Positions 1 to 64,000 of a DNA stretch of 64,000 nt are shown one piece after another. The DNA comes from Chitinophagaceae bacterium (lineage in GTDB: Bacteria; Bacteroidota; Bacteroidia; Chitinophagales; Chitinophagaceae). A program made the position numbers and the translations under genes. Numbering within the stretch: position 1 is the first letter of the stretch; each line of letters starts with the position of its first letter. The DNA is taken from positions 1-64,000 of the forward strand of contig CANGNA010000005.1 of the NCBI GenBank assembly GCA_947455215.1. The letters run 5' to 3'. The notes beneath the pieces were generated by a model. The model ran no database searches. It was not told the DNA's origin and worked only from the letters and a program-made list of their open reading frames with translations.

Positions 1-3000
1 TGAGGCCTTTAATTCAAGCGGATATGATACGCCACAATAGGTGTAAGCGCCAATTTCAGGATCATAAAGATAAAACGGTGCGGATTCTGCTACTGCTACC
101 GAATAACTTGATGCCGTATTTACGGTCACGGTTACAGTATTGCTGATCACGCATCCTCCACTTGTCGTGCCAGTAACTGTATAAGTTGTAGTAACAGACG
201 GAGCAACCGAAGGTGCAGCCTTTGTTGTTGACGATAACCCTGCGGAAGGAGTCCATGAATATGTAACAGCCCCTGAGGCTGTAAGAGTAGTTGCAGCGCC
301 CTGGCATATTACCCTATTGCCACTTATTGACATAGATGGAATGTTAACTGTAACCACCGCTGTATTTCCGCAACCATGAATATCAGTTCCTACAACCGAG
401 TAAGTGGTGGTATTAGCAGGCGTTACAACAAAAGGATTGGCTGACGACCCTCCGGGAGACCACGAATAGGACACACCTCCGGACGCTGTAAGTGTTGCGG
501 AAGTACCACTGCAGATCGTAACACTGCCGCCGGCAAGGATAACCGGCAGAGGATAAGTAGGGACAGCTATTCCTGAAGTATCATGACAACCGTTGGTATC
601 AACCACAACGTAATAATAGTAACCGGTATCAGCTGGCGTTACAGATATACTATCACAAGTCGCATTAATACAAGATACAGTTGTATTGCCGTACCATGCA
701 TATGTTCCCGAAGGTGATGGCACGTAAAGGATATCCGAAGAACCGGAACAAACTACTTCCTGAGCAGCAACCGGTGCGTTTGGCGTGCCAAAAGTATTTA
801 TTGCTACAGAAGAAGTTCCAGTACATCCGCTGGCATCGGTAGCCGTTACCATAAAAGTACTATACCCGGCCACTACCGCTGTTGCAGTGTAACAAGACCC
901 ATCGGTACAACTTACTCCTCCTGACCATGAATAGCTATAAGCAGGATCCGGCGACATAACACTCAATGTAATTGTAGCCCCGTTACATACCAATGTAGCA
1001 GACACTCCGCTTGCAACAACAGGAAGTGGGATCACATGTATCGTAAACGTGTCTGTCTGACTGCAACCGAGGGTATCGGTAGCTATAACGGTATACGTTG
1101 TTGTCGTATCAGCACTAATATTGATCGAATCACAATATGCATTCATACATGCGTAAGAACCGGATGAAGGTCCCCACCAATAGGTAACAGACATTATTGG
1201 ATCGACTATGTGCGCTGAAGCTACCTGTCCGGCGCAGACATTAGCATTGGCTACTGCTATTGCCAATGGCACATTCATCAGAACAGCCAATTGGGCGGTA
1301 TCTGAACAGCCGGCAGAATCCGTTGCCGTCAGTACATATCCGGTATTCACAACGGGATGATCAGTCGCAGTATAGCAATCAGGATCTGAACAGGCAACTC
1401 CTCCTCCTGACCAAGAATAAGTATATAATGAGGTAGGATTGACAACAGACATAGCGACGGCCGAGCCGGAACAGACCGTATTCTTATCAATTGACCCTGC
1501 AACCTTGACATGGTGTACATTAACAGAGATAACATCAACGGCGCTACAGCCTCCGCTTGTTGCGGTGAGCGTATAAGTACCGGAGTTGAATACTCTTATG
1601 TGAATAAGTGTATCGCCACTGTTGTCTATGACGCTATCAGACTCTCCAAATCCTGACCAACTATATGTGTATCCGGCGACAGGATGGTCTGCGTGAAGCG
1701 TTACTATCTGTCCGACACAGGCTACTGTACTACTTGCCGAAGCTGAAACCGGCGTAGACATTTCGACTGTTTGAGTAGCGATATTGGTGCAACCATTGAT
1801 ATCTGTAGCAATAACGGTATAAACAGTAGCTGTTAAGGGATAGTCAACAGCGCTATAACAATTAGCTGATGTGCACGATATAGTGCCACCTGCCCATGAA
1901 TAAGTCGTACCTGAGACAGGAGAAACTACAGAGAGTGTTGCTACATTGCCGGCGCATACCGCCGCCGTTGCAGCTAACGTAACGGGCGTTGAGGAATATA
2001 TAGTTACAGCAACGGTTGCAGTGGCAGAACATGCGCCATCTATGAGGCTGTTTGCAGTGACAGTATACACCGTATTGGAACCCGGATGGGCAATAGCTGA
2101 AGTACAATCTTCTGCAACACAAGTAACATCTCCACCACTCCAAGAGTATACAATAAAGCCAACCGGGTCTATCACAGATAAACTAACGGCTGCTCCGGGA
2201 CATACACTGAGCGAGGGTACCGGCACACTAAGCGGCAGAGACATATTGACGGCAACTGTTGATGTTGCCCGGCATCCAAATGTGTTGGTAGCCGTGACCG
2301 TATAAACCGTATTGTTCACGGGAACATCTGTTGCAATATTGCATGATGATGAAATACAAGATACGCCACCGCCCGACCATGTGTAAGTAAGAGACGGATC
2401 ATAGTCTGGCATAGATAAAGTAACACTGGAACCCGCACAAATTGCATTAATGCTGGAAACTGCTGTTACAGAAGGTACCGGATAAACAGCGATACTTTGT
2501 GTAGCTCTAGCGGAACATCCGAAAGCGTCAAGGGCTGTGACAGTATAAATCGTGCTACCCACTACTGTTGCCACCGCTTCTGTACACAGTGAATTTGTGC
2601 ATGTAGTATAGTCTCCAGACCATGTGTAAAAAACATTGGGATCAGGTGATACTATGGAAAGTAAAGCGCTTCCTGCACCACAAAGCGTTGTTGCACTGGC
2701 TGAAACAACCACAGGCTGTGAATGCACATTAATAGTTATCGTAGCTGTACGCCTGCATCCAGACGTAGCAGTCGACGTGACCGTATATGTTGTTGTTACA
2801 CCAATCGTATCTACTACTGAGTCGCAGAGAACACCAATACAGGAGGGGTCACCCGACCATTGGTATGTTAAGGTTGGATCCGCATCGACAACATGCATAT
2901 GAACAACATCCCCGGCACAAATATCTACATTATCAGCAGCTAACAATAATGGTGGTGAAGCCAGAGCGTTGACATAGACACTATGAGACGAGGTACAACC

Positions 3001-6000
3001 TGCACTATTCGTTGCCTGGACACTAATATTGCCGGAAACGAGCGGATGAGCTATTGCCTGGTGACAATCAGTTCCAAGGCAGGCAATATCGCCTCCACTC
3101 CACGTATATGTAGTTGCGTCATCAGGTGAAACCAACATAAAAATAACACTATCTCCTTCGCAAACCGTAACTGAGTCTGTAAGCGTATGCACAGAAGGAT
3201 AAGGATAAATGTGGACTGTAAAAATGCTACTTGTATCGGTTCCGATTGTATCTGTCACCGTAAAGTAGAGTTGATCTGTATCAGATGGAGAATAAGTATA
3301 GATTGAATCTGTAGCCAATGCTATCGGACTAAATCCAGAACCAGCTGTACTCTTGAACCATTGATAAGCTATTGCCGGCGGCACGCCCGATGGGCGCACA
3401 GCTACAAATGCCTGTGGTGCGCCTGTAGATGAGTTAGAGCACTGACCGGGGCGTGAAGCAATTGCAGGATAAGCCCGGCCTGCAATTACTGGGATCGCCA
3501 CACTCCGCTCTGTTCCTGCAGTACAACCACGCGCACAATCAGTAATCGACAATATAGTTATCAAATTAGTACCAATTGGTATGGGTGGCATTGGCGTATG
3601 TACATTGGAAATAGTACAGGTATAGGGGCCACCGGTTATAAAATCTGGTCCGGTACCAAAATCTTGATAGTCATACCTGTAGGTCGCGGTCAAACAATGC
3701 CCTGCGGTATACCCAGGACAGAAAATTTCCCATGCTGTACCTCCAAGGTACACAGGAACAGTTTCGGGGAAATATGATGCCGCATTGGAAACAGAAGGCC
3801 ATGGACCATAGCTTGAACAACCGGTAAACGCACTGGTAATGCTTGTTACTGTATAACTTAAATGGCTTTGTGCAGATACAGCTAAAACATACGAGCCACT
3901 TCCTGGAATTATAGCTGTTCTATCTGCGGGAGGCTCAATAACACCATCATATAACACCTGGTAGTGGACAGTAGAATACGGCGTGCCATTGAAATGTAAA
4001 TACGTTATCCCTTCCCAATCGCACGTCTGATCGACAGACGGGAAAACAGTAGGATTACGATTAACGGTTATTGTAGTAGATGCCGTCACTGTGCATGAAC
4101 CACTTGAAGCAACTATTGTATATATTCCAGCGTCTGAGCTCGTAGCCGATGAAGAATTATATGTATAAGACGGCGTACCTGTATGATACGGCAATGTAAC
4201 GTCGGGGTAGGATCCTCCTAAAGTAGATATGTGTTGCAAAATTACGCTGGATGGACATGTAGATGTACAATTGGACTGTATGGAGAAAGCCTGTCCGGCA
4301 CAGACTGAAAATGCAGGTGTAATAGTAACAGCAGGATTGGGGTTGGGGGTGATGGTAAAAGTTGGTCCAGCATCATTATTGGTACAACCATATCCCGTCG
4401 CACTTGTCACCTGATAACTGAACGGTCCTGCACCTGTGGGAACAGGAGTTATCAACAATGTAGTAGTATTAGTAATAGCGGCACCCGAAGGTATCGGCAC
4501 AGTCCAGCTGCCGGTAGTAGGTGAAACACCCTGAATTGTAACCGACCCACCACTTGGTCCTACGAGGGTTAGAGTGAATGGCTGGCCCACACAAGGTTTT
4601 GTACTTGCTGTTATAATACCTGTCGGCTTCTTAACAGTGATATCTATTGTTTGCTTTATGGGGCTACTGCAAAACCCATCAGATACGCTCGACAAATACA
4701 AATGAAATGTCCCTTCCGTTAGTCCCGGGTAATACAAATGACCATCGCCAGAGGCATCAAGTGTTGTGCTAAGCAGGGTACTGAGGAAAAGATCACTGGG
4801 CCGCCTTACATAGTAATAAACTGTTGCACCGGGTGTACCATGCAATGGAATTGTTAAATCGCCCGGGCACATTACCGGAAGAAAACTAACTGGACAAGAA
4901 GCTGTTGGCAAAGGTAATACTGTAACAGAAAACAAAGCTGGTGTCGGGGTGCCACAACCATTATCAGGAGCAGCATATGTGATCGTAGTTGATCCGACAC
5001 TGGCCGCGATAAAGGTTCCTGTAATTGCACCGCCGAAGCCATATGTGTGTACATGATTACCAATAAATGATGGCCCCCAGGTACCCAGCGCATTGCCGGT
5101 TGTAGTATATGTCTGGATTGCCCCGAGGCAAAGCTTATCCGGGCCTGTAATAACTCCAGACGTTGGTGTTGGCATAATAGTGTGCGTATTTACAGCCTGA
5201 ATTTTACATCCAAAGCTGTTGGTGATATCTACTGTTGCCATTACAGGAGTTGGTGCAGTAATAGAAGAGCAAGGCACAGCAGCATGAGTGACCGTCGCAG
5301 CTGTACTTGGCGAGTAAGAAGTAGGGATCCAGGAATAAGTACATCCCGTGCCACAATTCGAGGTATTGGCAGTTATAGACCATGGACTACCACAACAAAT
5401 AGGAGAAGGAGACACATTAAAAGTAACAGATGGTACCGGGTTGGGTTGTAACGTATAAGTGAGTGTAGTAGTGCCTGTATGGGTCAGTTTAATATCATCT
5501 ATAACAAATTCATTGTGAAGATCTTTACCTGTATTCCGCAAATCCTCGAACGTAATTATATCACTTGGATTAATAGTATAATTGCTATTATCTGATATCG
5601 GCTGCCAACCTGAACAACCAGGATTCATGGTCAACATTAAAATTTTGGAAGCGCCAATCTTCACTCTAATTATCGGTCTTTCATCAACCAAAAAACCTAA
5701 ATGCCTGTTGTTAGCTACAGATCGGACACGGCATTCAAAAATGTAATTACCATAACCACTACCAGAAATGTATTGATACAAAAAACGACCTGTGCCGTTT
5801 TTACTTCCGTCAACTGTGAGCATGTTGCCAGTTCCTGTGTTGTAATCTCCAAATGGAGGTAAACAGTCATTGTGACCACAGTCATCGCTGTGGTTAGTTA
5901 CCTGGATCCAGCTTGGTCCGCCACATCCCAGGCTATAGTCTGAGTTCCAGCATGACATTCCATTGTCAAAATTTCCGTTACAAATCAAATTACATGTTGC

Positions 6001-6303
6001 AGTAACACTAAACGTTGCCGATTGAGGAGTATTGGGCATTGTAAAGTGTGTCGATGGCGCGTTTGCGGGTGTACATATTACTCCGCCAGTACCTGCCCAC
6101 GAATATGAAACACCCGTTGGACTACCACTTAACGTAACTGTTGGCGTTAATGTCACAGTCCGCCCCGGACACGCTGTAACGGTACGGCTACCTACCGGCG
6201 TTACCGTTATACACTGTCCAAAACTGTTTAAAGAAAATCCGAAAAGGAACATGATGGGCAAAAGGCATACCCATCCCAGGTGGGATTTGTTTTTGTTTGT
6301 CAT
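1..6303 (-). CDS. Giant secreted Ig/PKD-repeat surface protein (3' end outside window)
   Basis: I checked this frame codon by codon from the ATG at 6303 towards position 1 and saw no stop, giving at least 2101 residues; the C-terminus is off the window. Residues 1-30 are a signal peptide (basic start, hydrophobic core, ending SFGQ). An Ig-like segment follows, then about residues 105-280 resemble a CBM4/9 or galactose-binding-like jelly roll (opens NGNFDNGMSCW, contains VIDDIKLTH). The rest is a chain of Ig/PKD/SprB-like repeats of 70-81 residues with the signature YSWSGG...YTVTATD..GC. Such proteins in Bacteroidota are usually T9SS-exported adhesins or gliding-associated surface proteins; here that is inference, because the sorting domain is not visible. 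It is the last gene of a minus-strand run, separated from pccB by a terminator. Not identifiable as SprB itself. Confidence 0.9.
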   Translation of the reverse strand, partial: MTNKNKSHLGWVCLLPIMFLFGFSLNSFGQCITVTPVGSRTVTACPGRTVTLTPTVTLSGSPTGVSYSWAGTGGVICTPANAPSTHFTMPNTPQSATFSVTATCNLICNGNFDNGMSCWNSDYSLGCGGPSWIQVTNHSDDCGHNDCLPPFGDYNTGTGNMLTVDGSKNGTGRFLYQYISGSGYGNYIFECRVRSVANNRHLGFLVDERPIIRVKIGASKILMLTMNPGCSGWQPISDNSNYTINPSDIITFEDLRNTGKDLHNEFVIDDIKLTHTGTTTLTYTLQPNPVPSVTFNVSPSPICCGSPWSITANTSNCGTGCTYSWIPTSYSPSTAATVTHAAVPCSSITAPTPVMATVDITNSFGCKIQAVNTHTIMPTPTSGVITGPDKLCLGAIQTYTTTGNALGTWGPSFIGNHVHTYGFGGAITGTFIAASVGSTTITYAAPDNGCGTPTPALFSVTVLPLPTASCPVSFLPVMCPGDLTIPLHGTPGATVYYYVRRPSDLFLSTLLSTTLDASGDGHLYYPGLTEGTFHLYLSSVSDGFCSSPIKQTIDITVKKPTGIITASTKPCVGQPFTLTLVGPSGGSVTIQGVSPTTGSWTVPIPSGAAITNTTTLLITPVPTGAGPFSYQVTSATGYGCTNNDAGPTFTITPNPNPAVTITPAFSVCAGQAFSIQSNCTSTCPSSVILQHISTLGGSYPDVTLPYHTGTPSYTYNSSSATSSDAGIYTIVASSGSCTVTASTTITVNRNPTVFPSVDQTCDWEGITYLHFNGTPYSTVHYQVLYDGVIEPPADRTAIIPGSGSYVLAVSAQSHLSYTVTSITSAFTGCSSYGPWPSVSNAASYFPETVPVYLGGTAWEIFCPGYTAGHCLTATYRYDYQDFGTGPDFITGGPYTCTISNVHTPMPPIPIGTNLITILSITDCARGCTAGTERSVAIPVIAGRAYPAIASRPGQCSNSSTGAPQAFVAVRPSGVPPAIAYQWFKSTAGSGFSPIALATDSIYTYSPSDTDQLYFTVTDTIGTDTSSIFTVHIYPYPSVHTLTDSVTVCEGDSVIFMLVSPDDATTYTWSGGDIACLGTDCHQAIAHPLVSGNISVQATNSAGCTSSHSVYVNALASPPLLLAADNVDICAGDVVHMHVVDADPTLTYQWSGDPSCIGVLCDSVVDTIGVTTTYTVTSTATSGCRRTATITINVHSQPVVVSASATTLCGAGSALLSIVSPDPNVFYTWSGDYTTCTNSLCTEAVATVVGSTIYTVTALDAFGCSARATQSIAVYPVPSVTAVSSINAICAGSSVTLSMPDYDPSLTYTWSGGGVSCISSSCNIATDVPVNNTVYTVTATNTFGCRATSTVAVNMSLPLSVPVPSLSVCPGAAVSLSVIDPVGFIVYSWSGGDVTCVAEDCTSAIAHPGSNTVYTVTANSLIDGACSATATVAVTIYSSTPVTLAATAAVCAGNVATLSVVSPVSGTTYSWAGGTISCTSANCYSAVDYPLTATVYTVIATDINGCTNIATQTVEMSTPVSASASSTVACVGQIVTLHADHPVAGYTYSWSGFGESDSVIDNSGDTLIHIRVFNSGTYTLTATSGGCSAVDVISVNVHHVKVAGSIDKNTVCSGSAVAMSVVNPTSLYTYSWSGGGVACSDPDCYTATDHPVVNTGYVLTATDSAGCSDTAQLAVLMNVPLAIAVANANVCAGQVASAHIVDPIMSVTYWWGPSSGSYACMNAYCDSINISADTTTTYTVIATDTLGCSQTDTFTIHVIPLPVVASGVSATLVCNGATITLSVMSPDPAYSYSWSGGVSCTDGSCYTATAVVAGYSTFMVTATDASGCTGTSSVAINTFGTPNAPVAAQEVVCSGSSDILYVPSPSGTYAWYGNTTVSCINATCDSISVTPADTGYYYYVVVDTNGCHDTSGIAVPTYPLPVILAGGSVTICSGTSATLTASGGVSYSWSPGGSSANPFVVTPANTTTYSVVGTDIHGCGNTAVVTVNIPSMSISGNRVICQGAATTLTASGAVTYSWTPSAGLSSTTKAAPSVAPSVTTTYTVTGTTSGGCVISNTVTVTVNTASSYSVAVAESAPFYLYDPEIGAYTYCGVSYPLELKAS
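640..3230 (-). repeat. Eleven tandem ~80-aa (240-243 nt) Ig-like repeats within the giant protein
   Basis: Equivalent codons recur every 240-243 nt (for example near 823, 1063, 1306, 1546, 1790, 2030, 2275, 2515, 2755 and 2995). Each repeat reads roughly C.G..V.L.V..P....Y.WSGG...C....C......YTVTATD..GC. Ten of the eleven contain a C-x4-C pair just after the WSGG turn (CLGTDC, CISSSC, CTDGSC and similar); the repeat near 1560-1780 lacks it. Two shorter repeats to the left (about 100-600) have no such pair. The repeats are diverged at the DNA level, so this is old protein-level duplication and not a recent array. Confidence 0.85.
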
Positions 6304-6519
6304 GATGATGGTGTGTGTGTAGTTAAATAATGCCCAAATATCCAACTACATTGTAATGCCAATAAAAAAATTTGATGAAATGCACGTAATACGTCCTGAA
6401 ATGCATGTTTTAGCCTACGAAGAGTAAACAAAGTGCTCTGTTCATAAACGCTACCAAGTCAGACAAAAGATCGTTTAGGCACGGGACTGTTGCTGTAAAT
6501 GCATTCAAAAAGCCAAAAT
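6304..6519. other. Leader region upstream of the giant repeat gene
   Basis: About 215 AT-rich bases lie between the ATG of the giant gene and the pccB terminator. It should hold the promoter of the giant gene on the minus strand. I did not find a convincing TTTG / TAnnTTTG pair, only T-rich tracts and a TATTTGG-like stretch near 6335-6345. No reading frame of interest. Confidence 0.4.
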
Positions 6520-6559
6520 AAAAAGAGGATGTCCCGAACCATGGAGACATCCTCTTTTT
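6520..6559 (-). terminator. Intrinsic terminator downstream of pccB
   Basis: A perfect 14-bp stem (AAAAAGAGGATGTC at 6520-6533 with its complement at 6546-6559) encloses a 12-nt loop. A/T runs sit on both outer flanks. It follows the pccB stop on the minus strand and separates pccB from the giant gene. Confidence 0.85.
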
Positions 6560-6581
6560 ATTTTAACCGAGTGATCAATTA

Positions 6582-8120
6582 CTACAGCGGCACATTACCG
6601 TGCTTGCGCTTAGGATTGGTAACTACCTTATTTTCCAGCATTTTGTATGCCTTTATCAACTTCATGCGGGTATCTTCCGGCATGATCACCTCGTCTATAA
6701 AGCCACGTGCTGCCGCTGCATAAGGATTGGCAAACTTTTCTACATACTCTGCTTCCTTCTCGGCCATCTTGCTGTATTGGTCTGCAGCTTCTGATATCTC
6801 TTTTTTAAAGATGATCTCGGTAGCACCTTTAGCGCCCATTACCGCGATCTCTGCCGTTGGCCATGCAAAGTTCAAGTCGGCACCTATATGCTTGGAGTTC
6901 ATCACATCGTACGCACCACCATAGGCTTTGCGGGTAATAACAGTAACCTTAGGCACTGTAGCCTCGCTGAGCGCGTATAACAGTTTAGCACCGTTGATGA
7001 TGATACCATGCCACTCCTGGTCGGTACCCGGCAGGAAGCCAGGCACATCTACCAATACCAGCAGAGGTATATTGAATGCATCGCAGAAGCGGGTAAATCT
7101 TGCCCCCTTGCGGCTGGCATTATTATCCAGCACACCGGCCAGGTAAGCAGGCTGGTTGGCTACAATGCCAATGCTGCGGCCACCCAGGCGGGCAAAGCCC
7201 ACCACTATATTCTCTGCCCAGTCTTTATGTACTTCAAGGAAAGAACCCTCATCAGTAACCTCGGCAATAACATCTTTAATATCGTATGGCTGGTTAGGAT
7301 TAGCCGGAATGAGGCTATTCAGCGCGGGCCTTGCTTCATTACCCTGCTCGTAAGGATACACCGGTGCATCTTCCTCGCAGTTCTGCGGCATATAGCTGAT
7401 CAGGCGCTTGATGTTCTCTATACATTCCACCTCGTTGGCGCAGGCAAAATGGGTTACACCCGACTTACTGGCGTGGGTTTGTGCACCACCCAACTCTTCG
7501 CTGGTAACAGTTTCATGCGTCACCGTCTTCACAACGTTAGGGCCCGTCACAAACATGTATGATGTGTTCTCCACCATCATAATAAAATCGGTGATGGCTG
7601 GAGAGTATACTGCACCACCGGCGCAAGGGCCCATGATGGCGGATATCTGCGGGATAACACCTGAAGACTTTACATTCCTGTGGAAGATATCCGCATAGCC
7701 GCCAAGCGATACCACACCTTCCTGTATACGGGCACCACCACTATCGTTCAAGCCAATAAGCGGCGCGCCGTTTTGCATGGCCAGGTCCATCACCTTACAT
7801 ATCTTTTCGGCATGCGTCTCAGACAAACTGCCGCCAAACACTGTGAAGTCTTGTGAGAACACATATACCAGGCGGCCATTAACGGTACCATAGCCCGTTA
7901 CAACACCATCGCCCAGGTATACTTCCTTTTCCATGTCAAAGTCGCGGCTGCGGTGTGTTACCAGCATACCTATCTCTTCAAACGAGCCTTCGTCAAGCAG
8001 TAACTGCAGCCTTTCGCGGGCGGTCAGTTTTCCTTTCTTATGTTGCGATTCTATACGTTTGGCACCACCACCGAGGTGGGCCTCCTTTATCTTTTGTTTA
8101 AGTACCGATACTTTATCCAT
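6582..8120 (-). CDS. pccB: Acyl-CoA (propionyl/methylmalonyl-CoA) carboxylase beta subunit
   Basis: A 512-residue carboxyltransferase subunit of the biotin-dependent acyl-CoA carboxylase family. It moves CO2 between carboxybiotin and the acyl-CoA, interconverting propionyl-CoA and methylmalonyl-CoA. Two crotonase-like halves are visible: the N-terminal half has GGARIQEGV at 128-136 and the oxyanion-hole motif GPCAGGAVY at 164-172; the C-terminal half has YGGAYDVM near residue 410. Length is normal and both ends look complete. No biotin carboxylase or biotin carrier gene is nearby, so the partner must be encoded elsewhere. It could instead be the alpha subunit of a methylmalonyl-CoA decarboxylase, which is hard to separate by sequence. 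It lies 66 nt downstream of murF on the same strand. Confidence 0.92.
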
Positions 8121-8186
8121 GTACTGTTGTTGATTAAGACTGTAAACCTACTTCAAAATGTTCAGAGAAGGATGAAAATTATGGCT

Positions 8187-9479
8187 TTATCTATGCGGCA
8201 ATGCATCTGCCAGTACTTCCATCCTGCTACCCCTGGAACCTTTTATCAGGATAGAACAATTAGCCGGTGGTTGCTGCCGTACATGCTCAGCAGCTTCTGC
8301 AGATGTCTCATACCATGCATGTGTACCCTTCACCTCTCTGAACTCCTTCCCTACCAGTATCACACCCGCCCATGCGTACTCGTCTATAAGCGCTACCAGG
8401 GCTGCGTGCTCATTACGCTCTTCGCTGCCCATTTCCTTCATACCACCTATCCATAACAGCTTGTTGGGCAGCTCGGCAATGGCAAAGTTCTGTATGGCTG
8501 CCTTCATACTGGTAGGGTTAGCATTATAAGCATCGAGAATGATCTTATTGGAACCCTTTGTGAGCCACTGAGAACGGCTGTTATCGGGGTTATATGCCTC
8601 GAGTGCGGCCTTTATATCGGCAATAGCTACCCCAAAGTGCATGCCTGCCGCTACGGCCAGCATCACGTTAGGAAAGTTATATTCGCCCACCAGGTGGGTA
8701 ACCACGCTTATCTCTTCCTCGCCCGCAGTAATGTCGGCCTCCAGGAAGACCCCATTCATTTTAGGCTTACCTATGTAAGTGGCCAATGTGCTGCCGTACG
8801 TTACCTGTTCTGCAATGCCAGTCGACATTTCGTCCAGGTAGTCCAGGTCTGCATTCCTGAAGATCATACCACCATTCTGCCTGATGAAATCGTAGAGCTC
8901 GCCCTTACCTTTACGCACCCCTTCTATACCGCCAAAACCCTCTATATGGGCCTTGCCGCAATTGGTGATGATGGCATAGTCCGGTCCTGCTATCTCGCAA
9001 TAACCGGCTATTTCCCGTTGATGATTAGCGCCCATCTCAATGATGGCCACCTGTGCATCTTTGCGGATCTTGAGCAGGGTAAGCGGCACACCAATATGGT
9101 TGTTCAGGTTGCCCTCTGTAGCATAAGTAACGTACTTGCGGCTCATTACTGCGGCCAGCAACTCTTTGGTGGTGGTCTTGCCGTTGGAGCCGGTGATGGC
9201 TATGAAAGGAATGTTGAATTGCTCCCGGTGGTGGCGTGCCAGTTGCTGCAATGCTGTTAGTACATCCGGCACCAATATGCAGCAATCGCCTGTGGCATAT
9301 TCAGCTTTGTCTATTACTGCGTAGGCTGCACCCTTGGCCAGCGCCTCCGCAGCAAAGGCATTGCCATCGAAATTAGGTCCGCTGAGCGCAAAGAATATGT
9401 CGCCGGATCTTATTTTACGGGTATCGGTCTGTACTGAAGGGTACTGCAGATATATCTGGTACAGTGCTGCTATTTCCAC
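8187..9479 (-). CDS. murF: UDP-N-acetylmuramoyl-tripeptide--D-alanyl-D-alanine ligase
   Basis: Cytoplasmic Mur ligase that adds D-Ala-D-Ala to the UDP-MurNAc-tripeptide, the last soluble step of peptidoglycan precursor synthesis. The ATP-binding motif GSNGKTT is at 97-103 and the Mur-ligase central and C-terminal domains follow (LDAYNANPTS, then GSRGSRME near the end). I chose the GTG at 9479, giving 430 residues starting MEIAALYQIY, because this is where similarity to the family begins. The longer ATG start at 9524 falls inside the terminator hairpin of gldJ and would add 15 residues with no family match. MurF next to GldJ is a recurring arrangement in Bacteroidota. Confidence 0.92.
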   Translation of the reverse strand: MEIAALYQIYLQYPSVQTDTRKIRSGDIFFALSGPNFDGNAFAAEALAKGAAYAVIDKAEYATGDCCILVPDVLTALQQLARHHREQFNIPFIAITGSNGKTTTKELLAAVMSRKYVTYATEGNLNNHIGVPLTLLKIRKDAQVAIIEMGANHQREIAGYCEIAGPDYAIITNCGKAHIEGFGGIEGVRKGKGELYDFIRQNGGMIFRNADLDYLDEMSTGIAEQVTYGSTLATYIGKPKMNGVFLEADITAGEEEISVVTHLVGEYNFPNVMLAVAAGMHFGVAIADIKAALEAYNPDNSRSQWLTKGSNKIILDAYNANPTSMKAAIQNFAIAELPNKLLWIGGMKEMGSEERNEHAALVALIDEYAWAGVILVGKEFREVKGTHAWYETSAEAAEHVRQQPPANCSILIKGSRGSRMEVLADALPHR

Positions 9480-9506
9480 GTTACTGTTATTTACTGTAAA
9501 AATAAA

Positions 9507-9532
9507 CAACCCCCTCGATAACAAGGGGGTTG
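9507..9532 (-). terminator. Intrinsic terminator between gldJ and murF
   Basis: A 9-bp GC-rich stem (CAACCCCCT at 9507-9515 with AGGGGGTTG at 9524-9532) has an 8-nt loop. On the minus strand it is followed by TTTATTTTT. It should end most gldJ transcripts just before murF. Confidence 0.8.
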
Positions 9533-9554
9533 CACATATTGTTGTTAGAAAAAA

Positions 9555-11114
9555 TTAGCGCCTGCGGTTATTCTCTTCACCAAAATGGTTACCTGCAGAT
9601 TCGTTGTTACCGCTTGGGCTACCCAGACGATCAACTACGCAACGGAAACCGATAGTGTTAGAAGACAGGTTACCCTGCATATAACGGCGTGTACCCGGAG
9701 ACAACCAGTAAGCACGGTCGGCCCATGAACCACCCTTGTATACCTTGGTAGAGTCGTTAACCAGCGATGTAACACCGTAAGCGTAGCTACCATAGTAGTT
9801 CAGGTTACCGCCACCAACTGTAGAGTCACCATCCTGGTAAGAATGCAGGTTAGAAGTACGTATCCTGCGGCCTTGTACTGATGCTTCGTTAGCCGGTACG
9901 CGCTGATATGGAATGTGACCAGTGCTGTCCCTTTCTTCTACAGTACCATCTTCCTGGAACTGAGGCCTTGTATAATCATTACCACGACCAGGGCGGAATT
10001 CATCGTTCATATTCTCGGGACGATAAGTATCCATAACCCACTCGTTCACGTTACCGGCCATGTTATACAAACCCCATGCATTGCGCTGGAAGCTCTTAAC
10101 CTTAGCAGTGATATCAGCGTTATCATTGAGCGCACCGGCAACACCCATCGCATCGCCCTTACCCCTCATGTAGTTACCCATGATCTCGCCCTGGTACATA
10201 TTGTGCAGGTCGTAACGGGTAGTATTCCTTGGGCCCCATGGCAGTACGTTATTATCTGTAATAACTTCCTCACCACGACGGCGCTTGGTTTCAGGGGCAG
10301 GGTTGTTACCTACCAGGCCCAGCGCTGCATATTCCCACTCAGCCTCTGTAGGCAAGCGGTAATCAGGCATGAACACACCATCTGAAAGATTGTATGGACG
10401 CGTACCGGCACCATTCGGATCAAGGTCCCTTGCAGGACGGTGACCGATAGAACCCTGGTACTGGCCATTCATATAAGTTTCTGTAGTAAATACGTCTTCA
10501 CCTGTCTGGTTAACGTTAGGCTGCAATGCGCCTATCTGTATCAGCAGGAACTCGTTAACGCGGTCTGTGCGCCATTTACAGTAATCGGCAGCCTGGTACC
10601 AGTTAACACCTACAACCGGATAATCGTTGTAAGCGGCAGCCCTGAAGTAGTTCTTTACATAAGGCTCGTTATAACCCAGTGGCGAACGCCAAACTGTAGA
10701 GTCAGGAAGCGCTGCTGCAACTATTTCAGGAAGGTCATTGGCGTATGCACGGCCCATCCAGTAAATATACTCGCGGTAGTCTACGTTGGCCAGCTCAGTT
10801 TCGTCCATATAGAATGAAGAAACTGATACGGTGCGCCTGTTAGCGTTGTTTTCAACGGTAACCAACTCATCGTCTTTTGCGCCCATTGTGAAACGGCCAC
10901 CCTGAACCAGCACCATGCCCATAGGCGTTAGCTGACCCGGGTAATTCTCGGCTACAGCGTAACCACCCCAACGGCTATCGTTGTGGGCCCAACCGGTAGT
11001 CCTTGAGATACCATCACCCCTACCCACATTACGCGAATGTGAAGAGCAAGCAGAAAGGAATGAAGCTACTCCAAAGCCGAGCAATGCAACACCTAAAAAT
11101 TTCCTATTCTTCAT
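9555..11114 (-). CDS. gldJ: Gliding motility/T9SS lipoprotein GldJ (SUMF1/FGE-fold)
   Basis: A 519-residue outer-membrane lipoprotein. The signal peptide ends in a lipobox with acceptor Cys23 (FLSACSS). From about residue 60 to 500 it has the formylglycine-generating-enzyme (sulfatase-modifying factor) fold: GGRFTMGAKDD, a YRLPTEAEWEYAA-type segment, GNVNEWV, KGGSWADRAYWL and a terminal GFRCV. GldJ and GldK are paralogues. I favour GldJ because the gene sits beside murF and diverges from porU and porV, the arrangement known in Flavobacterium, whereas gldK normally precedes gldL, gldM and gldN, which are absent here. GldJ is needed for gliding and stabilises the T9SS core. GldK remains the alternative. 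Confidence 0.85.
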   Translation of the reverse strand: MKNRKFLGVALLGFGVASFLSACSSHSRNVGRGDGISRTTGWAHNDSRWGGYAVAENYPGQLTPMGMVLVQGGRFTMGAKDDELVTVENNANRRTVSVSSFYMDETELANVDYREYIYWMGRAYANDLPEIVAAALPDSTVWRSPLGYNEPYVKNYFRAAAYNDYPVVGVNWYQAADYCKWRTDRVNEFLLIQIGALQPNVNQTGEDVFTTETYMNGQYQGSIGHRPARDLDPNGAGTRPYNLSDGVFMPDYRLPTEAEWEYAALGLVGNNPAPETKRRRGEEVITDNNVLPWGPRNTTRYDLHNMYQGEIMGNYMRGKGDAMGVAGALNDNADITAKVKSFQRNAWGLYNMAGNVNEWVMDTYRPENMNDEFRPGRGNDYTRPQFQEDGTVEERDSTGHIPYQRVPANEASVQGRRIRTSNLHSYQDGDSTVGGGNLNYYGSYAYGVTSLVNDSTKVYKGGSWADRAYWLSPGTRRYMQGNLSSNTIGFRCVVDRLGSPSGNNESAGNHFGEENNRRR

Positions 11115-11150
11115 AATGTTATACTGAAATATTTATCCGTATTAGTACGA

Positions 11151-11158
11151 CAAACTTA
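11151..11158 (-). promoter_or_regulatory. Putative -7 element of the gldJ promoter
   Basis: The minus strand reads TAAGTTTG, an exact match to the Bacteroidota -7 consensus TAnnTTTG, about 36 nt before the gldJ ATG. No good -33 TTTG lies at the expected spacing, so this is tentative. Confidence 0.35.
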
Positions 11159-11327
11159 ATTAACGAGAGACAATGTTAGTACTTTCTTTTGAAATTTTCA
11201 AGCATACCAGCCACAAAAAATAATTTTTATGTGGATAAATATTTCACCAAGGTAAAATATACGTTAATGTTTACCGTTATAGATGAGGTTAAAGCAGCGC
11301 AGATAGCCTGTTTAAGCCATATTTCGT

Positions 11328-11335
11328 TAATTTTG
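11328..11335 (+). promoter_or_regulatory. Putative -7 element of the porU promoter
   Basis: The plus strand reads TAATTTTG (TAnnTTTG consensus) 36 nt before the preferred porU ATG at 11372. It lies inside the longer possible N-terminal reading, which supports the downstream start. No clear -33 box. Confidence 0.35.
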
Positions 11336-11371
11336 ATTGAAATCGCTCTTTCGCCGGAAAGCCTGACTTAT

Positions 11372-14300
11372 ATGAAAAAAGTATTTATAAAAATAGCCGC
11401 CTTGTTGCCGCTCCTCACTACTGCCGTTACCACGGCCCGTGCTTATGTTACCGACTACAACATAACGGAGCAGGAGATACACCAGGGCTATATCTATAAA
11501 AAAGTGTGGTTGAAGAGCAACACCCCACCCTCTGTAAAAGTGATCGGCAGCACCTACACCGGTACCGGCCTTGCTGTTGCAGGCACTACTTTAGGCACTA
11601 CTGCCGACATCAATGTACGTGTGGGTGTAGAGCGTAAGCGGCCCTTTGCTATCATAGGCATACCTGCTTACCGCAAAAGCGCCGATGGACAGCATGTAGA
11701 AAGGCTGAGCGATGTTTCTGTAGACATTACAGAACAGGCCACACCGGCAGGTACTATGGCGGCCAAACCAACTACGGCTACTAATTCCGTATTGGCAAGC
11801 GGCACATGGTATAAAATAGGTATCACCAACACAGGCCTGTATAAGATAGATGCTACCCTGCTTACCACTATGGGTGTATCCCTTTCCTCTATCGATCCTG
11901 CCAATATCCGTATAGTAGGTAATGGCGGCAACGTACTGTCCGAGAACAACGCCCTGCCGCGCACCAACGACCTTACAGAAAATAACATCTGGGTGAATGA
12001 TGGAGGGGATAATGCCTTTAACACTGGCGACTACGTGGTATTTTATGGTGTAGGACCTACTACTATTGTTAAGGATAGCCTGAACCGGAAATTCACCCAC
12101 ATCAATAATCTGTATTCCGATACCGCTTATTATTTCATCAGCTTTAACAGCGGTGCGGGGGCCAGGGTGCAATCGCAGGGTACAGCCCCGGCTGCCAATG
12201 TCACCTCGTCGGGCTTCAACTATTATAGTGTCAGCGATATCGACAACATCCAGCCCTCTACTTATGGTAAAGGTTGGCTGGCGGAAAAATTCTCTCCGGA
12301 TATAAATGTCAATACCAAGAACTTTTCTTACAACCTGGGCGATAATATAGCCAACCTTACGGCCCGTATATCGTTTGCCTGCACACAGGGTTACCCCGGC
12401 AGTACCATGAGTGCCACGCTCAATGGCGCATCATTCTGCTCGGTAACCTTTAATAATATTACCACGCCAGATGGTGCTGTACTATTATACCTGAACCCGG
12501 AAAAGACCGCAGCTTGCAATTCCAATATCGCTAACTTCTCTATTACATTCAATGCTTCCGGTGGCGATGCGTCAGCCAAAGGATACCTCAACTATATAGA
12601 GCTGAATGGCCGCAGAAGCCTGAACATCACCGGCAGCCAGCTTAACTTCCGCGACTGGGAGACCGTTGGCGCAGGCAATGTTGCCAGCTACTCGCTGGCA
12701 AGTGCCAATTCATTTACGCGCGTATGGGATGTGACCGACCCGCAGCACCCCGTGCAGATGGCCGGATCGCTGAGCGGCAGCACTTACTCCTTCTCCCAGG
12801 ATGCATCAAGGCTTCATGAGTTTGTAGCCATGAACAGCGACGCGTTGAATACGCCTGCTTATATAGGCACTGTAGATAACCAGAACTTACATGCATCAGC
12901 CCCGGCAAGAATGATCATTGTTACCGCGCCGCAGCTGTTATCTGCAGCTAAAGACCTGGCCAATTTCCATACAACGCACGACAACATGACCTGCCAGGTG
13001 GTGACCACTACGCAGGTATACAACGAATTTTCTTCCGGGGCGCAGGACATCAGCGCCATACGCGACTTTGTGCGGTATAAGTATGAAATGGCCGGCACCG
13101 ATACTGCATCTATGCCCCATTACCTGCTGCTGTTCGGCAGTGCATCGTACGACTACAAACACAGGCTGCCTAACAATTGCAACCTGGTGCCTACCTTCGA
13201 ATCGGCCAACGATACCAATGCCATTGCCGCTTTTATGAGCGACGATTTTTATGGCTTTCTCGACGATTCTGAGAATATAGAAGATGAATCGCGCATCAAT
13301 GCGCTGGATGTAGGCGTAGGCCGTATATCTGCGCGAGACCTGGCCACAGCCAATGACGTTGTAGCCAAGATCATACATTATAAATCCAGCGAAACACTGG
13401 GCCCATGGCGCATTGCAGGTATGTTTGTAGGCGATAATAATGACGGGGCCGGCTTCCATTGCGGCGACGCTGAGGTAATGGCACGCACGGTAAATAACAG
13501 TACAAACAACCTCTATAACGAGCAAAAAGTATACCTGGACGTTATTCCGATCACCACTACTCCTGCCGGCGACAGGTGTCCGAACGCCAACGTAGCTATA
13601 TCGGACCAGATATATAAAGGTGTTTTCATGCTCAACTATAATGGCCATGGCCGTCACGACCTGCTGGCGCATGAACGCATACTGACATCGGACGACTACA
13701 ATACATGGGGCAACATCAATTCATTGCCTTTTATGATCACGGCCACATGCGACTTTGGCCAGTTCGACCATCCGGATTATATCTCTGCCGCTGAAGCACT
13801 ATTGTTTGACACCAAGGGTGGCGTAATAGCTATGATCACTACTACCCAGGCAGTATTCGCATCGCAAAACGCGGATATGAACAGGGAATACCTTGCCTCA
13901 CAATTCACCAAAAACAGCGAGAACAACTGGAACACCTTTGGCGATGCGTTTATGACCGGCAAGAACATGACCTACCTTACATCGCACGATAAATTTGAGC
14001 TGATCAATTTCCGTAAATGGGCGTTGATAGGCGACCCTGCCCTTGTGCCTAATTTCCCGGAGCATAAGGTATATTTAGACAGTGTTATTGACGGGGTTAC
14101 CCTGGAACAAGCCGATAGTGTCAAGGCGCTGGGTAAGTACATACTGAAAGGATCGGTAAGGGATGCGAACGGTAATGTACTCAACAATTTTACCGGTACA
14201 ACATCTATCTCCTTCTACGATAAAGCCAGGAGTGTAGCATTCCCTCCGGGCTTGTCGCTTGGCTCTTTCAAGCTGCAGGATAATGTGATCTATAAAGGAA

Positions 14301-15133
14301 AAGTAAGTGTGACCAATGGCCACTTTGCACTAACCTTCATTACGCCTAAAGACATCAATTATTTCTTTGGCAAGGGTAAGATCAGCACCTATGCAGAGAA
14401 CGGATCGACCGATGCCGCCGGCATGGATACATCAGTAGCTGTTGGTGGTTTTTCAGATAACCCGGTGTATAACGACAATCCGCCAATAGTACAGCCATAT
14501 ATCAACGATAGCCTGTTCATCAATGGCGGTATCACCGCTGCCAACACCTCTCTTTTTGTTGTGCTGCATTCCGAAACCGGCATCAATGTATCGGGATATT
14601 CTATCGGCCACGACCTTATTGGCATCCTCGACGGCCAGGTAGAATCCCCTTATATATTGAATGACTATTACGAAACAGCCCCTAATACTTATCAGCTGGG
14701 TTATGTAAAATTCCCTGTTTCGGGGTTGGCCAACGGCCCGCATAGCATAAGGGTAAAGGCATGGGATGTGAATAATAATATGGGCGAGGGCACGGTAGAC
14801 TTTGTAGTGGTAGATGGGCAGGTAGTAGCCATACAGGGCCTGGGCAACTACCCTAACCCATTCTCTGGCAATACGCACTTTGTATTTGAGCACAACCACC
14901 CCGATGAAGCCATGGATGTGACCATATCTATATATAATACAGGCGGTGCATTGGCAAAGACCATACAACAAAGCTTTACACCAACAGGTAGCCGCAGTGC
15001 AGACATTACCTGGGATGGCACCACAGATGGTGGCGCTCCATTGCCTGCGGGGGTATATGTTTACAGGCTCACTTTAAGCACAGAAAAAGGTTTTAAGGCC
15101 TCTGCATACCAAAAGTTGGTAATTATACGTTAA
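11372..15133 (+). CDS. porU: T9SS C-terminal signal peptidase (sortase) PorU
   Basis: A 1253-residue gingipain-type C25 cysteine peptidase. In the type IX system PorU removes the C-terminal signal of cargo at the cell surface and attaches the cargo to the lipopolysaccharide anchor. I start at the ATG at 11372 because it gives a normal signal peptide (MKKVFIKIAALLPLL...ARA); the frame stays open to 11189, but that extension is not signal-like. The catalytic dyad is visible as His759 in NYNGHGRHD and Cys793 in TATCDFGQFD. The C-terminus (about the last 95 residues, from NYPNPFSGN to LVIIR) is a FlgD-like/T9SS C-terminal domain. porV follows after 87 nt, and gldJ diverges upstream. Confidence 0.95.
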   Translation: MKKVFIKIAALLPLLTTAVTTARAYVTDYNITEQEIHQGYIYKKVWLKSNTPPSVKVIGSTYTGTGLAVAGTTLGTTADINVRVGVERKRPFAIIGIPAYRKSADGQHVERLSDVSVDITEQATPAGTMAAKPTTATNSVLASGTWYKIGITNTGLYKIDATLLTTMGVSLSSIDPANIRIVGNGGNVLSENNALPRTNDLTENNIWVNDGGDNAFNTGDYVVFYGVGPTTIVKDSLNRKFTHINNLYSDTAYYFISFNSGAGARVQSQGTAPAANVTSSGFNYYSVSDIDNIQPSTYGKGWLAEKFSPDINVNTKNFSYNLGDNIANLTARISFACTQGYPGSTMSATLNGASFCSVTFNNITTPDGAVLLYLNPEKTAACNSNIANFSITFNASGGDASAKGYLNYIELNGRRSLNITGSQLNFRDWETVGAGNVASYSLASANSFTRVWDVTDPQHPVQMAGSLSGSTYSFSQDASRLHEFVAMNSDALNTPAYIGTVDNQNLHASAPARMIIVTAPQLLSAAKDLANFHTTHDNMTCQVVTTTQVYNEFSSGAQDISAIRDFVRYKYEMAGTDTASMPHYLLLFGSASYDYKHRLPNNCNLVPTFESANDTNAIAAFMSDDFYGFLDDSENIEDESRINALDVGVGRISARDLATANDVVAKIIHYKSSETLGPWRIAGMFVGDNNDGAGFHCGDAEVMARTVNNSTNNLYNEQKVYLDVIPITTTPAGDRCPNANVAISDQIYKGVFMLNYNGHGRHDLLAHERILTSDDYNTWGNINSLPFMITATCDFGQFDHPDYISAAEALLFDTKGGVIAMITTTQAVFASQNADMNREYLASQFTKNSENNWNTFGDAFMTGKNMTYLTSHDKFELINFRKWALIGDPALVPNFPEHKVYLDSVIDGVTLEQADSVKALGKYILKGSVRDANGNVLNNFTGTTSISFYDKARSVAFPPGLSLGSFKLQDNVIYKGKVSVTNGHFALTFITPKDINYFFGKGKISTYAENGSTDAAGMDTSVAVGGFSDNPVYNDNPPIVQPYINDSLFINGGITAANTSLFVVLHSETGINVSGYSIGHDLIGILDGQVESPYILNDYYETAPNTYQLGYVKFPVSGLANGPHSIRVKAWDVNNNMGEGTVDFVVVDGQVVAIQGLGNYPNPFSGNTHFVFEHNHPDEAMDVTISIYNTGGALAKTIQQSFTPTGSRSADITWDGTTDGGAPLPAGVYVYRLTLSTEKGFKASAYQKLVIIR

Positions 15134-15220
15134 TAGGAATGGCAGCGGCACAATCAATTGTTGCGATAGTGGCCAAAAAGGAATATTTTTGCAAAACTTT
15201 AAATAAAACACTAATATAGA

Positions 15221-16441
15221 ATGGCAAGATTTTTTGCATTTGCTGGCCTGACGCTGATGACGGGACTGATAAACCAGGGTGCATTTGCACAGATGGCGGC
15301 AAAAACAACCCAAACAACCGCTAGCTCCTATAACATAGGCGGCCAAAACAAAGACTTTGTTACCACTGCTGTTCCATTCCTCCGCATTACTCCCGATTCA
15401 AGGGCAGGTGCTATGGGCGATGCTGGTATAGCTACCAGTGCCGATGCCAATGCACAATACTGGAACATAGCTAAAATGCCATTTAACGAGAAGAATTATG
15501 GTGTTTCCGTAACCTATACTCCATGGCTTAAAGACCTTGTTCCGGATATCTTCCTGGCATACATTTCTGCTTACAAAAAGATAGGTAAGGACAACAACCA
15601 GGCGATCAGTGCCTCTATGCGCTATTTCTCCCTGGGTAACATTGCCTACACAACTTATACAGGCGACCCTAACGGTACTGGTATGCCTCGTGAATATTCC
15701 TTCGACCTCGGCTATTCCCGCAAATTGTCTGAATATTTCTCTGTTGGTCTTACCATGCGTTATATTCACTCGGCCATCGCATCAGGCGTAAGCTACCTGC
15801 CGGGCAACAACTACAAGCCAGGCAATGCTATGGCTGCTGACGTAGGCGTTTTCTACACTAAGAAGAAAGAAATAGACGAGTTGCGCTCCCGCACGCTGAA
15901 TCTTGGCGCTACCATCACCAACCTGGGTACCAAGATATCTTACAACTCTGTGCGTAAAGACTTCATCCCTACTAACCTGGGCCTGGGTGCTGCTTACACC
16001 AGCCAGTTCGACCAATATAACAAGATCACTTTCGCACTGGACATCAATAAGCTGCTGGTGCCTGCGCTGAACAATTCTGACACACAGATATCTGTAGTAA
16101 GCGGTGTGTTCAAATCATTTGGTGGTGGCGATCAGTTCCAGAAACTGGACATCTCCCTGGGTGCTGAATATTGGTACCAGGACCAGTTTGCACTGCGTGC
16201 AGGCTATTTCTACGAAGACAAGAACAATGGCGACCGCCAGTACATAACAGCCGGCCTTGGTGTTAAATACAATGTATTCCAGCTCAACGCCGCTTATATT
16301 GTACCACAGGGCAGCGGTACTACCCGCAACCCACTGTCTAACACAGTTCGCTTCTCGCTGCTGTTCGAATTCGACAAGCTGGGTGGTGGCACCTCATCTG
16401 ACGAACCACCTGCAGACGTAACTCCGCCAGCAGGTCAGTAA
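15221..16441 (+). CDS. porV: T9SS outer-membrane protein PorV (LptO)
   Basis: A 406-residue outer-membrane beta-barrel of the FadL-like family. A signal peptide (MARFFAFAGL...GAFAQ) is followed by the conserved opening PFLRITPDSRAGAMGDAGIA and alternating amphipathic strands. PorV binds the C-terminal domain of cargo leaving the SprA translocon and passes it to PorU. Adjacency to porU agrees with this. The barrel ends in FSLLFEFD, followed by an acidic, proline-rich tail (SDEPPADVTPP). Same operon direction as porU, ended by a strong terminator. Confidence 0.95.
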   Translation: MARFFAFAGLTLMTGLINQGAFAQMAAKTTQTTASSYNIGGQNKDFVTTAVPFLRITPDSRAGAMGDAGIATSADANAQYWNIAKMPFNEKNYGVSVTYTPWLKDLVPDIFLAYISAYKKIGKDNNQAISASMRYFSLGNIAYTTYTGDPNGTGMPREYSFDLGYSRKLSEYFSVGLTMRYIHSAIASGVSYLPGNNYKPGNAMAADVGVFYTKKKEIDELRSRTLNLGATITNLGTKISYNSVRKDFIPTNLGLGAAYTSQFDQYNKITFALDINKLLVPALNNSDTQISVVSGVFKSFGGGDQFQKLDISLGAEYWYQDQFALRAGYFYEDKNNGDRQYITAGLGVKYNVFQLNAAYIVPQGSGTTRNPLSNTVRFSLLFEFDKLGGGTSSDEPPADVTPPAGQ

Positions 16442-16459
16442 TCAATAAAGTAATTAAAC

Positions 16460-16492
16460 AAAAATGCCTTCCGTAAAACGGAAGGCATTTTT
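16460..16492 (+). terminator. Intrinsic terminator after porV
   Basis: A 15-bp stem (AAAAATGCCTTCCGT at 16460-16474 with its complement at 16478-16492) has a 3-nt loop and a T-rich 3' side. It ends the porU-porV unit. Confidence 0.9.
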
Positions 16493-16515
16493 GTTTGTGT
16501 GTACAGTATAAGAAA

Positions 16516-16550
16516 AAAGCGGGTGTACTTTAGTTCAGTACACCCGCTTT
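16516..16550 (-). terminator. Intrinsic terminator after the S46 peptidase gene
   Basis: A 14-bp stem (AAAGCGGGTGTACT at 16516-16529 with its complement at 16537-16550) has a 7-nt loop. On the minus strand it runs into TTTTTT, so it serves the peptidase gene ending at 16574. Confidence 0.85.
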
Positions 16551-16573
16551 GTAATTAACTATTTAAGTAGCCA

Positions 16574-18733
16574 TTAATTTTTAAAGCTCATCTCATCCAT
16601 CAACCACCCTGCACCACCAAACTTATCCAATATGAATAGTGTATAGCGGATATCTACCGATATATTACGGCAACGGTTGGGATCAAACAGGTAATCGCTC
16701 ATGGTGCCTTCATAAGCACGGTCGAAGTTGGTACCGATAAGTTCTCCCTTTGCATTCAGCACGGGACTGCCGGAATTACCACCTGATGTATGGTTGGCTG
16801 CAATAAATGCCACCGGCATTGTGCCATTTACACCCCAGCGCCCATAATCTTTTGCATTATAGAGTTGCTTCAGCTTTTCAGGCACTGTAAACCAGGTAAC
16901 GTTAGGATTGTCTAGTGCCACAACATCGGCCAGGGTGGTCTGGTAGCTATATTTGTCCGATCCATCTGGCTTTAGTCCCTTCACTTCACCATAAGCCACG
17001 CGCAGGGTAAGGTTGGCATCAGGATAGAAATTCCTGTTACTGTCATACTGCATCTGGGCCTTTATATACAGCCTGTTCAGGTAGTGCTTGGTGGCCTTAT
17101 ACCCATCCACTTTAGCGGCTATCTTCTCTTTGCGCACAGCAGCCACTGCAGTATATAATTTGTAGGCAGGGTCGTTCTTCAGCGTGGCGCTATCTGCTGC
17201 TGAAGCCGCGGCAACAAAGGCGTTCAGCTTCTCCTGCGATGCCATCATAGAAGCATTATATACATCGCGTGCCCAGCGCTTGTAACTGTTCAGGTGGTGG
17301 CGATGCTCCCTGCGATAATAGGCCGGAGCATCCTTGCGGCAGCTTTTTATATACATAGGCAACATAGCCGCAAACAGGTCGCGGTCTGTTGGCATATCGT
17401 AATTCTTAAAGTAACCATCCTGGCTGCGGGCCAGCTTTTGCAACGTATCGGTCAGTCCTTTATCGCGGTAACCTGCGCGGAAACAGGCCAGCATCTTTTC
17501 CATTGCCGGCCCCTGAGCTATCAGCTCTACACCCATCAGTTCCTCCCGTATATGTATGTCGTGATACAACAGATCATTTACCGCGTCAGCTTCTTTCTCC
17601 AGCTGTGGCAATAACGATTGGGTGAGCGCATCCTGCGTCTTTGCCCAGTTCATGAACCCCTTCTCATATGCCTGCTTTTTGCCTATGGCATCATTCACTT
17701 CCAGGCCCTTCATCTCGCCCTGCCACTTTTTCCAGCCATTGGCCACACCGGCACGCTTAGAGGTATATTTCAAGAATACATCGCGCTGAGCGTCCATATG
17801 TTCGGTCCATACGTCCAGTTTTTTGGTCCTTGCATTTACGCTTATCGGATCTACAATAGAATACACCTGGTCCAGCTCGTGCGATGAGATGTACTCCATA
17901 GTGGTACCCGGGAAACCATATACCATGCTGTAAGTACCTTCATTATACCCCACCGTGCTGATGGCAAAGAACTGTGTAGCATTATAGGGCCTGTTGGTAG
18001 CAGCGTAGGGTGCCGGCTTATTGTCGGCATTGGCATACACCCTGAACACACTGAAATCGCCCGTGTGGCGTGGCCAAACCCAGTTCTCATCATCGCCACC
18101 AAAGGTGCCTATCCCGTTAGGCGGAAATGCTGTGAGGCGGATATCGGTAAAGGTTTCCGTAATAGCTATCCAGTACTGGTTGCCTTCGAAATACGGTTTT
18201 ATGGTGGCATCCATCCCCGTAGCCTTCGTGTAATCCTTTTCTACGGCTTTGATGTTCAGCGCAATCAGGGAATCGCGCTGTTTGTCGTTCATCACATCCG
18301 GGATACCCACAAGCACGCGGGGTGTCACATTCTCGATCTTCCTGATAAATGTAACAGTCAATCCCGGGCAGGGTATCTCCTCTTGTATGCTTTTGGCAAA
18401 AAAACCGGTCGCAAAGTAGTCCTTCTCCAGGCTGGTAAGCCCCTGCACTGTGCCATAGCCACAGTGGTGATTGGTCAATATTAAGCCTTTCGAAGATATG
18501 ATCTCACCCGTGCAACCGCGGCCAAAAAGCACCACTGCGTTGTTCAACCCGGTGCCCTTATCGTTGTAGATCATATCCACAGGAATTTCCAGGCCCAGGG
18601 CTTTCATCTGGTTTTCCTGTTTTTTCAGGGTGGCGGGTATCCACATCCCTTCTTTTGCCCGGGCAAAAGGCATTGCGGAAAATATTGCAGTTGCCAGCAA
18701 CAGCACTTTTCCACATCTTTTAATAAATGGCAT
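16574..18733 (-). CDS. S46 family dipeptidyl peptidase, DPP11-like
   Basis: A 719-residue exported serine exopeptidase of family S46, which cleaves dipeptides from peptide N-termini in the periplasm. I start at the ATG at 18733 (MPFIKRCGKV...FARA signal peptide); an ATG 45 nt upstream gives a poor leader. The chymotrypsin-like triad is visible: His in ILTNHHCGYG, Asp in DENWVWPRHTGDF and the nucleophile Ser in GGNSGSP. Eighteen residues after that Ser is an Arg (TNFDRAYEG). This is the spacing of the Arg that gives DPP11 its Asp/Glu preference, where DPP7 has Gly. The acidic-P1 specificity is therefore inference from one position. It diverges from the type B cargo gene at 18835. Confidence 0.9.
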   Translation of the reverse strand: MPFIKRCGKVLLLATAIFSAMPFARAKEGMWIPATLKKQENQMKALGLEIPVDMIYNDKGTGLNNAVVLFGRGCTGEIISSKGLILTNHHCGYGTVQGLTSLEKDYFATGFFAKSIQEEIPCPGLTVTFIRKIENVTPRVLVGIPDVMNDKQRDSLIALNIKAVEKDYTKATGMDATIKPYFEGNQYWIAITETFTDIRLTAFPPNGIGTFGGDDENWVWPRHTGDFSVFRVYANADNKPAPYAATNRPYNATQFFAISTVGYNEGTYSMVYGFPGTTMEYISSHELDQVYSIVDPISVNARTKKLDVWTEHMDAQRDVFLKYTSKRAGVANGWKKWQGEMKGLEVNDAIGKKQAYEKGFMNWAKTQDALTQSLLPQLEKEADAVNDLLYHDIHIREELMGVELIAQGPAMEKMLACFRAGYRDKGLTDTLQKLARSQDGYFKNYDMPTDRDLFAAMLPMYIKSCRKDAPAYYRREHRHHLNSYKRWARDVYNASMMASQEKLNAFVAAASAADSATLKNDPAYKLYTAVAAVRKEKIAAKVDGYKATKHYLNRLYIKAQMQYDSNRNFYPDANLTLRVAYGEVKGLKPDGSDKYSYQTTLADVVALDNPNVTWFTVPEKLKQLYNAKDYGRWGVNGTMPVAFIAANHTSGGNSGSPVLNAKGELIGTNFDRAYEGTMSDYLFDPNRCRNISVDIRYTLFILDKFGGAGWLMDEMSFKN

Positions 18734-18834
18734 AGACTTGCTTTGAATTACAGAAATAAATGTACAATTTTGCGACAAAAGTCCGTAGTTATTGTTATAT
18801 TAGCCGTTTATTACGGAATTTCTTTTTCTGGATT

Positions 18835-20880
18835 ATGAAAAAATCTCTGCTACTAGTAGTCATATTATTATTGTCGCAACTGAATTCCTTACAGGCACAG
18901 TCTTTATTTGTTGCCCCTGACACTGTGTGTGTAGGGCAGGCAGTAAAGGCGAACAGCACCATTTTTGATGCTGCGTCCTATTACTGGGGATTCTGCTCGG
19001 GCTCTATCAACTTCGCACCCACTGGCACTAACATGGGTAGCGGATTTGGTTTCCATACGCCATCTTCTATAGAGACCATTCGCGACAAGGATGGCCGCTA
19101 TTATGGCTTCGTGCTGAATGCGGGCACCGATGAAATGCTGCGCCTGAACTATGGTACCAGCCTGAACAATGTGCCTACCGTAACCAACTTCGGTAACCTT
19201 ACCAATGGCCTGCCGCACCACCCTACGTCCATGCACATCACTTACGATACGGTAAATACCAGGTGGCACATATTTGTTACCGGCGGCTATACAGCTGCAG
19301 AGTCTCAACTGGCACGTGTAGATTTTGGCCCTAAACTGAGCAACCCACTACCTAACGTTGCTAATTTCGGCAACCCTGGCGGCCTGCTCAACGGCCCTCG
19401 TGGTATATTTGTTTGCCAGGATGCAGACCTGAACTGGTATGGCTACCTTGTTAACCGCAACAATAACCTGCTGATACGTCTCGATTTCACGTTTAATGTT
19501 TCCAATACGCCTACTAATGTTCAATCTCTTGGTAATCCTAACGGCGTACTTAACTTCCCTACAGATCTGGCTGCTATCATAGACAATGACAGATACTACT
19601 TCTTTGTAACCAACAGGGGTAACAGCACTATTGCGCGCCTTGATATAGGAGGCACACTTAATACTACAAGCGTTAACGGCACAAACCTGGGCGACTTCCT
19701 GTTCCGTGTGCTGGAGCCGTCGTCTATCAGCCTTACAAGGGATTGTGGCGGCATCTACGCTTACATCACTGATAGCTCTACCAGCCAGCTGGTATGCATA
19801 CAAATGGCAACCGCCCTGGGTGCATATACCCCTGTAACCTATAGTGTTGTTGGTGGCATGAACTTCCCTTCAGGTATTTCCGGCATTCTTCGCGACAAAG
19901 ATGAGCTGTATGCCTTTATAGTAAACACTTACGACAGTTCACTCACTAAGTTATCTATCGGCCAGTGTACCAACGCGTCTATTCCTTCATTCTCTGAAGT
20001 AACACCACCGGTTTATCACTACGATGCCCCGGGCACATACAATATTTATTACGTCATCAATGATGGCCAGCCTAACATGCAGGTAGAATGTAAGCAGATA
20101 GTAGTAATGCCTACACCAAACATCTTCATCAATCTTAACCCGACCATTTGCGAAGGCGACAGCATCAAATTGTACGCTATTTCCAACTATGCCGATTCTA
20201 TCAAATGGACATCTAACTACCATATTGATACGGCATATCATCATACAGACACCATCAACGCATGGCCTGATTATACCTCTACCTACTATGTTTCCCTGTA
20301 TTACCCTGATGGCTGTATCGTAGATACTTCCATACACATCAACGTAATTAAGGTAATGGCAGATGCGGGTCCAGACCGTACAATAGCTGACGGTGCAGTA
20401 TCTGTATTGGGTGGCCCTGGAATGTCTCTGGGCGAAGGCTTCACTTACCACTGGAATTCATACCAATATCTTGACGACACCACATTGCCATACCCCACGG
20501 CGCATCCTCCTTTCGACATCACTTACGATGTAACTGTAACAGAGCACTTGTCCGGCCTTGGTTGCCAGTCGAGAGATACTGTTGTTGTTCACCTTAACTG
20601 TGGCGACATTTATGCGCCAAATGCATTTGCCCCTGCCAGCACAAGCCCTGGTGCCAACAGGTTTGGTATACTGAACCTGGAACTGATACAGCTGAACTAC
20701 CTGCGCGTTTACGATCGCTGGGGTGTATTGGTCTTCCAGACAAGCAGCCCTTCACAAATGTGGGATGGCACGTACAATGGCACACCATGCCCTACAGGCG
20801 TGTATGTGTGGGAAGCAGACGGCTTCTGCTCCAGTGGCAAAGAAGTGAAAAAACAAGGCAATGTCAGCCTGCTGAGGTAG
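18835..20880 (+). CDS. Secreted beta-propeller-like protein with T9SS type B sorting domain
   Basis: A 681-residue exported protein. The ATG at 18835 gives a clean signal peptide (MKKSLLLVVILLL...LQAQ). Residues about 60-380 hold roughly six repeats of 55-60 residues of the form D.D..YGFVVN....LLRLDFG..L.N.P....GN..G.LN.P, which suggests a six-bladed beta-propeller. An Ig/PKD-like stretch follows. The last ~85 residues are the gliding-motility-associated C-terminal (CHU_C/type B) domain, with YAPNAFAP, LRVYDRWGVLVFQ, WDGTYNG and PTGVYVWE. It is expected to leave the cell through the T9SS encoded alongside. Ligand unknown. A small gene follows after 15 nt. Confidence 0.88.
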   Translation: MKKSLLLVVILLLSQLNSLQAQSLFVAPDTVCVGQAVKANSTIFDAASYYWGFCSGSINFAPTGTNMGSGFGFHTPSSIETIRDKDGRYYGFVLNAGTDEMLRLNYGTSLNNVPTVTNFGNLTNGLPHHPTSMHITYDTVNTRWHIFVTGGYTAAESQLARVDFGPKLSNPLPNVANFGNPGGLLNGPRGIFVCQDADLNWYGYLVNRNNNLLIRLDFTFNVSNTPTNVQSLGNPNGVLNFPTDLAAIIDNDRYYFFVTNRGNSTIARLDIGGTLNTTSVNGTNLGDFLFRVLEPSSISLTRDCGGIYAYITDSSTSQLVCIQMATALGAYTPVTYSVVGGMNFPSGISGILRDKDELYAFIVNTYDSSLTKLSIGQCTNASIPSFSEVTPPVYHYDAPGTYNIYYVINDGQPNMQVECKQIVVMPTPNIFINLNPTICEGDSIKLYAISNYADSIKWTSNYHIDTAYHHTDTINAWPDYTSTYYVSLYYPDGCIVDTSIHINVIKVMADAGPDRTIADGAVSVLGGPGMSLGEGFTYHWNSYQYLDDTTLPYPTAHPPFDITYDVTVTEHLSGLGCQSRDTVVVHLNCGDIYAPNAFAPASTSPGANRFGILNLELIQLNYLRVYDRWGVLVFQTSSPSQMWDGTYNGTPCPTGVYVWEADGFCSSGKEVKKQGNVSLLR

Positions 20881-20895
20881 TATCAATCATCTAAA

Positions 20896-21192
20896 ATGTC
20901 AGCATTCTTTTTTCAGCTTGAGCTCCCCGGTATTACGCATGAAATGGCCGAGGTCATTCCTGCGCACAGGGAACATATCAACAAGCTGTTTGCTGAGGGC
21001 AGGCTGTTATCGTACAGTGTTTCGCTGAACCGCGACTATGTGTGGTGTGTAGCCAATGCAGAAGATGAGCAGGAGGCCATGGAAGTGATACTGGCCTTTC
21101 CGCTATACAAGTATTTTACAGACGTCAGCTGCACGCCCTTGTTGTTTCACAACACACTGCCAGCCAGTCTTCCGGGAATATTTTTAAATTAA
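20896..21192 (+). CDS. Small muconolactone-isomerase-like (ferredoxin-fold) protein
   Basis: A 98-residue cytoplasmic protein without signal peptide. The middle (IPAHREHINKLFAEGRL) and the end (FPLYKYFTDVSCTPLLFH) recall the dimeric alpha-beta barrel/ferredoxin-like fold of muconolactone isomerase and YciI-type proteins, where a similar LPLFPY...VTPL segment closes the domain. No catabolic genes lie around it, so an actual isomerase role is unsupported. It begins 15 nt after the type B cargo and precedes two glycosyltransferases. Function unknown. Confidence 0.7.
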   Translation: MSAFFFQLELPGITHEMAEVIPAHREHINKLFAEGRLLSYSVSLNRDYVWCVANAEDEQEAMEVILAFPLYKYFTDVSCTPLLFHNTLPASLPGIFLN

Positions 21193-21263
21193 CTTACCTG
21201 GCTGCAAGGCTACGCAGCATTGGTTATTGGTACCTTTGTTCATTCCAAAAAACAGATACAAAA

Positions 21264-22253
21264 GTGATCACTGTTACGTATATCAACAGGGAGTTCCGAA
21301 AAACCAATTACTCAATTGAAGGCATCTTCGATACCGTGAAAAAGGTATTGAATAACAAAATAACGATCAGGAACCTGTATGCTGATGGAAGTACATCCAG
21401 GCTGCAGAACATACTCAGAATAAGAAAAGAGGCCGGTGAGCTCAACCATATTACCGGCGATGTTAACTTCCTGGCCATAGGGCTTGGCGGCAAAAAAAAT
21501 GTGCTTACCATACATGACCTGGGCTATTACGAGAACCCCATACATCCCTGGCATATCAAGACCGTTTACAAGCTCCTTTGGTTCACTTTACCCCTGAAAT
21601 TTATTGACAGGGTTACTGTAGTGTCAGAATTTACTAAAAGTAAACTGATCCAGTACTTCGATTATCCTGCCGATAATATAACAGTAATACCCAACCCGGT
21701 AAAATCTTTCTTTGTACATAGTGAGCGGCACGCCCATCAAGGCCCTGTAAGGATATTGCAGATAGGCAGCGGGAAGCACAAAAATGTGGGTAACATGATA
21801 GAGGCAGTTAATGGCCTGCCTTGTCATGTAGATATTGTTGGTTGGCCTGATGCCGAGGAAACCGCCAAACTTAAAGAATACAACATATCATATTCCGTGT
21901 ACAATGCGCTAACCGATGAGCAGCTTTTAGAGCGCTACCAGGCATGCGACATCCTCTTTTTTGCATCCCTTTACGAAGGCTTCGGCATGCCGATAATAGA
22001 GGCACAGGCCGTAGGCCGGGCAGTGATCACCAGCAACATTGGCGCCATGAAAGAAGTGGCGGGCGATACTGCAGTATTGGTAGACCCCAACGATCCGATG
22101 GCTATAAAAGAGGCGATCCTGAAGCTCAGCAATGATCCTTTGTTCTACGACGAAATGGTACGTAAAGGATCTGCCAATGCAGACAGGTACGATCACGAAA
22201 ATATTGCCAACCAATACCTGGAGGTTTATAAAGCACTGGCCAACGGAAAATAA
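21264..22253 (+). CDS. Glycosyltransferase family 4
   Basis: A 329-residue GT-B fold glycosyltransferase starting at a GTG. The N-terminal half has LTIHDLGYY and VTVVSEFTKSKL; the C-terminal nucleotide-sugar half has ILQIGSGKHKN and the GT4 signature SLYEGFGMPIIEAQA (E-x7-E). Retaining transfer from a nucleotide sugar to a cell-envelope glycan is the usual role; donor and acceptor cannot be read. Only 5 nt separate it from the next glycosyltransferase, so the two probably act in one glycan pathway. Confidence 0.85.
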   Translation: MITVTYINREFRKTNYSIEGIFDTVKKVLNNKITIRNLYADGSTSRLQNILRIRKEAGELNHITGDVNFLAIGLGGKKNVLTIHDLGYYENPIHPWHIKTVYKLLWFTLPLKFIDRVTVVSEFTKSKLIQYFDYPADNITVIPNPVKSFFVHSERHAHQGPVRILQIGSGKHKNVGNMIEAVNGLPCHVDIVGWPDAEETAKLKEYNISYSVYNALTDEQLLERYQACDILFFASLYEGFGMPIIEAQAVGRAVITSNIGAMKEVAGDTAVLVDPNDPMAIKEAILKLSNDPLFYDEMVRKGSANADRYDHENIANQYLEVYKALANGK

Positions 22254-22258
22254 ACCAT

Positions 22259-23359
22259 ATGCAGCTCATCTTCTGGCAAAACATATTAAGCATACACCAA
22301 CAACCGCTACTTGAGGCAGTGGCCTCTTTGCCGGGCGTTGACAAGGTATTGCTTATAGTAGAGCAGGAAATGACCCCTGAACGCCGTAAAATGGGATGGT
22401 CTGTACCGAAAATGAATGGCGTCGACGTGTATGTGGCCCCTTCAGGAACTGAGATCACACGACTGATACAAGAACATCCGGATGCCGTGAACATAATGGG
22501 GGGTATTGGTGTAAGCCCTATGCTCTCCACAGCATTACACCAGCTGATACAGCGCAAGGCCAGGCTTGGCATAATGGCAGAACCATTTAATGCTGCGGGC
22601 ATTAAAGGACTGTTGCGTAAATACAAGTATACCTGGTATCGGTTACGCTACTTTAAACACATACAATTTTTCCTGGCCATAGGCAAAGCCGGGTGGCAGC
22701 AGTATGCCGGTCTGGGATTTAATAAAAACCGGGTGTTCCCCTGGGCATACTTCATTGACGTCCCTAAGTCCCAATCAACAGAAACAAATACTGAGCGCCG
22801 GAAATTGATGTATGCAGGCCGTATAGAGCCGGGAAAAGGTATCTGTAATTTCGTCGCAGAACTGGCCAACTTCGACAAGAAAAACTACAGCCTGGATATC
22901 TACGGCAGCGGACCTGATGAAGATAAAATAAAGGAGATCATACAGCGCCACGACCTTGGCGATGTGATCCACTTTCATAGCTTTATGCCTCACGATCAAT
23001 TGCTGCAAGAATATGCGCAATACGACTGGATACTACTGCCCAGTAGTGCAAAAGACGGATGGGGCGTTGTTGTGAGCGAAGGGCTGTTGTTTGGACTTAA
23101 AGGACTGACGAGCAACATATGTGGCGTAAGCTGGGCCATAAAGAATGGTGTTAATGGTGTAACATTCGACTGGTCTGTACCCGGCAGCCTGGCACAGGCT
23201 ATAGACCAGATGCTGCATTCCGATAATTTCAGCTCCAGAAGCGAAATAAGCGCCTGGGCTAACAATGCACTTACGGGCCATGCCGGGGCGCAATATCTAC
23301 AGGACATACTGGAAAACGTATATAATAACGGTAGTACTCCGCATACTCCGTTTATCTGA
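22259..23359 (+). CDS. Glycosyltransferase (GT4-like)
   Basis: A 366-residue protein with a GT4-like C-terminal half: KLMYAGRIEPGKGICNF, LDIYGSGPDEDKIKEI, then LLPSSAKDGWGVVVSEGL, with the E/G-rich donor site. The N-terminal half is less typical (WGYFID..P hinge near residue 160). No membrane segment. It follows the previous glycosyltransferase by 5 nt. It converges with the CBM-like gene at 23369 with only 9 nt between stops and no terminator visible there. Confidence 0.8.
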   Translation: MQLIFWQNILSIHQQPLLEAVASLPGVDKVLLIVEQEMTPERRKMGWSVPKMNGVDVYVAPSGTEITRLIQEHPDAVNIMGGIGVSPMLSTALHQLIQRKARLGIMAEPFNAAGIKGLLRKYKYTWYRLRYFKHIQFFLAIGKAGWQQYAGLGFNKNRVFPWAYFIDVPKSQSTETNTERRKLMYAGRIEPGKGICNFVAELANFDKKNYSLDIYGSGPDEDKIKEIIQRHDLGDVIHFHSFMPHDQLLQEYAQYDWILLPSSAKDGWGVVVSEGLLFGLKGLTSNICGVSWAIKNGVNGVTFDWSVPGSLAQAIDQMLHSDNFSSRSEISAWANNALTGHAGAQYLQDILENVYNNGSTPHTPFI

Positions 23360-23368
23360 TACAATACC

Positions 23369-23962
23369 TTATTGTTCAAAATCGGCATTCACAGGCTCGC
23401 GGCTCAGCGATGTGTCGCACCGTACCAAAGCAGCCTCCTTGGGGCCCTCGCCTATTTCTTCAATGGTCACATCATCAAACCACACCATACCCGGACCGTG
23501 GAGTAAAGCACCAAAGGTTATCTTCGAACCATTCATGGGTACGTTCAATTCAATAGAATACGGTGTCCAGTCTGTTATACCTTTTACCGGCCTGTCGTGC
23601 ATGTTATCAAATGCCAGCGGCTCTCGTTCCTTCGATGCATTATCATCCACCCTTAGGAAGAAGCCGGCCCAGCCGGTAACACCGCGCGTCTTCATATAGC
23701 CGGTCAGTTTGATGCGTTTACCGAGGTAGCGCTGCGACGATATGGTCTGTATCAACGATGCATACTCTTCATCAAAGTAGTCCTTCTTCGCAGCCCTTAT
23801 CACCCCGCATGCCTTGCTGCCGTTATGTCCGTTGATCTTGAACACCCCTACCTCGTACTTCTCCGGAGCAGATCCTGATATCCGCCAACCTTTAGGTACA
23901 AGAAAAGACAAGAGTGCAGTTGCTGCTACCAGCAATAAAAGGATACGTGGTAAATTTTTCAT
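23369..23962 (-). CDS. Exported/membrane-anchored protein with CBM-like jelly-roll domain
   Basis: A 197-residue protein. Residues 1-25 form a hydrophobic signal or anchor (LPRILLLLVAATALLSFLV). The rest looks like a single carbohydrate-binding/galactose-binding-like jelly roll: FRV or FFLRVDD in the middle, W-x-x-Y-S-I-E-L-N-V, and the closing MVWFDDVTIEEIG strand common to these modules. No catalytic motif. It is downstream of the DUF4159 gene on the same strand. Ligand unknown. Confidence 0.75.
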   Translation of the reverse strand: MKNLPRILLLLVAATALLSFLVPKGWRISGSAPEKYEVGVFKINGHNGSKACGVIRAAKKDYFDEEYASLIQTISSQRYLGKRIKLTGYMKTRGVTGWAGFFLRVDDNASKEREPLAFDNMHDRPVKGITDWTPYSIELNVPMNGSKITFGALLHGPGMVWFDDVTIEEIGEGPKEAALVRCDTSLSREPVNADFEQ

Positions 23963-23993
23963 CGCCTGTTATTTACAGATACAAAATAACCAT

Positions 23994-24689
23994 TTACTGC
24001 GATATAGGCTGATTGTTCTTATTGTCGGTATTACTGAATACGTATTGCACAAGGTTAGCACCCATCTGTAGCGCCGCTATGTGCTTCTCTACCGGGTCGT
24101 TATGCACTTCGCTGTCTTCCCAGCCATCACCCAGGTCGGTCTCATAACTATAAAAGCATACCAGGCGACCTTTATATATCAGCCCAAACCCTTTGGGGGC
24201 CTTATTATCATGCTCATGTATCTTGGGCAAACCATTAGGGAAATTGAATTTCTGGTGATAAATAGGATAGGTGAAAGGTAGCTCTACAAGGTCCAGCTCG
24301 GGGAATACCTTTTTCAGTGATGGCCGTACGTACGGATCCAAACCATAGTTATCGTCTATATGTAAAAAGCCGCCCCCTTCCAGGTATTTCCTCAGGTTCT
24401 TTGCTTCGTCATCTGTAAGTGCCCAACGGCCATGGCCGGTCATATGAATGAACGGATAATTGAAGATCTCGGGACTACCTACTTCTACCCTTGCTTCCTG
24501 CAAGCTGAAGTTGGTGTGTAGTTGTTCATTGCAAAAAGCGGCAAGATTTTTCAGCGATGTAGGATTGGCATACCAGTCTCCGCCGCCGTTATACACCAGC
24601 AACCCAAGCTTTATACCCTGCGCATTGGCCATGGCGCAGGTAAACAGTAAACTCAATAAAAAAACATATCGCCTAATCCTGCCCATCAT
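23994..24689 (-). CDS. Exported DUF4159 domain protein
   Basis: A 231-residue protein with a signal peptide (RRYVFLLSLLFTCAMANAQ). The body matches DUF4159, a class I glutamine-amidotransferase-like fold: NYPFIHMTGHGRWALT, an EGGGFLHIDDNYG turn and a DLGDGWED loop. DUF4159 proteins are common in Bacteroidota and usually have no known substrate. The start overlaps the end of rsmE by 17 nt, so the two are co-transcribed. MMGR could also start at the second Met. Confidence 0.85.
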   Translation of the reverse strand: MMGRIRRYVFLLSLLFTCAMANAQGIKLGLLVYNGGGDWYANPTSLKNLAAFCNEQLHTNFSLQEARVEVGSPEIFNYPFIHMTGHGRWALTDDEAKNLRKYLEGGGFLHIDDNYGLDPYVRPSLKKVFPELDLVELPFTYPIYHQKFNFPNGLPKIHEHDNKAPKGFGLIYKGRLVCFYSYETDLGDGWEDSEVHNDPVEKHIAALQMGANLVQYVFSNTDNKNNQPISQ

Positions 24690-25401
24690 TGATCATGTTA
24701 AAGTAAGCGCAGGCAGCCATAGCAGCTGTCTCCGTACGCAACCTTTGCTCTCCCAGCGTTACTGCTGCGAAACCATTGTTCATACACAAACTTACTTCAT
24801 CAAATCGGAAATCCCCCTCGGGGCCAATAAGAATAACAGTTTCTAAACCCGGCTTTAACATTCCCGAAAGTGGCTGCCGGGGTTGCTCAGGTATGCAATG
24901 TGCAATGTACTTCTGGGGTACTGCACTGAACTTTTTTACTACATCGGGCAGGGAGGTCACATCTGCAAATTCCGGCAAATAAGCCTGCTGCGACTGCAGC
25001 AATGCGCTTACCAGCAGCTTTTCCCAGCGTTCATCGCGGAAATGTACCTTCTCAGACCTGGCGGCTGTAATGGGAGTGATGGAACTGACGCCCAGTTCGG
25101 TGGCCTTTTCTAGCAGCCACTCGTTGCGGCTGTTGTTTTTGGTAAAGGCTACACAGAGGTGCAGTTTATGTTTGCTGCGATCCGTAAAGGATACCGACCT
25201 GATGGCCACATCGCAACGGTTCTTTTCTGCAGTAGTGATCACACAGAGGGCAACATGGCCTTTGCCATCAGTTACCAGCAGTTCATCACCGGGTTCCATG
25301 CGCAGCACCTGCCATATATGCTTGGCCGATGCAGCGTCTAATGTTATAGTATCGTTCTCTATTAAATGTCCGTTATAATAGAATTGTGAGAGGTTGGGCA
25401 T
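24673..25401 (-). CDS. rsmE: 16S rRNA (uracil(1498)-N3)-methyltransferase
   Basis: A 242-residue SPOUT-family methyltransferase that methylates U1498 of 16S rRNA in the 30S subunit, using SAM. An N-terminal PUA-like part (about 1-75) is followed by the trefoil-knot domain with VILIGPEGDFRFDEV and TLGEQRLRTETAA, the diagnostic RsmE motifs. Length is typical. It lies 26 nt after the sigma-factor gene on the same strand and overlaps the DUF4159 gene, suggesting a small operon. Confidence 0.93.
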   Translation of the reverse strand: MPNLSQFYYNGHLIENDTITLDAASAKHIWQVLRMEPGDELLVTDGKGHVALCVITTAEKNRCDVAIRSVSFTDRSKHKLHLCVAFTKNNSRNEWLLEKATELGVSSITPITAARSEKVHFRDERWEKLLVSALLQSQQAYLPEFADVTSLPDVVKKFSAVPQKYIAHCIPEQPRQPLSGMLKPGLETVILIGPEGDFRFDEVSLCMNNGFAAVTLGEQRLRTETAAMAACAYFNMINDGQD

Positions 25402-25427
25402 ACCACAAAAATAGAGAAAAAAATTTC

Positions 25428-26006
25428 CTAACGTAAAACCATCTGGTTGTCAGTTATCATTTTTCTCAAATTCAACAGTGCATAGCGCATCCTGCCCAAC
25501 GAGGTATTGATGCTCACCCCTGTAAGCTCTGATATATCTTTGAAACTCAGGTCGGCATACATACGCAAAACCACTACTTCACGCTGCTCTTCGGGCAATA
25601 ATTCTACCATTTTGCGCACACTATCATGCACCTGGCGGGTCTCAATACTGTCTGCGGTCATGTCGCTTGCCCCGAAGAGTACCGCTATGTCCTGGCCGTC
25701 CGGCAGCGATACGGATATATGCTGGCGGGTGCGGCGGAAATGATCCATACAAAGGTTGTGCCCTACACGGATAGCCCATGGCAGGAATTTACCCTGTTCG
25801 GAGTATCTGCCCTCTTTTATGGTTTTGATGATCTTAAGAAAAGTATCCTGGAAAAGGTCTTCCGCAAGGTATTTGTCTTTCACCAGCATGTAGATAGATG
25901 TGTAGACCTTATCCTTATGGCGTGTGATCAAAACTTCAAGGGCGCGCTCGTTACCTTCTGAAAATGCTTGCGCTAACTGTGCATCGGAATACTGGGATAT
26001 CTGCAT
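25428..26006 (-). CDS. ECF RNA polymerase sigma factor
   Basis: A 192-residue extracytoplasmic-function sigma factor. Region 2 spans about 20-90 (DLFQDTFLKII and the WAIRVGHNLCMDHFRR segment that reads the -10); region 4 spans about 130-185 (LLPEEQREVVVLRMYADLSF..IS and SLGRMRYALLNLRK). No anti-sigma gene is adjacent, so control must come from elsewhere or from its leader. The start codon is preceded directly by an inverted repeat (26008-26075). rsmE follows on the same strand. Confidence 0.92.
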   Translation of the reverse strand: MQISQYSDAQLAQAFSEGNERALEVLITRHKDKVYTSIYMLVKDKYLAEDLFQDTFLKIIKTIKEGRYSEQGKFLPWAIRVGHNLCMDHFRRTRQHISVSLPDGQDIAVLFGASDMTADSIETRQVHDSVRKMVELLPEEQREVVVLRMYADLSFKDISELTGVSINTSLGRMRYALLNLRKMITDNQMVLR

Positions 26007-26007
26007 A

Positions 26008-26075
26008 ATTCTACTTGTTTAAACGTGACGTAAATGCTACGCTGGTCGTTGCCGGTAAATTGTTTAAAGTAGAAT
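26008..26075 (-). promoter_or_regulatory. Inverted repeat in the leader of the sigma-factor gene
   Basis: TTTAAAGTAGAAT at 26063-26075 is complementary to the arm ATTCTACTTgTTTAAA at 26008-26023, with one bulged base, around a spacer of about 39 nt. In the minus-strand transcript the 3' arm ends one nucleotide before the ATG at 26006, so folding would cover the ribosome-binding region. It could equally be a DNA operator. The structure is seen; the role is inference. Confidence 0.45.
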
Positions 26076-26125
26076 TTTCCCTATAGAGTGCTATTTATGG
26101 TTTGAAATGCGATGCAAAAAACATT

Positions 26126-26174
26126 AAAAAAACGACACGGCCAAAAAAATTAACACTTGAACATGTCGTTTTTT
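26126..26174 (-). terminator. Terminator-like hairpin after the GT28-like gene
   Basis: ACGACA with a preceding A-run (26126-26137) pairs with TGTCGT plus a T-run (26064 nt further region 26164-26174), giving about 11-12 bp with a 26-nt loop. On the minus strand it ends in TTTTTTT. The long loop is unusual, but position and U-run fit termination of the gene ending at 26239. Confidence 0.55.
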
Positions 26175-26238
26175 AACTGTTCCTATATACTAAGACGAAG
26201 CTTTAAGAGAAAACGTTAGTAACCGCGAAGAAAATTTT

Positions 26239-27339
26239 TCAACTTTTTTTGCCGGCAATGTTATCCACCCATTTTGCCAGTACAATCTGGTGATCAATAT
26301 AGTGCTCAGATATTCCGGGCAGGATACTACCGGGCTCACCCGCCAGCGTAATACTATTCAGGTCTACCGTATTTTGAGCAACTGCTGTAAATATGCCCCT
26401 TGCACTTAGCTGGCGTGCTAAAAAGTCCTGCTCCGTTTGGCCGGGAGTAGGTATCAGTAACGCCGGCTTATTCAGCAACACAAGATCCATAATAGTAGAA
26501 TAGCCGCTGCGGCATACTATAGCGGAAGCGGCTTGTATCAACCTTTGGAGAGCTTCACCACCTACCCTGTTGTACCATTCAATATGAGCCGGTATATCAT
26601 TTCGCTCCTGGGCTGTGCTACCCGATATGAACACTACCTTGCCGGGGTATTTGCATGCCTGGGTCCACAACAGGTCGTCGAGCATAGTGCGCTGTGGCTC
26701 AGGGCCCGATAGCAGGATGAGCAGGTGAGTGTGGTCGGTATTAATTGTATTGTACTGGAATTGAGATAGCAATCCTATATACCGCACATGGGCAGGCAGC
26801 TGATCGGGGTGAGCTAAACGCCCTGCAAGGCCCTCCCCCTGTTGTACATCCGGCACCCATACCTCATCAAATTGCTGCAGATAACGGTAGTGTATCTTTT
26901 GGGCTACCCTATTGGCCTGGCGCCCCATACCGGTCTGCACTTCCAGCTGGTGCGTAAGTATAACAGAAGGGATACCATTGGCATACAATCCATAGCGATT
27001 GTCGGATATGATACCATCTATGTTCAATGCTTTCAGATGTGTGGCCAGCCAACCATGCTCTGCCTTTATGGCCCTGTATATCTTAGGCAACAGGGCTACC
27101 AGCCTGGCACTGCCCGGGTTACGGCTGTGGCTGTAGGCTATGTCATAACCGGGTAAAAACACCGTTTCTATATCGTTATAAATATTCTTTATAAAAGACA
27201 GTTGCGCATCGTTTCCGGCAGCTACAACACTGTGCCCCAGCGCTCTCAGCGCCTTTATAAGGGGTACGCAACGCGTGGTATGTCCCAGCCCCCAGTCGAG
27301 CGGGGCCACCAGTATCCGAAGGCCGGTTTTTTTGCTCAA
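26239..27339 (-). CDS. Glycosyltransferase, MurG/GT28-like
   Basis: A 366-residue GT-B protein. The N-terminus has LDWGLGHTTRCVPLIKAL, the glycine-rich acceptor-side loop of the GT28/UDP-glycosyltransferase group; a C-terminal VCRSGYSTIMDLVLLNKPALLIPTPGQ-type stretch (about 295-320) forms the nucleotide-sugar site and ends in TEQDFLARQL. No signal peptide. It is not MurG, since the MurG-specific N-terminal membrane-binding pattern is absent and it lies outside any mur cluster. Substrate unknown. It diverges from the small lipoprotein at 27371. Confidence 0.8.
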   Translation of the reverse strand: MSKKTGLRILVAPLDWGLGHTTRCVPLIKALRALGHSVVAAGNDAQLSFIKNIYNDIETVFLPGYDIAYSHSRNPGSARLVALLPKIYRAIKAEHGWLATHLKALNIDGIISDNRYGLYANGIPSVILTHQLEVQTGMGRQANRVAQKIHYRYLQQFDEVWVPDVQQGEGLAGRLAHPDQLPAHVRYIGLLSQFQYNTINTDHTHLLILLSGPEPQRTMLDDLLWTQACKYPGKVVFISGSTAQERNDIPAHIEWYNRVGGEALQRLIQAASAIVCRSGYSTIMDLVLLNKPALLIPTPGQTEQDFLARQLSARGIFTAVAQNTVDLNSITLAGEPGSILPGISEHYIDHQIVLAKWVDNIAGKKS

Positions 27340-27370
27340 TAATTTATTTATTTTTACAAAAGTAACAGTT

Positions 27371-27517
27371 ATGAAAAAGAAGGCAGGCAGAATAATTATT
27401 TATAGTTTTTTGAGTTTAATAGTAATGGAGCTTGCGCAGGGCTGTGTGAGCAGCAGCAAGAAATGCGGCTGTGGCAGCGACCTGATGAACGCCTACAGGC
27501 GTGGCAGAAGAAGATAA
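27371..27517 (+). CDS. Small lipoprotein (48 aa)
   Basis: The ATG at 27371 starts a 48-residue protein with a basic N-terminus, a hydrophobic core and a lipobox-like QGCVSSSKK at about residue 25. The mature part is only about 24 residues, rich in Lys, Arg and Gly with two further Cys (KCGCGSDL) and an Arg-rich end. The signal-like pattern and fit between neighbours argue that it is real. Function unknown. Confidence 0.6.
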   Translation: MKKKAGRIIIYSFLSLIVMELAQGCVSSSKKCGCGSDLMNAYRRGRRR

Positions 27518-27530
27518 AAACAACAGGCTT

Positions 27531-27770
27531 ATGTGGCAGAGGCAGAACACATGGATACACTACGTTAAAAACATCATTGCCGCCGACCTTTCCTCGGCAG
27601 TATTCCTGGCGTCTTTCCTGCGCCGCGCTCATATGAACAAAAGTTATATTGCACACCTGGAAGCTATAGACCTGCAACGCTATAAAGTGATCAAAAAAAC
27701 AAATAAAGTGCGCGCTGCACTCAACGAATCTGCCAACACACCATTCATTTTCTTCGTCGGAAAGAACTGA
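27531..27770 (+). CDS. Hypothetical basic protein (79 aa)
   Basis: The ATG at 27531, 13 nt after the stop of the small lipoprotein, starts a 79-residue protein. It is rich in Lys, Arg, Ala and Asn, has no signal peptide and ends NTPFIFFVGKN. The frame opens upstream to 27501, but that extension would overlap the lipoprotein. I do not recognise the family. A chance reading frame is possible, though composition looks protein-like. Confidence 0.45.
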   Translation: MWQRQNTWIHYVKNIIAADLSSAVFLASFLRRAHMNKSYIAHLEAIDLQRYKVIKKTNKVRAALNESANTPFIFFVGKN

Positions 27771-27903
27771 TAATCACCCCTCCGCGTATTAAAGTCTTGT
27801 TATTTCCGCATTTAGCTGCCATCTGCACAGGTGGTCACCTTTCTTTTTTATACTTTTGTCTTTTACTCCCATTATCATATATTAGCAGAATAGTACACTC
27901 TGG

Positions 27904-28662
27904 ATGGAATACGAAATCAAACACTCCGGCAAATTCAATTACCTTGAAGAAGGCCAGGGAGAACCGTTGGTATTGCTTCATGGCCTGTTTGGTGCTTTAA
28001 GTAACTTTAAAGACCTGGTAGACCATTTTAAGAAGACACATCGCGTCATCATTCCTCTGTTGCCACTTTTCGATCTTAGCCTGCTCGAAACCTCGGTTTC
28101 CGGACTGGCCAAGTTCGTCACCAAGTTCATCGATCATCACAAACTCGAAAATATACACCTGCTCGGCAACTCGCTGGGCGGCCATGTAGCATTGGTATAT
28201 GTGCTTAAACACCCGCAAAAGGTAAAGAGCATTACACTGACCGGCAGCTCCGGCCTGTTTGAGAATGGTATGGGCGAGACCTACCCTAAGCGCGGCGACT
28301 ATGAGTATATGCGCAAAAAAACAGAACTCACTTTCTACGATCCTAAGGTGGCTACCAAGGAATTGGTAGACGAGGTTTATGAGATAGTGAACAACCGTAT
28401 AAAGGCACTGAAAATAATACAGCTGGCGCGTTCTGCCATCAAGCACAATCTGGGCGATGAGCTGAAGGATATCAAAGCACCTACCTGCCTTATCTGGGGC
28501 AGGAACGACACCATCACCCCGCCTATGGTGGCAGAAGAGTTTAAAATATTGATACCTAACTCCGAACTGCACTGGATAGACAAGTGCGGACATGCGCCTA
28601 TGATGGAAGTGCCGGGCGAATTCAACACCATTCTCGAGAGCTTTTTATCTAAACATAAATAG
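27904..28662 (+). CDS. Alpha/beta-fold hydrolase
   Basis: A 252-residue cytoplasmic hydrolase. The full triad is visible: nucleophile Ser90 in GNSLGG, Asp202 in WGRNDTITPP and His230 in CGHAPMMEVP. The oxyanion loop is LLHGLFGALSNF near 24-35. The cap region (115-180) is short and helical. Closest in feel to small esterases or C-C hydrolases (MhpC/BioH type); the substrate cannot be read. The CBS and DUF3109 genes follow on the same strand. Confidence 0.88.
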   Translation: MEYEIKHSGKFNYLEEGQGEPLVLLHGLFGALSNFKDLVDHFKKTHRVIIPLLPLFDLSLLETSVSGLAKFVTKFIDHHKLENIHLLGNSLGGHVALVYVLKHPQKVKSITLTGSSGLFENGMGETYPKRGDYEYMRKKTELTFYDPKVATKELVDEVYEIVNNRIKALKIIQLARSAIKHNLGDELKDIKAPTCLIWGRNDTITPPMVAEEFKILIPNSELHWIDKCGHAPMMEVPGEFNTILESFLSKHK

Positions 28663-28763
28663 CAATTGTAACAGCTAAGCCATTTTTTGCATTACCGGGT
28701 GTAATAATTGCAATGCGGCTTGCGTTTTGCGGTATACAAACTTATTAACGGAAAAGAAGGGAT

Positions 28764-29423
28764 ATGAGTATGATGCGGTTAATTTCACCTGTAGTACCTA
28801 CACTGTTACCAACGGATACGGCCGACAAAGCGCTGGCCATAATGGAAGATAACAGGCTGAGCGATCTGCCTGTTGTGCAAGACGATAATTACATTGGCAC
28901 TGTAAGGGAGCGCGAAATAGAAGATTGGGCAGACCATGACAAGGAATTGTCTTCAGCAGATCTCTCGATCTTCAGGCCGGCAATACTGTCTTCTGCTCAC
29001 CCGCTGGAGGCTGTGCGCTTATTTGCGCACTATGAGGTAGATGTATTGCCCCTGATAGACTTTGACCAGAAGTACCTGGGCGCTATAACCAAAGACAGCC
29101 TGCTGAAGTACATTGCAGAAACCAGCAGCCTGGATACGCCGGGCGCCATTATTGTGCTGGAAATAAAACCTCACAATTACAGCCTGTACCAGATAGCCCG
29201 CCTGTTCGAGAACGAGGATGTAAGCATACTCAGCTCCCAGATACATACCCTGGCCGATGGCACCATGGAACTGACCATTAAGACCAACAGAACAGCAACG
29301 GATGCCGTTACATCATCGCTGGAGCGTCACGAATACAAAGTAAAAGAGGTATTTGGCGACCAGAAGAACATGGAGGATGTAATGGACAAGTATGCCCTGC
29401 TGATGAATTATTTAAATATGTAA
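28764..29423 (+). CDS. CBS-pair protein with C-terminal ACT-like domain
   Basis: A 219-residue soluble protein. Two CBS motifs occupy about 1-60 (LPTDTADKALAIM..RLSDLPVV) and 70-125 (HPLEAVRLFAHYEVDVLPLID). The C-terminal part (about 135-205) looks like an ACT or ferredoxin-like module (AIIVLEIKPHNYSL, then a beta-alpha-beta pattern). CBS pairs sense adenosine nucleotides; the combination is typical of Bacteroidota acetoin-utilisation-type CBS proteins of unknown role. 9 nt separate it from the DUF3109 gene, so these are co-transcribed. Confidence 0.85.
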   Translation: MSMMRLISPVVPTLLPTDTADKALAIMEDNRLSDLPVVQDDNYIGTVREREIEDWADHDKELSSADLSIFRPAILSSAHPLEAVRLFAHYEVDVLPLIDFDQKYLGAITKDSLLKYIAETSSLDTPGAIIVLEIKPHNYSLYQIARLFENEDVSILSSQIHTLADGTMELTIKTNRTATDAVTSSLERHEYKVKEVFGDQKNMEDVMDKYALLMNYLNM

Positions 29424-29431
29424 TAACGATC

Positions 29432-30007
29432 ATGATCGCTATAGATAATGTATTGCTGGCCGACGATATTGTAGAGGCGCATTTTGTGTGCGACCTGGAG
29501 AAGTGCAAAGGCGGCTGCTGTGTAGACGGCGACTGCGGCGCACCAATAACACAGGAAGAAGCAGACACTATTGCTGAGCTATACCCGGTGTTCAAACCGC
29601 ACCTGGAGCCGCAATACATAGCAGAGATAGAGCGCCAGGGCACCCATGTTACCGATGATGAGTACGGCTTAGTAACACCAACCGTTAACGGCGGCATATG
29701 CGTATATGGCTATACCGATGAACTGGGCATAGTAAAATGTGGTATAGAAAAAGCATGGCGCGAGGGCAAGATCAACTTCCGCAAGCCTATATCCTGCCAC
29801 CTGTTCCCTATACGGGTCACAGAAAGCAATGGCTACGAAATGCTGAACTACGAGCCACGCAAGCAACTGTGCCGCCCTGCCTGCAAACTGGGCAACAAAC
29901 TTAAAATACCCGTTTACAAATTCCTGAAAGATCCTATCGTCCGCAAATGGGGCGAAGAGTTTTACGAAACGCTGGAAGCCGTGGCAGAGAAGATGAAAGA
30001 AGGATAA
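29432..30007 (+). CDS. DUF3109 family protein, cysteine-rich
   Basis: A 191-residue cytoplasmic protein of the DUF3109 family. The N-terminal cluster DLEKCKGGCCVDGDCG and later Cys residues (GGICVYGY, VKCGIEKAW, ISCHLFPIR, QLCRPAC) form the conserved metal-binding-like Cys pattern. No enzymatic activity is established for the family. It closes the hydrolase/CBS/DUF3109 run and is followed by a strong terminator. Confidence 0.88.
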   Translation: MIAIDNVLLADDIVEAHFVCDLEKCKGGCCVDGDCGAPITQEEADTIAELYPVFKPHLEPQYIAEIERQGTHVTDDEYGLVTPTVNGGICVYGYTDELGIVKCGIEKAWREGKINFRKPISCHLFPIRVTESNGYEMLNYEPRKQLCRPACKLGNKLKIPVYKFLKDPIVRKWGEEFYETLEAVAEKMKEG

Positions 30008-30033
30008 ACGCGAGAGAATTATAGCTAATAAAA

Positions 30034-30062
30034 ATGTGGCACACTTCGAAAGTGTGCCACAT
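30034..30062. terminator. Bidirectional terminator between DUF3109 and TPR genes
   Basis: A 13-bp stem (ATGTGGCACACTT at 30034-30046 with its complement at 30050-30062) has a 3-nt loop, with T-rich sequence after it on the plus strand. It sits between convergent genes. Confidence 0.85.
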
Positions 30063-30085
30063 CTGTTTTGTATAGTACTGGCTTC

Positions 30086-30862
30086 CTACCCTTTCTTCTT
30101 TTCCGCACGCCGCAATAACTTCTCGCCTAATTGCACGCATTTCTCACATACCGTTTTATGTGCGGCGTCAATACTGGCGTGCGCCAGGGCAATGGCATCA
30201 TCATACTTTTCCAGCTTCATATAGCACAAGCCCATGACCCAGCAGCAACCAGCTATGCCCTGCTGCACCTGGCTGGTCTTAAATATCTTCCGGGCTGCGG
30301 TATAGCTTTCAATAGCTTTAGTATAGTCGTGCGCCCGGTAGTAGTAACTGCCTATATTGTAATATACCAGTGGCAAATATGCGGTATCGCCAATACCTTC
30401 CAGCAATTGACGCGCACGCATCAATGTATCTAAAGCGCCGCCGTGCCCACTTCTGAAATAAAGTGTTTTGGCCATATTGGACAGCACACCACCTACGCCG
30501 CGCACATCGCCCAACTGCTCAAAGTAGTAGCGCGCCATGTGATAATCGTCCATGATCCTGCCGGCGTGCTTCAGCGAATGGGCATCCGTCTGCCCCAGAC
30601 AATTATAAGCCTCTGCCAGGCCCTTTTTATAATTCAGCTTTTCAGAAAGCGTAAACATAGCCTCCGCATATTTCCGCTTTTCTTTCTTACTGGTCAGGTA
30701 ATCATAGAATAGCGATCGATACATCATTACCTTAAACGTATCCTCCTTCGCATTAGCCAACGTGGTAATCATAGCGTCCTTTTCTCCCGGCCGTGTGTGC
30801 GTTGGGAACTGGGCATGGGCATTTACAGCAACTAATAGCAATAGAATAGTTAGTTTGTACAT
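30086..30862 (-). CDS. Exported TPR-repeat protein
   Basis: About 258 residues from the ATG near 30862 (MYKLTILLLLVAVNAHAQ signal peptide); the frame stays open upstream to a GTG at 30943, but that leader is not signal-like. The mature part is helical tetratricopeptide repeats, for example GLAEAYNCLGQTDAHS, VVYYNIGSYYYRAHDY.KAIESYTAA and CYMKLEKYDDAIALAHA. Such proteins serve as scaffolds or sensor inputs; here there is no kinase domain. It diverges from the phosphopantetheinyl transferase with about 75 nt between starts. Confidence 0.8.
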   Translation of the reverse strand: MYKLTILLLLVAVNAHAQFPTHTRPGEKDAMITTLANAKEDTFKVMMYRSLFYDYLTSKKEKRKYAEAMFTLSEKLNYKKGLAEAYNCLGQTDAHSLKHAGRIMDDYHMARYYFEQLGDVRGVGGVLSNMAKTLYFRSGHGGALDTLMRARQLLEGIGDTAYLPLVYYNIGSYYYRAHDYTKAIESYTAARKIFKTSQVQQGIAGCCWVMGLCYMKLEKYDDAIALAHASIDAAHKTVCEKCVQLGEKLLRRAEKKKG

Positions 30863-30936
30863 GCTGGAAAATTTTGGATATAAAATTAATGATAAAGCAT
30901 GCATACTCAATAAGTCATACACTTTACCTTTACACC

Positions 30937-31566
30937 ATGCCACTACTCAAAGAATGGAATATCGGGGCTACGGGCCGGGGTGCTATATGGAAAATAGAGG
31001 AGCCGGAGGCCTTTTTCCTGGAGCATACCGGTATGCAGCTGCCCGATATAAAGGCAGAGAAGCGCCGCATAGAGCATATGGCCGGCCGCTACCTGCTGAT
31101 GGAGGTTGAAGCCGAATTTCCCATACATACCATTGCCAAAGACGAGCACGACAAACCCCGCATTCCTGAGGACGAGTTCCATTTTTCTATATCACACTCC
31201 TGGCCTTATGTGGCTGTGGCCGTAGATACCGATAACGAGGCAGGCATAGATATACAGACCTGGACACCGCAGATAGAGCGGATAAAAGACAAATTCCTGT
31301 CGCCCGCAGAGCAGGAAGACCTGTGCCACGACCCTAAGTACTACGCCCTGGGCTGGTGCGCCAAAGAGGCTGTGTATAAATGGATGGGCCGGCGCGGAAT
31401 AGATTTTAAAGAACATATGCCCATCGCCTATTTCAGCACCTCGCTCGATATCAATATTTATATTCGACAAAATAAAATACCACAAATGGCATTTACGAAA
31501 AGCTTTATAACTACCGATTTCGCCTGTTCTTACGTTGATAATGCCATTGATTGGGCGATCTATTAA
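30937..31566 (+). CDS. 4'-phosphopantetheinyl transferase superfamily protein
   Basis: About 209 residues from the ATG at 30937 (MPLLKEWNIGA); the frame is open to 30874, but the family similarity starts here. Sfp-type motifs are present: HFSISHSWPYVAVAV, then GIDIQTW (Mg-binding Asp) and WCAKEAVYKWMG (the W/F-x-x-KEA motif). The enzyme transfers the phosphopantetheine arm of CoA to a carrier-protein serine. No PKS, NRPS or ACP gene lies in the window, so it may serve primary fatty-acid ACP or a distant cluster. Confidence 0.88.
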   Translation: MPLLKEWNIGATGRGAIWKIEEPEAFFLEHTGMQLPDIKAEKRRIEHMAGRYLLMEVEAEFPIHTIAKDEHDKPRIPEDEFHFSISHSWPYVAVAVDTDNEAGIDIQTWTPQIERIKDKFLSPAEQEDLCHDPKYYALGWCAKEAVYKWMGRRGIDFKEHMPIAYFSTSLDINIYIRQNKIPQMAFTKSFITTDFACSYVDNAIDWAIY

Positions 31567-31666
31567 TTTATTATAAAAATAAATAATGTTTTACTTTTTT
31601 AAAAAATAATAGAAAAAATGTACGTTTTCTGAAAAATATTCTAAATTCGCACAAAATTTAATATTT

Positions 31667-33859
31667 ATGGCGAATTTACGTTTTCAGGCACTGCAGGCAT
31701 TGCAGAATGATGAAAAAATCGTTTCCGGCTATAGTGAGAAGAAAGTCACTACTATGTTCGGCAGCAACGTATTTACAGGTCGCACGATGCGCGAACACCT
31801 GAGCGATGAGGCTTACAAGAGCCTCATGAACTCTGCTAAGTCGGGCCAGCGAATAGAACGCCGCATTGCAGACCAGGTAGCTGTAGGCATGAAGGCCTGG
31901 GCGGAAACGCATGGCGTTACTCACTACACGCACTGGTTCCAGCCACTTACCGGCACTACTGCAGAAAAACATGACTCTTTCTTCACTATCAAGAGCGATG
32001 GCACAGCCATCGAACTGTTTGACGGCGAAGCACTGATACAGCAGGAGCCTGATGCATCCAGCTTCCCTAACGGTGGTATCCGTGCCACTTTCGAGGCCCG
32101 CGGCTATACCGCATGGGATCCTTCTTCTCCGGCATTCATTATGGAAGCGGGTTCAGGCAAGACCCTCTGCATCCCTACCATATTCATTGCTTACAACGGC
32201 GAATCGCTGGATCACAAAGCTCCACTGCTGAAGTCGATAGCAGCACTGGATAAGGCCGCAGTAGATGTATGCCACTATTTTGATAAGAATGTAACAAAGG
32301 TAACAGCCACACTGGGCTGGGAGCAGGAATACTTTGTAGTAGACGAAAGCCTGGCCAATGCCCGCCCAGACCTGATGATGTGTGGCCGCACGCTGTTGGG
32401 CCACAGCCCGGCAAAAGGCCAGCAGCTGGAAGACCACTACTTCGGTTCTATACCGGAGCGTGTATATGCCTTCATGCAGGATTTCGAACAGGAGTCTTAC
32501 AAGCTGGGCATTCCATTGCGCACCCGCCACAACGAGGTGGCACCATCACAGTTCGAGTGCGCTCCACAGTTCGAAGAAGTGAACATAGCAGTGGACCACA
32601 ATACCCTGCTGATGGACGTGATGAACAAGGTAGCCAAGCGCCACAAACTGAAGGCCCTGCTGCATGAAAAGCCATTTGCAGGCGTGAACGGTAGCGGCAA
32701 GCACAACAACTGGAGCCTGGCAACAGACACCGGCGTTAACCTGCTGTCGCCCGGCAAAACACCGCGCACCAACCTTATGTTCCTCACGTTCTTCGTGAAT
32801 ACCATCAAGGCCGTACACGATCATGCCGACCTGCTGCGTGGCGCTATTGCTTCTGCTAACAACGATCATCGCCTGGGTGCTAACGAAGCCCCTCCGGCCA
32901 TCATATCCGTATACCTGGGTAAGTACCTCACACAGGTACTGGACGAAGTAGAGTCTCGCGTAAAAGAGAAATTCACAGAGCAGGACGAGGTGATACTGAA
33001 GCTGGACATACACAAACAGCTGCCTGAAGTATTGATGGACAATACCGATCGTAACCGCACCTCTCCGTTCGCCTTTACCGGCAACAAGTTCGAGTTCCGC
33101 GCCGTAGGTTCTTCTGCCAACTGCGGTTCGCCAATGGTAGTGCTCAATACCATCATGACGGATACCCTCCGCAAGTTCAAGAAGGATGTAGATGCATTGA
33201 TAGAAAAGGGCGAGAAGAAAGAGATAGCTGTATTGCAGATACTGCGCAGCTACATCACAGAATCTAAGAAGATACGCTTTGAAGGTGATAACTATAGCGA
33301 AGAGTGGGCTGAAGAAGCTGCACGCCGTGGCCTGAACAACTTCAAAACAACGCCTGAGGCACTGGATGCCTACATCACAGAATCATCAAAGCAATTGTTC
33401 TACGACAATGGCATCTTCAGCAAGCGCGAACTGGAAGCACGTCACGAGATCATGCTGGAAGACTATGTGAAGAAGGTACAGATAGAAGCCCGCGTAATAG
33501 GCTACCTGGCCACCAACCACGTACTGCCCGCAGCTATAGAATACCAGAACGTGATGATCGCTAACGTACGCGGCCTTAAAGAACTGGGCCTGGGTAACGA
33601 AACATACAAAGCCCAGCTGAACCTGCTGACCGTAATGAGCGGCCATATACAGAACATCAACGACAACGTAGAAGCGATGATAGAGGCCCGCAAGAAGGCT
33701 AACAACGAGGAAGACATGCACAAACGTGCACACCTGTACTGCCACGAAGTGAAGCCATTCTTCGACACCATCCGCTACCACGCTGATAAACTGGAACTGA
33801 TAGTAGACGACAAACTGTGGCCACTGCCAAAGTACCGCGAACTGTTGTTTCTGCGCTAA
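31667..33859 (+). CDS. glnN: Glutamine synthetase type III
   Basis: A 730-residue type III glutamine synthetase (ATP + glutamate + NH3 to glutamine), the large form typical of Bacteroidota and cyanobacteria. Signature motifs: GWEQEYF at 217-223 (metal-binding Glu pair), RHNEVAPSQFE at 287-297 and the nucleotide-site NGSGKHNNW at 341-349. Length matches the family (about 700-730). It is monocistronic, with a very AT-rich 100-nt leader and a terminator behind. Confidence 0.97.
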   Translation: MANLRFQALQALQNDEKIVSGYSEKKVTTMFGSNVFTGRTMREHLSDEAYKSLMNSAKSGQRIERRIADQVAVGMKAWAETHGVTHYTHWFQPLTGTTAEKHDSFFTIKSDGTAIELFDGEALIQQEPDASSFPNGGIRATFEARGYTAWDPSSPAFIMEAGSGKTLCIPTIFIAYNGESLDHKAPLLKSIAALDKAAVDVCHYFDKNVTKVTATLGWEQEYFVVDESLANARPDLMMCGRTLLGHSPAKGQQLEDHYFGSIPERVYAFMQDFEQESYKLGIPLRTRHNEVAPSQFECAPQFEEVNIAVDHNTLLMDVMNKVAKRHKLKALLHEKPFAGVNGSGKHNNWSLATDTGVNLLSPGKTPRTNLMFLTFFVNTIKAVHDHADLLRGAIASANNDHRLGANEAPPAIISVYLGKYLTQVLDEVESRVKEKFTEQDEVILKLDIHKQLPEVLMDNTDRNRTSPFAFTGNKFEFRAVGSSANCGSPMVVLNTIMTDTLRKFKKDVDALIEKGEKKEIAVLQILRSYITESKKIRFEGDNYSEEWAEEAARRGLNNFKTTPEALDAYITESSKQLFYDNGIFSKRELEARHEIMLEDYVKKVQIEARVIGYLATNHVLPAAIEYQNVMIANVRGLKELGLGNETYKAQLNLLTVMSGHIQNINDNVEAMIEARKKANNEEDMHKRAHLYCHEVKPFFDTIRYHADKLELIVDDKLWPLPKYRELLFLR

Positions 33860-33882
33860 TTAAGATTGCATCCCAACAATAC

Positions 33883-33908
33883 AAATGCCCACCTTTCGGT
33901 GGGCATTT
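33883..33908 (+). terminator. Intrinsic terminator after glnN
   Basis: An 11-bp stem (AAATGCCCACC at 33883-33893 with its complement at 33898-33908) has a TTTC loop. The arms are identical to those of the terminator at 35427. Confidence 0.85.
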
Positions 33909-33939
33909 GCTGTTTAATACCAACTGTTGACTTGCGCGC

Positions 33940-34104
33940 TTATCTTACTATCACTCGCGTATCCACCACATCCTGATGGTGGTGACGCCAACCGTGGTGA
34001 TAACCACGGTCGCGGTATGCGTAACTGCGTTCATGCACTACGCAAGAGCTAAAGTTGATGGCCATTATAGCGAACGCTGCAAGCATCATTAATTTCCGCT
34101 TCAT
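33940..34104 (-). CDS. Small His/Arg-rich lipoprotein (54 aa)
   Basis: On the minus strand an ATG at 34104 opens 54 codons to a TAA at 33940-33942. The product starts MKRKLMMLAAFAIMAINFSSCVV, a lipoprotein signal peptide with acceptor Cys21. The ~34-residue mature part is rich in Tyr, Arg and His (RDRGYHHGWRHHHQD) and ends TRVIVR. The signal-peptide pattern supports a real gene. Such short Bacteroidota lipoproteins have no known role; the His cluster might bind metal. It lies between the glnN terminator and the cytochrome gene. Confidence 0.6.
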   Translation of the reverse strand: MKRKLMMLAAFAIMAINFSSCVVHERSYAYRDRGYHHGWRHHHQDVVDTRVIVR

Positions 34105-34400
34105 AACATTTGTTTTAGGTGTTCCGTGTAATATTCACACAAATGGCATTCAGAAAACTATGCCACACCTTTCCGCCGGCAGCTGTCTTTACACCACTTT
34201 AACACACGCGCTGTAGCTCACCACGCCACGCTTGCGCCCGCCACGCAGTAAACCGCTCACCTTTATCTTTTTATGCATTTCTGTTCACTTACTTATTATA
34301 ACCGTTCACCCTACCCCATCAACCGCACACATAATGCTACTAAAATATGTCGTACAGTTTTTATAGTTTAGTGGTCACACTCACCATCAAAAACAAGTTT
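34105..34400. other. Intergenic region between small lipoprotein and cytochrome c genes
   Basis: About 295 bases between divergent genes. I see no gene, no clear promoter pair and no structured RNA, only C-rich, low-G stretches on the plus strand (about 34180-34340). Confidence 0.4.
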
Positions 34401-35381
34401 ATGAAAAAAGTATTAAAAGTGCTGGGCTACCTGTTGCTGGTAGTTATTATTGTTATCTCCGGGCTGCTGACCTATGTAAAAACAGCACTCCCCAATGTAG
34501 GCAAGGCCGAAGAAATGACCATCGACAGATCGCCCGAAAGAATAGCCCGGGGCAAATACCTGGCCAACAGCGTTATGGCTTGTATGGACTGCCACGGCAC
34601 CCGCGACTGGACCAAATTTGCCGGCCCTATGGCACCCGGCACCGGTGGTAAAGGAGGAGAAGTGTTCGATCAACGTTATGGCTTCCCCGGCTCTTATCAC
34701 GCCAGTAACATCACCCCGGCCGGAATAGGCCGCTATACCGACGGAGAACTGTACCGCGCCATAACCACAGGAGTAAATAAGGATGGCAAGGCCATGTTCC
34801 CTGTTATGCCATATCCTTATTATGGCAAGATGGATCCTGAAGACATCAAAAGTGTCATCGCCTATATCCGCACGCTCGAACCTATTCAAAACACTGTACC
34901 TGCTTCAGCATCCGACTTCCCGATGAATTTTATCATCAACCTGATACCTAAGAAAGCCGAACCAACAAAGCGCCCGGACATCAGCGATAAAAAGGCCTAC
35001 GGTGCCTACCTTGTAAATGCCAGTGGCTGCATAGAGTGCCATACGCGCGAGAATAAGGGACAGATCATCAGGGATCTTGCCTTTAGTGGTGGCCGTAAGT
35101 TCCCGCTGCCATCGGGCGGAGTAGTTACTACTCCAAACATCACACCCGATATGGAAACAGGCATTGGCGGCTGGACAGAGGAAACATTCGTTAACAGGTT
35201 CAAGATGTATGCCGATTCGAACTACAAGCCGCAAGCCATCACTAAGAATAATTTCAATAGCCTGATGCCGTGGAACATGTATTGCAACATGACGCGAGAC
35301 GATCTTGCCGCGATTTACACTTACCTGCACAGCCTGCAGCCGCAAAAAAATAAGGTTGTAAAGTTTACGCCCCAGGGTTAA
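34401..35381 (+). CDS. Diheme c-type cytochrome, membrane-anchored
   Basis: 326 residues from the ATG at 34401; an upstream in-frame ATG at 34347 would add 18 residues before the signal. An N-terminal anchor (about 6-26, LKVLGYLLLVVIIVIS) is followed by two cytochrome c domains with heme sites CMDCH at 61-65 and CIECH at 210-214. Distal Met candidates follow each. This matches the diheme alcohol-dehydrogenase-subunit-like cytochromes common in Bacteroidota. No partner dehydrogenase or oxidase is adjacent, so the electron partner is unknown. Confidence 0.88.
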   Translation: MKKVLKVLGYLLLVVIIVISGLLTYVKTALPNVGKAEEMTIDRSPERIARGKYLANSVMACMDCHGTRDWTKFAGPMAPGTGGKGGEVFDQRYGFPGSYHASNITPAGIGRYTDGELYRAITTGVNKDGKAMFPVMPYPYYGKMDPEDIKSVIAYIRTLEPIQNTVPASASDFPMNFIINLIPKKAEPTKRPDISDKKAYGAYLVNASGCIECHTRENKGQIIRDLAFSGGRKFPLPSGGVVTTPNITPDMETGIGGWTEETFVNRFKMYADSNYKPQAITKNNFNSLMPWNMYCNMTRDDLAAIYTYLHSLQPQKNKVVKFTPQG

Positions 35382-35426
35382 GCGCTGTAAAACAAGGTTA
35401 GCACGACCAAAAAAAATTAGCTAAAT

Positions 35427-35458
35427 AACAAATGCCCACCGGTTGGTGGGCATTTGTT
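35427..35458 (+). terminator. Intrinsic terminator after the cytochrome c gene
   Basis: A 14-bp stem (AACAAATGCCCACC at 35427-35440 with its complement at 35445-35458) has a 4-nt loop. Its core arms are identical to the glnN terminator. Confidence 0.85.
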
Positions 35459-35590
35459 ATTTAATTCCTTGTATTAATAACATGCCTACCAACACATGTG
35501 GGAAAACATATACAACACTGCATTAGATTTGCTAACAATATAACTAATTGATTTACAAATCATAAACAATCGATTGCCTGTTCCAAAGCT

Positions 35591-37204
35591 ATGCAACATT
35601 ACAACGATGCACTTTACAAAGATGTACTGACCAACGGCGATCTGCGCAGTAACATTGCCAATATACTTGGCCTGGCGCAAAAAATTGCACAAGTCGGTAT
35701 GTCGGCGCTGGCATTCCCTCATGCAACGCATATGCTGCTTCTTGGAAAAAATGGGTTGCAGGATGTTTTCTTTGATGAACATAACAGCTTATTACCTGTC
35801 GGCCTTAATGAAACGTTTCTTGTACCGGACACCGTTTCAGATCCGCTACATTCCAACAATTCACTTGTGTCCGACTACCTCAATGTGCTTTCCTTTGCCT
35901 CAGTACCTGTGATCAGCCACCGATCAGGACTGATCGCCAACTTGTGCATTATGAGCGACCAGGCAGCAATAGATACCAAGGTCGACCTCTCAACACTGGC
36001 TTTACTGGCTGCCCAACTAACAGAAATATGGGACGATAAACTACAGGTAGCATATGTACGCGATAGACACGACGAAAATAACAGACTAACGGAGGCGGAA
36101 CAGACCTTTAAGCAACAAAGGACATTTTATGAGAACATACTTAACAACCTGCCAATAGATATTGCCGTATTTGACGCAGAACATAAGTACCAGTTTGTAA
36201 ATCCCGGCGCTATATCAGACAAAGAACTACGTGATTACATAGTTGGCAAAGATGATTTTGACTATTGCCGGTTTCGCAACAGGGATGTCTCCGTGGCGGA
36301 AACAAGAAGGGCAATGTTCCTGGACATCAAGAAAACAGGGAAGACACTAAAGTGGGAAGACACGATCACTAATCCGGAGGGAGAGCCAATAACCCACCTC
36401 AGAAGATTCTACCCGGTATATGATGAGGCACAGCAACTGACGATGGTGATTGGCTTCGGAATGGACATTACGGATCGGAAGATCTTGGAGCAAAAACAGA
36501 CAGTACTCCTCCATCAACTCACGATCAAGAACACTCAGCTTGTAGACTTTTGCAATATCATATCACACAATTTACGTGCACCGCTCTCCAACATAGGTAT
36601 GCTTGTTGAGTTAATAACTGCATCGGATGATATCAATGAGCAAAAAGAGTTACTGGCTTATATAAAGCCCTCTCTTACCAACGTGCAAGGTACTTTAGAT
36701 GAACTGGTAGAATCACTGCAGGTAAGCCAGAATAAAGATATTGTCTCAGACCTGAATAATGTGAACAATTGTCTGCAAAAGGTGTTGGCAAGCGTGCAGG
36801 TGCAGCTTACCAGATCTGGCGCTGTTATTGAAACAGATTTTTCTGAAGCGCCGGAAGTACGATTCCCTTCCAGGTACATGGACAGCATACTCCTGAACAT
36901 GGTAAGCAACGCTATTAAATATCAGTCTCCGGTAAGGCCGCTGGAACTGAAGCTAAAAACGATACGAGACAAGAAAGATGTTATCCTATCTGTAACAGAT
37001 AACGGACAGGGGATAGACATGGTTAAGTATGGCGATAAGTTATTTAAGATAGGAAAGGTATTTCACAAGCATCCCCAGGCCAAAGGCTTTGGTTTGTTCA
37101 TGACCAAGAGCCAGGTAGAAGCTATGAACGGCGAAATATGGGCGGAAAGCAAACCCGACGAAGGCACTACCTTTTTTGTGCGATTTACCGACCAGGCAGA
37201 CTAG
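35591..37204 (+). CDS. PAS-domain sensor histidine kinase (orphan)
   Basis: A 537-residue soluble histidine kinase. Residues 1-155 look GAF-like; a PAS domain covers about 178-297 (PIDIAVFDAEHKYQFVNP ... MDITDRKI). The HisKA phospho-acceptor is His326 (NIISHNLRAPLSN), and the ATPase domain has MVSNAIKYQ (N box), VTDNGQGID (G1) and KGFGLFMTKSQ (G2). No membrane segments, so it senses a cytoplasmic signal. No response regulator is adjacent. It converges with the monooxygenase fusion gene with 23 nt between stops. Confidence 0.92.
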   Translation: MQHYNDALYKDVLTNGDLRSNIANILGLAQKIAQVGMSALAFPHATHMLLLGKNGLQDVFFDEHNSLLPVGLNETFLVPDTVSDPLHSNNSLVSDYLNVLSFASVPVISHRSGLIANLCIMSDQAAIDTKVDLSTLALLAAQLTEIWDDKLQVAYVRDRHDENNRLTEAEQTFKQQRTFYENILNNLPIDIAVFDAEHKYQFVNPGAISDKELRDYIVGKDDFDYCRFRNRDVSVAETRRAMFLDIKKTGKTLKWEDTITNPEGEPITHLRRFYPVYDEAQQLTMVIGFGMDITDRKILEQKQTVLLHQLTIKNTQLVDFCNIISHNLRAPLSNIGMLVELITASDDINEQKELLAYIKPSLTNVQGTLDELVESLQVSQNKDIVSDLNNVNNCLQKVLASVQVQLTRSGAVIETDFSEAPEVRFPSRYMDSILLNMVSNAIKYQSPVRPLELKLKTIRDKKDVILSVTDNGQGIDMVKYGDKLFKIGKVFHKHPQAKGFGLFMTKSQVEAMNGEIWAESKPDEGTTFFVRFTDQAD

Positions 37205-37227
37205 GACCAATAACCATACCCTAAGCC

Positions 37228-39162
37228 TTATACTTCCATATTCGTTTTCCATAACGATCCGTTCCGGCTAACGTATTTATCGATCTGCCCACGGAGGTAA
37301 AGATCATTAAGCAAGTCTACCGCTTCATGGGTCGATATATCCATGAAATAGGCAAACTCCTTTGTAGACATAGTATTATACGCCTCGAACAGCACCATAG
37401 GTTCCTTTTCATACTTCCTTCTTTCAGCTCCCGGTATGAATTGCCTGATGATCTGTTCATAGGCTTCATAAGAGCGATATTCTTTTACGCGTACCACCTT
37501 ATCTCCGGATACGAAGAATATAGTTGGAAAGGAGCTCACGTCATATTGGCGGGCCAATTCAAGATCCTCTTTAAATAATACCACCCCATTCCCTTCATAG
37601 TCTCGCCGCAGCCGGGCCACATCAAGCCCTACATCAAATGCGGCATCACGCATCACCTCCCACCTGCCTATATTTTTGTTCTCCAGGAACAGCATTTCCC
37701 TCACCCGGCGTAAAAAAGAGATGGCCATTTCAGCGCCCTGGTTCTGGGCTGCTTTAAATGCTACCGAAGGGGGAAAAGATGATCTGAGCGGATCTTGCAG
37801 CCATACATCGCCCTGCATCGGTATGTCATAAATATCAGCAGCTTCTTCCCAGTAGTATGCAGCATCTATAGGCTCATTTATAGTACCGCTGCTATAGCTC
37901 TCCCACGATGGCAGCAAGCCCCCCATATGATACTTAATGTCCAGGCAATCACCATACTCCAGTTGCAGCCTGCGAAGCTGCGGCTGAATTGTCCAGCAAG
38001 TAGAACAGATAGGATCTGAGAAGTACAACATCCTGACCTTCTCTTTAGGCTTACCCTGCACCGGGCCGCTCTGATAGATCAGTGGGACTGAAATATCTTC
38101 CTCACTTACCTGCATAGGATTAAGAAAATTGGCCTTGAGCTTACGGCCCATGCTCAACTGAGCAGAAAGATCGGTAATTCTAGACAAATAGTATTTTCTG
38201 AACGCTTCTTCAAGCGTATCGCACTCCGCCATGGCTTCCAGCAGTACCTTGGCATCGCGTATAGCGTTGGTAGTTCCTGCACTTGTAAACGGCAATGCCA
38301 GGTGAGCAGCATCGCCTATAAGTACTACATTTTCTTTGTGGAACGTCGGCAGCAGATCAAAATCGCGGGTGAACCAGACATAGGTATTGCTGAAATCGTC
38401 CGATTCGATCACCTCACGGACGACATCCGGAAAACGCCGTGTCATATTCAGGCAGAAAGCCTTTAATGCCTCCGGCGACTTTTCTGTAATATCGCCTATA
38501 GCAGGATCATATTGCATGAACCAGACCACCTCGTCATCGCTGGTAGGTATGAAGCCAAATGCTATACCTTTTACATTACTCTGGAATTTGGTAAAGGTAT
38601 CTTTATACGCACCAACAATTCTGCCGTTACGTGCTACGCCCACAACCTCCTTTACCTCTACAGGGGTAAAATCCGTGGAACCGAAAATACTATTCCTTAC
38701 AAGAGAGTTGCTGCCATCTGCACCTATAAAAACATCACCGTACTCTATATCACCATTTTGAAATACAGCAGCGACCGCTCTGCCATTCTCATACAAAAAT
38801 CCGTCAAATACCCTACCCTCTTTTACGATATCATACGGAACAAGTGAATACAGAAAGTTAATGAACTCAGAACGTTTGATACATTGCCACGGCGCTATCT
38901 TCATATTCATCAGCTCCTTACCGGACGGGCGCTTTAAAACGAATTTATTGATCGTTTTCCCGGGCAAAGGCATATATATTTTCCTGTCTATCTTCTTCAG
39001 CTCATTCAGGATACCAATACCATCATTGTGCATCAGGAAGGCATTACCCCTGGCGGGTATACCTGCCTCCCTTTCACATACCACAACATTGTGCTGCTGC
39101 CTGTATAATAAGGCGCCTGCGGTAATTCCGGCTATACCTCCGCCTATCACAACTACTTTCAT
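37228..39162 (-). CDS. FAD-dependent monooxygenase fused to a DsbA/YjbH-like domain
   Basis: A 644-residue continuous reading frame with two modules. Residues 1-350 are a class A flavin monooxygenase (UbiH/PHBH type): dinucleotide motif GGGIAG at 7-12, the DG motif GADG at 147-150 and the second FAD motif IGDAAH at 282-287. Residues about 374-580 are a thioredoxin/DsbA-like domain with C386-S-T-C389 and a cis-Pro at 546 (SSFPTIFF), with the GGLLPSWESY stretch seen in FrnE/YjbH-like proteins. Residues 585-644 look like a small winged-helix tail. No signal peptide, so it is cytoplasmic. It overlaps the upstream aminotransferase by 4 nt, a tightly coupled operon. I do not know this fusion; it might pair substrate hydroxylation with thiol redox, which is inference. 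Confidence 0.85.
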   Translation of the reverse strand: MKVVVIGGGIAGITAGALLYRQQHNVVVCEREAGIPARGNAFLMHNDGIGILNELKKIDRKIYMPLPGKTINKFVLKRPSGKELMNMKIAPWQCIKRSEFINFLYSLVPYDIVKEGRVFDGFLYENGRAVAAVFQNGDIEYGDVFIGADGSNSLVRNSIFGSTDFTPVEVKEVVGVARNGRIVGAYKDTFTKFQSNVKGIAFGFIPTSDDEVVWFMQYDPAIGDITEKSPEALKAFCLNMTRRFPDVVREVIESDDFSNTYVWFTRDFDLLPTFHKENVVLIGDAAHLALPFTSAGTTNAIRDAKVLLEAMAECDTLEEAFRKYYLSRITDLSAQLSMGRKLKANFLNPMQVSEEDISVPLIYQSGPVQGKPKEKVRMLYFSDPICSTCWTIQPQLRRLQLEYGDCLDIKYHMGGLLPSWESYSSGTINEPIDAAYYWEEAADIYDIPMQGDVWLQDPLRSSFPPSVAFKAAQNQGAEMAISFLRRVREMLFLENKNIGRWEVMRDAAFDVGLDVARLRRDYEGNGVVLFKEDLELARQYDVSSFPTIFFVSGDKVVRVKEYRSYEAYEQIIRQFIPGAERRKYEKEPMVLFEAYNTMSTKEFAYFMDISTHEAVDLLNDLYLRGQIDKYVSRNGSLWKTNMEV

Positions 39163-40334
39163 AAGCTATCCAATGTTTGTTTTATCCTGTATAATCCTTC
39201 GGCCAGTATTTCCCTGTTCGTTGCAAACGATAGCCTTATATAACCTTCAGCACCGGGTCCAAACCACTCTTCTTTACCCGGCACAACTGCCACCCTCGCC
39301 TCTTTCATCAAGAGCTCAGCTATATCTGTGCTGGAGCGTCCGGTAGCAGTGATGTCGGCAAAAGCCACATAACATCCCTCCGGAGGTTGGCAGATCACAC
39401 CCTTTGTGATATTCAGCCCAACTGTGCACAGGTTCCTCATCTCCGTAAGATGCCTTAAAATACCTGTTACCCAATCCTTGCACTCGTCAAGCGCAGCCAC
39501 AGCTGCTATCTGCCCCGCTGTGTTGGCACCGTGTATAGTAGCATTATGCAGCGATGCATCCATAAGTCTGCGATGCATCTCATCGGTAAACGAGGTAAGT
39601 GCACCTATCCGCAGGCCGGCCAGACCATATGTCTTGCTGAATCCTGTAACAATTACGGTGCGTTTTCTTATCGCTTCATCAAGCGATGCTATGCTGGTAA
39701 ACGAATAGGGCGCGAATATGATATCGCTCCATATCTCATCAGAAAGTATCGTAAGGTCATGCTTCACAGCTATCTCCCCCAACACCGTCAATTCCTGCCT
39801 GCTGAATACTTTACCGGTAGGGTTCAGCGGATTGCACAGGCATATGAGTTTTGTTTTAGCGGTTATCAGTTCTTCCAGCCCGTCAAACGTCATTTCGGCT
39901 GTTGTTTGCGGCGTGGCATACCTTACCGCAGTAGCGCCCATCTGCGCTATAGAATACCCAAAAAGAAAATCGACAGGATCAAAGATTATAGCCTCATCGC
40001 CCTTATTCAGCATTGCTTTACACACCACATAAATGCCATAAGCTGCACTGTCTGTAGCTATCACTCGATCTGTATGGGCAGGAACATTACGTTGCTCGTT
40101 ATAAAACCTGGCCATACTCTCCCTGAAAGGCAATATGCCCTCAGCAGGCGCATAAGACCAGTATCGATCGGAGGCATATCTTGCCAGCGCTTCAGCTATT
40201 GGCACCGGCCCCGGGTAATCAGGGTCTGCCGCAGTAAATGGTATCACATCCGCAGGCAATGTAGCCCAACGCAAATTGTACGCACGCTGACGCAACATGT
40301 CCAGGTTGACCCCCTGAGTCACATTTTCATTCAT
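39159..40334 (-). CDS. PLP-dependent aminotransferase, class I/II
   Basis: A 391-residue fold-type I PLP enzyme. The Schiff-base lysine is K234 (GFSKTYGLAG), with CNPLNPTGK at 167-175 and the PLP-binding Asp199 (LSDEIW); a terminal Arg in YIRLSFA binds the substrate carboxylate. It belongs to the aspartate/aromatic aminotransferase group, with some MalY/PatB-like character. It is the first gene of a two-gene operon, and its stop overlaps the start of the monooxygenase-DsbA fusion. That pairing suggests both act on one amino-acid-derived metabolite. Substrate unknown. Confidence 0.88.
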   Translation of the reverse strand: MNENVTQGVNLDMLRQRAYNLRWATLPADVIPFTAADPDYPGPVPIAEALARYASDRYWSYAPAEGILPFRESMARFYNEQRNVPAHTDRVIATDSAAYGIYVVCKAMLNKGDEAIIFDPVDFLFGYSIAQMGATAVRYATPQTTAEMTFDGLEELITAKTKLICLCNPLNPTGKVFSRQELTVLGEIAVKHDLTILSDEIWSDIIFAPYSFTSIASLDEAIRKRTVIVTGFSKTYGLAGLRIGALTSFTDEMHRRLMDASLHNATIHGANTAGQIAAVAALDECKDWVTGILRHLTEMRNLCTVGLNITKGVICQPPEGCYVAFADITATGRSSTDIAELLMKEARVAVVPGKEEWFGPGAEGYIRLSFATNREILAEGLYRIKQTLDSL

Positions 40335-40518
40335 TATTTCGGTTTAGTAAGTTGTCCCAGTGTAAAACAACAGATAACTATCTATAAAGCAACCACCAAT
40401 ATTTGTAGTAGCTGGTTAAAAAGGCGGCTAAATTGCTGACATCGTGAAAATAAAAGGGAAAATACTGTTCGGGAACCAGCAGTAACAGGGCTGAACTGCG
40501 CATAACAATAAAACAGCG

Positions 40519-42222
40519 CTAATCAAACAGCTCTTCCTTGCTCATTGGCCGGCGCTCAGGAATCCATCTAAAACGGCTCAGGCGTGTATTGGGGAGGTCT
40601 GCCTTTTGTAGTGGTGTAAGGGTCTGGTGCACATCGCGCGTAAACAATATGCGGGTTATCTTCTGGTCGTTAAAGAAGATGCGCATACGTTCACTTTTTG
40701 CCTGGCTCACGCCAATGTAGGCACCGCTATCATCCTTGGCATAGTAAATAGCTTCAGAATTAGGGAATACGTTCAGGTCGGTGATCTCATTGTTTTTGAA
40801 CAGGCCTTTGAGGGTTTTACCCTGCACCTGGTCGTACATATTCGACTGCTCCGGACCCGATAACGATACGACAAAGGCATTGTTAGGCACGTATATGCTG
40901 TTGATCTTGTTGCTGTCGAGCGTCATCATTATGGTATCGCCTGTCACCTGGCTCTTACGCGCCCATACTATCGGGCTGTATATCATGCGGATGGTAGAGT
41001 CCGTTTCGGTATATACGATACTGTCGCACACCCCTTGCAACGAATCTGAGAATATGCGCACATGGTGATAACCACAGAAGTACAACGGTGCCGTAGAATC
41101 AGCTACAGCAGTATCGTCAACCGCTACATTGGCTACCTCGGGTTCTTTCTTCTTTTTACGACCTTTCTTATCTTCTTTTGCAGTTACCGCATTAGCCTTC
41201 ACCGGCGCAACAACGCTGTCAGCAATCATAGCAGGCTTTTTGCCCGGCTGAGCTTTTACCATCGGTGCAGAATAGAAAGTGTCAGCGCGTACATACAAGG
41301 TGTCTTTACCATTAGCTGTTTGCAGTACAGGCTTTATCAGTGCCCACATCACGCGCTTCCGGGTATAGTAAATGGTCTTACCGCAATAGAGCGTGGAATG
41401 ATGCTCTGTATCTACCGCTATCACATGACCGTAGGCGTAGCTAAGGCCCTGCTTCTTGTTATAATACAGGCTATCGGCCTCTATATACCTACCATCATAC
41501 CATACCGACGATGGTTTATCAAAGCCGGCTATGCCATTCTCGTTGTCATAATAGCCGCTGCTGGTTTGCAGTATGGTGCGCCCGCTATCACCCACTACCA
41601 GCGATGGTGCGAAGAACTTCGTCATCTTGGTGCCGGTATTATACAACATATCCTGCGACTTAGTATGGTACTGCGGATCCTTAACTATTACATTGCCGTA
41701 AAAGTGCGCGTCCTTGCTCTTCACGTTATACACACCGCGATTACTCGTCACTATTGTCGAATCTGCCTGTAGCGTACCGGTGTTATTATACTCGCCTATC
41801 TTGGAGCCCAGGTTATAGGTCAGCTCATCGCACCACAGGCGGTTCTTGCCATCGGTCAATTCCACATTACCCATCATCAGGGCTTCTTTCTTTGCCGATA
41901 CGTATTGCAGGTATTCGCACATACCTTGTGTACCATCAGCCTGCGCTATGCGCACATTGCTGAAGGCCTGCAGTATGTTGGTTGTCTTATTCTGGTACAG
42001 GCTATCGCAATACAGCGTATCAGTTCCCTGCTGCATCACCACATCGCCTATAAAACGAAAGTAATCCCCGGTATCGGTATGAGTAAAAGTCACTACCCGG
42101 TTCCTGAGGATGTGAATGGTTATCTTATCAGCAGTATCTTTTTGCGCATAGGCAGCATGTCCTGCCAGCAGGCAGCAAATGCAAAAGATCGCGGTAAGTG
42201 TATGATGTATAAAATGCTTCAA
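40519..42222 (-). CDS. OstA-like (LptA/LptD N-terminal-type) envelope protein
   Basis: A 567-residue exported protein with a signal peptide (about 1-26, ending AAYAQ). Residues 30-300 are repeated OstA/LptA-type beta-jellyroll strands (GDVVMQQGTDTLYCDSLYQ, GNVELTDGKNRLWCDELTYN, YEADSLYYNKK and similar). A charged Lys-rich linker (near 350-375, KKGRKKKKEPE) separates it from a second such block. The OstA fold forms lipid-binding conduits for lipopolysaccharide transport. It is too long for LptA and lacks the LptD barrel. It follows the MlaD-like gene by 24 nt. Confidence 0.85.
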   Translation of the reverse strand: MKHFIHHTLTAIFCICCLLAGHAAYAQKDTADKITIHILRNRVVTFTHTDTGDYFRFIGDVVMQQGTDTLYCDSLYQNKTTNILQAFSNVRIAQADGTQGMCEYLQYVSAKKEALMMGNVELTDGKNRLWCDELTYNLGSKIGEYNNTGTLQADSTIVTSNRGVYNVKSKDAHFYGNVIVKDPQYHTKSQDMLYNTGTKMTKFFAPSLVVGDSGRTILQTSSGYYDNENGIAGFDKPSSVWYDGRYIEADSLYYNKKQGLSYAYGHVIAVDTEHHSTLYCGKTIYYTRKRVMWALIKPVLQTANGKDTLYVRADTFYSAPMVKAQPGKKPAMIADSVVAPVKANAVTAKEDKKGRKKKKEPEVANVAVDDTAVADSTAPLYFCGYHHVRIFSDSLQGVCDSIVYTETDSTIRMIYSPIVWARKSQVTGDTIMMTLDSNKINSIYVPNNAFVVSLSGPEQSNMYDQVQGKTLKGLFKNNEITDLNVFPNSEAIYYAKDDSGAYIGVSQAKSERMRIFFNDQKITRILFTRDVHQTLTPLQKADLPNTRLSRFRWIPERRPMSKEELFD

Positions 42223-42246
42223 ACTATAGTACTGTTACCCCTGTGT

Positions 42247-43173
42247 TTAGTCTTTCTTCTTTTTGCCAAAAACGGTTACGTTGATGTAGCGCGAAGGATG
42301 AGACTTCAGATCGCTCAGCAGGTTGTTCAGATTATTATACAGGTCTTTATTGGTCACCATCTGGCCAAGAGAACCCTCGCCCGCATTTATCTTGTTCACT
42401 ATACCGCTGAACTGCGTAGTAGCTGTTTCCAGTTGATCAAATGTCTTTTTTATAGGCGCATGTGCCAGTTGGTCTGACGTGCGGCTGAAGTTGGACATGA
42501 TGCGGCTGATCGTATCATTGTTCTTAGCCAATGTAGCAGAGAATGAATTAGCATTGTGTACTATCGACTTTATCTCTCCTGCTTCATCATTCAGCGTACT
42601 GCTGAGTGCCGACATGTTTTCGGCGGTCTTGTTAATAGATGCTATTGCCCCCTGTATACCCTTACGGTTATTCTCTCCCAATACGATATTCACACTGGCC
42701 ACTATAGTATCCAACGAGCCAACCGTAGCCTTAAGTGAGGTGATCAACGGCTTTACCTGGTTGGTGATCTCATCCACTACGCCTGCCTCCTGCGCTGTTG
42801 CCAGTGTCGATTTAGACTCGGCTACCGACGGACCCTTACCCATGTCCAGTCGTATCAGCTTACCGCCCAGCAGGCCATCCTGCACAAGCGTAGCCACGGT
42901 ACCCTGTGGTATAGCTATACGCTTGCTCACTACAATGGTCACTTTTACTCCGCGGTCTTCGTCCAGTTCTATAGCTGTTACGCGGCCTACTGCCAGGCCA
43001 CGGATCTCCACGGCAGCAGCATTCTGCAAACCATCAACTGATGAGTAATTACAATAGTACACGTAGTCTTGCGAAAAGATGTCGGAACCTTTCAAAAAGT
43101 AGAAGCCGGCAAACAGAATAACAAGTGATATGGTAACCAGCAGGCCGGTCCTCACTTCTTTAGATATTCGCAT
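42247..43173 (-). CDS. MlaD/MCE family lipid-transport protein
   Basis: A 308-residue protein. A single N-terminal membrane segment (about 9-29, LLVTISLVILFAGFYFL) is followed by one MCE domain (about 38-120, with the GAAVEIRGLAVGRVT and GTVATLVQDGLLGGKLIRL motifs). A long helical and coiled-coil tail (120-290) may form a periplasmic tunnel with its partners. MCE proteins carry phospholipids between the membranes with an MlaE/MlaF ABC transporter, which is not in the window. The OstA-like gene lies 24 nt downstream. Confidence 0.92.
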   Translation of the reverse strand: MRISKEVRTGLLVTISLVILFAGFYFLKGSDIFSQDYVYYCNYSSVDGLQNAAAVEIRGLAVGRVTAIELDEDRGVKVTIVVSKRIAIPQGTVATLVQDGLLGGKLIRLDMGKGPSVAESKSTLATAQEAGVVDEITNQVKPLITSLKATVGSLDTIVASVNIVLGENNRKGIQGAIASINKTAENMSALSSTLNDEAGEIKSIVHNANSFSATLAKNNDTISRIMSNFSRTSDQLAHAPIKKTFDQLETATTQFSGIVNKINAGEGSLGQMVTNKDLYNNLNNLLSDLKSHPSRYINVTVFGKKKKD

Positions 43174-43370
43174 AAGTAGTTTTGACCCAGCAAAAATAAC
43201 GCCAATGGCGCAATAATGAGGAAATTGATTGGGAATATTGATAATGTAATGCTAAAGTTTCTATAAATGGACAATTATGGCATTGGCGTAACATTAACGC
43301 CCGCCGTTCTGATACCAGCAAGGCTGGCACGCTTTTAGAACAGGTAGTAGTAATTACAAAGCGTAACGAT

Positions 43371-43961
43371 ATGAAAAAGCAGTTCTTATTTATCGCCATA
43401 TTTATTGCCGCCTGTAGCGGCTACAAGGCAGATGCCCAGGTAAGCGTGAATGTAAATATTGGCACGCAGCCATTGTGGGGCCCGGTGGGCTACGATTATG
43501 TGCAATATTATTATATACCCGATGTTGATGCCTACTATGATGTTCCGCATCGTACCTATGTCTATTACGAAGGTGGCACGTGGGTTACCCGCCGCTACCT
43601 GCCGGCACGGTATCGCAACTACGATCTATATAATGGATATAAGGTAGTGATCAACGAGCCTCGCCCATGGATGCACCACGACAGGTACGTACGTGAATAC
43701 GCCACCTACAGGGGACGCCATGGCCAGCCGTTCATCCGAGATGCCCGCGATGAGCGGTATTTCGTCAACCCCGGCCATCCGCAGCACAATGTTTGGGTAC
43801 AGCACCACCCGGAACCACCACGCCAGGCTATGCCGCCCCGTGGTGGGGGTATGCGGATACCTCCCGGCCATATAGACAACCCCGGCCACGACCGTGGACA
43901 CGAAGATCATGGCGGTCGCGGTCATGAAGATCACGGCGACCACGGACATGGACACAGATAG
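43371..43961 (+). CDS. Exported Tyr/His-rich protein of unknown function
   Basis: A 196-residue exported protein with a signal peptide (MKKQFLFIAIFIAACSGYKADAQ). The middle (about 45-110) is extremely rich in Tyr and Arg (VQYYYIPDVDAYYDVP, RTYVYYEGGTW, RYLPARYRNYDLYNGYKVV). The C-terminus (from about 130) is rich in Pro, Gly and His, with short GHEDHG-type repeats ending GHGHR. It resembles an abundant but uncharacterised Bacteroidota exported family. The His-rich tail may bind metal; this is inference. It diverges from the MlaD gene and ends at a terminator. Confidence 0.8.
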   Translation: MKKQFLFIAIFIAACSGYKADAQVSVNVNIGTQPLWGPVGYDYVQYYYIPDVDAYYDVPHRTYVYYEGGTWVTRRYLPARYRNYDLYNGYKVVINEPRPWMHHDRYVREYATYRGRHGQPFIRDARDERYFVNPGHPQHNVWVQHHPEPPRQAMPPRGGGMRIPPGHIDNPGHDRGHEDHGGRGHEDHGDHGHGHR

Positions 43962-43979
43962 TTGTTGCTAACACATTAA

Positions 43980-44009
43980 GCGTAGCTCCTCTCTTATGGG
44001 GAGCTATGC
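43980..44009. terminator. Bidirectional terminator between convergent genes
   Basis: A 10-bp stem (GCGTAGCTCC at 43980-43989 with GGAGCTATGC at 44000-44009, one G-U pair) has a 10-nt loop and T-rich sequence after it. It overlaps the stop of the GT2 gene. Confidence 0.75.
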
Positions 44010-44870
44010 TATTTTATGATAGTTCTGGTAGCTTACATTGAAGCCCAGCTTTTCGACAAATATCTTAAGCCGCTTTTTTAGTGAGAATTTATTGTCGGAT
44101 GGGTTATGTTCAAATACCCATGTCGCACGCGCTATACGCGGTGCCATTACCGCCGGATGGGTGCCCTTAAAAATGGACAGCAAACAATCTGCAAAGTCAT
44201 ATTCATCCTTACCGGTAAGGTTATCAGCAATATAATCGTCTGTATACCAATAGCGGGAGCATTCTACATGCTTTTTCTGCATCAGTGCCGGGTCCTTTAC
44301 TTTCGAGTAATGGAAGATGCGGGCACCGGTGTGCGCTACATCCAGCTTCACACTGTCGCCCTTACGGAAGCCCTGCGCATCCAGGTAAGAATAAATGGCT
44401 TTATTATTCCTGATGATCCTCACCTCACTCTTAAAGTTCGATGGATCGATAGAGATATGCCTGTAGGAGCCATGAAAATGCAGGTAGTCGAATATCAGTC
44501 CGTCTATTCGTTTGTCGTCCTTATGGCGCTGCATGGCAGCACGTATCTTATCATGGTCTGCCTCGTGTATGATCTCATCGGCCTGCAGGTACAGACACCA
44601 GTCCGTATCCGGCGATATCATGGCAAATGCCTTATCTGTTTCCCGAGCAAGCACCGTACCGCCTTCGCGCAGGCTATCATCCCAAATGGTATGTTCTATA
44701 CGTATCTTATCCGATCCTATCCCCTTTATCAAGCCAATAGTGTCGTCGTCAGAGTTGCCAATGGCCACCACAAACTCATCACAAAGAGGCAGTGCTGAAC
44801 AAATAGCCTCGACAATAGGAAAATCGTACTTAACAGCGTTGCGTATAATGGTAAATCCTGTAACTTTCAT
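44004..44870 (-). CDS. Glycosyltransferase family 2
   Basis: A 288-residue GT-A protein. The N-terminal part (VTGFTIIRNAVKYDFPI, then CDEFVVAIGNSDDDT) is the GT2 nucleotide-binding half, and the metal/substrate motif is LYLQADEIIHE near residue 95. Basic helices close the protein. It resembles the bacterial GT2 group near LPS core and small oligosaccharide transferases. Acceptor unknown; no other glycan gene adjoins it. Confidence 0.85.
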   Translation of the reverse strand: MKVTGFTIIRNAVKYDFPIVEAICSALPLCDEFVVAIGNSDDDTIGLIKGIGSDKIRIEHTIWDDSLREGGTVLARETDKAFAMISPDTDWCLYLQADEIIHEADHDKIRAAMQRHKDDKRIDGLIFDYLHFHGSYRHISIDPSNFKSEVRIIRNNKAIYSYLDAQGFRKGDSVKLDVAHTGARIFHYSKVKDPALMQKKHVECSRYWYTDDYIADNLTGKDEYDFADCLLSIFKGTHPAVMAPRIARATWVFEHNPSDNKFSLKKRLKIFVEKLGFNVSYQNYHKIA

Positions 44871-44931
44871 ACTCAGAGCATAGGTTTTGAAGCTGTAAAT
44901 GTAGCAAAAGACGGGCCAAATTTAGTTGACT

Positions 44932-45750
44932 ATGAAAAAGAGCATCACGATATTAATGTTGTTGACAGCCTGTAATATGGCATCAGATGCACAGCATCGC
45001 AATATCAACCCCAAAGGTAACACCATAAGGCAGCGCGTCATTTTACCTGAAGGTTATATCCGTGTGCAGCCACCACAGGGCTCTTTCGGCGCCTATGTGC
45101 AGCAGTTGCCTTTATTACCCGATGGCACACCGGTACACTATTATAACGGCAAAGAAAAGCCTAACCACGGCATATATGTAGCGGTAGTGGATATGAACAT
45201 CGGCACCAGGGATCTGCAGCAATGCGCTGATGTAGTGATGCACGTTCGTGCAGACTACCTGTATAAAAACAATATGCATGACAAGATAAAGTTCACCTTT
45301 ACCAGCGGCTTTGTTGCCGAATACAGCAAGTGGAAAGAAGGCTATCGCATAAACGTAAAAGGCAACAAATGTACCTGGGTGAAAAGCAAAGCTCCATCAG
45401 ACACCTATGCTACATTTACAGAGTATATGGATATGGTGTATAATTATTGCGGCACCTTATCGCTAAGCCGTGAGCTGAAAAAGATAAAGTACGAAGAGAT
45501 AATGCCGGGCGATGTGCTGATAAAGGGTGGCAGCCCCGGCCATGCCGAACTGATAATGGATGTGGCCATGAACAGAGCCGGGCGTAAAATATATCTGCTG
45601 GCCCAAAGCTATATGCCTGCCCAGCAAATGCAGTTGCTCGAAAACCCATCCAACAGCACACTCAGCCCATGGTACGAGGCAGATGGATATACTATTACCA
45701 CACCGGAATGGAGTTTTAATGCAGACCAGGTAATGCGGTTTGCAGACTAA
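44932..45750 (+). CDS. Exported DUF4846 domain protein
   Basis: 272 residues from the ATG at 44932; the frame opens two codons earlier at a TTG. A signal peptide or lipoprotein-like leader (MKKSITILMLLTACNMASDA) leads into the DUF4846 domain: RVILPEGYIRVQPPQGSFGAYVQQLPL, VVDMNIGTRDLQQCADVVMH and GDVLIKGGSPGHAELIMDVA. DUF4846 has a transglutaminase/NlpC-like feel but no function is established. The M23 peptidase gene follows after 9 nt, so the two probably act together on the cell wall. Confidence 0.85.
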   Translation: MKKSITILMLLTACNMASDAQHRNINPKGNTIRQRVILPEGYIRVQPPQGSFGAYVQQLPLLPDGTPVHYYNGKEKPNHGIYVAVVDMNIGTRDLQQCADVVMHVRADYLYKNNMHDKIKFTFTSGFVAEYSKWKEGYRINVKGNKCTWVKSKAPSDTYATFTEYMDMVYNYCGTLSLSRELKKIKYEEIMPGDVLIKGGSPGHAELIMDVAMNRAGRKIYLLAQSYMPAQQMQLLENPSNSTLSPWYEADGYTITTPEWSFNADQVMRFAD

Positions 45751-45759
45751 AAATAACAA

Positions 45760-46488
45760 GTGATAAAAGCATTAAAATTTTCGCTCGTCATACTGCTATC
45801 TGCTTTAGCAAGCGTGGTCCACGCGCAGGATAAATTGTTCATAGAGCTGAACAAGCTCAACACAGCCATCCGCGACCAGACCATACATAAGGCCGATGCA
45901 CTAAAAAAAATAAATGAACTGCTCCCCGAAGCTGAGGCGTACTATAACAAGCATAAAACAACTGGTAGTAATAGCGGCTGGGTATTCCCGCTGACGGGAT
46001 ATAATGCCAACGCAATAGGCGGAAAGAATGGTAGTGGCTATATCACCAGCGGCTATAGTTTTTTCGATGGAAATAAACATGGTGGCCATCCTGCACATGA
46101 TATTTTTATACACGATACCAACCAGGATTGCATTGACGATAAAACGCATAAAGAGGTGCAGGTGCTGGCATGTACCAATGGTATTGTTGTTGCAGTTGAG
46201 ACAGACTGGAAAGCAGGCAGCCCCCAACGCGGCGGCAACTACATAACAGTATATGCACCTGCCGAGAGGCGCTTTATTTATTACGCCCACAATAAAACAG
46301 TACTGGTAAAACCCGGCGACATTGTTAGCGCCGGCGATGCCATAGCCACGGTGGGTCGCAGTGGTGCCAATGCTACTCAAAAGCGCTCACCAACGCATCT
46401 CCACTTTATGGTATTAAAGCTGGATAAAAACAATTACCCCCAACCCGAGAATAGCTATGAGTTGCTGAAAACGGCAAAGACATTATAG
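45760..46488 (+). CDS. M23 family metallopeptidase (LytM-type)
   Basis: A 242-residue exported protein starting at a GTG (MIKALKFSLVILL...VVHAQ signal peptide). The C-terminal half is a LytM/M23 endopeptidase: HPAHDIFIHD carries the first Zn ligands (H and D), and the closing SPTHLHFMV has the H-x-H pair. M23 enzymes cut peptidoglycan cross-bridges or activate amidases. The N-terminal part (about 25-75) is a helical spacer. It sits behind the DUF4846 gene and converges with the rRNA methyltransferase with only 3 nt between stops. Confidence 0.88.
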   Translation: MIKALKFSLVILLSALASVVHAQDKLFIELNKLNTAIRDQTIHKADALKKINELLPEAEAYYNKHKTTGSNSGWVFPLTGYNANAIGGKNGSGYITSGYSFFDGNKHGGHPAHDIFIHDTNQDCIDDKTHKEVQVLACTNGIVVAVETDWKAGSPQRGGNYITVYAPAERRFIYYAHNKTVLVKPGDIVSAGDAIATVGRSGANATQKRSPTHLHFMVLKLDKNNYPQPENSYELLKTAKTL

Positions 46489-46491
46489 AGA

Positions 46492-47457
46492 CTACTTCTC
46501 AATAATGTAGCACTTACGGTGCAGCTTACCCTGGAAATCGAATGGAGTTGTTTGAGCGGTAATATCTTTTACAACAGTTGCAGGTATCGCATCGCGGTCC
46601 AGTACAAAATTACGGTAATTGTTGCTGAAGTAGATGCGCCCGGTCTCCGTACATCCCTTTAGCAATTTCTTGATCAGCATCACGTGGTCGCGCTGCACAT
46701 CAAAGGTATCTTCCATACGCTTGCTGTTAGAGAATGTGGGCGGATCGCACACAATAATATCATAGGTATCTTTAGGCATATATTCCAGCCATTCCAGCAC
46801 ATCTGCATGTATAAAATCGTGCTGCTCATCTTTATACAGCTTGTTGAACTGCATATTGCGCTTGGCCCAGTTGATATACGTCTTCGACATATCGACGGAT
46901 GTTACGGTAGCTGCTCCGCCACTTGCCGCATACACGCTGAACGACCCCGTATAGCAAAACAGGTTGAGCACATGCTTGCTCTTTGCCTCATCCCTCACCA
47001 TACCCCGCGTTATGCGATGGTCGAGGAACAAGCCGGTATCTAAGTAGTCAGTAAGGTTCACTATAAAACTAAGCCCACCCTCCGGCACTATCCTTTCCAC
47101 TTTCTGTTCTTTCTCGTCGTTGAACTTCTCATACTGCCCCTGCCTTCCCGCCTTGCGCTGCCGCACCTTCATAAATATGCGCTCAGCATCTGTTTCCAGC
47201 ACCTGTGCTATGGTCTGCTTGCAGGCTTCCAGCCATAGGGCATGTTCTTCATCCTCCATGCCGTGCCGGCGCTTATACTCGGCTGCATGCACATCACCAT
47301 TCAGCCATTCTATGGCAAACGGGAATTCCGGCAGATCGTGGTCGTAAAAGCGGAAACAGGCTACTTCTTGCCTGCGCGCCTGCTTGCTGATGTGTTTCCA
47401 CACCTTCTGCAGGCGGTTAAAGAACATTTGCTGTTTTTCCGGGTTGATGCTGTCCAA
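46492..47457 (-). CDS. RlmK-like 23S rRNA methyltransferase (class I SAM-dependent)
   Basis: A 321-residue SAM-dependent methyltransferase of the RlmI/RlmK group. SAM motif: VLNLFCYTGSFSVYAASGGA; the target-site DPP motif is VCDPPTFSNSK. In gammaproteobacteria RlmK is the C-terminal half of the RlmKL fusion that makes m7G2069 in 23S rRNA; here it stands alone without the THUMP-RlmL half. The N-terminal ~80 residues match the RlmI/RlmK linker. The frame opens at TTG 47457; the first ATG is at 47427. Confidence 0.85.
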   Translation of the reverse strand: MDSINPEKQQMFFNRLQKVWKHISKQARRQEVACFRFYDHDLPEFPFAIEWLNGDVHAAEYKRRHGMEDEEHALWLEACKQTIAQVLETDAERIFMKVRQRKAGRQGQYEKFNDEKEQKVERIVPEGGLSFIVNLTDYLDTGLFLDHRITRGMVRDEAKSKHVLNLFCYTGSFSVYAASGGAATVTSVDMSKTYINWAKRNMQFNKLYKDEQHDFIHADVLEWLEYMPKDTYDIIVCDPPTFSNSKRMEDTFDVQRDHVMLIKKLLKGCTETGRIYFSNNYRNFVLDRDAIPATVVKDITAQTTPFDFQGKLHRKCYIIEK

Positions 47458-47527
47458 TGGATTATGAATTGAGCTGACAAAGGTACACCCGGCAATTAAA
47501 GAAAGGTAGCGATTGCAGAAAATTTGG

Positions 47528-47581
47528 TTCTGCTATTGCGTTCACATAAGGCCCCTCAACCATAGTGACGCAATAGCAGAA
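47528..47581. repeat. Long inverted repeat between the RlmK-like and small beta-helix genes
   Basis: A perfect 14-bp stem (TTCTGCTATTGCGT at 47528-47541 with its complement at 47568-47581) encloses 26 nt, and a further 5 bp can form inside with two bulges. A related single arm occurs at 47509-47520 (GCGATTGCAGAA). It may end the upstream minus-strand gene; the following sequence is only weakly T-rich. Confidence 0.6.
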
Positions 47582-47587
47582 TATCTT

Positions 47588-48043
47588 TTAACTCAGGATG
47601 ATCGTATCCAGAGTAGCAATATCAGAAAGGTAGTAAGTGTCCGGGCTTAGCCTGTTATCAGGGCGGCGGGTCGGCGCACAGTCTCTCATATCTACAACAC
47701 CGGGTTTCTGGCTGGCCAGGTTGGTGTGCCCCCGGAAACGGCAGTTGCGCAATATGATCTTTACATCCTTCAGGCAATGGATCGTCATGTCGCCATGAAA
47801 AATGCAATCTTCGATGATAACCAGCTTATTAGAACCAGACAAGGTCATCGTGATATCTTTACAAAACGAAACTTTATTAATGATAATTTCTTCAGCAGTA
47901 CTGTCAGTATAAGTATAAGCATAGTTGCGTATACAGTTTTCCAAAGCACTCCTCGTCAGCATGGGGCGGGTTTGCTTCGGCGTGGTTATCAGCCTGTTAG
48001 GGCCGCCCTGCCTGTACTCCCATTTCTTGAACTCTGATGCCAT
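47588..48043 (-). CDS. Hypothetical beta-helix-like protein (151 aa)
   Basis: 151 residues from the ATG at 48043 (MASEFKKWEYRQ); a TTG six codons upstream is the other option. No signal peptide. The middle (about 55-110) has short, regular turns such as NKVSFCKD, EDCIFHGDM and RNCRFRGHT. This is the pattern of right-handed beta-helix rungs (pectate-lyase-like), too short for an enzyme. The C-terminus is unordered-looking (APTRRPDNRLSPDTYY). Family not recognised. Confidence 0.6.
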   Translation of the reverse strand: MASEFKKWEYRQGGPNRLITTPKQTRPMLTRSALENCIRNYAYTYTDSTAEEIIINKVSFCKDITMTLSGSNKLVIIEDCIFHGDMTIHCLKDVKIILRNCRFRGHTNLASQKPGVVDMRDCAPTRRPDNRLSPDTYYLSDIATLDTIILS

Positions 48044-48311
48044 TTTTAATTGTTTATGCAACGAAAATATACGTTAACAACTAAATAACAAAGCAATTTT
48101 AATTATTTTTTAAGGATTTGTTTTCACAAGCTATTAACAAACAACGATTCATACAACACGCAGCAAATAAATTGAATTAAACCCATTGTATAATTAAAAG
48201 CTGCTGCTCAGAATTTTACCATTCCGTCGCAATATTTTAGGCCTACGCATCAGCAAGCATTATTCTCATACGCTATCCTGCCAATATTGCTTTAACAATC
48301 ATACCGCTTTA

Positions 48312-51050
48312 ATGAACCGTGTTGTAATTCTGCTGTTGTTATTAGTGCTTTCTGCAACCACCCGGGGACAGATCTTTAAAAAAAATCCGCCCAAAACGCC
48401 ATCAGCGCTGGATAAGATAAAGGTGTACGAGCACTTTCGCGCAGAAACACTTGACACAGTATACAATACCTTACACGACCGCTATGGCCTTAATATTGTT
48501 TACGACACTGCTTACTGCAACTCTGTTATATTTTCTTATTGGTATACCGGCACTCCCGCTCCACTGGCGCTTGAGATCACAACACGCGGCAACGACCTCT
48601 CCTATACCACTGACAGTCTGAACGTCATTCATATAAAAGCAAAACATCCGCATAAGATATTACTACCGAAGGCTGTAAATACTGCCAACGAACGCAAATA
48701 CAAATACACCCCCGTTAATACATCATTTACGTTAAAGGGACATATTGTGGACGACAGCACCAGCGATGCCGTAGTTAATGCCGTGATCTCGGTCGAGCAT
48801 TCATCATTGTCGGCCAATTCGGATGGCGCAGGAGCTTTTGTTTTCCAGGATATGCCTTCTGATACAATGACACTGCTAGTATCTGCTACCGGGTATAAAG
48901 AGCAACGCATCAAACTGAACCAGGGCATGGATAAGAACGAACTGGTAATAGGAATAGCACCAGACATAAAAATGCTGGAAGAAGCCATAATAAAAGGAAA
49001 GAAAGAAGAGCTGTTCAAAATGAATATGACACAGGTAAGTGCCATAAAACTGACCCCGTCAAAATTGGCAGAAATACCAAATGTGGGAGAGAAGGATATT
49101 ATGCGCACGTTCCAGTTAATGCCAGGCATCAGCGCGGCAAACGAATCATCGTCGGGGCTATATGTGCGTGGCGGCACACCCGATCAGAACCTGGTTCTGT
49201 ATGATGGTTTTACAGTGTACCAGGTCGATCATCTGTATGGCTTCTTCAGCGCATTCAACGCAAATGCAGTAAAAGACGCCACAATATATAAGGGAGGATT
49301 TGATGCTAAATATGGGGGTAGACTATCCAGTGTAACAGATATGACAGGCAAGGAGGGCAGCACCAAACAATTCAATATAGGCGGCGATCTGAGTTTGTTG
49401 AGCATGAATCTCTTTACCGAAATACCCGTAACAGATAACCTTTCGGTAGTGGCTGCAGTGCGCAAATCTTGGCAAGGGCCTATCTACGACTGGATATTCA
49501 ATTCCTTCAATCGCAACACCACAGCATCACAACCCTCGGGTGGAGGCCCCGGTGGTGCTGACGGTGTAACAAAAGCCAGATCATACTTCTATGATGTAAA
49601 TACGCGCGTCACCTTCAGGCCTACAAAAAAAGATCTGTTCTATTACAGCTTCTTTAATGGCTGCGACGATCTGAACAATGGCTTCACCATCAATACACCA
49701 CCTTTTCTTGCTGCTCAGGGCATTACATTGAACATCGGCACAACCGACGTAACAAAATATAGCAACACCGGCATGGCCCTGGCATGGCTACGTAAGTGGT
49801 CGAAAAACATAAACAGTAATACAACGCTTAGCTACAGCAACTACCAGAGCAGCAGAGATCGTGTAACAACAGGCTCATTCTTCAGACCGGGAGATACCAC
49901 TACCACAAAGACAGGCATCTTTGAAAATAACAACCTGAAAGATCTTAGCGTACGTTCCGATTGGGAATGGAACATCAGCAAATGGAACCAGGTAGGTATT
50001 GGTGCCTTTGGCACAAAATACGATATCACTTACTCGTATTCTCACAACGACACATCGCTGCTGCTGGATAAGGATGATCCCGGCCTGCTGGCAGGTGCCT
50101 ACCTACAGGATAAGCTGAACTTGTTTGATGGGAAGGTATCTATAACCCCGGGTGTGCGCCTCAGCTACTTCGATGCAACCAACAAAACGTATACAGAACC
50201 ACGCCTGTCGCTAAACTACAATATAGCCGGAAATTTGAGCTTTAAAACGGCATACGGAAAATACTATCAGTTCGCTAACCGCATTACCCGAGAAGACATA
50301 ACGGCGGGCAGCAGCCAATTCTGGGTGTTGGCCGATGGCACCAGCGTACCTGTAAGCAGTGCTACGCATTATATAGCCGGCCTCAGCTATGAAAAAAACG
50401 GATACTCCTTTGGTATAGAAGGCTATTACAAACAGTTGAGCGACTTGTCTCAATTCTCAGAACGCAATGTTGCAAACGCTACCTCTATCAACTACGAAAC
50501 GGCATTCTATACCGGCAATGGAGAATCAAAAGGAATTGAATTCATGGTGCAGAAGTCGGCGGGTAGGTTTACCGGGTGGGCAAGTTATACACTGGCCAGC
50601 ACCATGTACCATTTCCCCATATACGGTTCAGGTTGGTTTCCTGCCGACCAGGATGTCAATCACGAGGTAAAGCTGGTGGGCATGTACAAGTATAAGCACT
50701 GGGATTTTGCTGCCACATGGATTTACGCCAGCGGCAAACCATACACTGCTCCCGGAGGCACCTATGCAGTTACCCTGCTCGACGGCACCACACAAAACTA
50801 CTTTACTACCACCTCAAAGAACACGCTGCGCCTGCCCGACTATCACAGAATGGACATATCCGTAAACTATCATTTTTACAATGAAAAGAAAAAGGATATT
50901 GGCTATATCGGCCTGTCTCTGTTCAATGTTTATGCAAGAAACAACGTGTGGTATAAACAATTCACGGTAGTAGATAATAGCGTAATAGAGACGAACGTGA
51001 ACTACCTGAGCTTCACGCCTAATCTTACCCTCTCACTAAAAATGCGATAA
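48312..51050 (+). CDS. TonB-dependent outer-membrane receptor
   Basis: A 912-residue receptor. Signal peptide 1-20; an STN-like secretin/TonB N-terminal fragment (about 33-105, LDTVYNTLHDRYGLNIVYD); a CarboxypepD-reg-like Ig domain (about 143-225, LKGHIVDDSTSDAVVNAVI); then the plug (about 235-365, SSSGLYVRGGTPDQNLVLYDG) and the barrel. The STN domain suggests it signals to a regulator as well as importing substrate. It heads a five-gene run with DUF4249, LytS and LytTR, which is probably its signalling partner set. Ligand unknown. Confidence 0.93.
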   Translation: MNRVVILLLLLVLSATTRGQIFKKNPPKTPSALDKIKVYEHFRAETLDTVYNTLHDRYGLNIVYDTAYCNSVIFSYWYTGTPAPLALEITTRGNDLSYTTDSLNVIHIKAKHPHKILLPKAVNTANERKYKYTPVNTSFTLKGHIVDDSTSDAVVNAVISVEHSSLSANSDGAGAFVFQDMPSDTMTLLVSATGYKEQRIKLNQGMDKNELVIGIAPDIKMLEEAIIKGKKEELFKMNMTQVSAIKLTPSKLAEIPNVGEKDIMRTFQLMPGISAANESSSGLYVRGGTPDQNLVLYDGFTVYQVDHLYGFFSAFNANAVKDATIYKGGFDAKYGGRLSSVTDMTGKEGSTKQFNIGGDLSLLSMNLFTEIPVTDNLSVVAAVRKSWQGPIYDWIFNSFNRNTTASQPSGGGPGGADGVTKARSYFYDVNTRVTFRPTKKDLFYYSFFNGCDDLNNGFTINTPPFLAAQGITLNIGTTDVTKYSNTGMALAWLRKWSKNINSNTTLSYSNYQSSRDRVTTGSFFRPGDTTTTKTGIFENNNLKDLSVRSDWEWNISKWNQVGIGAFGTKYDITYSYSHNDTSLLLDKDDPGLLAGAYLQDKLNLFDGKVSITPGVRLSYFDATNKTYTEPRLSLNYNIAGNLSFKTAYGKYYQFANRITREDITAGSSQFWVLADGTSVPVSSATHYIAGLSYEKNGYSFGIEGYYKQLSDLSQFSERNVANATSINYETAFYTGNGESKGIEFMVQKSAGRFTGWASYTLASTMYHFPIYGSGWFPADQDVNHEVKLVGMYKYKHWDFAATWIYASGKPYTAPGGTYAVTLLDGTTQNYFTTTSKNTLRLPDYHRMDISVNYHFYNEKKKDIGYIGLSLFNVYARNNVWYKQFTVVDNSVIETNVNYLSFTPNLTLSLKMR

Positions 51051-51053
51051 CCA

Positions 51054-51854
51054 ATGAAAAAAACAATAATTGCCGCAGCTCTGCTCGCCTTTATTTCCTG
51101 TAGCAAGACCACAGTACCTGCATATAATTACGACCCCGTGTTATCGGCCTATCTTTATGCGGGTCGCCACTTCTCGCTCCAGTTGGGTCACCAGCAATCT
51201 ACATCATCTCAAACATATGATGCCCCATCATTGGACGGACTTGCAGTGACCCTGACCTGTGGAGATAGCAGCTACTTATTGACAGGCTTAGGTAACGGTA
51301 CATATGCTGATACGGCCATGATATTGCAGGCAGGCAAACAATATGATATCAGCTTCGTGTACAATGGCCGGCAGGTTAGCGCATCAGCACTTGTTCCTGA
51401 AAAACCTACCAATTTTACAGAATCGCTCACATCCATTACCATGCAACAGATAACAACTACCGGCACATCACTATTCGGCATCAACCAAGGTAGTCGCAAC
51501 GAATTATCATGGGACTATGTTAGTGGAGCCTACTACATTGTGACAGTTGAAAATATAGAAACCAATCCGGTGAAGATATACGACACCGTATCAACATCAA
51601 ATGATACGGGAAGGATATTCCGCAACTCGCCCATCACATCCGGCAGCTATGATATCAACGAACGGGTATTCAAATATTTTGGCACACACAGGATCGTGTT
51701 GTATCGCATCAGCGCAGACTATGCGTTACTATATAATAGCAGCAGTACTTCTTCGCAAAGTCTTAACACTATGTCCACGGGCATCATTAACGGCGTAGGT
51801 ATCTTTACCGGCATCAACGTTGATACTCTTTACATGACTGTAATAAAACAATGA
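51054..51854 (+). CDS. DUF4249 lipoprotein
   Basis: A 266-residue lipoprotein (signal peptide with lipobox AFISCSKT, Cys16). The Ig-like body has LAVTLTCGDSSYLLTG, TYADTAMILQAGKQYDISFVYNG and a C-terminal small domain, matching DUF4249, which is commonly found beside TonB receptors in Bacteroidota and is thought to assist them at the surface. It begins 3 nt after the receptor stop and overlaps the kinase gene by 4 nt. Confidence 0.85.
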   Translation: MKKTIIAAALLAFISCSKTTVPAYNYDPVLSAYLYAGRHFSLQLGHQQSTSSQTYDAPSLDGLAVTLTCGDSSYLLTGLGNGTYADTAMILQAGKQYDISFVYNGRQVSASALVPEKPTNFTESLTSITMQQITTTGTSLFGINQGSRNELSWDYVSGAYYIVTVENIETNPVKIYDTVSTSNDTGRIFRNSPITSGSYDINERVFKYFGTHRIVLYRISADYALLYNSSSTSSQSLNTMSTGIINGVGIFTGINVDTLYMTVIKQ

Positions 51855-52957
51855 GCATAACTGGTAAATATACAGGCAGGCGTAACTGGCGCTGGCTGGT
51901 ACCTATGGCCCACCTGCTGGGATGGATATTATTCTTCTCTATTCCGTTTCTTTTGCGGAGTACAGACCATCACCAGCATATGCCACCACCAACAGACAGC
52001 ATGCATCCTTCCGGCCCTGTTCCTCCCGGCGGCTGGAATAACCAGCATAAAAGTTTTAACAGCACCGAGATGCTGCACCTGTCTGTAATATCAGACATGG
52101 TACTTGTGCTGGTTTTCTACATCAATATCTTCTTTATCACATCATTGTTTGCACGCAGCAAGCAATATCTGCGTTATATACTGATACAGATACCTATAGC
52201 ACTGTGTTACTATTTTGGAGTAAAGTTTCTGGCAGAAGCGCTTACCGGCCACCGGGGGCCCATATTCATGGAGGTGTTCATATACTTCATTGTGGTATTG
52301 GCTACATTGTGCTATAGCCTCGTAGAAGAAAATATAAGAGTAGAGCGATTACAAAAAGAACGGGAGACAGAAGCCCTGCGATCAGAGCTTTCATTCCTGC
52401 GCTGGCAGATAAGCCCTCATTTCCTGTTCAACGTACTCAATAACATGGTTGCATTGGCACGCGCACGCTCCGAAAGGCTGGAAGGGATGCTCATAGATCT
52501 TTCTCAGCTTATGCGGTATATGCTGTACGAGACCGATGAAAAAAAGATAACCTTTGAAACAGAAGCCACCTACATCAATAGCTACATACAGCTGCAACGC
52601 ATCAGGATAGGTGCTGAAGCAGACATTGACACAATAGTGCATATAGATGAAGGCAGCGCCCATATGGAAATAGAGCCTATGCTGCTCATCCCCTTTATAG
52701 AAAATGCATTTAAGCATGGTACGGGTATTGCCGGCAGGCCTTCCATATTCATACACCTGCACTTCAGCAAAACAATGCTGACCATGACCGTAAGAAATAA
52801 GTACACCGAAAAAGCAAATGCGCCCGATAGCGCCAGTGGCATAGGCCTGGCAAATGTAAAAAGACGGTTAAATATGCTGTACCCGGGCCGCTATTCACTA
52901 CAAATTATGCCCGATAACGAAACGTATACCGTTACTTTGGGCATAAACATGGCCTGA
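51851..52957 (+). CDS. LytS-type membrane histidine kinase
   Basis: A 368-residue sensor kinase. Four membrane helices are visible (about 16-36, 77-99, 106-130, 137-158), followed by the His_kinase domain with phospho-acceptor His190 in QISPHFLFN and the N box PFIENAFKHG. The loop between the first two helices (38-66) is rich in His, Met and Pro (DHHQHMPPPTDSMHPSG), hinting at metal or redox sensing. It overlaps DUF4249 by 4 nt and LytTR by 1 nt, so all are co-expressed. Confidence 0.9.
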   Translation: MSITGKYTGRRNWRWLVPMAHLLGWILFFSIPFLLRSTDHHQHMPPPTDSMHPSGPVPPGGWNNQHKSFNSTEMLHLSVISDMVLVLVFYINIFFITSLFARSKQYLRYILIQIPIALCYYFGVKFLAEALTGHRGPIFMEVFIYFIVVLATLCYSLVEENIRVERLQKERETEALRSELSFLRWQISPHFLFNVLNNMVALARARSERLEGMLIDLSQLMRYMLYETDEKKITFETEATYINSYIQLQRIRIGAEADIDTIVHIDEGSAHMEIEPMLLIPFIENAFKHGTGIAGRPSIFIHLHFSKTMLTMTVRNKYTEKANAPDSASGIGLANVKRRLNMLYPGRYSLQIMPDNETYTVTLGINMA

Positions 52958-53661
52958 TGCTGAAATGCCTGATAGTAGATGATGAGCCGCTAGCCCTGGA
53001 CCTGCTGGAAGACTACATCCGCAACATCCCCTTTCTGCAGCTGGTGAGGCGTTGCACCAGTGCTATGGACGCGCTTGCCGCATTGCAAACAACACCGGTA
53101 GATCTTGTTTTTACCGACATACAGATGCAGGGCTTTAGCGGTATTCAGCTGATCAACAGCCTGCAGGTAAGACCCATGTTCATATTTATAACAGCCTACC
53201 AGGACTATGCACTGCAAGGCTACGAAATGGATGTAGTTGACTATCTTCTGAAACCTGTACCATATGAGCGCTTTGTAAAAGCGGCCAATAAGGCCTTGTC
53301 GCTACACAGCAGCAAACAGAAAAATATAGCCCCCGCCAATCACATCTTTCTTAATCTTGACTACAGCCTGGTGAAAATAATGCTTGATGATATACTATAC
53401 CTGGAAGGCGTAAAAGACTACGTTCGGGTGCACTACATTAAGGACAAAAAAACACCCCCGCTATTGGTGCGCATTTCTATGAAGGCAATAGAAGAGATGT
53501 TACCGCCAGACCAGTTTTACCGCATACATAAGTCTTATATAGTAAACGGCACCGGCATAACAGCCATCCGCAAAAACAGTGTATTCCTTTCGGCATTAGA
53601 ACTGCCGGTAAGTGAGCAATATAAAGATGTAATTGGCCGTCTTACCTTCAGAACTTTCTAA
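52957..53661 (+). CDS. LytTR-family response regulator
   Basis: A 234-residue regulator. A receiver domain (about 1-115) has the acidic pair D8/D9, phospho-acceptor D54 (FTDIQM), T79 and K99; a LytTR DNA-binding domain fills the C-terminus (from about 128, with YLEGVKDYVRVH and FYRIHKSYIVN). It overlaps the kinase gene by 1 nt. The target is probably its own cluster; the 250 nt before the receptor would carry the direct repeats LytTR binds, but I did not see a clear pair. Confidence 0.92.
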   Translation: MLKCLIVDDEPLALDLLEDYIRNIPFLQLVRRCTSAMDALAALQTTPVDLVFTDIQMQGFSGIQLINSLQVRPMFIFITAYQDYALQGYEMDVVDYLLKPVPYERFVKAANKALSLHSSKQKNIAPANHIFLNLDYSLVKIMLDDILYLEGVKDYVRVHYIKDKKTPPLLVRISMKAIEEMLPPDQFYRIHKSYIVNGTGITAIRKNSVFLSALELPVSEQYKDVIGRLTFRTF

Positions 53662-53748
53662 GTCCATCTCATGTTTTTAGTCGTTGGTCGCAACACGCGC
53701 CTGCCTTGCCGGCAATACTGATAGTTTTGCTATTGTAAACATGCGAAC

Positions 53749-54675
53749 ATGAGGTTGCTGAGAGGGAACTGGAAACGTAAAATAGCAATGAGGTTTGTGG
53801 CTGGTGTATGCATTACTATTTTATCATGCGGTACTGCCCGCCGGGCATCACAACAGGCAATAACTGTAGCACCAGGCATGCATTATGTAGCTGATGGCGA
53901 CAATAAAGAATGGCCTGTCCCCTACCCGTTCATAGATAATAAGAACAAGATACAGTACGCCATTGCCAACAATAGAACTACGCTGTTCATCACTGTTAAG
54001 AGCAGCGATGCGATCAGCATCCGCAAGTTGGAACGGCATGGCCTGCTACTTTTCATAGATACCGCTGCGGGCAAGAACCAAACCATGGAATTGATCGCGT
54101 TAGCGGAGCCGCAAATACCATCGGCCATACACCAGGAAGATGCGCCGCAGGAAAGCAATATGCTGAAAGAAAACAATCGCGCTTCAGACACTAAGGTGGT
54201 GCTTCAGGCCGTGCTGCCAGTGCAACTACAACAAATGGCACTGGTTGGCTTCTGTAAGGGTAATGGGAACTTCAGGCCACCATTCTTCGCCACTAGGCAC
54301 GGGGTAATGGTGAGTGCAGGCATCAATGAACTTAATGAAATGATATGGGAGATAGCACTGCCATTCAGCTTGTTTCTAAAGGACTCGATATTGTACGTTG
54401 ATTCAGGCAGACACGTAAGTGTGGGCATTTTTATGCCGGCACTTGGGGCTGCAGACATGCCTGTGATGAATAGCCCACAGGCCGCTGGCGGCAGCAATAG
54501 CACTGCCGGTCACAGCGCCGGTTCCCGGCCTCCTGGTGGTGGAGGCCGCGGAATACCGGATAATGCTGGCAACCAAGACGCTGCCGCCTACCAGGATAAA
54601 CTGGCCGAAGATATGGACAGGCTGACAAAAAATGCATTGATATGGCGGCGGGTATCCCTCGGCTATACCAAATAA
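53749..54675 (+). CDS. CBM9/DOMON-like lipoprotein
   Basis: A 308-residue exported protein. A basic N-terminus and hydrophobic core end at a lipobox (ITILSCGT); a Met 13 codons in gives a shorter leader. The body begins VADGDNKEWPVPYPFIDNKNKIQYAIANNRTTLFITVKSSD, broken across strands typical of CBM9/DOMON beta-sandwiches that bind sugars or heme. A Gly/Pro-rich stretch (near 255-275, GSRPPGGGGRG) precedes a helical C-terminus. It follows the LytTR gene after 87 nt and may be the surface or periplasmic effector of the unit. Confidence 0.75.
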   Translation: MRLLRGNWKRKIAMRFVAGVCITILSCGTARRASQQAITVAPGMHYVADGDNKEWPVPYPFIDNKNKIQYAIANNRTTLFITVKSSDAISIRKLERHGLLLFIDTAAGKNQTMELIALAEPQIPSAIHQEDAPQESNMLKENNRASDTKVVLQAVLPVQLQQMALVGFCKGNGNFRPPFFATRHGVMVSAGINELNEMIWEIALPFSLFLKDSILYVDSGRHVSVGIFMPALGAADMPVMNSPQAAGGSNSTAGHSAGSRPPGGGGRGIPDNAGNQDAAAYQDKLAEDMDRLTKNALIWRRVSLGYTK

Positions 54676-54705
54676 CATTTCGCTGGCACAAAACAGATCA
54701 GGTAA

Positions 54706-56943
54706 TTACCTGCTTGCCGATGCCGGCCAGTTGCTGTTATCCGCACCCCACTTTTTATTCGGGTTAGGGCCCATAGCAAATTCAAGCACACCACCTTTCT
54801 GCATCTCGGCATGGGTAATGTACGTTTTGGAATAAGGCTTACCATTCAGCGTTACGCCTTGTATATACATATTGGCCTTGCTGTTATGCTTAGCCCTGAT
54901 GATCATTGTTTTGCCCGATGGCATTTTGATGCTCACCTCGTCAAATACTGTACTGCCAAACAGATATTCGCCATTGGCAGGGTTCGCCGGGAACATACCC
55001 ATCATGCTCCATACCGCCCAGGCGCTCATCTGCCCGCAATCTTCGTTACCCGAATAACCTTCCGGCTTGTCGTCATAGAGCGTTTCTATGATGGTGCGTA
55101 TCTTCTCCTGTGTCTTCCAGGGCTGACCGATAAAGTCGTACATATATGCAATATGGTGGCTTGGTTCATTGCCATGCGCATACTGGCCTATAAGCCCACT
55201 CACATCAGGCGGTGCGCTCGATCCGTTGATCTTGGAGCTAACGGTGAACAGCGAATCCAGCTTGTTGCCCAGTGCTTCGTTGCTGCCAAATGCTGTTGCC
55301 AGGCCGCGTACATCGTGCGGCACAAAGAAGGTATACTGCCAGGCATTACCTTCCTCATACATGGATGTTTCCCAGTCGGTAGAGGCCATGTATGGATCGA
55401 ATGGGGTCATCCAGGTACCATCTGCTTTCTTACCACGTATAAAGCCTGTTTGCTTATCAAACAATGCCTTCCACGAGTCTGCACGCTTCATAAACTGCGC
55501 ATAAGCATCCATTTTGCCCAGCTTCTTAGCTACCTGTGCTATACACCAGTCGTCGTAAGCATATTCTACTGTAAGGGTCACATTGTGACCACCTTTATCT
55601 GCAGGTATGTAACCATACTTCATGTATTCTGGGGTACTGCGTTGCTTCTGGTTGGCGCTCGCTATCATTGCGTCAAACACATGTTCCGCATCTAGTCCCT
55701 TAGTGTCTTTCAACACCGCATCGGCCAGCACCGGCACAGCATGATAGCCGCTCATACAGTTGGTCTCAAACGTGCTGAGGTCCCATACCGGCAGCAGGCC
55801 ATTCTCATCGTAAAAGGCCAGCATACTGTTCAGTATATCTATGTTACGCTCAGGCTGTGTGATGGTAAGCAGTGGATTAAGTCCGCGGAAGGTATCCCAC
55901 AGAGAGAATACCGTGTAACGGTGACCCTTCTTCATCCTATGTACAACACCCTTGGCATTCTTATAAAAGCCGTCAGCATCAGAATACAATACAGGTGCCA
56001 TACAAGTGTGGTACAACGCAGTGTAGAAGACACGCTTGGCCTTTTCGTCCATCGTCTTCACCTGTATCTTCTCCATCTCATGCTCCCACTTCATCTCGGC
56101 CTTCTTCCTCACGTCTTCAAAGTTCCAGCCCTTTATTTCCTTCATGTTCTCCAGCGCCTTCTCATAGCTTACGGACGATAGCGCCACTTTCATCATTAGC
56201 GGTTGGCCATTCATGTCAGCAAACTCCAGTTCGCCGTTGTACTCTTTGCCGTTCTCATCCTCTATGGCCACTTGTTTGTGGGTCACACTATTGAACAGGT
56301 AGAATTTTTTGATAGGCCTGTTCACGCGTGCCGCAAAATATACCTGTTGCACATTGGCCCAGCCATAAGAATACCTGTAACCAACAATGGTAGAATCATC
56401 TATTTTGATGATGCGCGTCTTTACTGTGCTGTCCCAGTTAATAGAATAATTGAGCTGGAAACGCACGAACGGCGTGCTGCCCTTCGGGAATTCATACCTG
56501 TGGAAGCCCACACGCTCCGTTGTGGTCAAGGCTACATTAACACCGTTATCCAACCCTACACTGTAAAACCCTGCCGAGGCATGCTCATTCTTATGGCTGT
56601 ACGGTATCTTAAAGAATTGTCCGGTATCAGGTATCAGGCTGGTGTGCGGCATTACCGATATGTCTGTCCAGTCGCCGCAGCCGGTACCACTCAGGTGCAT
56701 ATGGCTGAAGCCCGCTATTGCAGGGCTGCTGTAGTTATAGCCGCTGCACCAGTCCCATCCCTGGTCGCCATTATCCGGACTCAGCTGCACCATACCAAAA
56801 GGCACCGTAGCACCCGGATAGGTGTGACCATGTCCGCCGGTACCTATCATCGGGTCTATATATTTAGTTAGATTTTGTGCATTCACCTGCTGCGCGGCAG
56901 CCACAGCCAGCAAAAGGCCCGCTGTTTTAAGATACTTCACCAT
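54706..56943 (-). CDS. GH92 family alpha-mannosidase
   Basis: A 745-residue exported glycoside hydrolase of family GH92, Ca-dependent exo-alpha-mannosidases active on N-glycans and yeast mannan. A signal peptide (about 1-22) leads to the N-terminal beta-sandwich (KYIDPMIGTGGHGHTYPGA, then GFSHMHLSGTGCGD) and the alpha/alpha-barrel with the GH92 signature GNEDCGQMSAW near residue 640, which holds the general acid Glu. Length is normal. Unusually for GH92, no SusC/SusD pair or other glycosidase adjoins it. It lies in the opposite direction to the receptor cluster, so no joint function is implied. Confidence 0.93.
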   Translation of the reverse strand: MVKYLKTAGLLLAVAAAQQVNAQNLTKYIDPMIGTGGHGHTYPGATVPFGMVQLSPDNGDQGWDWCSGYNYSSPAIAGFSHMHLSGTGCGDWTDISVMPHTSLIPDTGQFFKIPYSHKNEHASAGFYSVGLDNGVNVALTTTERVGFHRYEFPKGSTPFVRFQLNYSINWDSTVKTRIIKIDDSTIVGYRYSYGWANVQQVYFAARVNRPIKKFYLFNSVTHKQVAIEDENGKEYNGELEFADMNGQPLMMKVALSSVSYEKALENMKEIKGWNFEDVRKKAEMKWEHEMEKIQVKTMDEKAKRVFYTALYHTCMAPVLYSDADGFYKNAKGVVHRMKKGHRYTVFSLWDTFRGLNPLLTITQPERNIDILNSMLAFYDENGLLPVWDLSTFETNCMSGYHAVPVLADAVLKDTKGLDAEHVFDAMIASANQKQRSTPEYMKYGYIPADKGGHNVTLTVEYAYDDWCIAQVAKKLGKMDAYAQFMKRADSWKALFDKQTGFIRGKKADGTWMTPFDPYMASTDWETSMYEEGNAWQYTFFVPHDVRGLATAFGSNEALGNKLDSLFTVSSKINGSSAPPDVSGLIGQYAHGNEPSHHIAYMYDFIGQPWKTQEKIRTIIETLYDDKPEGYSGNEDCGQMSAWAVWSMMGMFPANPANGEYLFGSTVFDEVSIKMPSGKTMIIRAKHNSKANMYIQGVTLNGKPYSKTYITHAEMQKGGVLEFAMGPNPNKKWGADNSNWPASASR

Positions 56944-56991
56944 AGACGTTTAATATAAGTGCAAGATATTTCACATTTGTTGCATTCATAC

Positions 56992-57021
56992 AGAACTACA
57001 GCCTTAGCTGTAACAAGTTCT
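56992..57021. promoter_or_regulatory. Palindrome upstream of the GH92 gene
   Basis: Two nested inverted repeats, AGAAC at 56992-56996 with GTTCT at 57017-57021 and TACAGC at 56997-57002 with GCTGTA at 57007-57012, centre about 63 nt before the GH92 ATG. The layout suits a regulator binding site or a leader hairpin; no consensus is recognised. Confidence 0.35.
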
Positions 57022-57109
57022 ACAAGAATATTACACAATGTATTAATTGTTGAATATTAAAACTATAACCGACAGTTAATATTTTTCGGGTGAGCAGTTT
57101 TTATCCTCA

Positions 57110-57134
57110 CTTGCTATCGTTTCACGATCGCAAG
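57110..57134 (-). terminator. Hairpin after holB, possible terminator
   Basis: CTTGCTATCGT (57110-57120) is complementary to the segment ending 57134 (ACGATCGCAAG) with one mismatch and a 3-nt loop. It lies 40 nt past the holB stop on the minus strand. The following T-run is weak, so the call is tentative. Confidence 0.4.
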
Positions 57135-57173
57135 ATGATTCTGTTACCCCGAACTGTTTCTGTTCACTCCCTC

Positions 57174-58313
57174 TTACACGCCTTCCGGCAGTGTCCTGCC
57201 CGATATGATGTACTGCATGCGTATGGCCAAGGCCATCAGCTGGCTTTTGGAATGGGCGTTGCGCTCTATGTAATACATCGTGTCTGTAAGCGTCTTCACC
57301 AGGTCGTTGAATGCCTCGAAGCTGGTCTTGGTGCCGGCCAGCTTTCGTACAAACTGCGCTTCGGCGTCTGGTAACGACAAAGGCGCTTCAGGCACATAAC
57401 GCGCCCTTATCGTCTGCTCTATCAGTTGTATGATGTAATGCAGGAAATTCTTTTGTGGTTCACGCCCCATCTTCGACCAATCGTCGGCAAACTTTACCAG
57501 CAGCAGGCCATTATTGGTGAACAGCGAATTGAACAAGTCCTTCACCGCAGGGAACAGGTCGTTCTCGGTATTGGCGGCTATGCGCAGCGCCTCTGTATAG
57601 CTGCCCATGGCCATGTGCGATACCTGTGCCGCCCTTGTCGGGTCGGTAACAGAATAATAGGTAAGCGCCTGGGCTATATCTGCAGGTGGTATCGGCGCCA
57701 GCCTTACCGTTTGCGTCCGCGACAGTATGGTAGGCAGTATATCATCGGTGTTCTCTGCAATGAAGATCATCACCGTATCTTTAGGAGGCTCCTCTATCAG
57801 TTTCAGCAATATGTTACCTTCCTTGCCTAAGTACTCAGGCCGCCAGATCAGCTGTATCTTCCTGCCGCCCTCGTAAGATTTCAGGTTCAGTGTATCTATT
57901 ATCTCGCGGCACTCATCGGCCGTGATATTACCCTGCTTGTTTTCTGCGTTGATGAACTGCAGCCAGTCGTAAGTAGAATTGTAGGGATTAGCCTTGATGA
58001 ACTCGCGAAACTGCTGTATGTATTGCTTACTCATGCCCTTTACACCTGCCTTGGGTGGTATGGTAGGGAAGGTCATATGCAGGTCGGCATGCTCCAGGCG
58101 CGATGCCTTGCTGCAATTCACACACTTGCCGCACGAGTCAGTACCCGATTTCTCAGTACAGAAAATGAACTGTGACAATGCCAGTGCCAGCGGCAACCCA
58201 CCCACACCCTCAGCACCCACCAGCAGCAACGCATGCGGGAACACATTGTTGTGCCACATCTTCATCAAACCCTCTTTGGCAGCATGCTGCCCTACTACAT
58301 CTTTAAATTGCAT
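57174..58313 (-). CDS. holB: DNA polymerase III subunit delta'
   Basis: A 379-residue clamp-loader subunit, the delta' wrench of the DNA polymerase III holoenzyme. The AAA+-like N-terminal domain has a degenerate P-loop (GAEGVGGLPL, no Lys), as usual for delta', a Zn-binding Cys set (CTEKSG..CGKCVNC..ASRLEHAD) and the LLKLIEEPPKDTVMIF segment before the sensor helix. Middle and C-terminal helical domains follow. Length is normal. No clear operon partner. Confidence 0.9.
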   Translation of the reverse strand: MQFKDVVGQHAAKEGLMKMWHNNVFPHALLLVGAEGVGGLPLALALSQFIFCTEKSGTDSCGKCVNCSKASRLEHADLHMTFPTIPPKAGVKGMSKQYIQQFREFIKANPYNSTYDWLQFINAENKQGNITADECREIIDTLNLKSYEGGRKIQLIWRPEYLGKEGNILLKLIEEPPKDTVMIFIAENTDDILPTILSRTQTVRLAPIPPADIAQALTYYSVTDPTRAAQVSHMAMGSYTEALRIAANTENDLFPAVKDLFNSLFTNNGLLLVKFADDWSKMGREPQKNFLHYIIQLIEQTIRARYVPEAPLSLPDAEAQFVRKLAGTKTSFEAFNDLVKTLTDTMYYIERNAHSKSQLMALAIRMQYIISGRTLPEGV

Positions 58314-58396
58314 GAGGGGGTAAAAATACGAAATTGTGCGGTTGCCATCTTATAAAACCGGCTGCTATGGTTAACATAAAAAAATAGTATAAAAAC

Positions 58397-59662
58397 TTAT
58401 TTCATCACCACCTGCAGCGTTTTCCTCGTCTCCTGCTTCAGCAATATCTGCCGGCCGGCGGTCAGCTTGTCTGTTACTTCGGGCGTGTAGTGGCGAACAG
58501 TGAGCAGGCTCACATTCTCGTTGCTCAGTACTTTATAGTCGTGGCTCAGCTCTTCGGTAAGCGCACGTATCTTATCTACCCTGTTGTCTATACTGGCCAC
58601 AAAGCTGATAGCTGCATTCTGTATCAGGTTCACCTTCACTTTATGGCGATGGAATAAGGCATACAGCTTACTCAGATTATCCTCGGTAATAAAAGAAAAG
58701 TCTCGCGATGTTACCTGCAGCAGCACCTGGTTGTCCTTCAGCACTATCAGCGGGGGATATTGCGCGTCGTTCACCTCAGCCTTTATCACAGTGCCCGGCA
58801 ACGTTGGGTCCAGGAAACACTTTACATATAGCGGTATATTGTTGTTCTGTAAGGGCTTTATGGTCTTGGGGTGAATGATCTGTGCGCCGTAAAAGGCCAT
58901 CTCTATCACCTCGTTATAAGAGAGCTCTGCTATTTTCACCGTGTCGCTGAATAGCTTGGGGTCAGCATTCAGAAAGCCCGGCACGTCCTTCCATATTGTC
59001 ACCGACTCCAGTTGCAGCATGGCAGCCAGTATCGCAGCCGTATAGTCCGATCCTTCCCTGCCCAGCGTTACCGATAATCCCTGTATCGTCGATCCTATAA
59101 AACCCTGGGTCACTATGGTCTTCCCTGTCTTCATCTTCCGGCCTATCACCGCCTGCACCTGCTGCTTGCTCAAAGCCCAGTCCACAGCTGCATCTCGGTA
59201 GGTATCATCTGTCCTTATAACAGTGCGCGCGTCTACCCATTCGCTGTTCAGGCCTACCTGCTCCAGGTAATGTGCAAACATCACCGTCGATAGTATCTCG
59301 CCCAGGCACACTACCTGGTCATAGCTCATATCATACTTGTGCCTGTCCGATAATTTGATGTTCCTGTTCAGTTCAGCAAAGTAACGGCTCAGTGCTGCTA
59401 CTGCCTTTATGTATTGCGCATTATCCAACAGCTCGCGCGCATAGTCCATATGCTCCAGTTCCAGGGTTTCGGCCAGGCGGGTGGCTTCAGCCAGGTTGCC
59501 GGCGCAAGCACTGTCTACTATACGCTCCAGCGCATTAGTGGTCTTGCCCAGTGCCGATATTACCAACAGTACAGGCCTTTGCTGGCCGGTAACTATCGGC
59601 AACAGGGCTTTCATTCTCTCAGGGGTGGCTATGGAGGCACCACCAAATTTGTAAACGCGCAT
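58397..59662 (-). CDS. lysC: Aspartate kinase
   Basis: A 421-residue monofunctional aspartokinase, first step of the aspartate family (Lys, Thr, Met, diaminopimelate). The kinase opens with KFGGAS, has VTLGREGSDYTA-type and DVPGFLNADPKL segments, and C-terminal ACT domains (about 300-420, containing INLIQNAAISF). Length is typical. It could be the Thr-branch enzyme; the isozyme cannot be told by eye. It lies 83 nt past holB on the same strand. The frame starts at ATG 59662 with normal spacing. Confidence 0.9.
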   Translation of the reverse strand: MRVYKFGGASIATPERMKALLPIVTGQQRPVLLVISALGKTTNALERIVDSACAGNLAEATRLAETLELEHMDYARELLDNAQYIKAVAALSRYFAELNRNIKLSDRHKYDMSYDQVVCLGEILSTVMFAHYLEQVGLNSEWVDARTVIRTDDTYRDAAVDWALSKQQVQAVIGRKMKTGKTIVTQGFIGSTIQGLSVTLGREGSDYTAAILAAMLQLESVTIWKDVPGFLNADPKLFSDTVKIAELSYNEVIEMAFYGAQIIHPKTIKPLQNNNIPLYVKCFLDPTLPGTVIKAEVNDAQYPPLIVLKDNQVLLQVTSRDFSFITEDNLSKLYALFHRHKVKVNLIQNAAISFVASIDNRVDKIRALTEELSHDYKVLSNENVSLLTVRHYTPEVTDKLTAGRQILLKQETRKTLQVVMK

Positions 59663-59728
59663 GGCGAATATGGTATATGTGTAGCTGCGAAATTAAAGGG
59701 TAAATGCTTACTATGCGCAGTCCGCTTA

Positions 59729-60448
59729 CTAGTGGTCCAGTATCCCGTTATGCATACTTATTGCTTTATGCAATTTTAACTGCATCCTCAGCCCACGCGT
59801 GCCCAGGCAGGCCCAACCGGAAAAAGCCCCGCCAAACATAGTCACCAACCCAATGCCCGCCCTCGGGTCCTTAGTATTTACTGACGCGGCCAAAACAATG
59901 CCTCCGAGCGCCACAGCCAGGCTGGAATAACCCCAGATACGACCCACCTTTCTTCCATGCTCATATTGCAAAATATATTTGTAAGCCGGTTCATCGGTCT
60001 TGATCAGCGATTTTACATTATTATAATTCAATAGCATCAAGGCCGGCGACGATGACCCCTGTAAAAATATCTTGGAACTTGTCCGTGTCGATGTATGGAA
60101 CCCACCGGGAGCACCGCCCATCGCAGGAGTATATTGTGTGCTTGTTGTGGTAAAGGTCATGTTGTATATATTGATATCTCCATTCATCACTTTCTCAGCA
60201 AGAAAATCTTTGTACCTCAGGAAACTGTCGGTACCGTCACAATAGGCCACCACTTCCTTTAGGGGTATCTTCTTATCATCAGCGACCATGTTTTTTCGCT
60301 CTTTATACAGTTGAGCCGGATACACAACGCTACCATCACTTGTCTTTACATATCGCACGCCTTTGTGGCTTACCGGCATACCCAGCCGTGGAATGTTACA
60401 AGAAGTTACCAACAAACAAAAAAGTAATAGAGACAACAGAGTTTTCAT
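59729..60448 (-). CDS. Hypothetical lipoprotein
   Basis: A 239-residue lipoprotein: signal peptide with lipobox LVTSCNIP (Cys17). The mature part opens MPVSHKGVRYVKTSDGSVVYP and has a Ser/Thr-rich middle (FTTTSTQYTPAMGG). One membrane-like stretch occurs near 178-200 (SLAVALGGIVLAASV), with a second weaker one after it. No family recognised. It diverges from nothing and lies between aspartate kinase and cspA on the same strand. Confidence 0.7.
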   Translation of the reverse strand: MKTLLSLLLFCLLVTSCNIPRLGMPVSHKGVRYVKTSDGSVVYPAQLYKERKNMVADDKKIPLKEVVAYCDGTDSFLRYKDFLAEKVMNGDINIYNMTFTTTSTQYTPAMGGAPGGFHTSTRTSSKIFLQGSSSPALMLLNYNNVKSLIKTDEPAYKYILQYEHGRKVGRIWGYSSLAVALGGIVLAASVNTKDPRAGIGLVTMFGGAFSGWACLGTRGLRMQLKLHKAISMHNGILDH

Positions 60449-60490
60449 AAGATCTTTAATTTTTCACATAATAGTAAGAATATTATTATA

Positions 60491-60520
60491 AAAAAAGATC
60501 CCGGCACAGGGCCGGGATCT
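60491..60520 (-). terminator. Intrinsic terminator after cspA
   Basis: A 10-bp stem (AGATCCCGGC at 60496-60505 with GCCGGGATCT at 60511-60520) has a 5-nt loop and, on the minus strand, a following T-run. It ends the cspA transcript. Confidence 0.88.
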
Positions 60521-60544
60521 CTTCAACGGATCTCTTGAATATGA

Positions 60545-60736
60545 TTAGATAACTTTTACATTAACTGCATTCAAACCTTTTTTTCCGTTCTGAACATCGT
60601 AAGAAACCCTGTTGTTCTCACGGATCTCATCAATAAGACCTGAAACGTGAACAAAGATGTCCTGTCCGCCATCATTTGGCTTGATAAAACCAAAACCCTT
60701 GGTCTCATTGAAGAATTTTACTGTACCTTCTTGCAT
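60545..60736 (-). CDS. Cold-shock domain protein (CspA family)
   Basis: 63 residues from the ATG at 60736 (MQEGTVKFFN); an ATG 33 nt upstream adds a leader with no family match. The OB-fold has RNP1 KGFGFI at 13-18 and RNP2 DIFVHV at 26-31. It binds single-stranded RNA/DNA and melts mRNA structure, in the cold or constitutively. It has its own consensus promoter, a short leader and a terminator, so it is a single-gene unit, divergent from groES. Confidence 0.93.
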   Translation of the reverse strand: MQEGTVKFFNETKGFGFIKPNDGGQDIFVHVSGLIDEIRENNRVSYDVQNGKKGLNAVNVKVI

Positions 60737-60766
60737 TGTAATTAAAATAAATTGTTTAATAAAGGA

Positions 60767-60798
60767 CAAACATATTGATAAAAAATCATCCGGTCAAA
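60767..60798 (-). promoter_or_regulatory. Consensus Bacteroidota promoter of cspA
   Basis: On the minus strand TTTG (60795-60798) and TATGTTTG (60767-60774) are spaced by 20 nt, an exact match to the primary-sigma consensus TTTG-N19-21-TAnnTTTG. Transcription would start near 60760, giving a leader of about 24 nt. Confidence 0.75.
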
Positions 60799-60844
60799 AA
60801 TATTTTAATACCTTATCGTTATTTCTTGTAGAATTTGTTTCCTC

Positions 60845-60861
60845 TGTCAGCCATGTCTGCC
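60845..60861 (+). promoter_or_regulatory. Tandem TGTCNGCC sites upstream of groES
   Basis: TGTCAGCC (60845-60852) and TGTCTGCC (60854-60861) repeat with a 9-bp period about 110-125 bp before the sigma54-like box. That is the distance expected for an enhancer-binding activator. Seen directly; role inferred. Confidence 0.35.
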
Positions 60862-60968
60862 AAAATATCATTAGCATATTACCTTATACATCTAAGGGTA
60901 GCTACTCTATTTGCCCAGAATGACATACATCTCACCCGCTTACTGCAAAAATGACCGAAAACAACGGC

Positions 60969-60984
60969 TGGCATAGAAACTGAT
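60969..60984 (+). promoter_or_regulatory. Sigma54-like promoter candidate for groES
   Basis: TGGCATAGAAACTGAT places GG and a GA dinucleotide (expected GC) 10 nt apart, close to the -24/-12 consensus TGGCAC-N5-TTGC. It lies about 47 nt before the groES ATG. No CIRCE repeat and no TAnnTTTG box are seen here. Tentative. Confidence 0.35.
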
Positions 60985-61030
60985 ACGGTACAGGTACAAA
61001 TTTGTCTTAAACAATTAAAATCTATAGAAA

Positions 61031-61318
61031 ATGGCTAAGAACAACTCCGTTAACATCACTCCATTGCACGACAGGGTTATTGTAAGATCCGCACCTGCTG
61101 AAGAAAAAACTGCCGGTGGTATCATTATTCCTGACACCGCGAAAGAAAAACCACAGCGCGGAACTGTTGTAGCTGCAGGCCCTGGCAAAAAAGACGAGCC
61201 AATGACCGTAAAGGCCGGCGACACCGTATTGTATGGCAAATATGCAGGCACAGAGATCAGCCTGGAAGGTAACGACTACCTGATCATGCGTGAAAGCGAT
61301 ATTCTGGCCGTTATCTGA
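61031..61318 (+). CDS. groES: Co-chaperonin GroES
   Basis: A 95-residue 10-kDa chaperonin lid. It has the family motifs PLHDRVIVR, the mobile loop [18 protein letters not shown] (about 25-45), GTVVAAGPG and the DDYLIM-like C-terminus ([15 protein letters not shown]). Caps GroEL rings in the cytoplasm. It lies 115 nt before groEL in the usual order. Confidence 0.98.
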
Positions 61319-61345
61319 TCAATTTGACCATGAGACAATTAGCCG

Positions 61346-61409
61346 ATTCGGCAATTGCTCATACGATTCAATTATCCAACTTAAAACATTCATTGGCAAA
61401 TTGCCGAAT
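61346..61409. repeat. Inverted repeat in the groES-groEL gap
   Basis: ATTCGGCAATTGC (61346-61358) is complementary to the segment at 61396-61409 (GCAAATTGCCGAAT) with one bulge, spaced by 37 nt. Related CAATTTG/CCGA words fill the gap. It may be a processing or stability hairpin of the bicistronic mRNA. Confidence 0.5.
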
Positions 61410-61412
61410 TGA

Positions 61413-63071
<1,659 letters not shown>

Positions 63072-63120
63072 TCTAAGTCAAAACTCAAAAGTGAGAAGTA
63101 CAACTGCTCGCTTGAACATA

Positions 63121-63156
63121 AAAAGTAAAGCGCCTCACAAGGGCGCTTTACTTTTT
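63121..63156 (+). terminator. Intrinsic terminator after groEL
   Basis: A 14-bp stem (AAAAGTAAAGCGCC at 63121-63134 with its complement at 63142-63155) has a 7-nt loop and ends in a T-run. It closes the groES-groEL unit. Confidence 0.9.
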
Positions 63157-63378
63157 ATCTCACTATACAGTTCGTGTAATTATACCACATCTGGACGTAT
63201 TCGTTTTCTATTCTCACATAGTGTCACACTGAGCTTAGTTTACCCTGAGCTTGCCGAAGGGTCGAAGTGCGGCACGGTCATGAGCTCTGTCATGGCAGGG
63301 AACAAAGCAATCTCGCGTCCGGATTTTTATCCAACTTTCTTTGGCACAAGAGTTCGCTATCTTATCATACGCTTTACC
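63157..63378. other. Intergenic region holding a REP-like element
   Basis: The 222 bases between the groEL terminator and the stop of the last gene contain the palindromic REP-like element at 63221-63275 and no supported gene. A plus-strand frame that runs through it from groEL's alternative frame is a shadow. Confidence 0.5.
63221..63275. repeat. REP-like extragenic palindromic element
   Basis: The 55-nt stretch carries two direct CTGAGCTT words, an inner hairpin ACCCT (63242-63246)/AGGGT (63258-63262) around GAGCTTGCCGA, and outer complementary ends (GTG...CAC, CACT/AGTG). Similar CACTGAGCTTG-CGAAG words occur as repeated intergenic palindromes in many bacterial genomes. I have only one copy here, so the repeat nature is from memory. 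Confidence 0.5.
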
Positions 63379-64000
63379 CTACCTCACCACAACAACCTTC
63401 TCAGTAAATTGCTGCCCGCCCGATGTAGCACTAACAAAATACAATCCTGGTGCTACATCCATGTTCAGTTGCTCACGCCTGTTTGTCCACGAGGTCCATT
63501 CCCTGATCGTCTTACCCGTCATATCCGTAACACTATAGCGCACCTGCTGATCAACCGGAGCAGACAACACTATACTGAATGCACCATTGTTGGGATTAGG
63601 CTGTGCCGTCAATACCATCTGTACGGCAGATATATTGATGATCGCCGTAGGCACATTATAATAGGTCTTCTGCATACAGCCATGGTGTGTGGTCATCACC
63701 CAGTAGTACTTACCCGCATAGTCAGGCGACGGCTCATAATAACTCTGATTGGTCTCACCGGCCAGCAGCATAGAATCCAATGTTATGGCATCATCATACC
63801 CCCACTGGTAGTGGTCTTCATTATTAGCCTCACATACAAAATCATCTTCAAAACGCGTCACCGACGGATGCTCATTCTCCGCTCCGGTCACATATACCGC
63901 AAAAGAATCGCGCAACGCGCAGCCCGATGATGTCTGCGTATTCTGCAGGTATACCCAGCCAAGGCCGGCTGTTGTAAAATTCACCAGGCAATACTGGTGG
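63379..64000 (-). CDS. T9SS type A cargo, C-terminal fragment (5' end outside window)
   Basis: The frame is open to the end of the window on the minus strand, so only the last ~207 codons are seen; a GTG at 63984 is not the true start. The visible part is an Ig-like or PKD-like region (SCALRDSFAVYVTGAENEH, then a YYWVMTTHHGCMQK stretch) followed by the T9SS type A sorting domain: AQPNPNNGAFSIVLS, VRYSVTDMTGKTIREW, LDVAPGLYFV-like and the ending GQQFTEKVVVVR. Expected to be exported by the T9SS and processed by PorU. Function of the missing part unknown. Confidence 0.85.
   Translation of the reverse strand, partial: HQYCLVNFTTAGLGWVYLQNTQTSSGCALRDSFAVYVTGAENEHPSVTRFEDDFVCEANNEDHYQWGYDDAITLDSMLLAGETNQSYYEPSPDYAGKYYWVMTTHHGCMQKTYYNVPTAIINISAVQMVLTAQPNPNNGAFSIVLSAPVDQQVRYSVTDMTGKTIREWTSWTNRREQLNMDVAPGLYFVSATSGGQQFTEKVVVVR

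Follow-up and report, generated by a model that had tools for sequence, protein, structure and literature searches.

The window analysed here, a stretch of 64,000 nucleotides from a Chitinophagaceae bacterium, begins at a contig end, and a minus-strand open frame of 2115 amino acids (6345-1) runs stop-free off this edge; the secreted Ig-array protein that it encodes is hence unfinished within the window. Its likely start is an ATG at 6301-6303 (minus strand), directly followed by what we read by eye as a putative signal-peptide-like stretch, and the gene (1-6303) supplies the N-terminal 2101 of approximately 3000 amino acids. Positions 1-149 are 100% identical to a second contig (G000:C33:43699-43847). 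Past this overlap, the frame runs on in contig C33 to a type IX secretion system (T9SS) sorting tail, with scores of 44.6 bits (cut-off 23) and 47.2 bits (cut-off 27) for Por_Secre_tail, the sorting domain of T9SS type A substrates. The tail assignment depends on this join, a 149-base identical overlap between two contig ends in the same frame. By the sequence of this tail, the window protein is classed as type IX-secreted. A search of NCBIfam with the window protein gave no match.

The array belongs to Pfam family PF19081 (Ig_7; Ig-like domain, CHU_C associated), which it matches in 13 stretches with 124.3 bits against a curated cut-off of 27.3, and the "Ig-like" label of the initial annotation was therefore correct. 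A Pfam search at E-values up to 1 returned only Ig_7 and K319L-like_PKD, with no match to the SprB repeat model. We refer to the cysteine of the C.G motif as C1, to the pair in the loop after Y-x-W as C2 and C3, and to the cysteine of the GC motif as C4; the window repeats share C1, Y-x-W and the GC frame with Ig_7. All repeats lie on the minus strand. The Ig-like domain R0 (3208-3513) precedes R1 and has a C1-like cysteine (3439-3441) without a C4. The loop pair is present in R1 (2971-3213; CLGTDC at 3064-3081), R2 (2734-2970; CIGVLC at 2824-2841), R3 (2491-2733; CTNSLC at 2584-2601), R4 (2254-2490; CISSSC at 2341-2358), R5 (2008-2253; CVAEDC at 2104-2121), R6 (1771-2007; CTSANC at 1858-1875), R8 (1288-1524; CSDPDC at 1375-1392), R9 (1039-1287; CMNAYC at 1132-1149), R10 (802-1038; CTDGSC at 892-909) and R11 (565-801; CINATC at 655-672). 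R7 (1525-1770) keeps C1 and C4, and both of its loop cysteines are missing together. The array continues with R12 (358-564) and R13 (73-357), in which C1 and C4 are present and the loop cysteines absent.

Thus, the C-x4-C pair stands at the identical place after Y-x-W in ten of eleven consecutive repeats (R1-R6 and R8-R11), as had been claimed at the outset from the sequence alone; the single pair-less repeat had also been recognised, though with a span (1560-1780) that differs from that of R7. The two leftmost repeats had been taken to bound the pair array, and R12 and R13 are indeed members of the same family without the pair. Aligning the ten C-x4-C repeats leaves six invariant columns, C18, Y36, W38, C45, C50 and C73. 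The proposal that the loop residues vary around a constant pair holds as well, since the four residues between C45 and C50 are different in each of the ten copies. Cysteine makes up 4.8% of residues in R1-R11, so two columns with cysteine in 10/11 copies are not due to chance. The cysteine codons are mixed (seven TGT and three TGC for C2, and the same for C3), and pairwise identity between repeats is 22-43%, indicating old copies under selection; this level of identity excludes recent duplication as the cause of the shared pair. A role in O-glycosylation was also rejected: the motif D[ST][AILVMT] occurs 14 times, compared with 10.5 on average after shuffling, and 79 of 500 shuffles reached the observed count.

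To place this pair within the family, we parsed 766 Ig_7-like domains and set aside 150 without Y-x-W, leaving 616 for loop-cysteine counts. Cysteine occurs within W+1 to W+15 in only 84 of these; the loop is free of it in the other 532, and the pair is thus not part of the standard Ig_7 frame, so that the initial proposal survives on this count. Among the 84 domains, 80 have a pair (65 C-x2-C and 15 C-x4-C) and four have a single cysteine. The C-x2-C form is common, with 65/616 domains at 22 loci, and includes arrays with the pattern W-x-P-x-x-G-L-S-C-x2-C (e.g. L101/G303 and L100/G196), which have the pair in the same loop as the window repeats, C3 at 13 residues before the strand-F tyrosine and proline at C3+7. 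The distance of 13 residues is kept in 63/65 C-x2-C and 13/15 C-x4-C domains, and the proline in 53/65 and 10/15, respectively. The two forms differ in spacing, with two residues between the cysteines against four in all ten window repeats, and in the first loop cysteine, which is mostly at W+8 for C-x2-C and at W+7 for C-x4-C. As the second cysteine lies 13 residues ahead of the strand-F tyrosine in both, C-x4-C is the known loop lock with its turn lengthened. Judged by these positions, the site is of a kind already known, a spacing variant of C-x2-C that is longer by two residues, and the novelty initially suggested for it was overstated.

The C-x4-C form is rare: apart from arrays in the window protein and in one congener, it occurs in one repeat from a third species. 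When 394 genomes of the family were scanned with a DNA pattern for Y-x-W-x-G-x3-C-x4-C, 173 matched, but the reversed control also matched often, placing the result near chance; these matches were translated for retained loci only. The first contig scan (20 stretches) gave no relative. The congener's protein (G003/L058, from Chitinophagaceae bacterium Jr-11may16-07 of the same genus) has four C-x4-C repeats and one C-x3-C repeat, and differs from the window protein in its GH16-like N-terminal part and shorter array; the N-terminal 1000 amino acids of the window protein have no match in this genome at an E-value of 1e-5. In a tree built on row samples (at most 13 from the window), its repeats group with the window repeats with support of 94/94, with window R11 and L108 outside the group. 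Given the tree's many open forks, this grouping is only suggestive.

An AlphaFold model of R4-R6, built from an alignment using 57 of 72 candidate rows, is all beta with a mean pLDDT of 91.6 (folding three repeats from a single sequence gave 33.9). Its best structural matches are Ig domains and GhpA, indicating an Ig-like beta-sandwich, although a pTM of 0.65 leaves the domain-domain geometry unsure. In the modelled first domain (R4), C2 ends strand 44-45 and C3 lies just ahead of strand 52-55, with a pLDDT of 93-96 in the local ten-residue blocks; the loop cysteines hence flank a four-residue turn linking two strands. These two cysteines very probably form an intradomain disulfide closing one loop. 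Bonding of C2 or C3 to C1 or C4, which had been suggested as an option, is unsupported: two consecutive repeats of the congener's protein, the first without C1 and the second without C4, both retain the loop pair, and in R7 it vanishes as a pair.

The loop cysteines might instead bind a metal ion, in a site resembling a zinc or iron knuckle, or a cofactor, with one site per repeat. Metal sites with C-x2-C and C-x4-C spacings are known, and polar or acidic residues are frequent between the cysteines (LGTD, VAED, SDPD, TDGS). However, beyond C1 and C4 there is no conserved column of histidine, cysteine or aspartate to serve as the third or fourth ligand of a Cys knuckle, and the export route is type IX secretion, where disulfides are usual. 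We therefore consider metal binding quite unlikely, and of the initial proposal of selection for a disulfide or a metal site, the disulfide is the part that is supported, given the 80 pairs against four singles, the modelled turn and the persistence of the pair where C1 or C4 is lost. A variable loop, and the heptameric state of the solved relative GhpA, would also be compatible with loop cysteines linking different molecules or filaments into a cross-linked bundle. This would be expected to leave single cysteines, which are rare, the close pair being present in 80/84 domains, and such links seem very improbable.

The remaining two cysteines, C1 and C4, appear to pair with each other across neighbouring domains, C1(n)-C4(n+1), rather than with the loop pair. 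At array ends (496 domains kept; runs of fewer than three domains omitted; ten run-end domains beside an ORF end set apart), C1 is missing in 26/81 last domains against 3/330 internal ones (Fisher 2.6e-17). A CHU_C tail comes immediately after 22 domains, all of which keep C4. In 20 of them C1 is missing and 0, 2 or 4 cysteines follow, while the other two have C1 and exactly one cysteine downstream. Many array-end domains are related, and these 20 cases amount to 13 clusters. A second sample, which retained 15 of 56 proteins once 41 had been set aside (20 without Ig_7, 13 partial, 8 not adjacent), showed the same trend: C1 was missing in 11/15 domains before CHU_C against 4/123 followed by another Ig domain (Fisher 2.9e-10), and cysteine parity held in 12/15 (Fisher 0.08). 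More generally, a cysteine downstream of the last domain separates the two classes weakly (52/53 with C1 vs 22/26 without; Fisher 0.04).

A bond between C1 and C4 inside each domain, like a classical Ig disulfide and alongside a C2-C3 bond there, would fit the presence of both C1 and C4 in 607/674 domains (92 of the 766 were dropped for incomplete C1-C4 coverage). This is unlikely, since array-end domains lose C1 and keep their own C4. In the modelled strand order, C1 also lies ahead of strand B and C4 after strand F, which would put them at opposite ends of the Ig/Fn3 fold. In the congener's array, R0 has C1 without C4, followed by a domain with C4 only, a domain with C1 only and three domains with both. 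All junctions of this array agree with C1(n)-C4(n+1), whereas pairing within a domain would fail three times. The C1-like cysteine of window R0 is likewise as expected if it bonds the C4 of R1 (2995-2997). Other counts are less favourable to interdomain pairing. C1(n) and C4(n+1) were not lost together to a significant extent (one co-loss in 461 adjacent pairs; Fisher 0.07), and C4 loss at first domains was not significant either (3/75 vs 5/330 internal). The opposite pairing, C4(n)-C1(n+1), gave a Fisher value of 0.016, which counts against C1(n)-C4(n+1), from four cases, three of them in the similar proteins L113 and L114. Both of these, together with L105, L036, L038 and L096, contain internal exceptions to the C1(n)-C4(n+1) rule.

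We propose that an intradomain loop lock and an interdomain staple together explain the cysteine pattern, with a probability of roughly two in three. In each C-x4-C domain, a disulfide would shut the turn between strands C' and E, equivalent to the C-x2-C lock in the same loop of about one in ten parsed Ig_7 domains plus two residues. A second, family-wide disulfide would run from C1 of domain n, just before strand B, to C4 in the F-G turn of domain n+1. All four cysteines of a C-x4-C repeat would then be satisfied, one bond stiffening the loop and two stapling the domain to its neighbours. This would make the array a cross-linked rod, keeping the N-terminal part of the type IX-secreted protein away from its C-terminal half. 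The analysis shows the pattern and co-occurrence of the cysteines, the loop position shared with C-x2-C, the predicted fold and the frequent lack of C1 in last domains; the bonds themselves, and a role in stiffening or protease resistance, are inferred.

The closest solved relative is GhpA (grappling hook protein A of Aureispira sp. CCB-QB1; PDB 9flp, 9flu, 9flw and others), which ranks first among solved structures by sequence (E 1.4e-67) and is also the top structural match for the R4-R6 model (Z 11.1). It has dozens of domains, of which those in the printed alignments have C1 and the GC frame; these stretches, which do not cover all of GhpA, lack the loop pair. Only the Ig array is common to both proteins, and neither the hook nor the heptamer is implied for the window protein.

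By itself, C-x4-C is of minor interest, a difference in spacing confined to a few species. Of wider reach is a rule by which disulfides in Ig_7 arrays can be read from sequence. We think it rather likely that the long Ig_7/CHU_C-type arrays of Bacteroidota are generally covalently stapled chains joined through C1(n)-C4(n+1), to which some lineages add a C-x2-C, C-x3-C or C-x4-C lock. We did not find this idea in the open literature searched; the GhpA structure paper, outside that search, may already describe it. If true, a very common and poorly characterised class of surface and secreted proteins would be continuously cross-linked, force-resistant rods, whose start and end the cysteine pattern would mark in any genome. 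One could then predict from sequence how these secreted giants behave mechanically and withstand proteases, and the cysteine count beside the sorting tail would offer a simple test. Ig_7 arrays were present in 43 of 148 sampled genomes of the phylum at an E-value of 1e-6 or better.

The Ig-like repeats lie in the first gene of the window, a minus-strand open frame (6345-1, 2115 aa) that has no stop and runs past the contig edge, the window starting at a contig end of this 4.2 Mb genome. The first 149 bases of the contig, CANGNA010000005.1 (window 1-149), are 100% identical to the last 149 of another contig, C33 (G000:C33:43699-43847), the sole other match to this stretch in the genome. The protein continues in register in the C33 frame (927 aa including the overlap), which ends in a Por_Secre_tail sorting domain. 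We therefore take the two frames to be one secreted protein of roughly 3000 aa, joined by inference. The overlap falls inside the Ig array gene and is probably an assembly break.

Thirteen Ig_7 (PF19081) repeats, R1-R13, span window 3213 to 73, with 22-43% pairwise identity among R1-R11. Cysteines recur at four positions: C1 in a VC.G motif, C2 and C3 in a C-x4-C pair, and C4 in GC. The initial annotation described the pair in ten of eleven consecutive repeats, which is correct; R7 is the exception and lacks both C2 and C3. The alignment of the ten C-x4-C repeats has no invariant columns other than C1, a Tyr, a Trp, C2, C3 and C4, and the Cys codons are a mixture of TGT and TGC.

The same annotation guessed that the pair might be new, which overstates its novelty. 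Using a profile seeded from R1-R13, we parsed 766 Ig_7-like domains in loci from the genome itself, its genus, family and phylum, and public contigs. A Cys occurs within 15 residues after the Trp in 84 of the 616 domains with Y-x-W, and these comprise 65 C-x2-C, 15 C-x4-C and 4 single-Cys domains. The C-x2-C domains, typically W-S-P-A-T-G-L-S-C-x-x-C, occupy the same loop; in both forms the second Cys usually lies 13 residues before the strand-F Tyr, and most have a Pro seven residues after it. From these shared positions, C-x4-C represents that loop with an extended turn. A C-x3-C version is also present, in L058, the Ig-array protein of Chitinophagaceae bacterium Jr-11may16-07 (G003, same genus).

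Searches of Bacteroidota, as had been proposed, found C-x4-C elsewhere, though in few species. Scores in the genome itself are 85-107 bits for the ten repeats, against 45 for the Ig_7 domain ranking next. Within the genus (11 genomes), matches above 50 bits (52-75) occur in one further genome, G003, whose protein has four C-x4-C repeats and one C-x3-C. At family level (394 genomes, E 1e-12) six genomes matched, and C-x4-C was absent from the loci read in all four besides these two; at phylum level (395 genomes, E 1e-11) three matched, with no C-x4-C in the loci read of the two others. One peptide pattern run against an 84,980-species collection returned five relatives, only L058 having C-x4-C in this loop. 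One further C-x4-C repeat occurs in L108, from genome G006. Within the scope and cut-offs of these searches, the variant is rare. A small tree tentatively groups the C-x4-C repeats of the window and L058 together (94/94), leaving out R11 and L108.

Fold prediction, also proposed initially, placed C2 and C3 on either side of one short turn. The R4-R6 model (57 tandem rows) has a mean pLDDT of 91.6 and a pTM of 0.65. Its R4 strands, lettered by our own assignment, are 23-26 (B), 35-39 (C), 44-45 (C'), 52-55 (E), 61-68 (F) and 74-83 (G). C2 (residue 45) and C3 (50) flank the four-residue turn, while C1 (18) precedes strand B and C4 (73) follows strand F, which would put C1 and C4 at opposite poles of one domain in this topology. 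The nearest solved structures are fragments of GhpA, grappling hook protein A of Aureispira sp. CCB-QB1; the scores of eukaryotic Ig adhesion proteins come close to theirs, as a common fold would lead one to expect.

The Cys pattern of L058 suggested that C1 of one domain bonds with C4 of the next, C1(n)-C4(n+1). Its domain R0 has C1 without C4, the next C4 without C1, the third C1 without C4, and three more have both. Across 83 runs of at least three domains (496 domains, 61 proteins, L058 included), C1 is missing from 26/81 last domains vs 3/330 internal ones. Of the 22 domains directly preceding a CHU_C tail, 20 are without C1, each followed by an even number of Cys, and exactly one Cys follows each of the two that have it; C4 is kept in all 22. 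A second sample, in which CHU_C was the sole criterion, started from 70 loci and yielded 56 proteins, with 15 usable cases. Here C1 is absent from 11/15 pre-CHU_C domains vs 4/123 with another Ig domain next, and Cys parity held in 12/15. In the window, R0, the Ig-like domain before R1, contains a C1-like Cys and lacks C4, in keeping with the scheme; for n = 1 to 10, C1(n) lies 133-137 residues from C4(n+1). A separate CHU_C-tailed protein (window 18760-20880) has a last Ig_7-like domain with C4 and without C1, as the scheme predicts.

Other results run against this pairing. The neighbour co-loss test did not reach significance for C1(n)-C4(n+1) (p 0.07) and gave p 0.016 for the reverse pairing, based on four cases, of which two similar proteins supply three. 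Since the sequences are related, all p values in this analysis are too small. Six proteins in the run test contain internal exceptions, and C4 loss at first domains was not significant there. Two of these six, L113 and L114, carry three-domain runs (near aa 1677-1911) with both Cys, then C1 only, then C4 only; by their Cys patterns, these do not fit the interdomain scheme. As a separate observation, another giant Ig_7 array in the same genome, L093 (G000:C68, 3706-aa frame), has eight domains with an additional Cys at a later point in the loop, and the resulting three Cys per domain leave one without an obvious partner.

In the titles and abstract openings of the literature searched, nothing was found on interdomain disulfides in Bacteroidota Ig arrays. 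A role for disulfides in the gliding and secretion of Bacteroidota is known, PMC12635249 reporting bonds between SprF and GldK, which are different proteins from this one. According to PMC13319060, in which the word 'disulfide' is absent, GhpA is 5,898 residues long and assembles into a heptamer.

The type IX-secreted window protein, with its N-terminal part, long Ig array and C-terminal half, which we read as putatively beta-helix-like, is most simply a stalk with end modules. The related C-x4-C array of G003 separates a GH16-like part from the sorting tail, which makes a spacer role for the repeats look likelier than an active one. Locking the loop might stiffen the domain or confer protease resistance outside the cell. 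The G003 protein (L050 5108-8481) starts inside a GH16-like domain, six bases downstream of the end of a second frame, which may reflect a frame break in the enzyme part. Beyond the array gene, window 9555-16441 is a type IX secretion neighbourhood, encoding an FGE-sulfatase domain protein (9555-11114), a Peptidase_C25 protein that may be the sortase PorU (11189-15133), and PorV (15221-16441). FGE-sulfatase domains occur in gliding proteins.

Follow-up and report, generated by a model that had tools for sequence, protein, structure and literature searches.

The question raised by this locus is what could unite, in a single polypeptide, a class A FAD monooxygenase and a homologue of YjbH (also known as SpxH), and what part is played by the PLP enzyme encoded immediately before it. 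The fused gene lies in a contig stretch of 64,000 nucleotides from a Chitinophagaceae bacterium, hereafter termed the window. To our knowledge, YjbH has been studied almost only as a protease adaptor in Firmicutes, and we know of no enzymatic role for its thioredoxin active site, so the attachment of the protein to an oxygenase touches directly on what that active site might do.

The first-pass annotation described one uninterrupted frame of 644 codons in which a complete FAD monooxygenase with all three FAD motifs is followed by a DsbA module, with CSTC and cis-Pro residues, and a winged-helix-like tail, and this description was upheld in each part (Table 1). Pfam assigned FAD_binding_3 to residues 2–313 (E 3e-15) and Thioredoxin_5 to residues 381–570 (E 6e-43) of the fused protein, while the FAD motifs of the monooxygenase half (G7xG9xxG12 with E30, D149-G150, and G283-D284-A-A-H) were found to be invariant among the fused relatives. 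An AlphaFold2 model computed from an input of 21 fused sequences reached a mean pLDDT of 86.7 and a pTM of 0.81, with the lowest confidence falling in the linker at residues 367–371. No signal peptide is visible at the N-terminus, which begins MKVVVIGGG, and the fused protein is probably cytosolic, as had been proposed. The 4-bp overlap with the PLP gene was likewise correct, the shared ATGA being the translational coupling of the two genes. Promoter and terminator scans were uninformative, giving fewer matches than were obtained in shuffles.

Table 1. Coordinates of the fused gene, its PLP partner, and the neighbouring kinase gene in the window
Feature	Position	Strand	Remarks
Fused gene, class A FAD monooxygenase + YjbH/SpxH homologue, 644 aa	37228..39162	-	One open frame, ATG start
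FAD monooxygenase domain, residues 1-360	38083..39162	-	PF01494; structural match to HpxO
FAD motif 1, GGGIAG, residues 7-12	39127..39144	-	G7, G9, G12 invariant in 21 fused proteins
FAD motif 2, ADG (DG motif), residues 148-150	38713..38721	-	D149 and G150 invariant
FAD motif 3, GDAAH (GD motif), residues 283-287	38302..38316	-	Invariant
Inter-domain linker, residues about 361-374	38041..38082	-	pLDDT <50 at 367-371; variable in alignment
YjbH DsbA/thioredoxin-like domain, residues 375-577	37432..38040	-	PF13743; 6ghb alignment
Redox motif CSTC (C386, C389)	37996..38007	-	C386 in 30/30, C389 in 27/30 (29 fused + permuted)
cis-Pro site P546	37525..37527	-	P546-T547 invariant
YjbH C-terminal winged-helix tail, residues 578-644	37231..37431	-	Aligned to 6ghb up to residue 641
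ATGA stop/start overlap, PLP gene/fused gene	39159..39162	-	PLP gene ends ...TTATGA; same in most relatives
PLP fold-type I enzyme, 391 aa	39159..40334	-	Separate clade, between PatB/MalY C-S lyases and I-gamma aminotransferases
K234, predicted Schiff-base lysine for PLP	39633..39635	-	Unchanged across 31 family members
D122 of PVDFLF, Asp at usual aromatic PLP-stacking position	39969..39971	-	Invariant in family
Convergent gene of a soluble PAS histidine kinase, 23 bases away from fused gene	35591..37204	+	PAS and histidine-kinase domains

An assembly or sequencing error at about 38030–38060, which could have joined two adjacent genes, was ruled out by 29 fused homologues in independent assemblies. 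Because fused relatives of 64, 50, and 48% identity occur in such assemblies, within the same genus as well as in other genera, neither an artificial join nor a restriction of the modules to separate proteins in close relatives applies, and the fusion is genuine, as first claimed. The 29 fused proteins in the monooxygenase tree come from many Bacteroidota genera, the carriers including the cultured Emticicia aquatica CECT 8858 and Pedobacter sp. L105 as well as metagenome bins labelled Chitinophagaceae, Cytophagales, and Flavobacteriaceae; a search for plasmid-borne copies of the fused protein found none. No published description of the architecture was found in the literature searched, most subscription journals lying outside its scope, and no paper there joins YjbH with a monooxygenase, in agreement with the earlier remark that the pairing was unrecognised. 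Every part belongs to a known superfamily; what that literature was not found to describe is their combination, in which a fused monooxygenase-YjbH protein has a fixed PLP partner from a clade not yet assigned.

The second half of the protein is a whole YjbH and not a mere thioredoxin fold, because its match to Geobacillus YjbH (6ghb, solved with Spx) spans both the DsbA-like domain and the C-terminal tail. A sequence search of solved structures matched residues 363–639 to 6ghb end to end (E 7e-39), and in the AlphaFold model residues 371–641 were superposed on 6ghb_D over 263 residues with a Z of 33.2 and an rmsd of 1.8 Å; as the structural re-ranking covers mainly the monooxygenase half, the absence of other folds for the YjbH half carries no meaning beyond this 6ghb match. 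At 27% identity, the DsbA/Thioredoxin_5 domain, CxxC, helical insertion, and winged helix are all shared with the Geobacillus protein, from which the present one differs in being attached behind an FAD monooxygenase, in belonging to Bacteroidota, and in having no CxxC-type Spx found in its genome. Bacteroides proteins with a “YjbH domain” have been reported (PMC10434189), and a link between them and the fused family was looked for without any being found.

The first half resembles the class A flavoprotein monooxygenases HpxO, PhzS, PqsL, NicC, and TetX in fold and in every FAD motif, but differs from them in sharing only about 20% identity and, in the fused protein, in carrying YjbH at the C-terminus. 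Its PHBH-type fold was recovered with HpxO, PhzS, and TrlE at Z about 36, the model of residues 1–366 aligning with HpxO (3rp7) at Z 36.7 over 345 residues and with PhzS at 36.2. The closest structures are ring hydroxylases (HpxO, PhzS, NicC, PqsL) and not S-oxygenases. An identity as the urate hydroxylase HpxO was rejected on NCBIfam NF033623 (96 against a cut-off of 500 bits), and the scores for any other named subfamily were also under their cut-offs. Downstream of the GD motif, the fused family reads TSAG where outgroup relatives read TSQG. Two further cysteines of the monooxygenase, C94 and C237, which the fused clade conserves, were considered as partners of the YjbH CxxC; no signal of coupling was seen, because members of the clade lacking YjbH retain both.

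The monooxygenase has a constant partner in the PLP gene. Of the family, 42 members entered the monooxygenase tree, 29 of them fused and 13 of other architecture, and at 41 of these 42 loci the PLP gene is directly beside the monooxygenase, the genome of the lone exception (L089) carrying a PLP-monooxygenase pair elsewhere. Searched in the other direction at E<=1e-50, the PLP protein was present in 12 of 101 related genomes, and each of these 12 contains the monooxygenase family with the two genes adjacent; G065 is one more genome with a PLP gene beside the monooxygenase, but there the contig ends within the PLP gene. Chance neighbourhood is ruled out by this adjacency and by the co-occurrence of the two proteins in relatives. 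Throughout the fused clade the PLP gene precedes the monooxygenase, the overlap being mostly 1 or 4 bases, and the order is reversed in older relatives consisting of the monooxygenase only (L043, L044, L045, L183, and L184). No other conserved catabolic gene was seen near the family loci examined. The check proposed at the outset, to look for the aminotransferase beside every fusion, is thus borne out almost everywhere as regards the adjacency of the PLP gene, but its identity as an aminotransferase is insecure.

That identity was approached through profiles, structure, and phylogeny. Against profiles, the aminotransferase model, GntC, and PatB score level and all under cut-off. The protein was rejected as PatB (TIGR04350, about 208 against 340 bits), as the guanitoxin GntC cyclodehydratase (NF041364, 211 against 415 bits), and as PRK07682 (under its cut-off). 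By sequence profile, the aromatic aminotransferase 1dju comes first (E 1e-72), while the model (pLDDT 94.9) aligns best with PatB/MalY C-S lyases at Z 48–51 (3l8a_B 50.8; 6qp3_A 50.5), with OvoB (5z0q) ranking eighth and aminotransferases lower at Z about 47–48, a lead that is partly due to longer alignments. In a tree built with genuine PatBs and 22 aminotransferases, the family forms its own clade (100/98) outside the 22 aminotransferases (100/100). The label of aminotransferase given in the first-pass annotation is consequently not secure, the clade being separate and the closest structures being C-S lyases, and an aminotransferase identity, one of two readings of the enzyme, is doubtful.

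Residue by residue, the enzyme stands between both groups. With the PatB/MalY lyases, including OvoB, it shares a full-length structural match from residue 1–2 onwards, the MalY/PatB fold, and the PLP lysine, and the motifs ADxDF, CNPxNPxGKV, DEIxSD, and AGL are common to the family and the PatB lyases; unlike PatB, all family members have Asp122 and Trp202 in place of the PLP-stacking Tyr and the His of DEIH, and an aminotransferase-type R242 is kept. With the class I-gamma aminotransferases (1dju, 1j32) it shares 30% identity, R242, R367, and the PLP lysine, but it has W202 and D122 where they have Tyr225- and Trp140-type residues, and DEIW in place of DEIY. At the D122 position, each of the 26 lyases and aminotransferases that could be read has an aromatic residue (the L194_PatB sequence being truncated). 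Which position stacks on PLP, and what reaction would result, are presumed here from general knowledge of fold-type I enzymes. DSAA/NSAA, PVDFLF, DEIW, and a WFG insertion are found in this family alone, and its key residues hold across 31 members.

YjbH, on the other hand, is a linked part that has come and gone. One clade of 34 in the monooxygenase tree (100/100) contains every fusion, and nested within it are members without fused YjbH (L090, L096, L180, and the pair L093/L181), a distribution that reads as repeated loss. Outside the clade, one protein (G076) has YjbH ahead of the monooxygenase in a single frame, the inverse of the usual order, and in a Saprospiraceae locus (L098) YjbH, the monooxygenase, and the PLP enzyme are encoded by three consecutive genes. 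The YjbH tree places all fused copies and the permuted copy in one clade (96/85), next to the stand-alone YjbH of Bacteroidota. Decay is also seen: the downstream half of the G586 gene is broken by stop codons and a deletion, with YjbH-like stretches remaining, and the fused CxxC of L084/L176 has become CSTS or CSAS. All three have an undamaged stand-alone YjbH as their convergent neighbour, which is what one would expect of a redox partner that can be replaced. Among five nested YjbH-less members tested genome-wide, a stand-alone YjbH was present in three (G757, G586, and G822) and was not found in the other two (G821 and G823, of lineages L090 and L093). YjbH as an essential part of the core is ruled out by these nested members, of which two have a genome with no YjbH at all. 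Since YjbH is fused, separate, decayed, or absent across the family, the core consists of the monooxygenase and the PLP enzyme, with YjbH as an ancient accessory, present in cis or in trans, or apparently dispensed with.

The explanation that we favour, tentatively and at a little short of an even chance, is a conserved cytosolic oxidative system of Bacteroidota, in which a PLP enzyme and a class A FAD monooxygenase form the core and YjbH serves as an accessory redox module, the three sharing in a joint chemistry. It builds on direct observations of architecture, linkage, gene order, conservation, and repeated YjbH loss, from which we infer a substrate, a reaction order, and a direction of the thiol chemistry. 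With NAD(P)H and O2, the monooxygenase would oxygenate a substrate derived from an amino acid or from cysteine; the PLP enzyme would then cleave the oxygenated compound by C-S beta-elimination, or transaminate it; and the CSTC of YjbH would reduce an oxidised sulfur product (a sulfenate or disulfide), or keep the enzymes or the product reduced. All three activities are probably used, because the FAD residues, the PLP lysine, and the CxxC are retained and the active sites look intact. Hydroxylation combined with the handling of a thiol, or control through thiol state, as suggested in the first-pass annotation, is likewise a candidate chemistry. The ring-hydroxylase neighbours of the monooxygenase, the missed PatB cut-off, and the genome-wide absence of YjbH in L090 and L093 count against this explanation.

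About half of its probability falls to the specific sequence of sulfoxidation, C-S lysis, and sulfenate reduction. A sulfur-handling system of this kind, in which a flavin S-oxygenase, a PLP C-S lyase of a new clade, and a YjbH reductase would act in turn on a cysteine conjugate, is fairly unlikely when taken by itself. Its model is the EgtE/OvoB step of the ergothioneine and ovothiol pathways, in which an oxygenase, a PLP lyase, and thiol reduction of a sulfenate follow one another; this is an analogy only, and the oxygenase here is a flavoprotein whereas there it is a non-heme iron enzyme. C-S lysis of a sulfoxide by EgtE yields a sulfenate, which a thiol must reduce if it is not to disproportionate (PMC4493562), and a tethered thioredoxin-like domain would fit as the reductant of a sulfenate released by a C-S lyase. 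C-S lyase activity of the PLP enzyme is predicted and unproven, R242 and the Asp and Trp of the active site counting against it. Nor is conservation of the fused CxxC alone proof of redox catalysis, because YjbH does not need its cysteines to drive the degradation of Spx in either B. subtilis or S. aureus; Listeria phenotypes do require them (PMC7253607).

The same components could be read as an ordinary aminotransferase and an aromatic ring hydroxylase (kynurenine- or indole-pyruvate-like) of amino-acid catabolism or secondary metabolism, with YjbH doing no more than shielding the flavoenzyme from oxidative damage. The leading place of 1dju in the profile search, the aminotransferase-like Arg242 and Arg367, and the ring-hydroxylase fold neighbours all speak for such a pair, which we nevertheless regard as not especially likely, given that structural alignment of the PLP model favours C-S lyases, that W202 and D122 occupy the positions of the Tyr225- and Trp140-type residues, and that catabolic genes conserved nearby are wanting. 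Attention to the YjbH half leads instead to a proteolysis adaptor, which would hand over to ClpXP either a partner protein or the very enzyme it is fused to, the fusion tying the level of the enzyme to redox or substrate state. YjbH is the ClpXP adaptor for Spx in Firmicutes (PMC7253607), the whole of it is kept here, including the winged helix and not just the thioredoxin core, and a 45% identical Spirosoma relative is labelled “ClpXP adapter SpxH family protein” by NCBI. Yet the genome encodes only two ArsC/Spx-family (PF03960) proteins, neither of whose leaders (ACSKSK and GIPNCDTV) has the CxxC switch; of the 30 fused or permuted proteins, 27 retain the CxxC, though it is dispensable for the adaptor role in two Firmicutes; and the lipoprotein-like leaders on many stand-alone Bacteroidota YjbH proteins do not fit ClpXP. 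Adaptor function is accordingly judged unlikely.

The kinase gene beside the fused gene gives rise to a further proposal, that the enzymes produce or break down a small molecule which a linked GAF/PAS kinase and its single-domain response regulator would detect. Orthologues of the kinase, together with the regulator, immediately precede the PLP gene in L050, L080, L088, L093, L171, and L181, a GAF domain being present in the orthologue of L080 (the one scanned), and in G007 the pair is found about 25 kb away on the same contig. This linkage suggests regulation by, or of, the PLP-monooxygenase system in part of the family. As an account of the system as a whole, a signal module is improbable, the linkage being confined to a minority of loci and close kinase homologues occurring also without the enzymes (G009 and G000:C23).

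Returning to the oxidative system that we favour, the fusion of a monooxygenase to a YjbH whose CxxC is mostly intact, with a fixed PLP partner, offers a direct handle on the role of the YjbH active site. The PLP partner is a clearly separate clade whose reaction cannot be read off known families, and a single experiment of expression and assay could establish a new pair of enzymes and, with it, what YjbH does. Should the sulfur-handling system prove true, the ancestral job of YjbH would be the reduction of small-molecule or protein thiols and not the delivery of Spx to ClpXP.

The stand-alone YjbH proteins of Bacteroidota (L038-L042, L054-L069, L156-L169), encoded as genes of their own and not joined to the monooxygenase, are extended at the N-terminus, and this extension contains a conserved NPLLCDPxxGxC motif. 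Since the sequence ahead of this motif often includes a lipoprotein-like leader as well as an internal Met, some of these proteins may be exported and others cytosolic. In three of the five examined, a divergent gene for an HxlR-like regulator adjoins the YjbH gene, a possible sign of control by thiols or electrophiles. Haloarchaeal plasmids (Haloarcula, Halobellus) also carry genes for YjbH-like proteins, whose identity is about 30% across the whole YjbH length.

A distinctive PAS histidine kinase gene accompanies the PLP-monooxygenase pair in only part of the family (the window, L050, L080, L088, L093, L171, and L181), with 50-60% identity among these kinases over the PAS-HK region and usually a single-domain response regulator as partner; a paralogue, 72% identical, is found in genome G000. 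In the window, about 3.4 kb separate the fused gene from one that encodes a roughly 730-aa protein resembling type III glutamine synthetase, and a homologue directly adjoins the monooxygenase gene in genome G065, a proximity that may be coincidental in both.

At L180, a family member lacking a fused YjbH, the YjbH half has decayed through stops and an internal deletion behind an intact monooxygenase, with an intact stand-alone YjbH gene convergent to it. This locus represents YjbH domain loss in progress.

Coordinates of the features discussed
Feature	Location	Position	Strand
PAS histidine kinase	window	35591-37204	+
PAS histidine kinase paralogue	G000:C23	3323-4927	
Glutamine synthetase-like	window	31667-33859	+
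Glutamine synthetase-like homologue	L047 (G065)	6171-8405	
HxlR-like regulator	L038	7819-8130	divergent
HxlR-like regulator	L040	8005-8364	divergent
HxlR-like regulator	L042	7668-7979	divergent
Decayed YjbH half	L180	about 3950-4430	-
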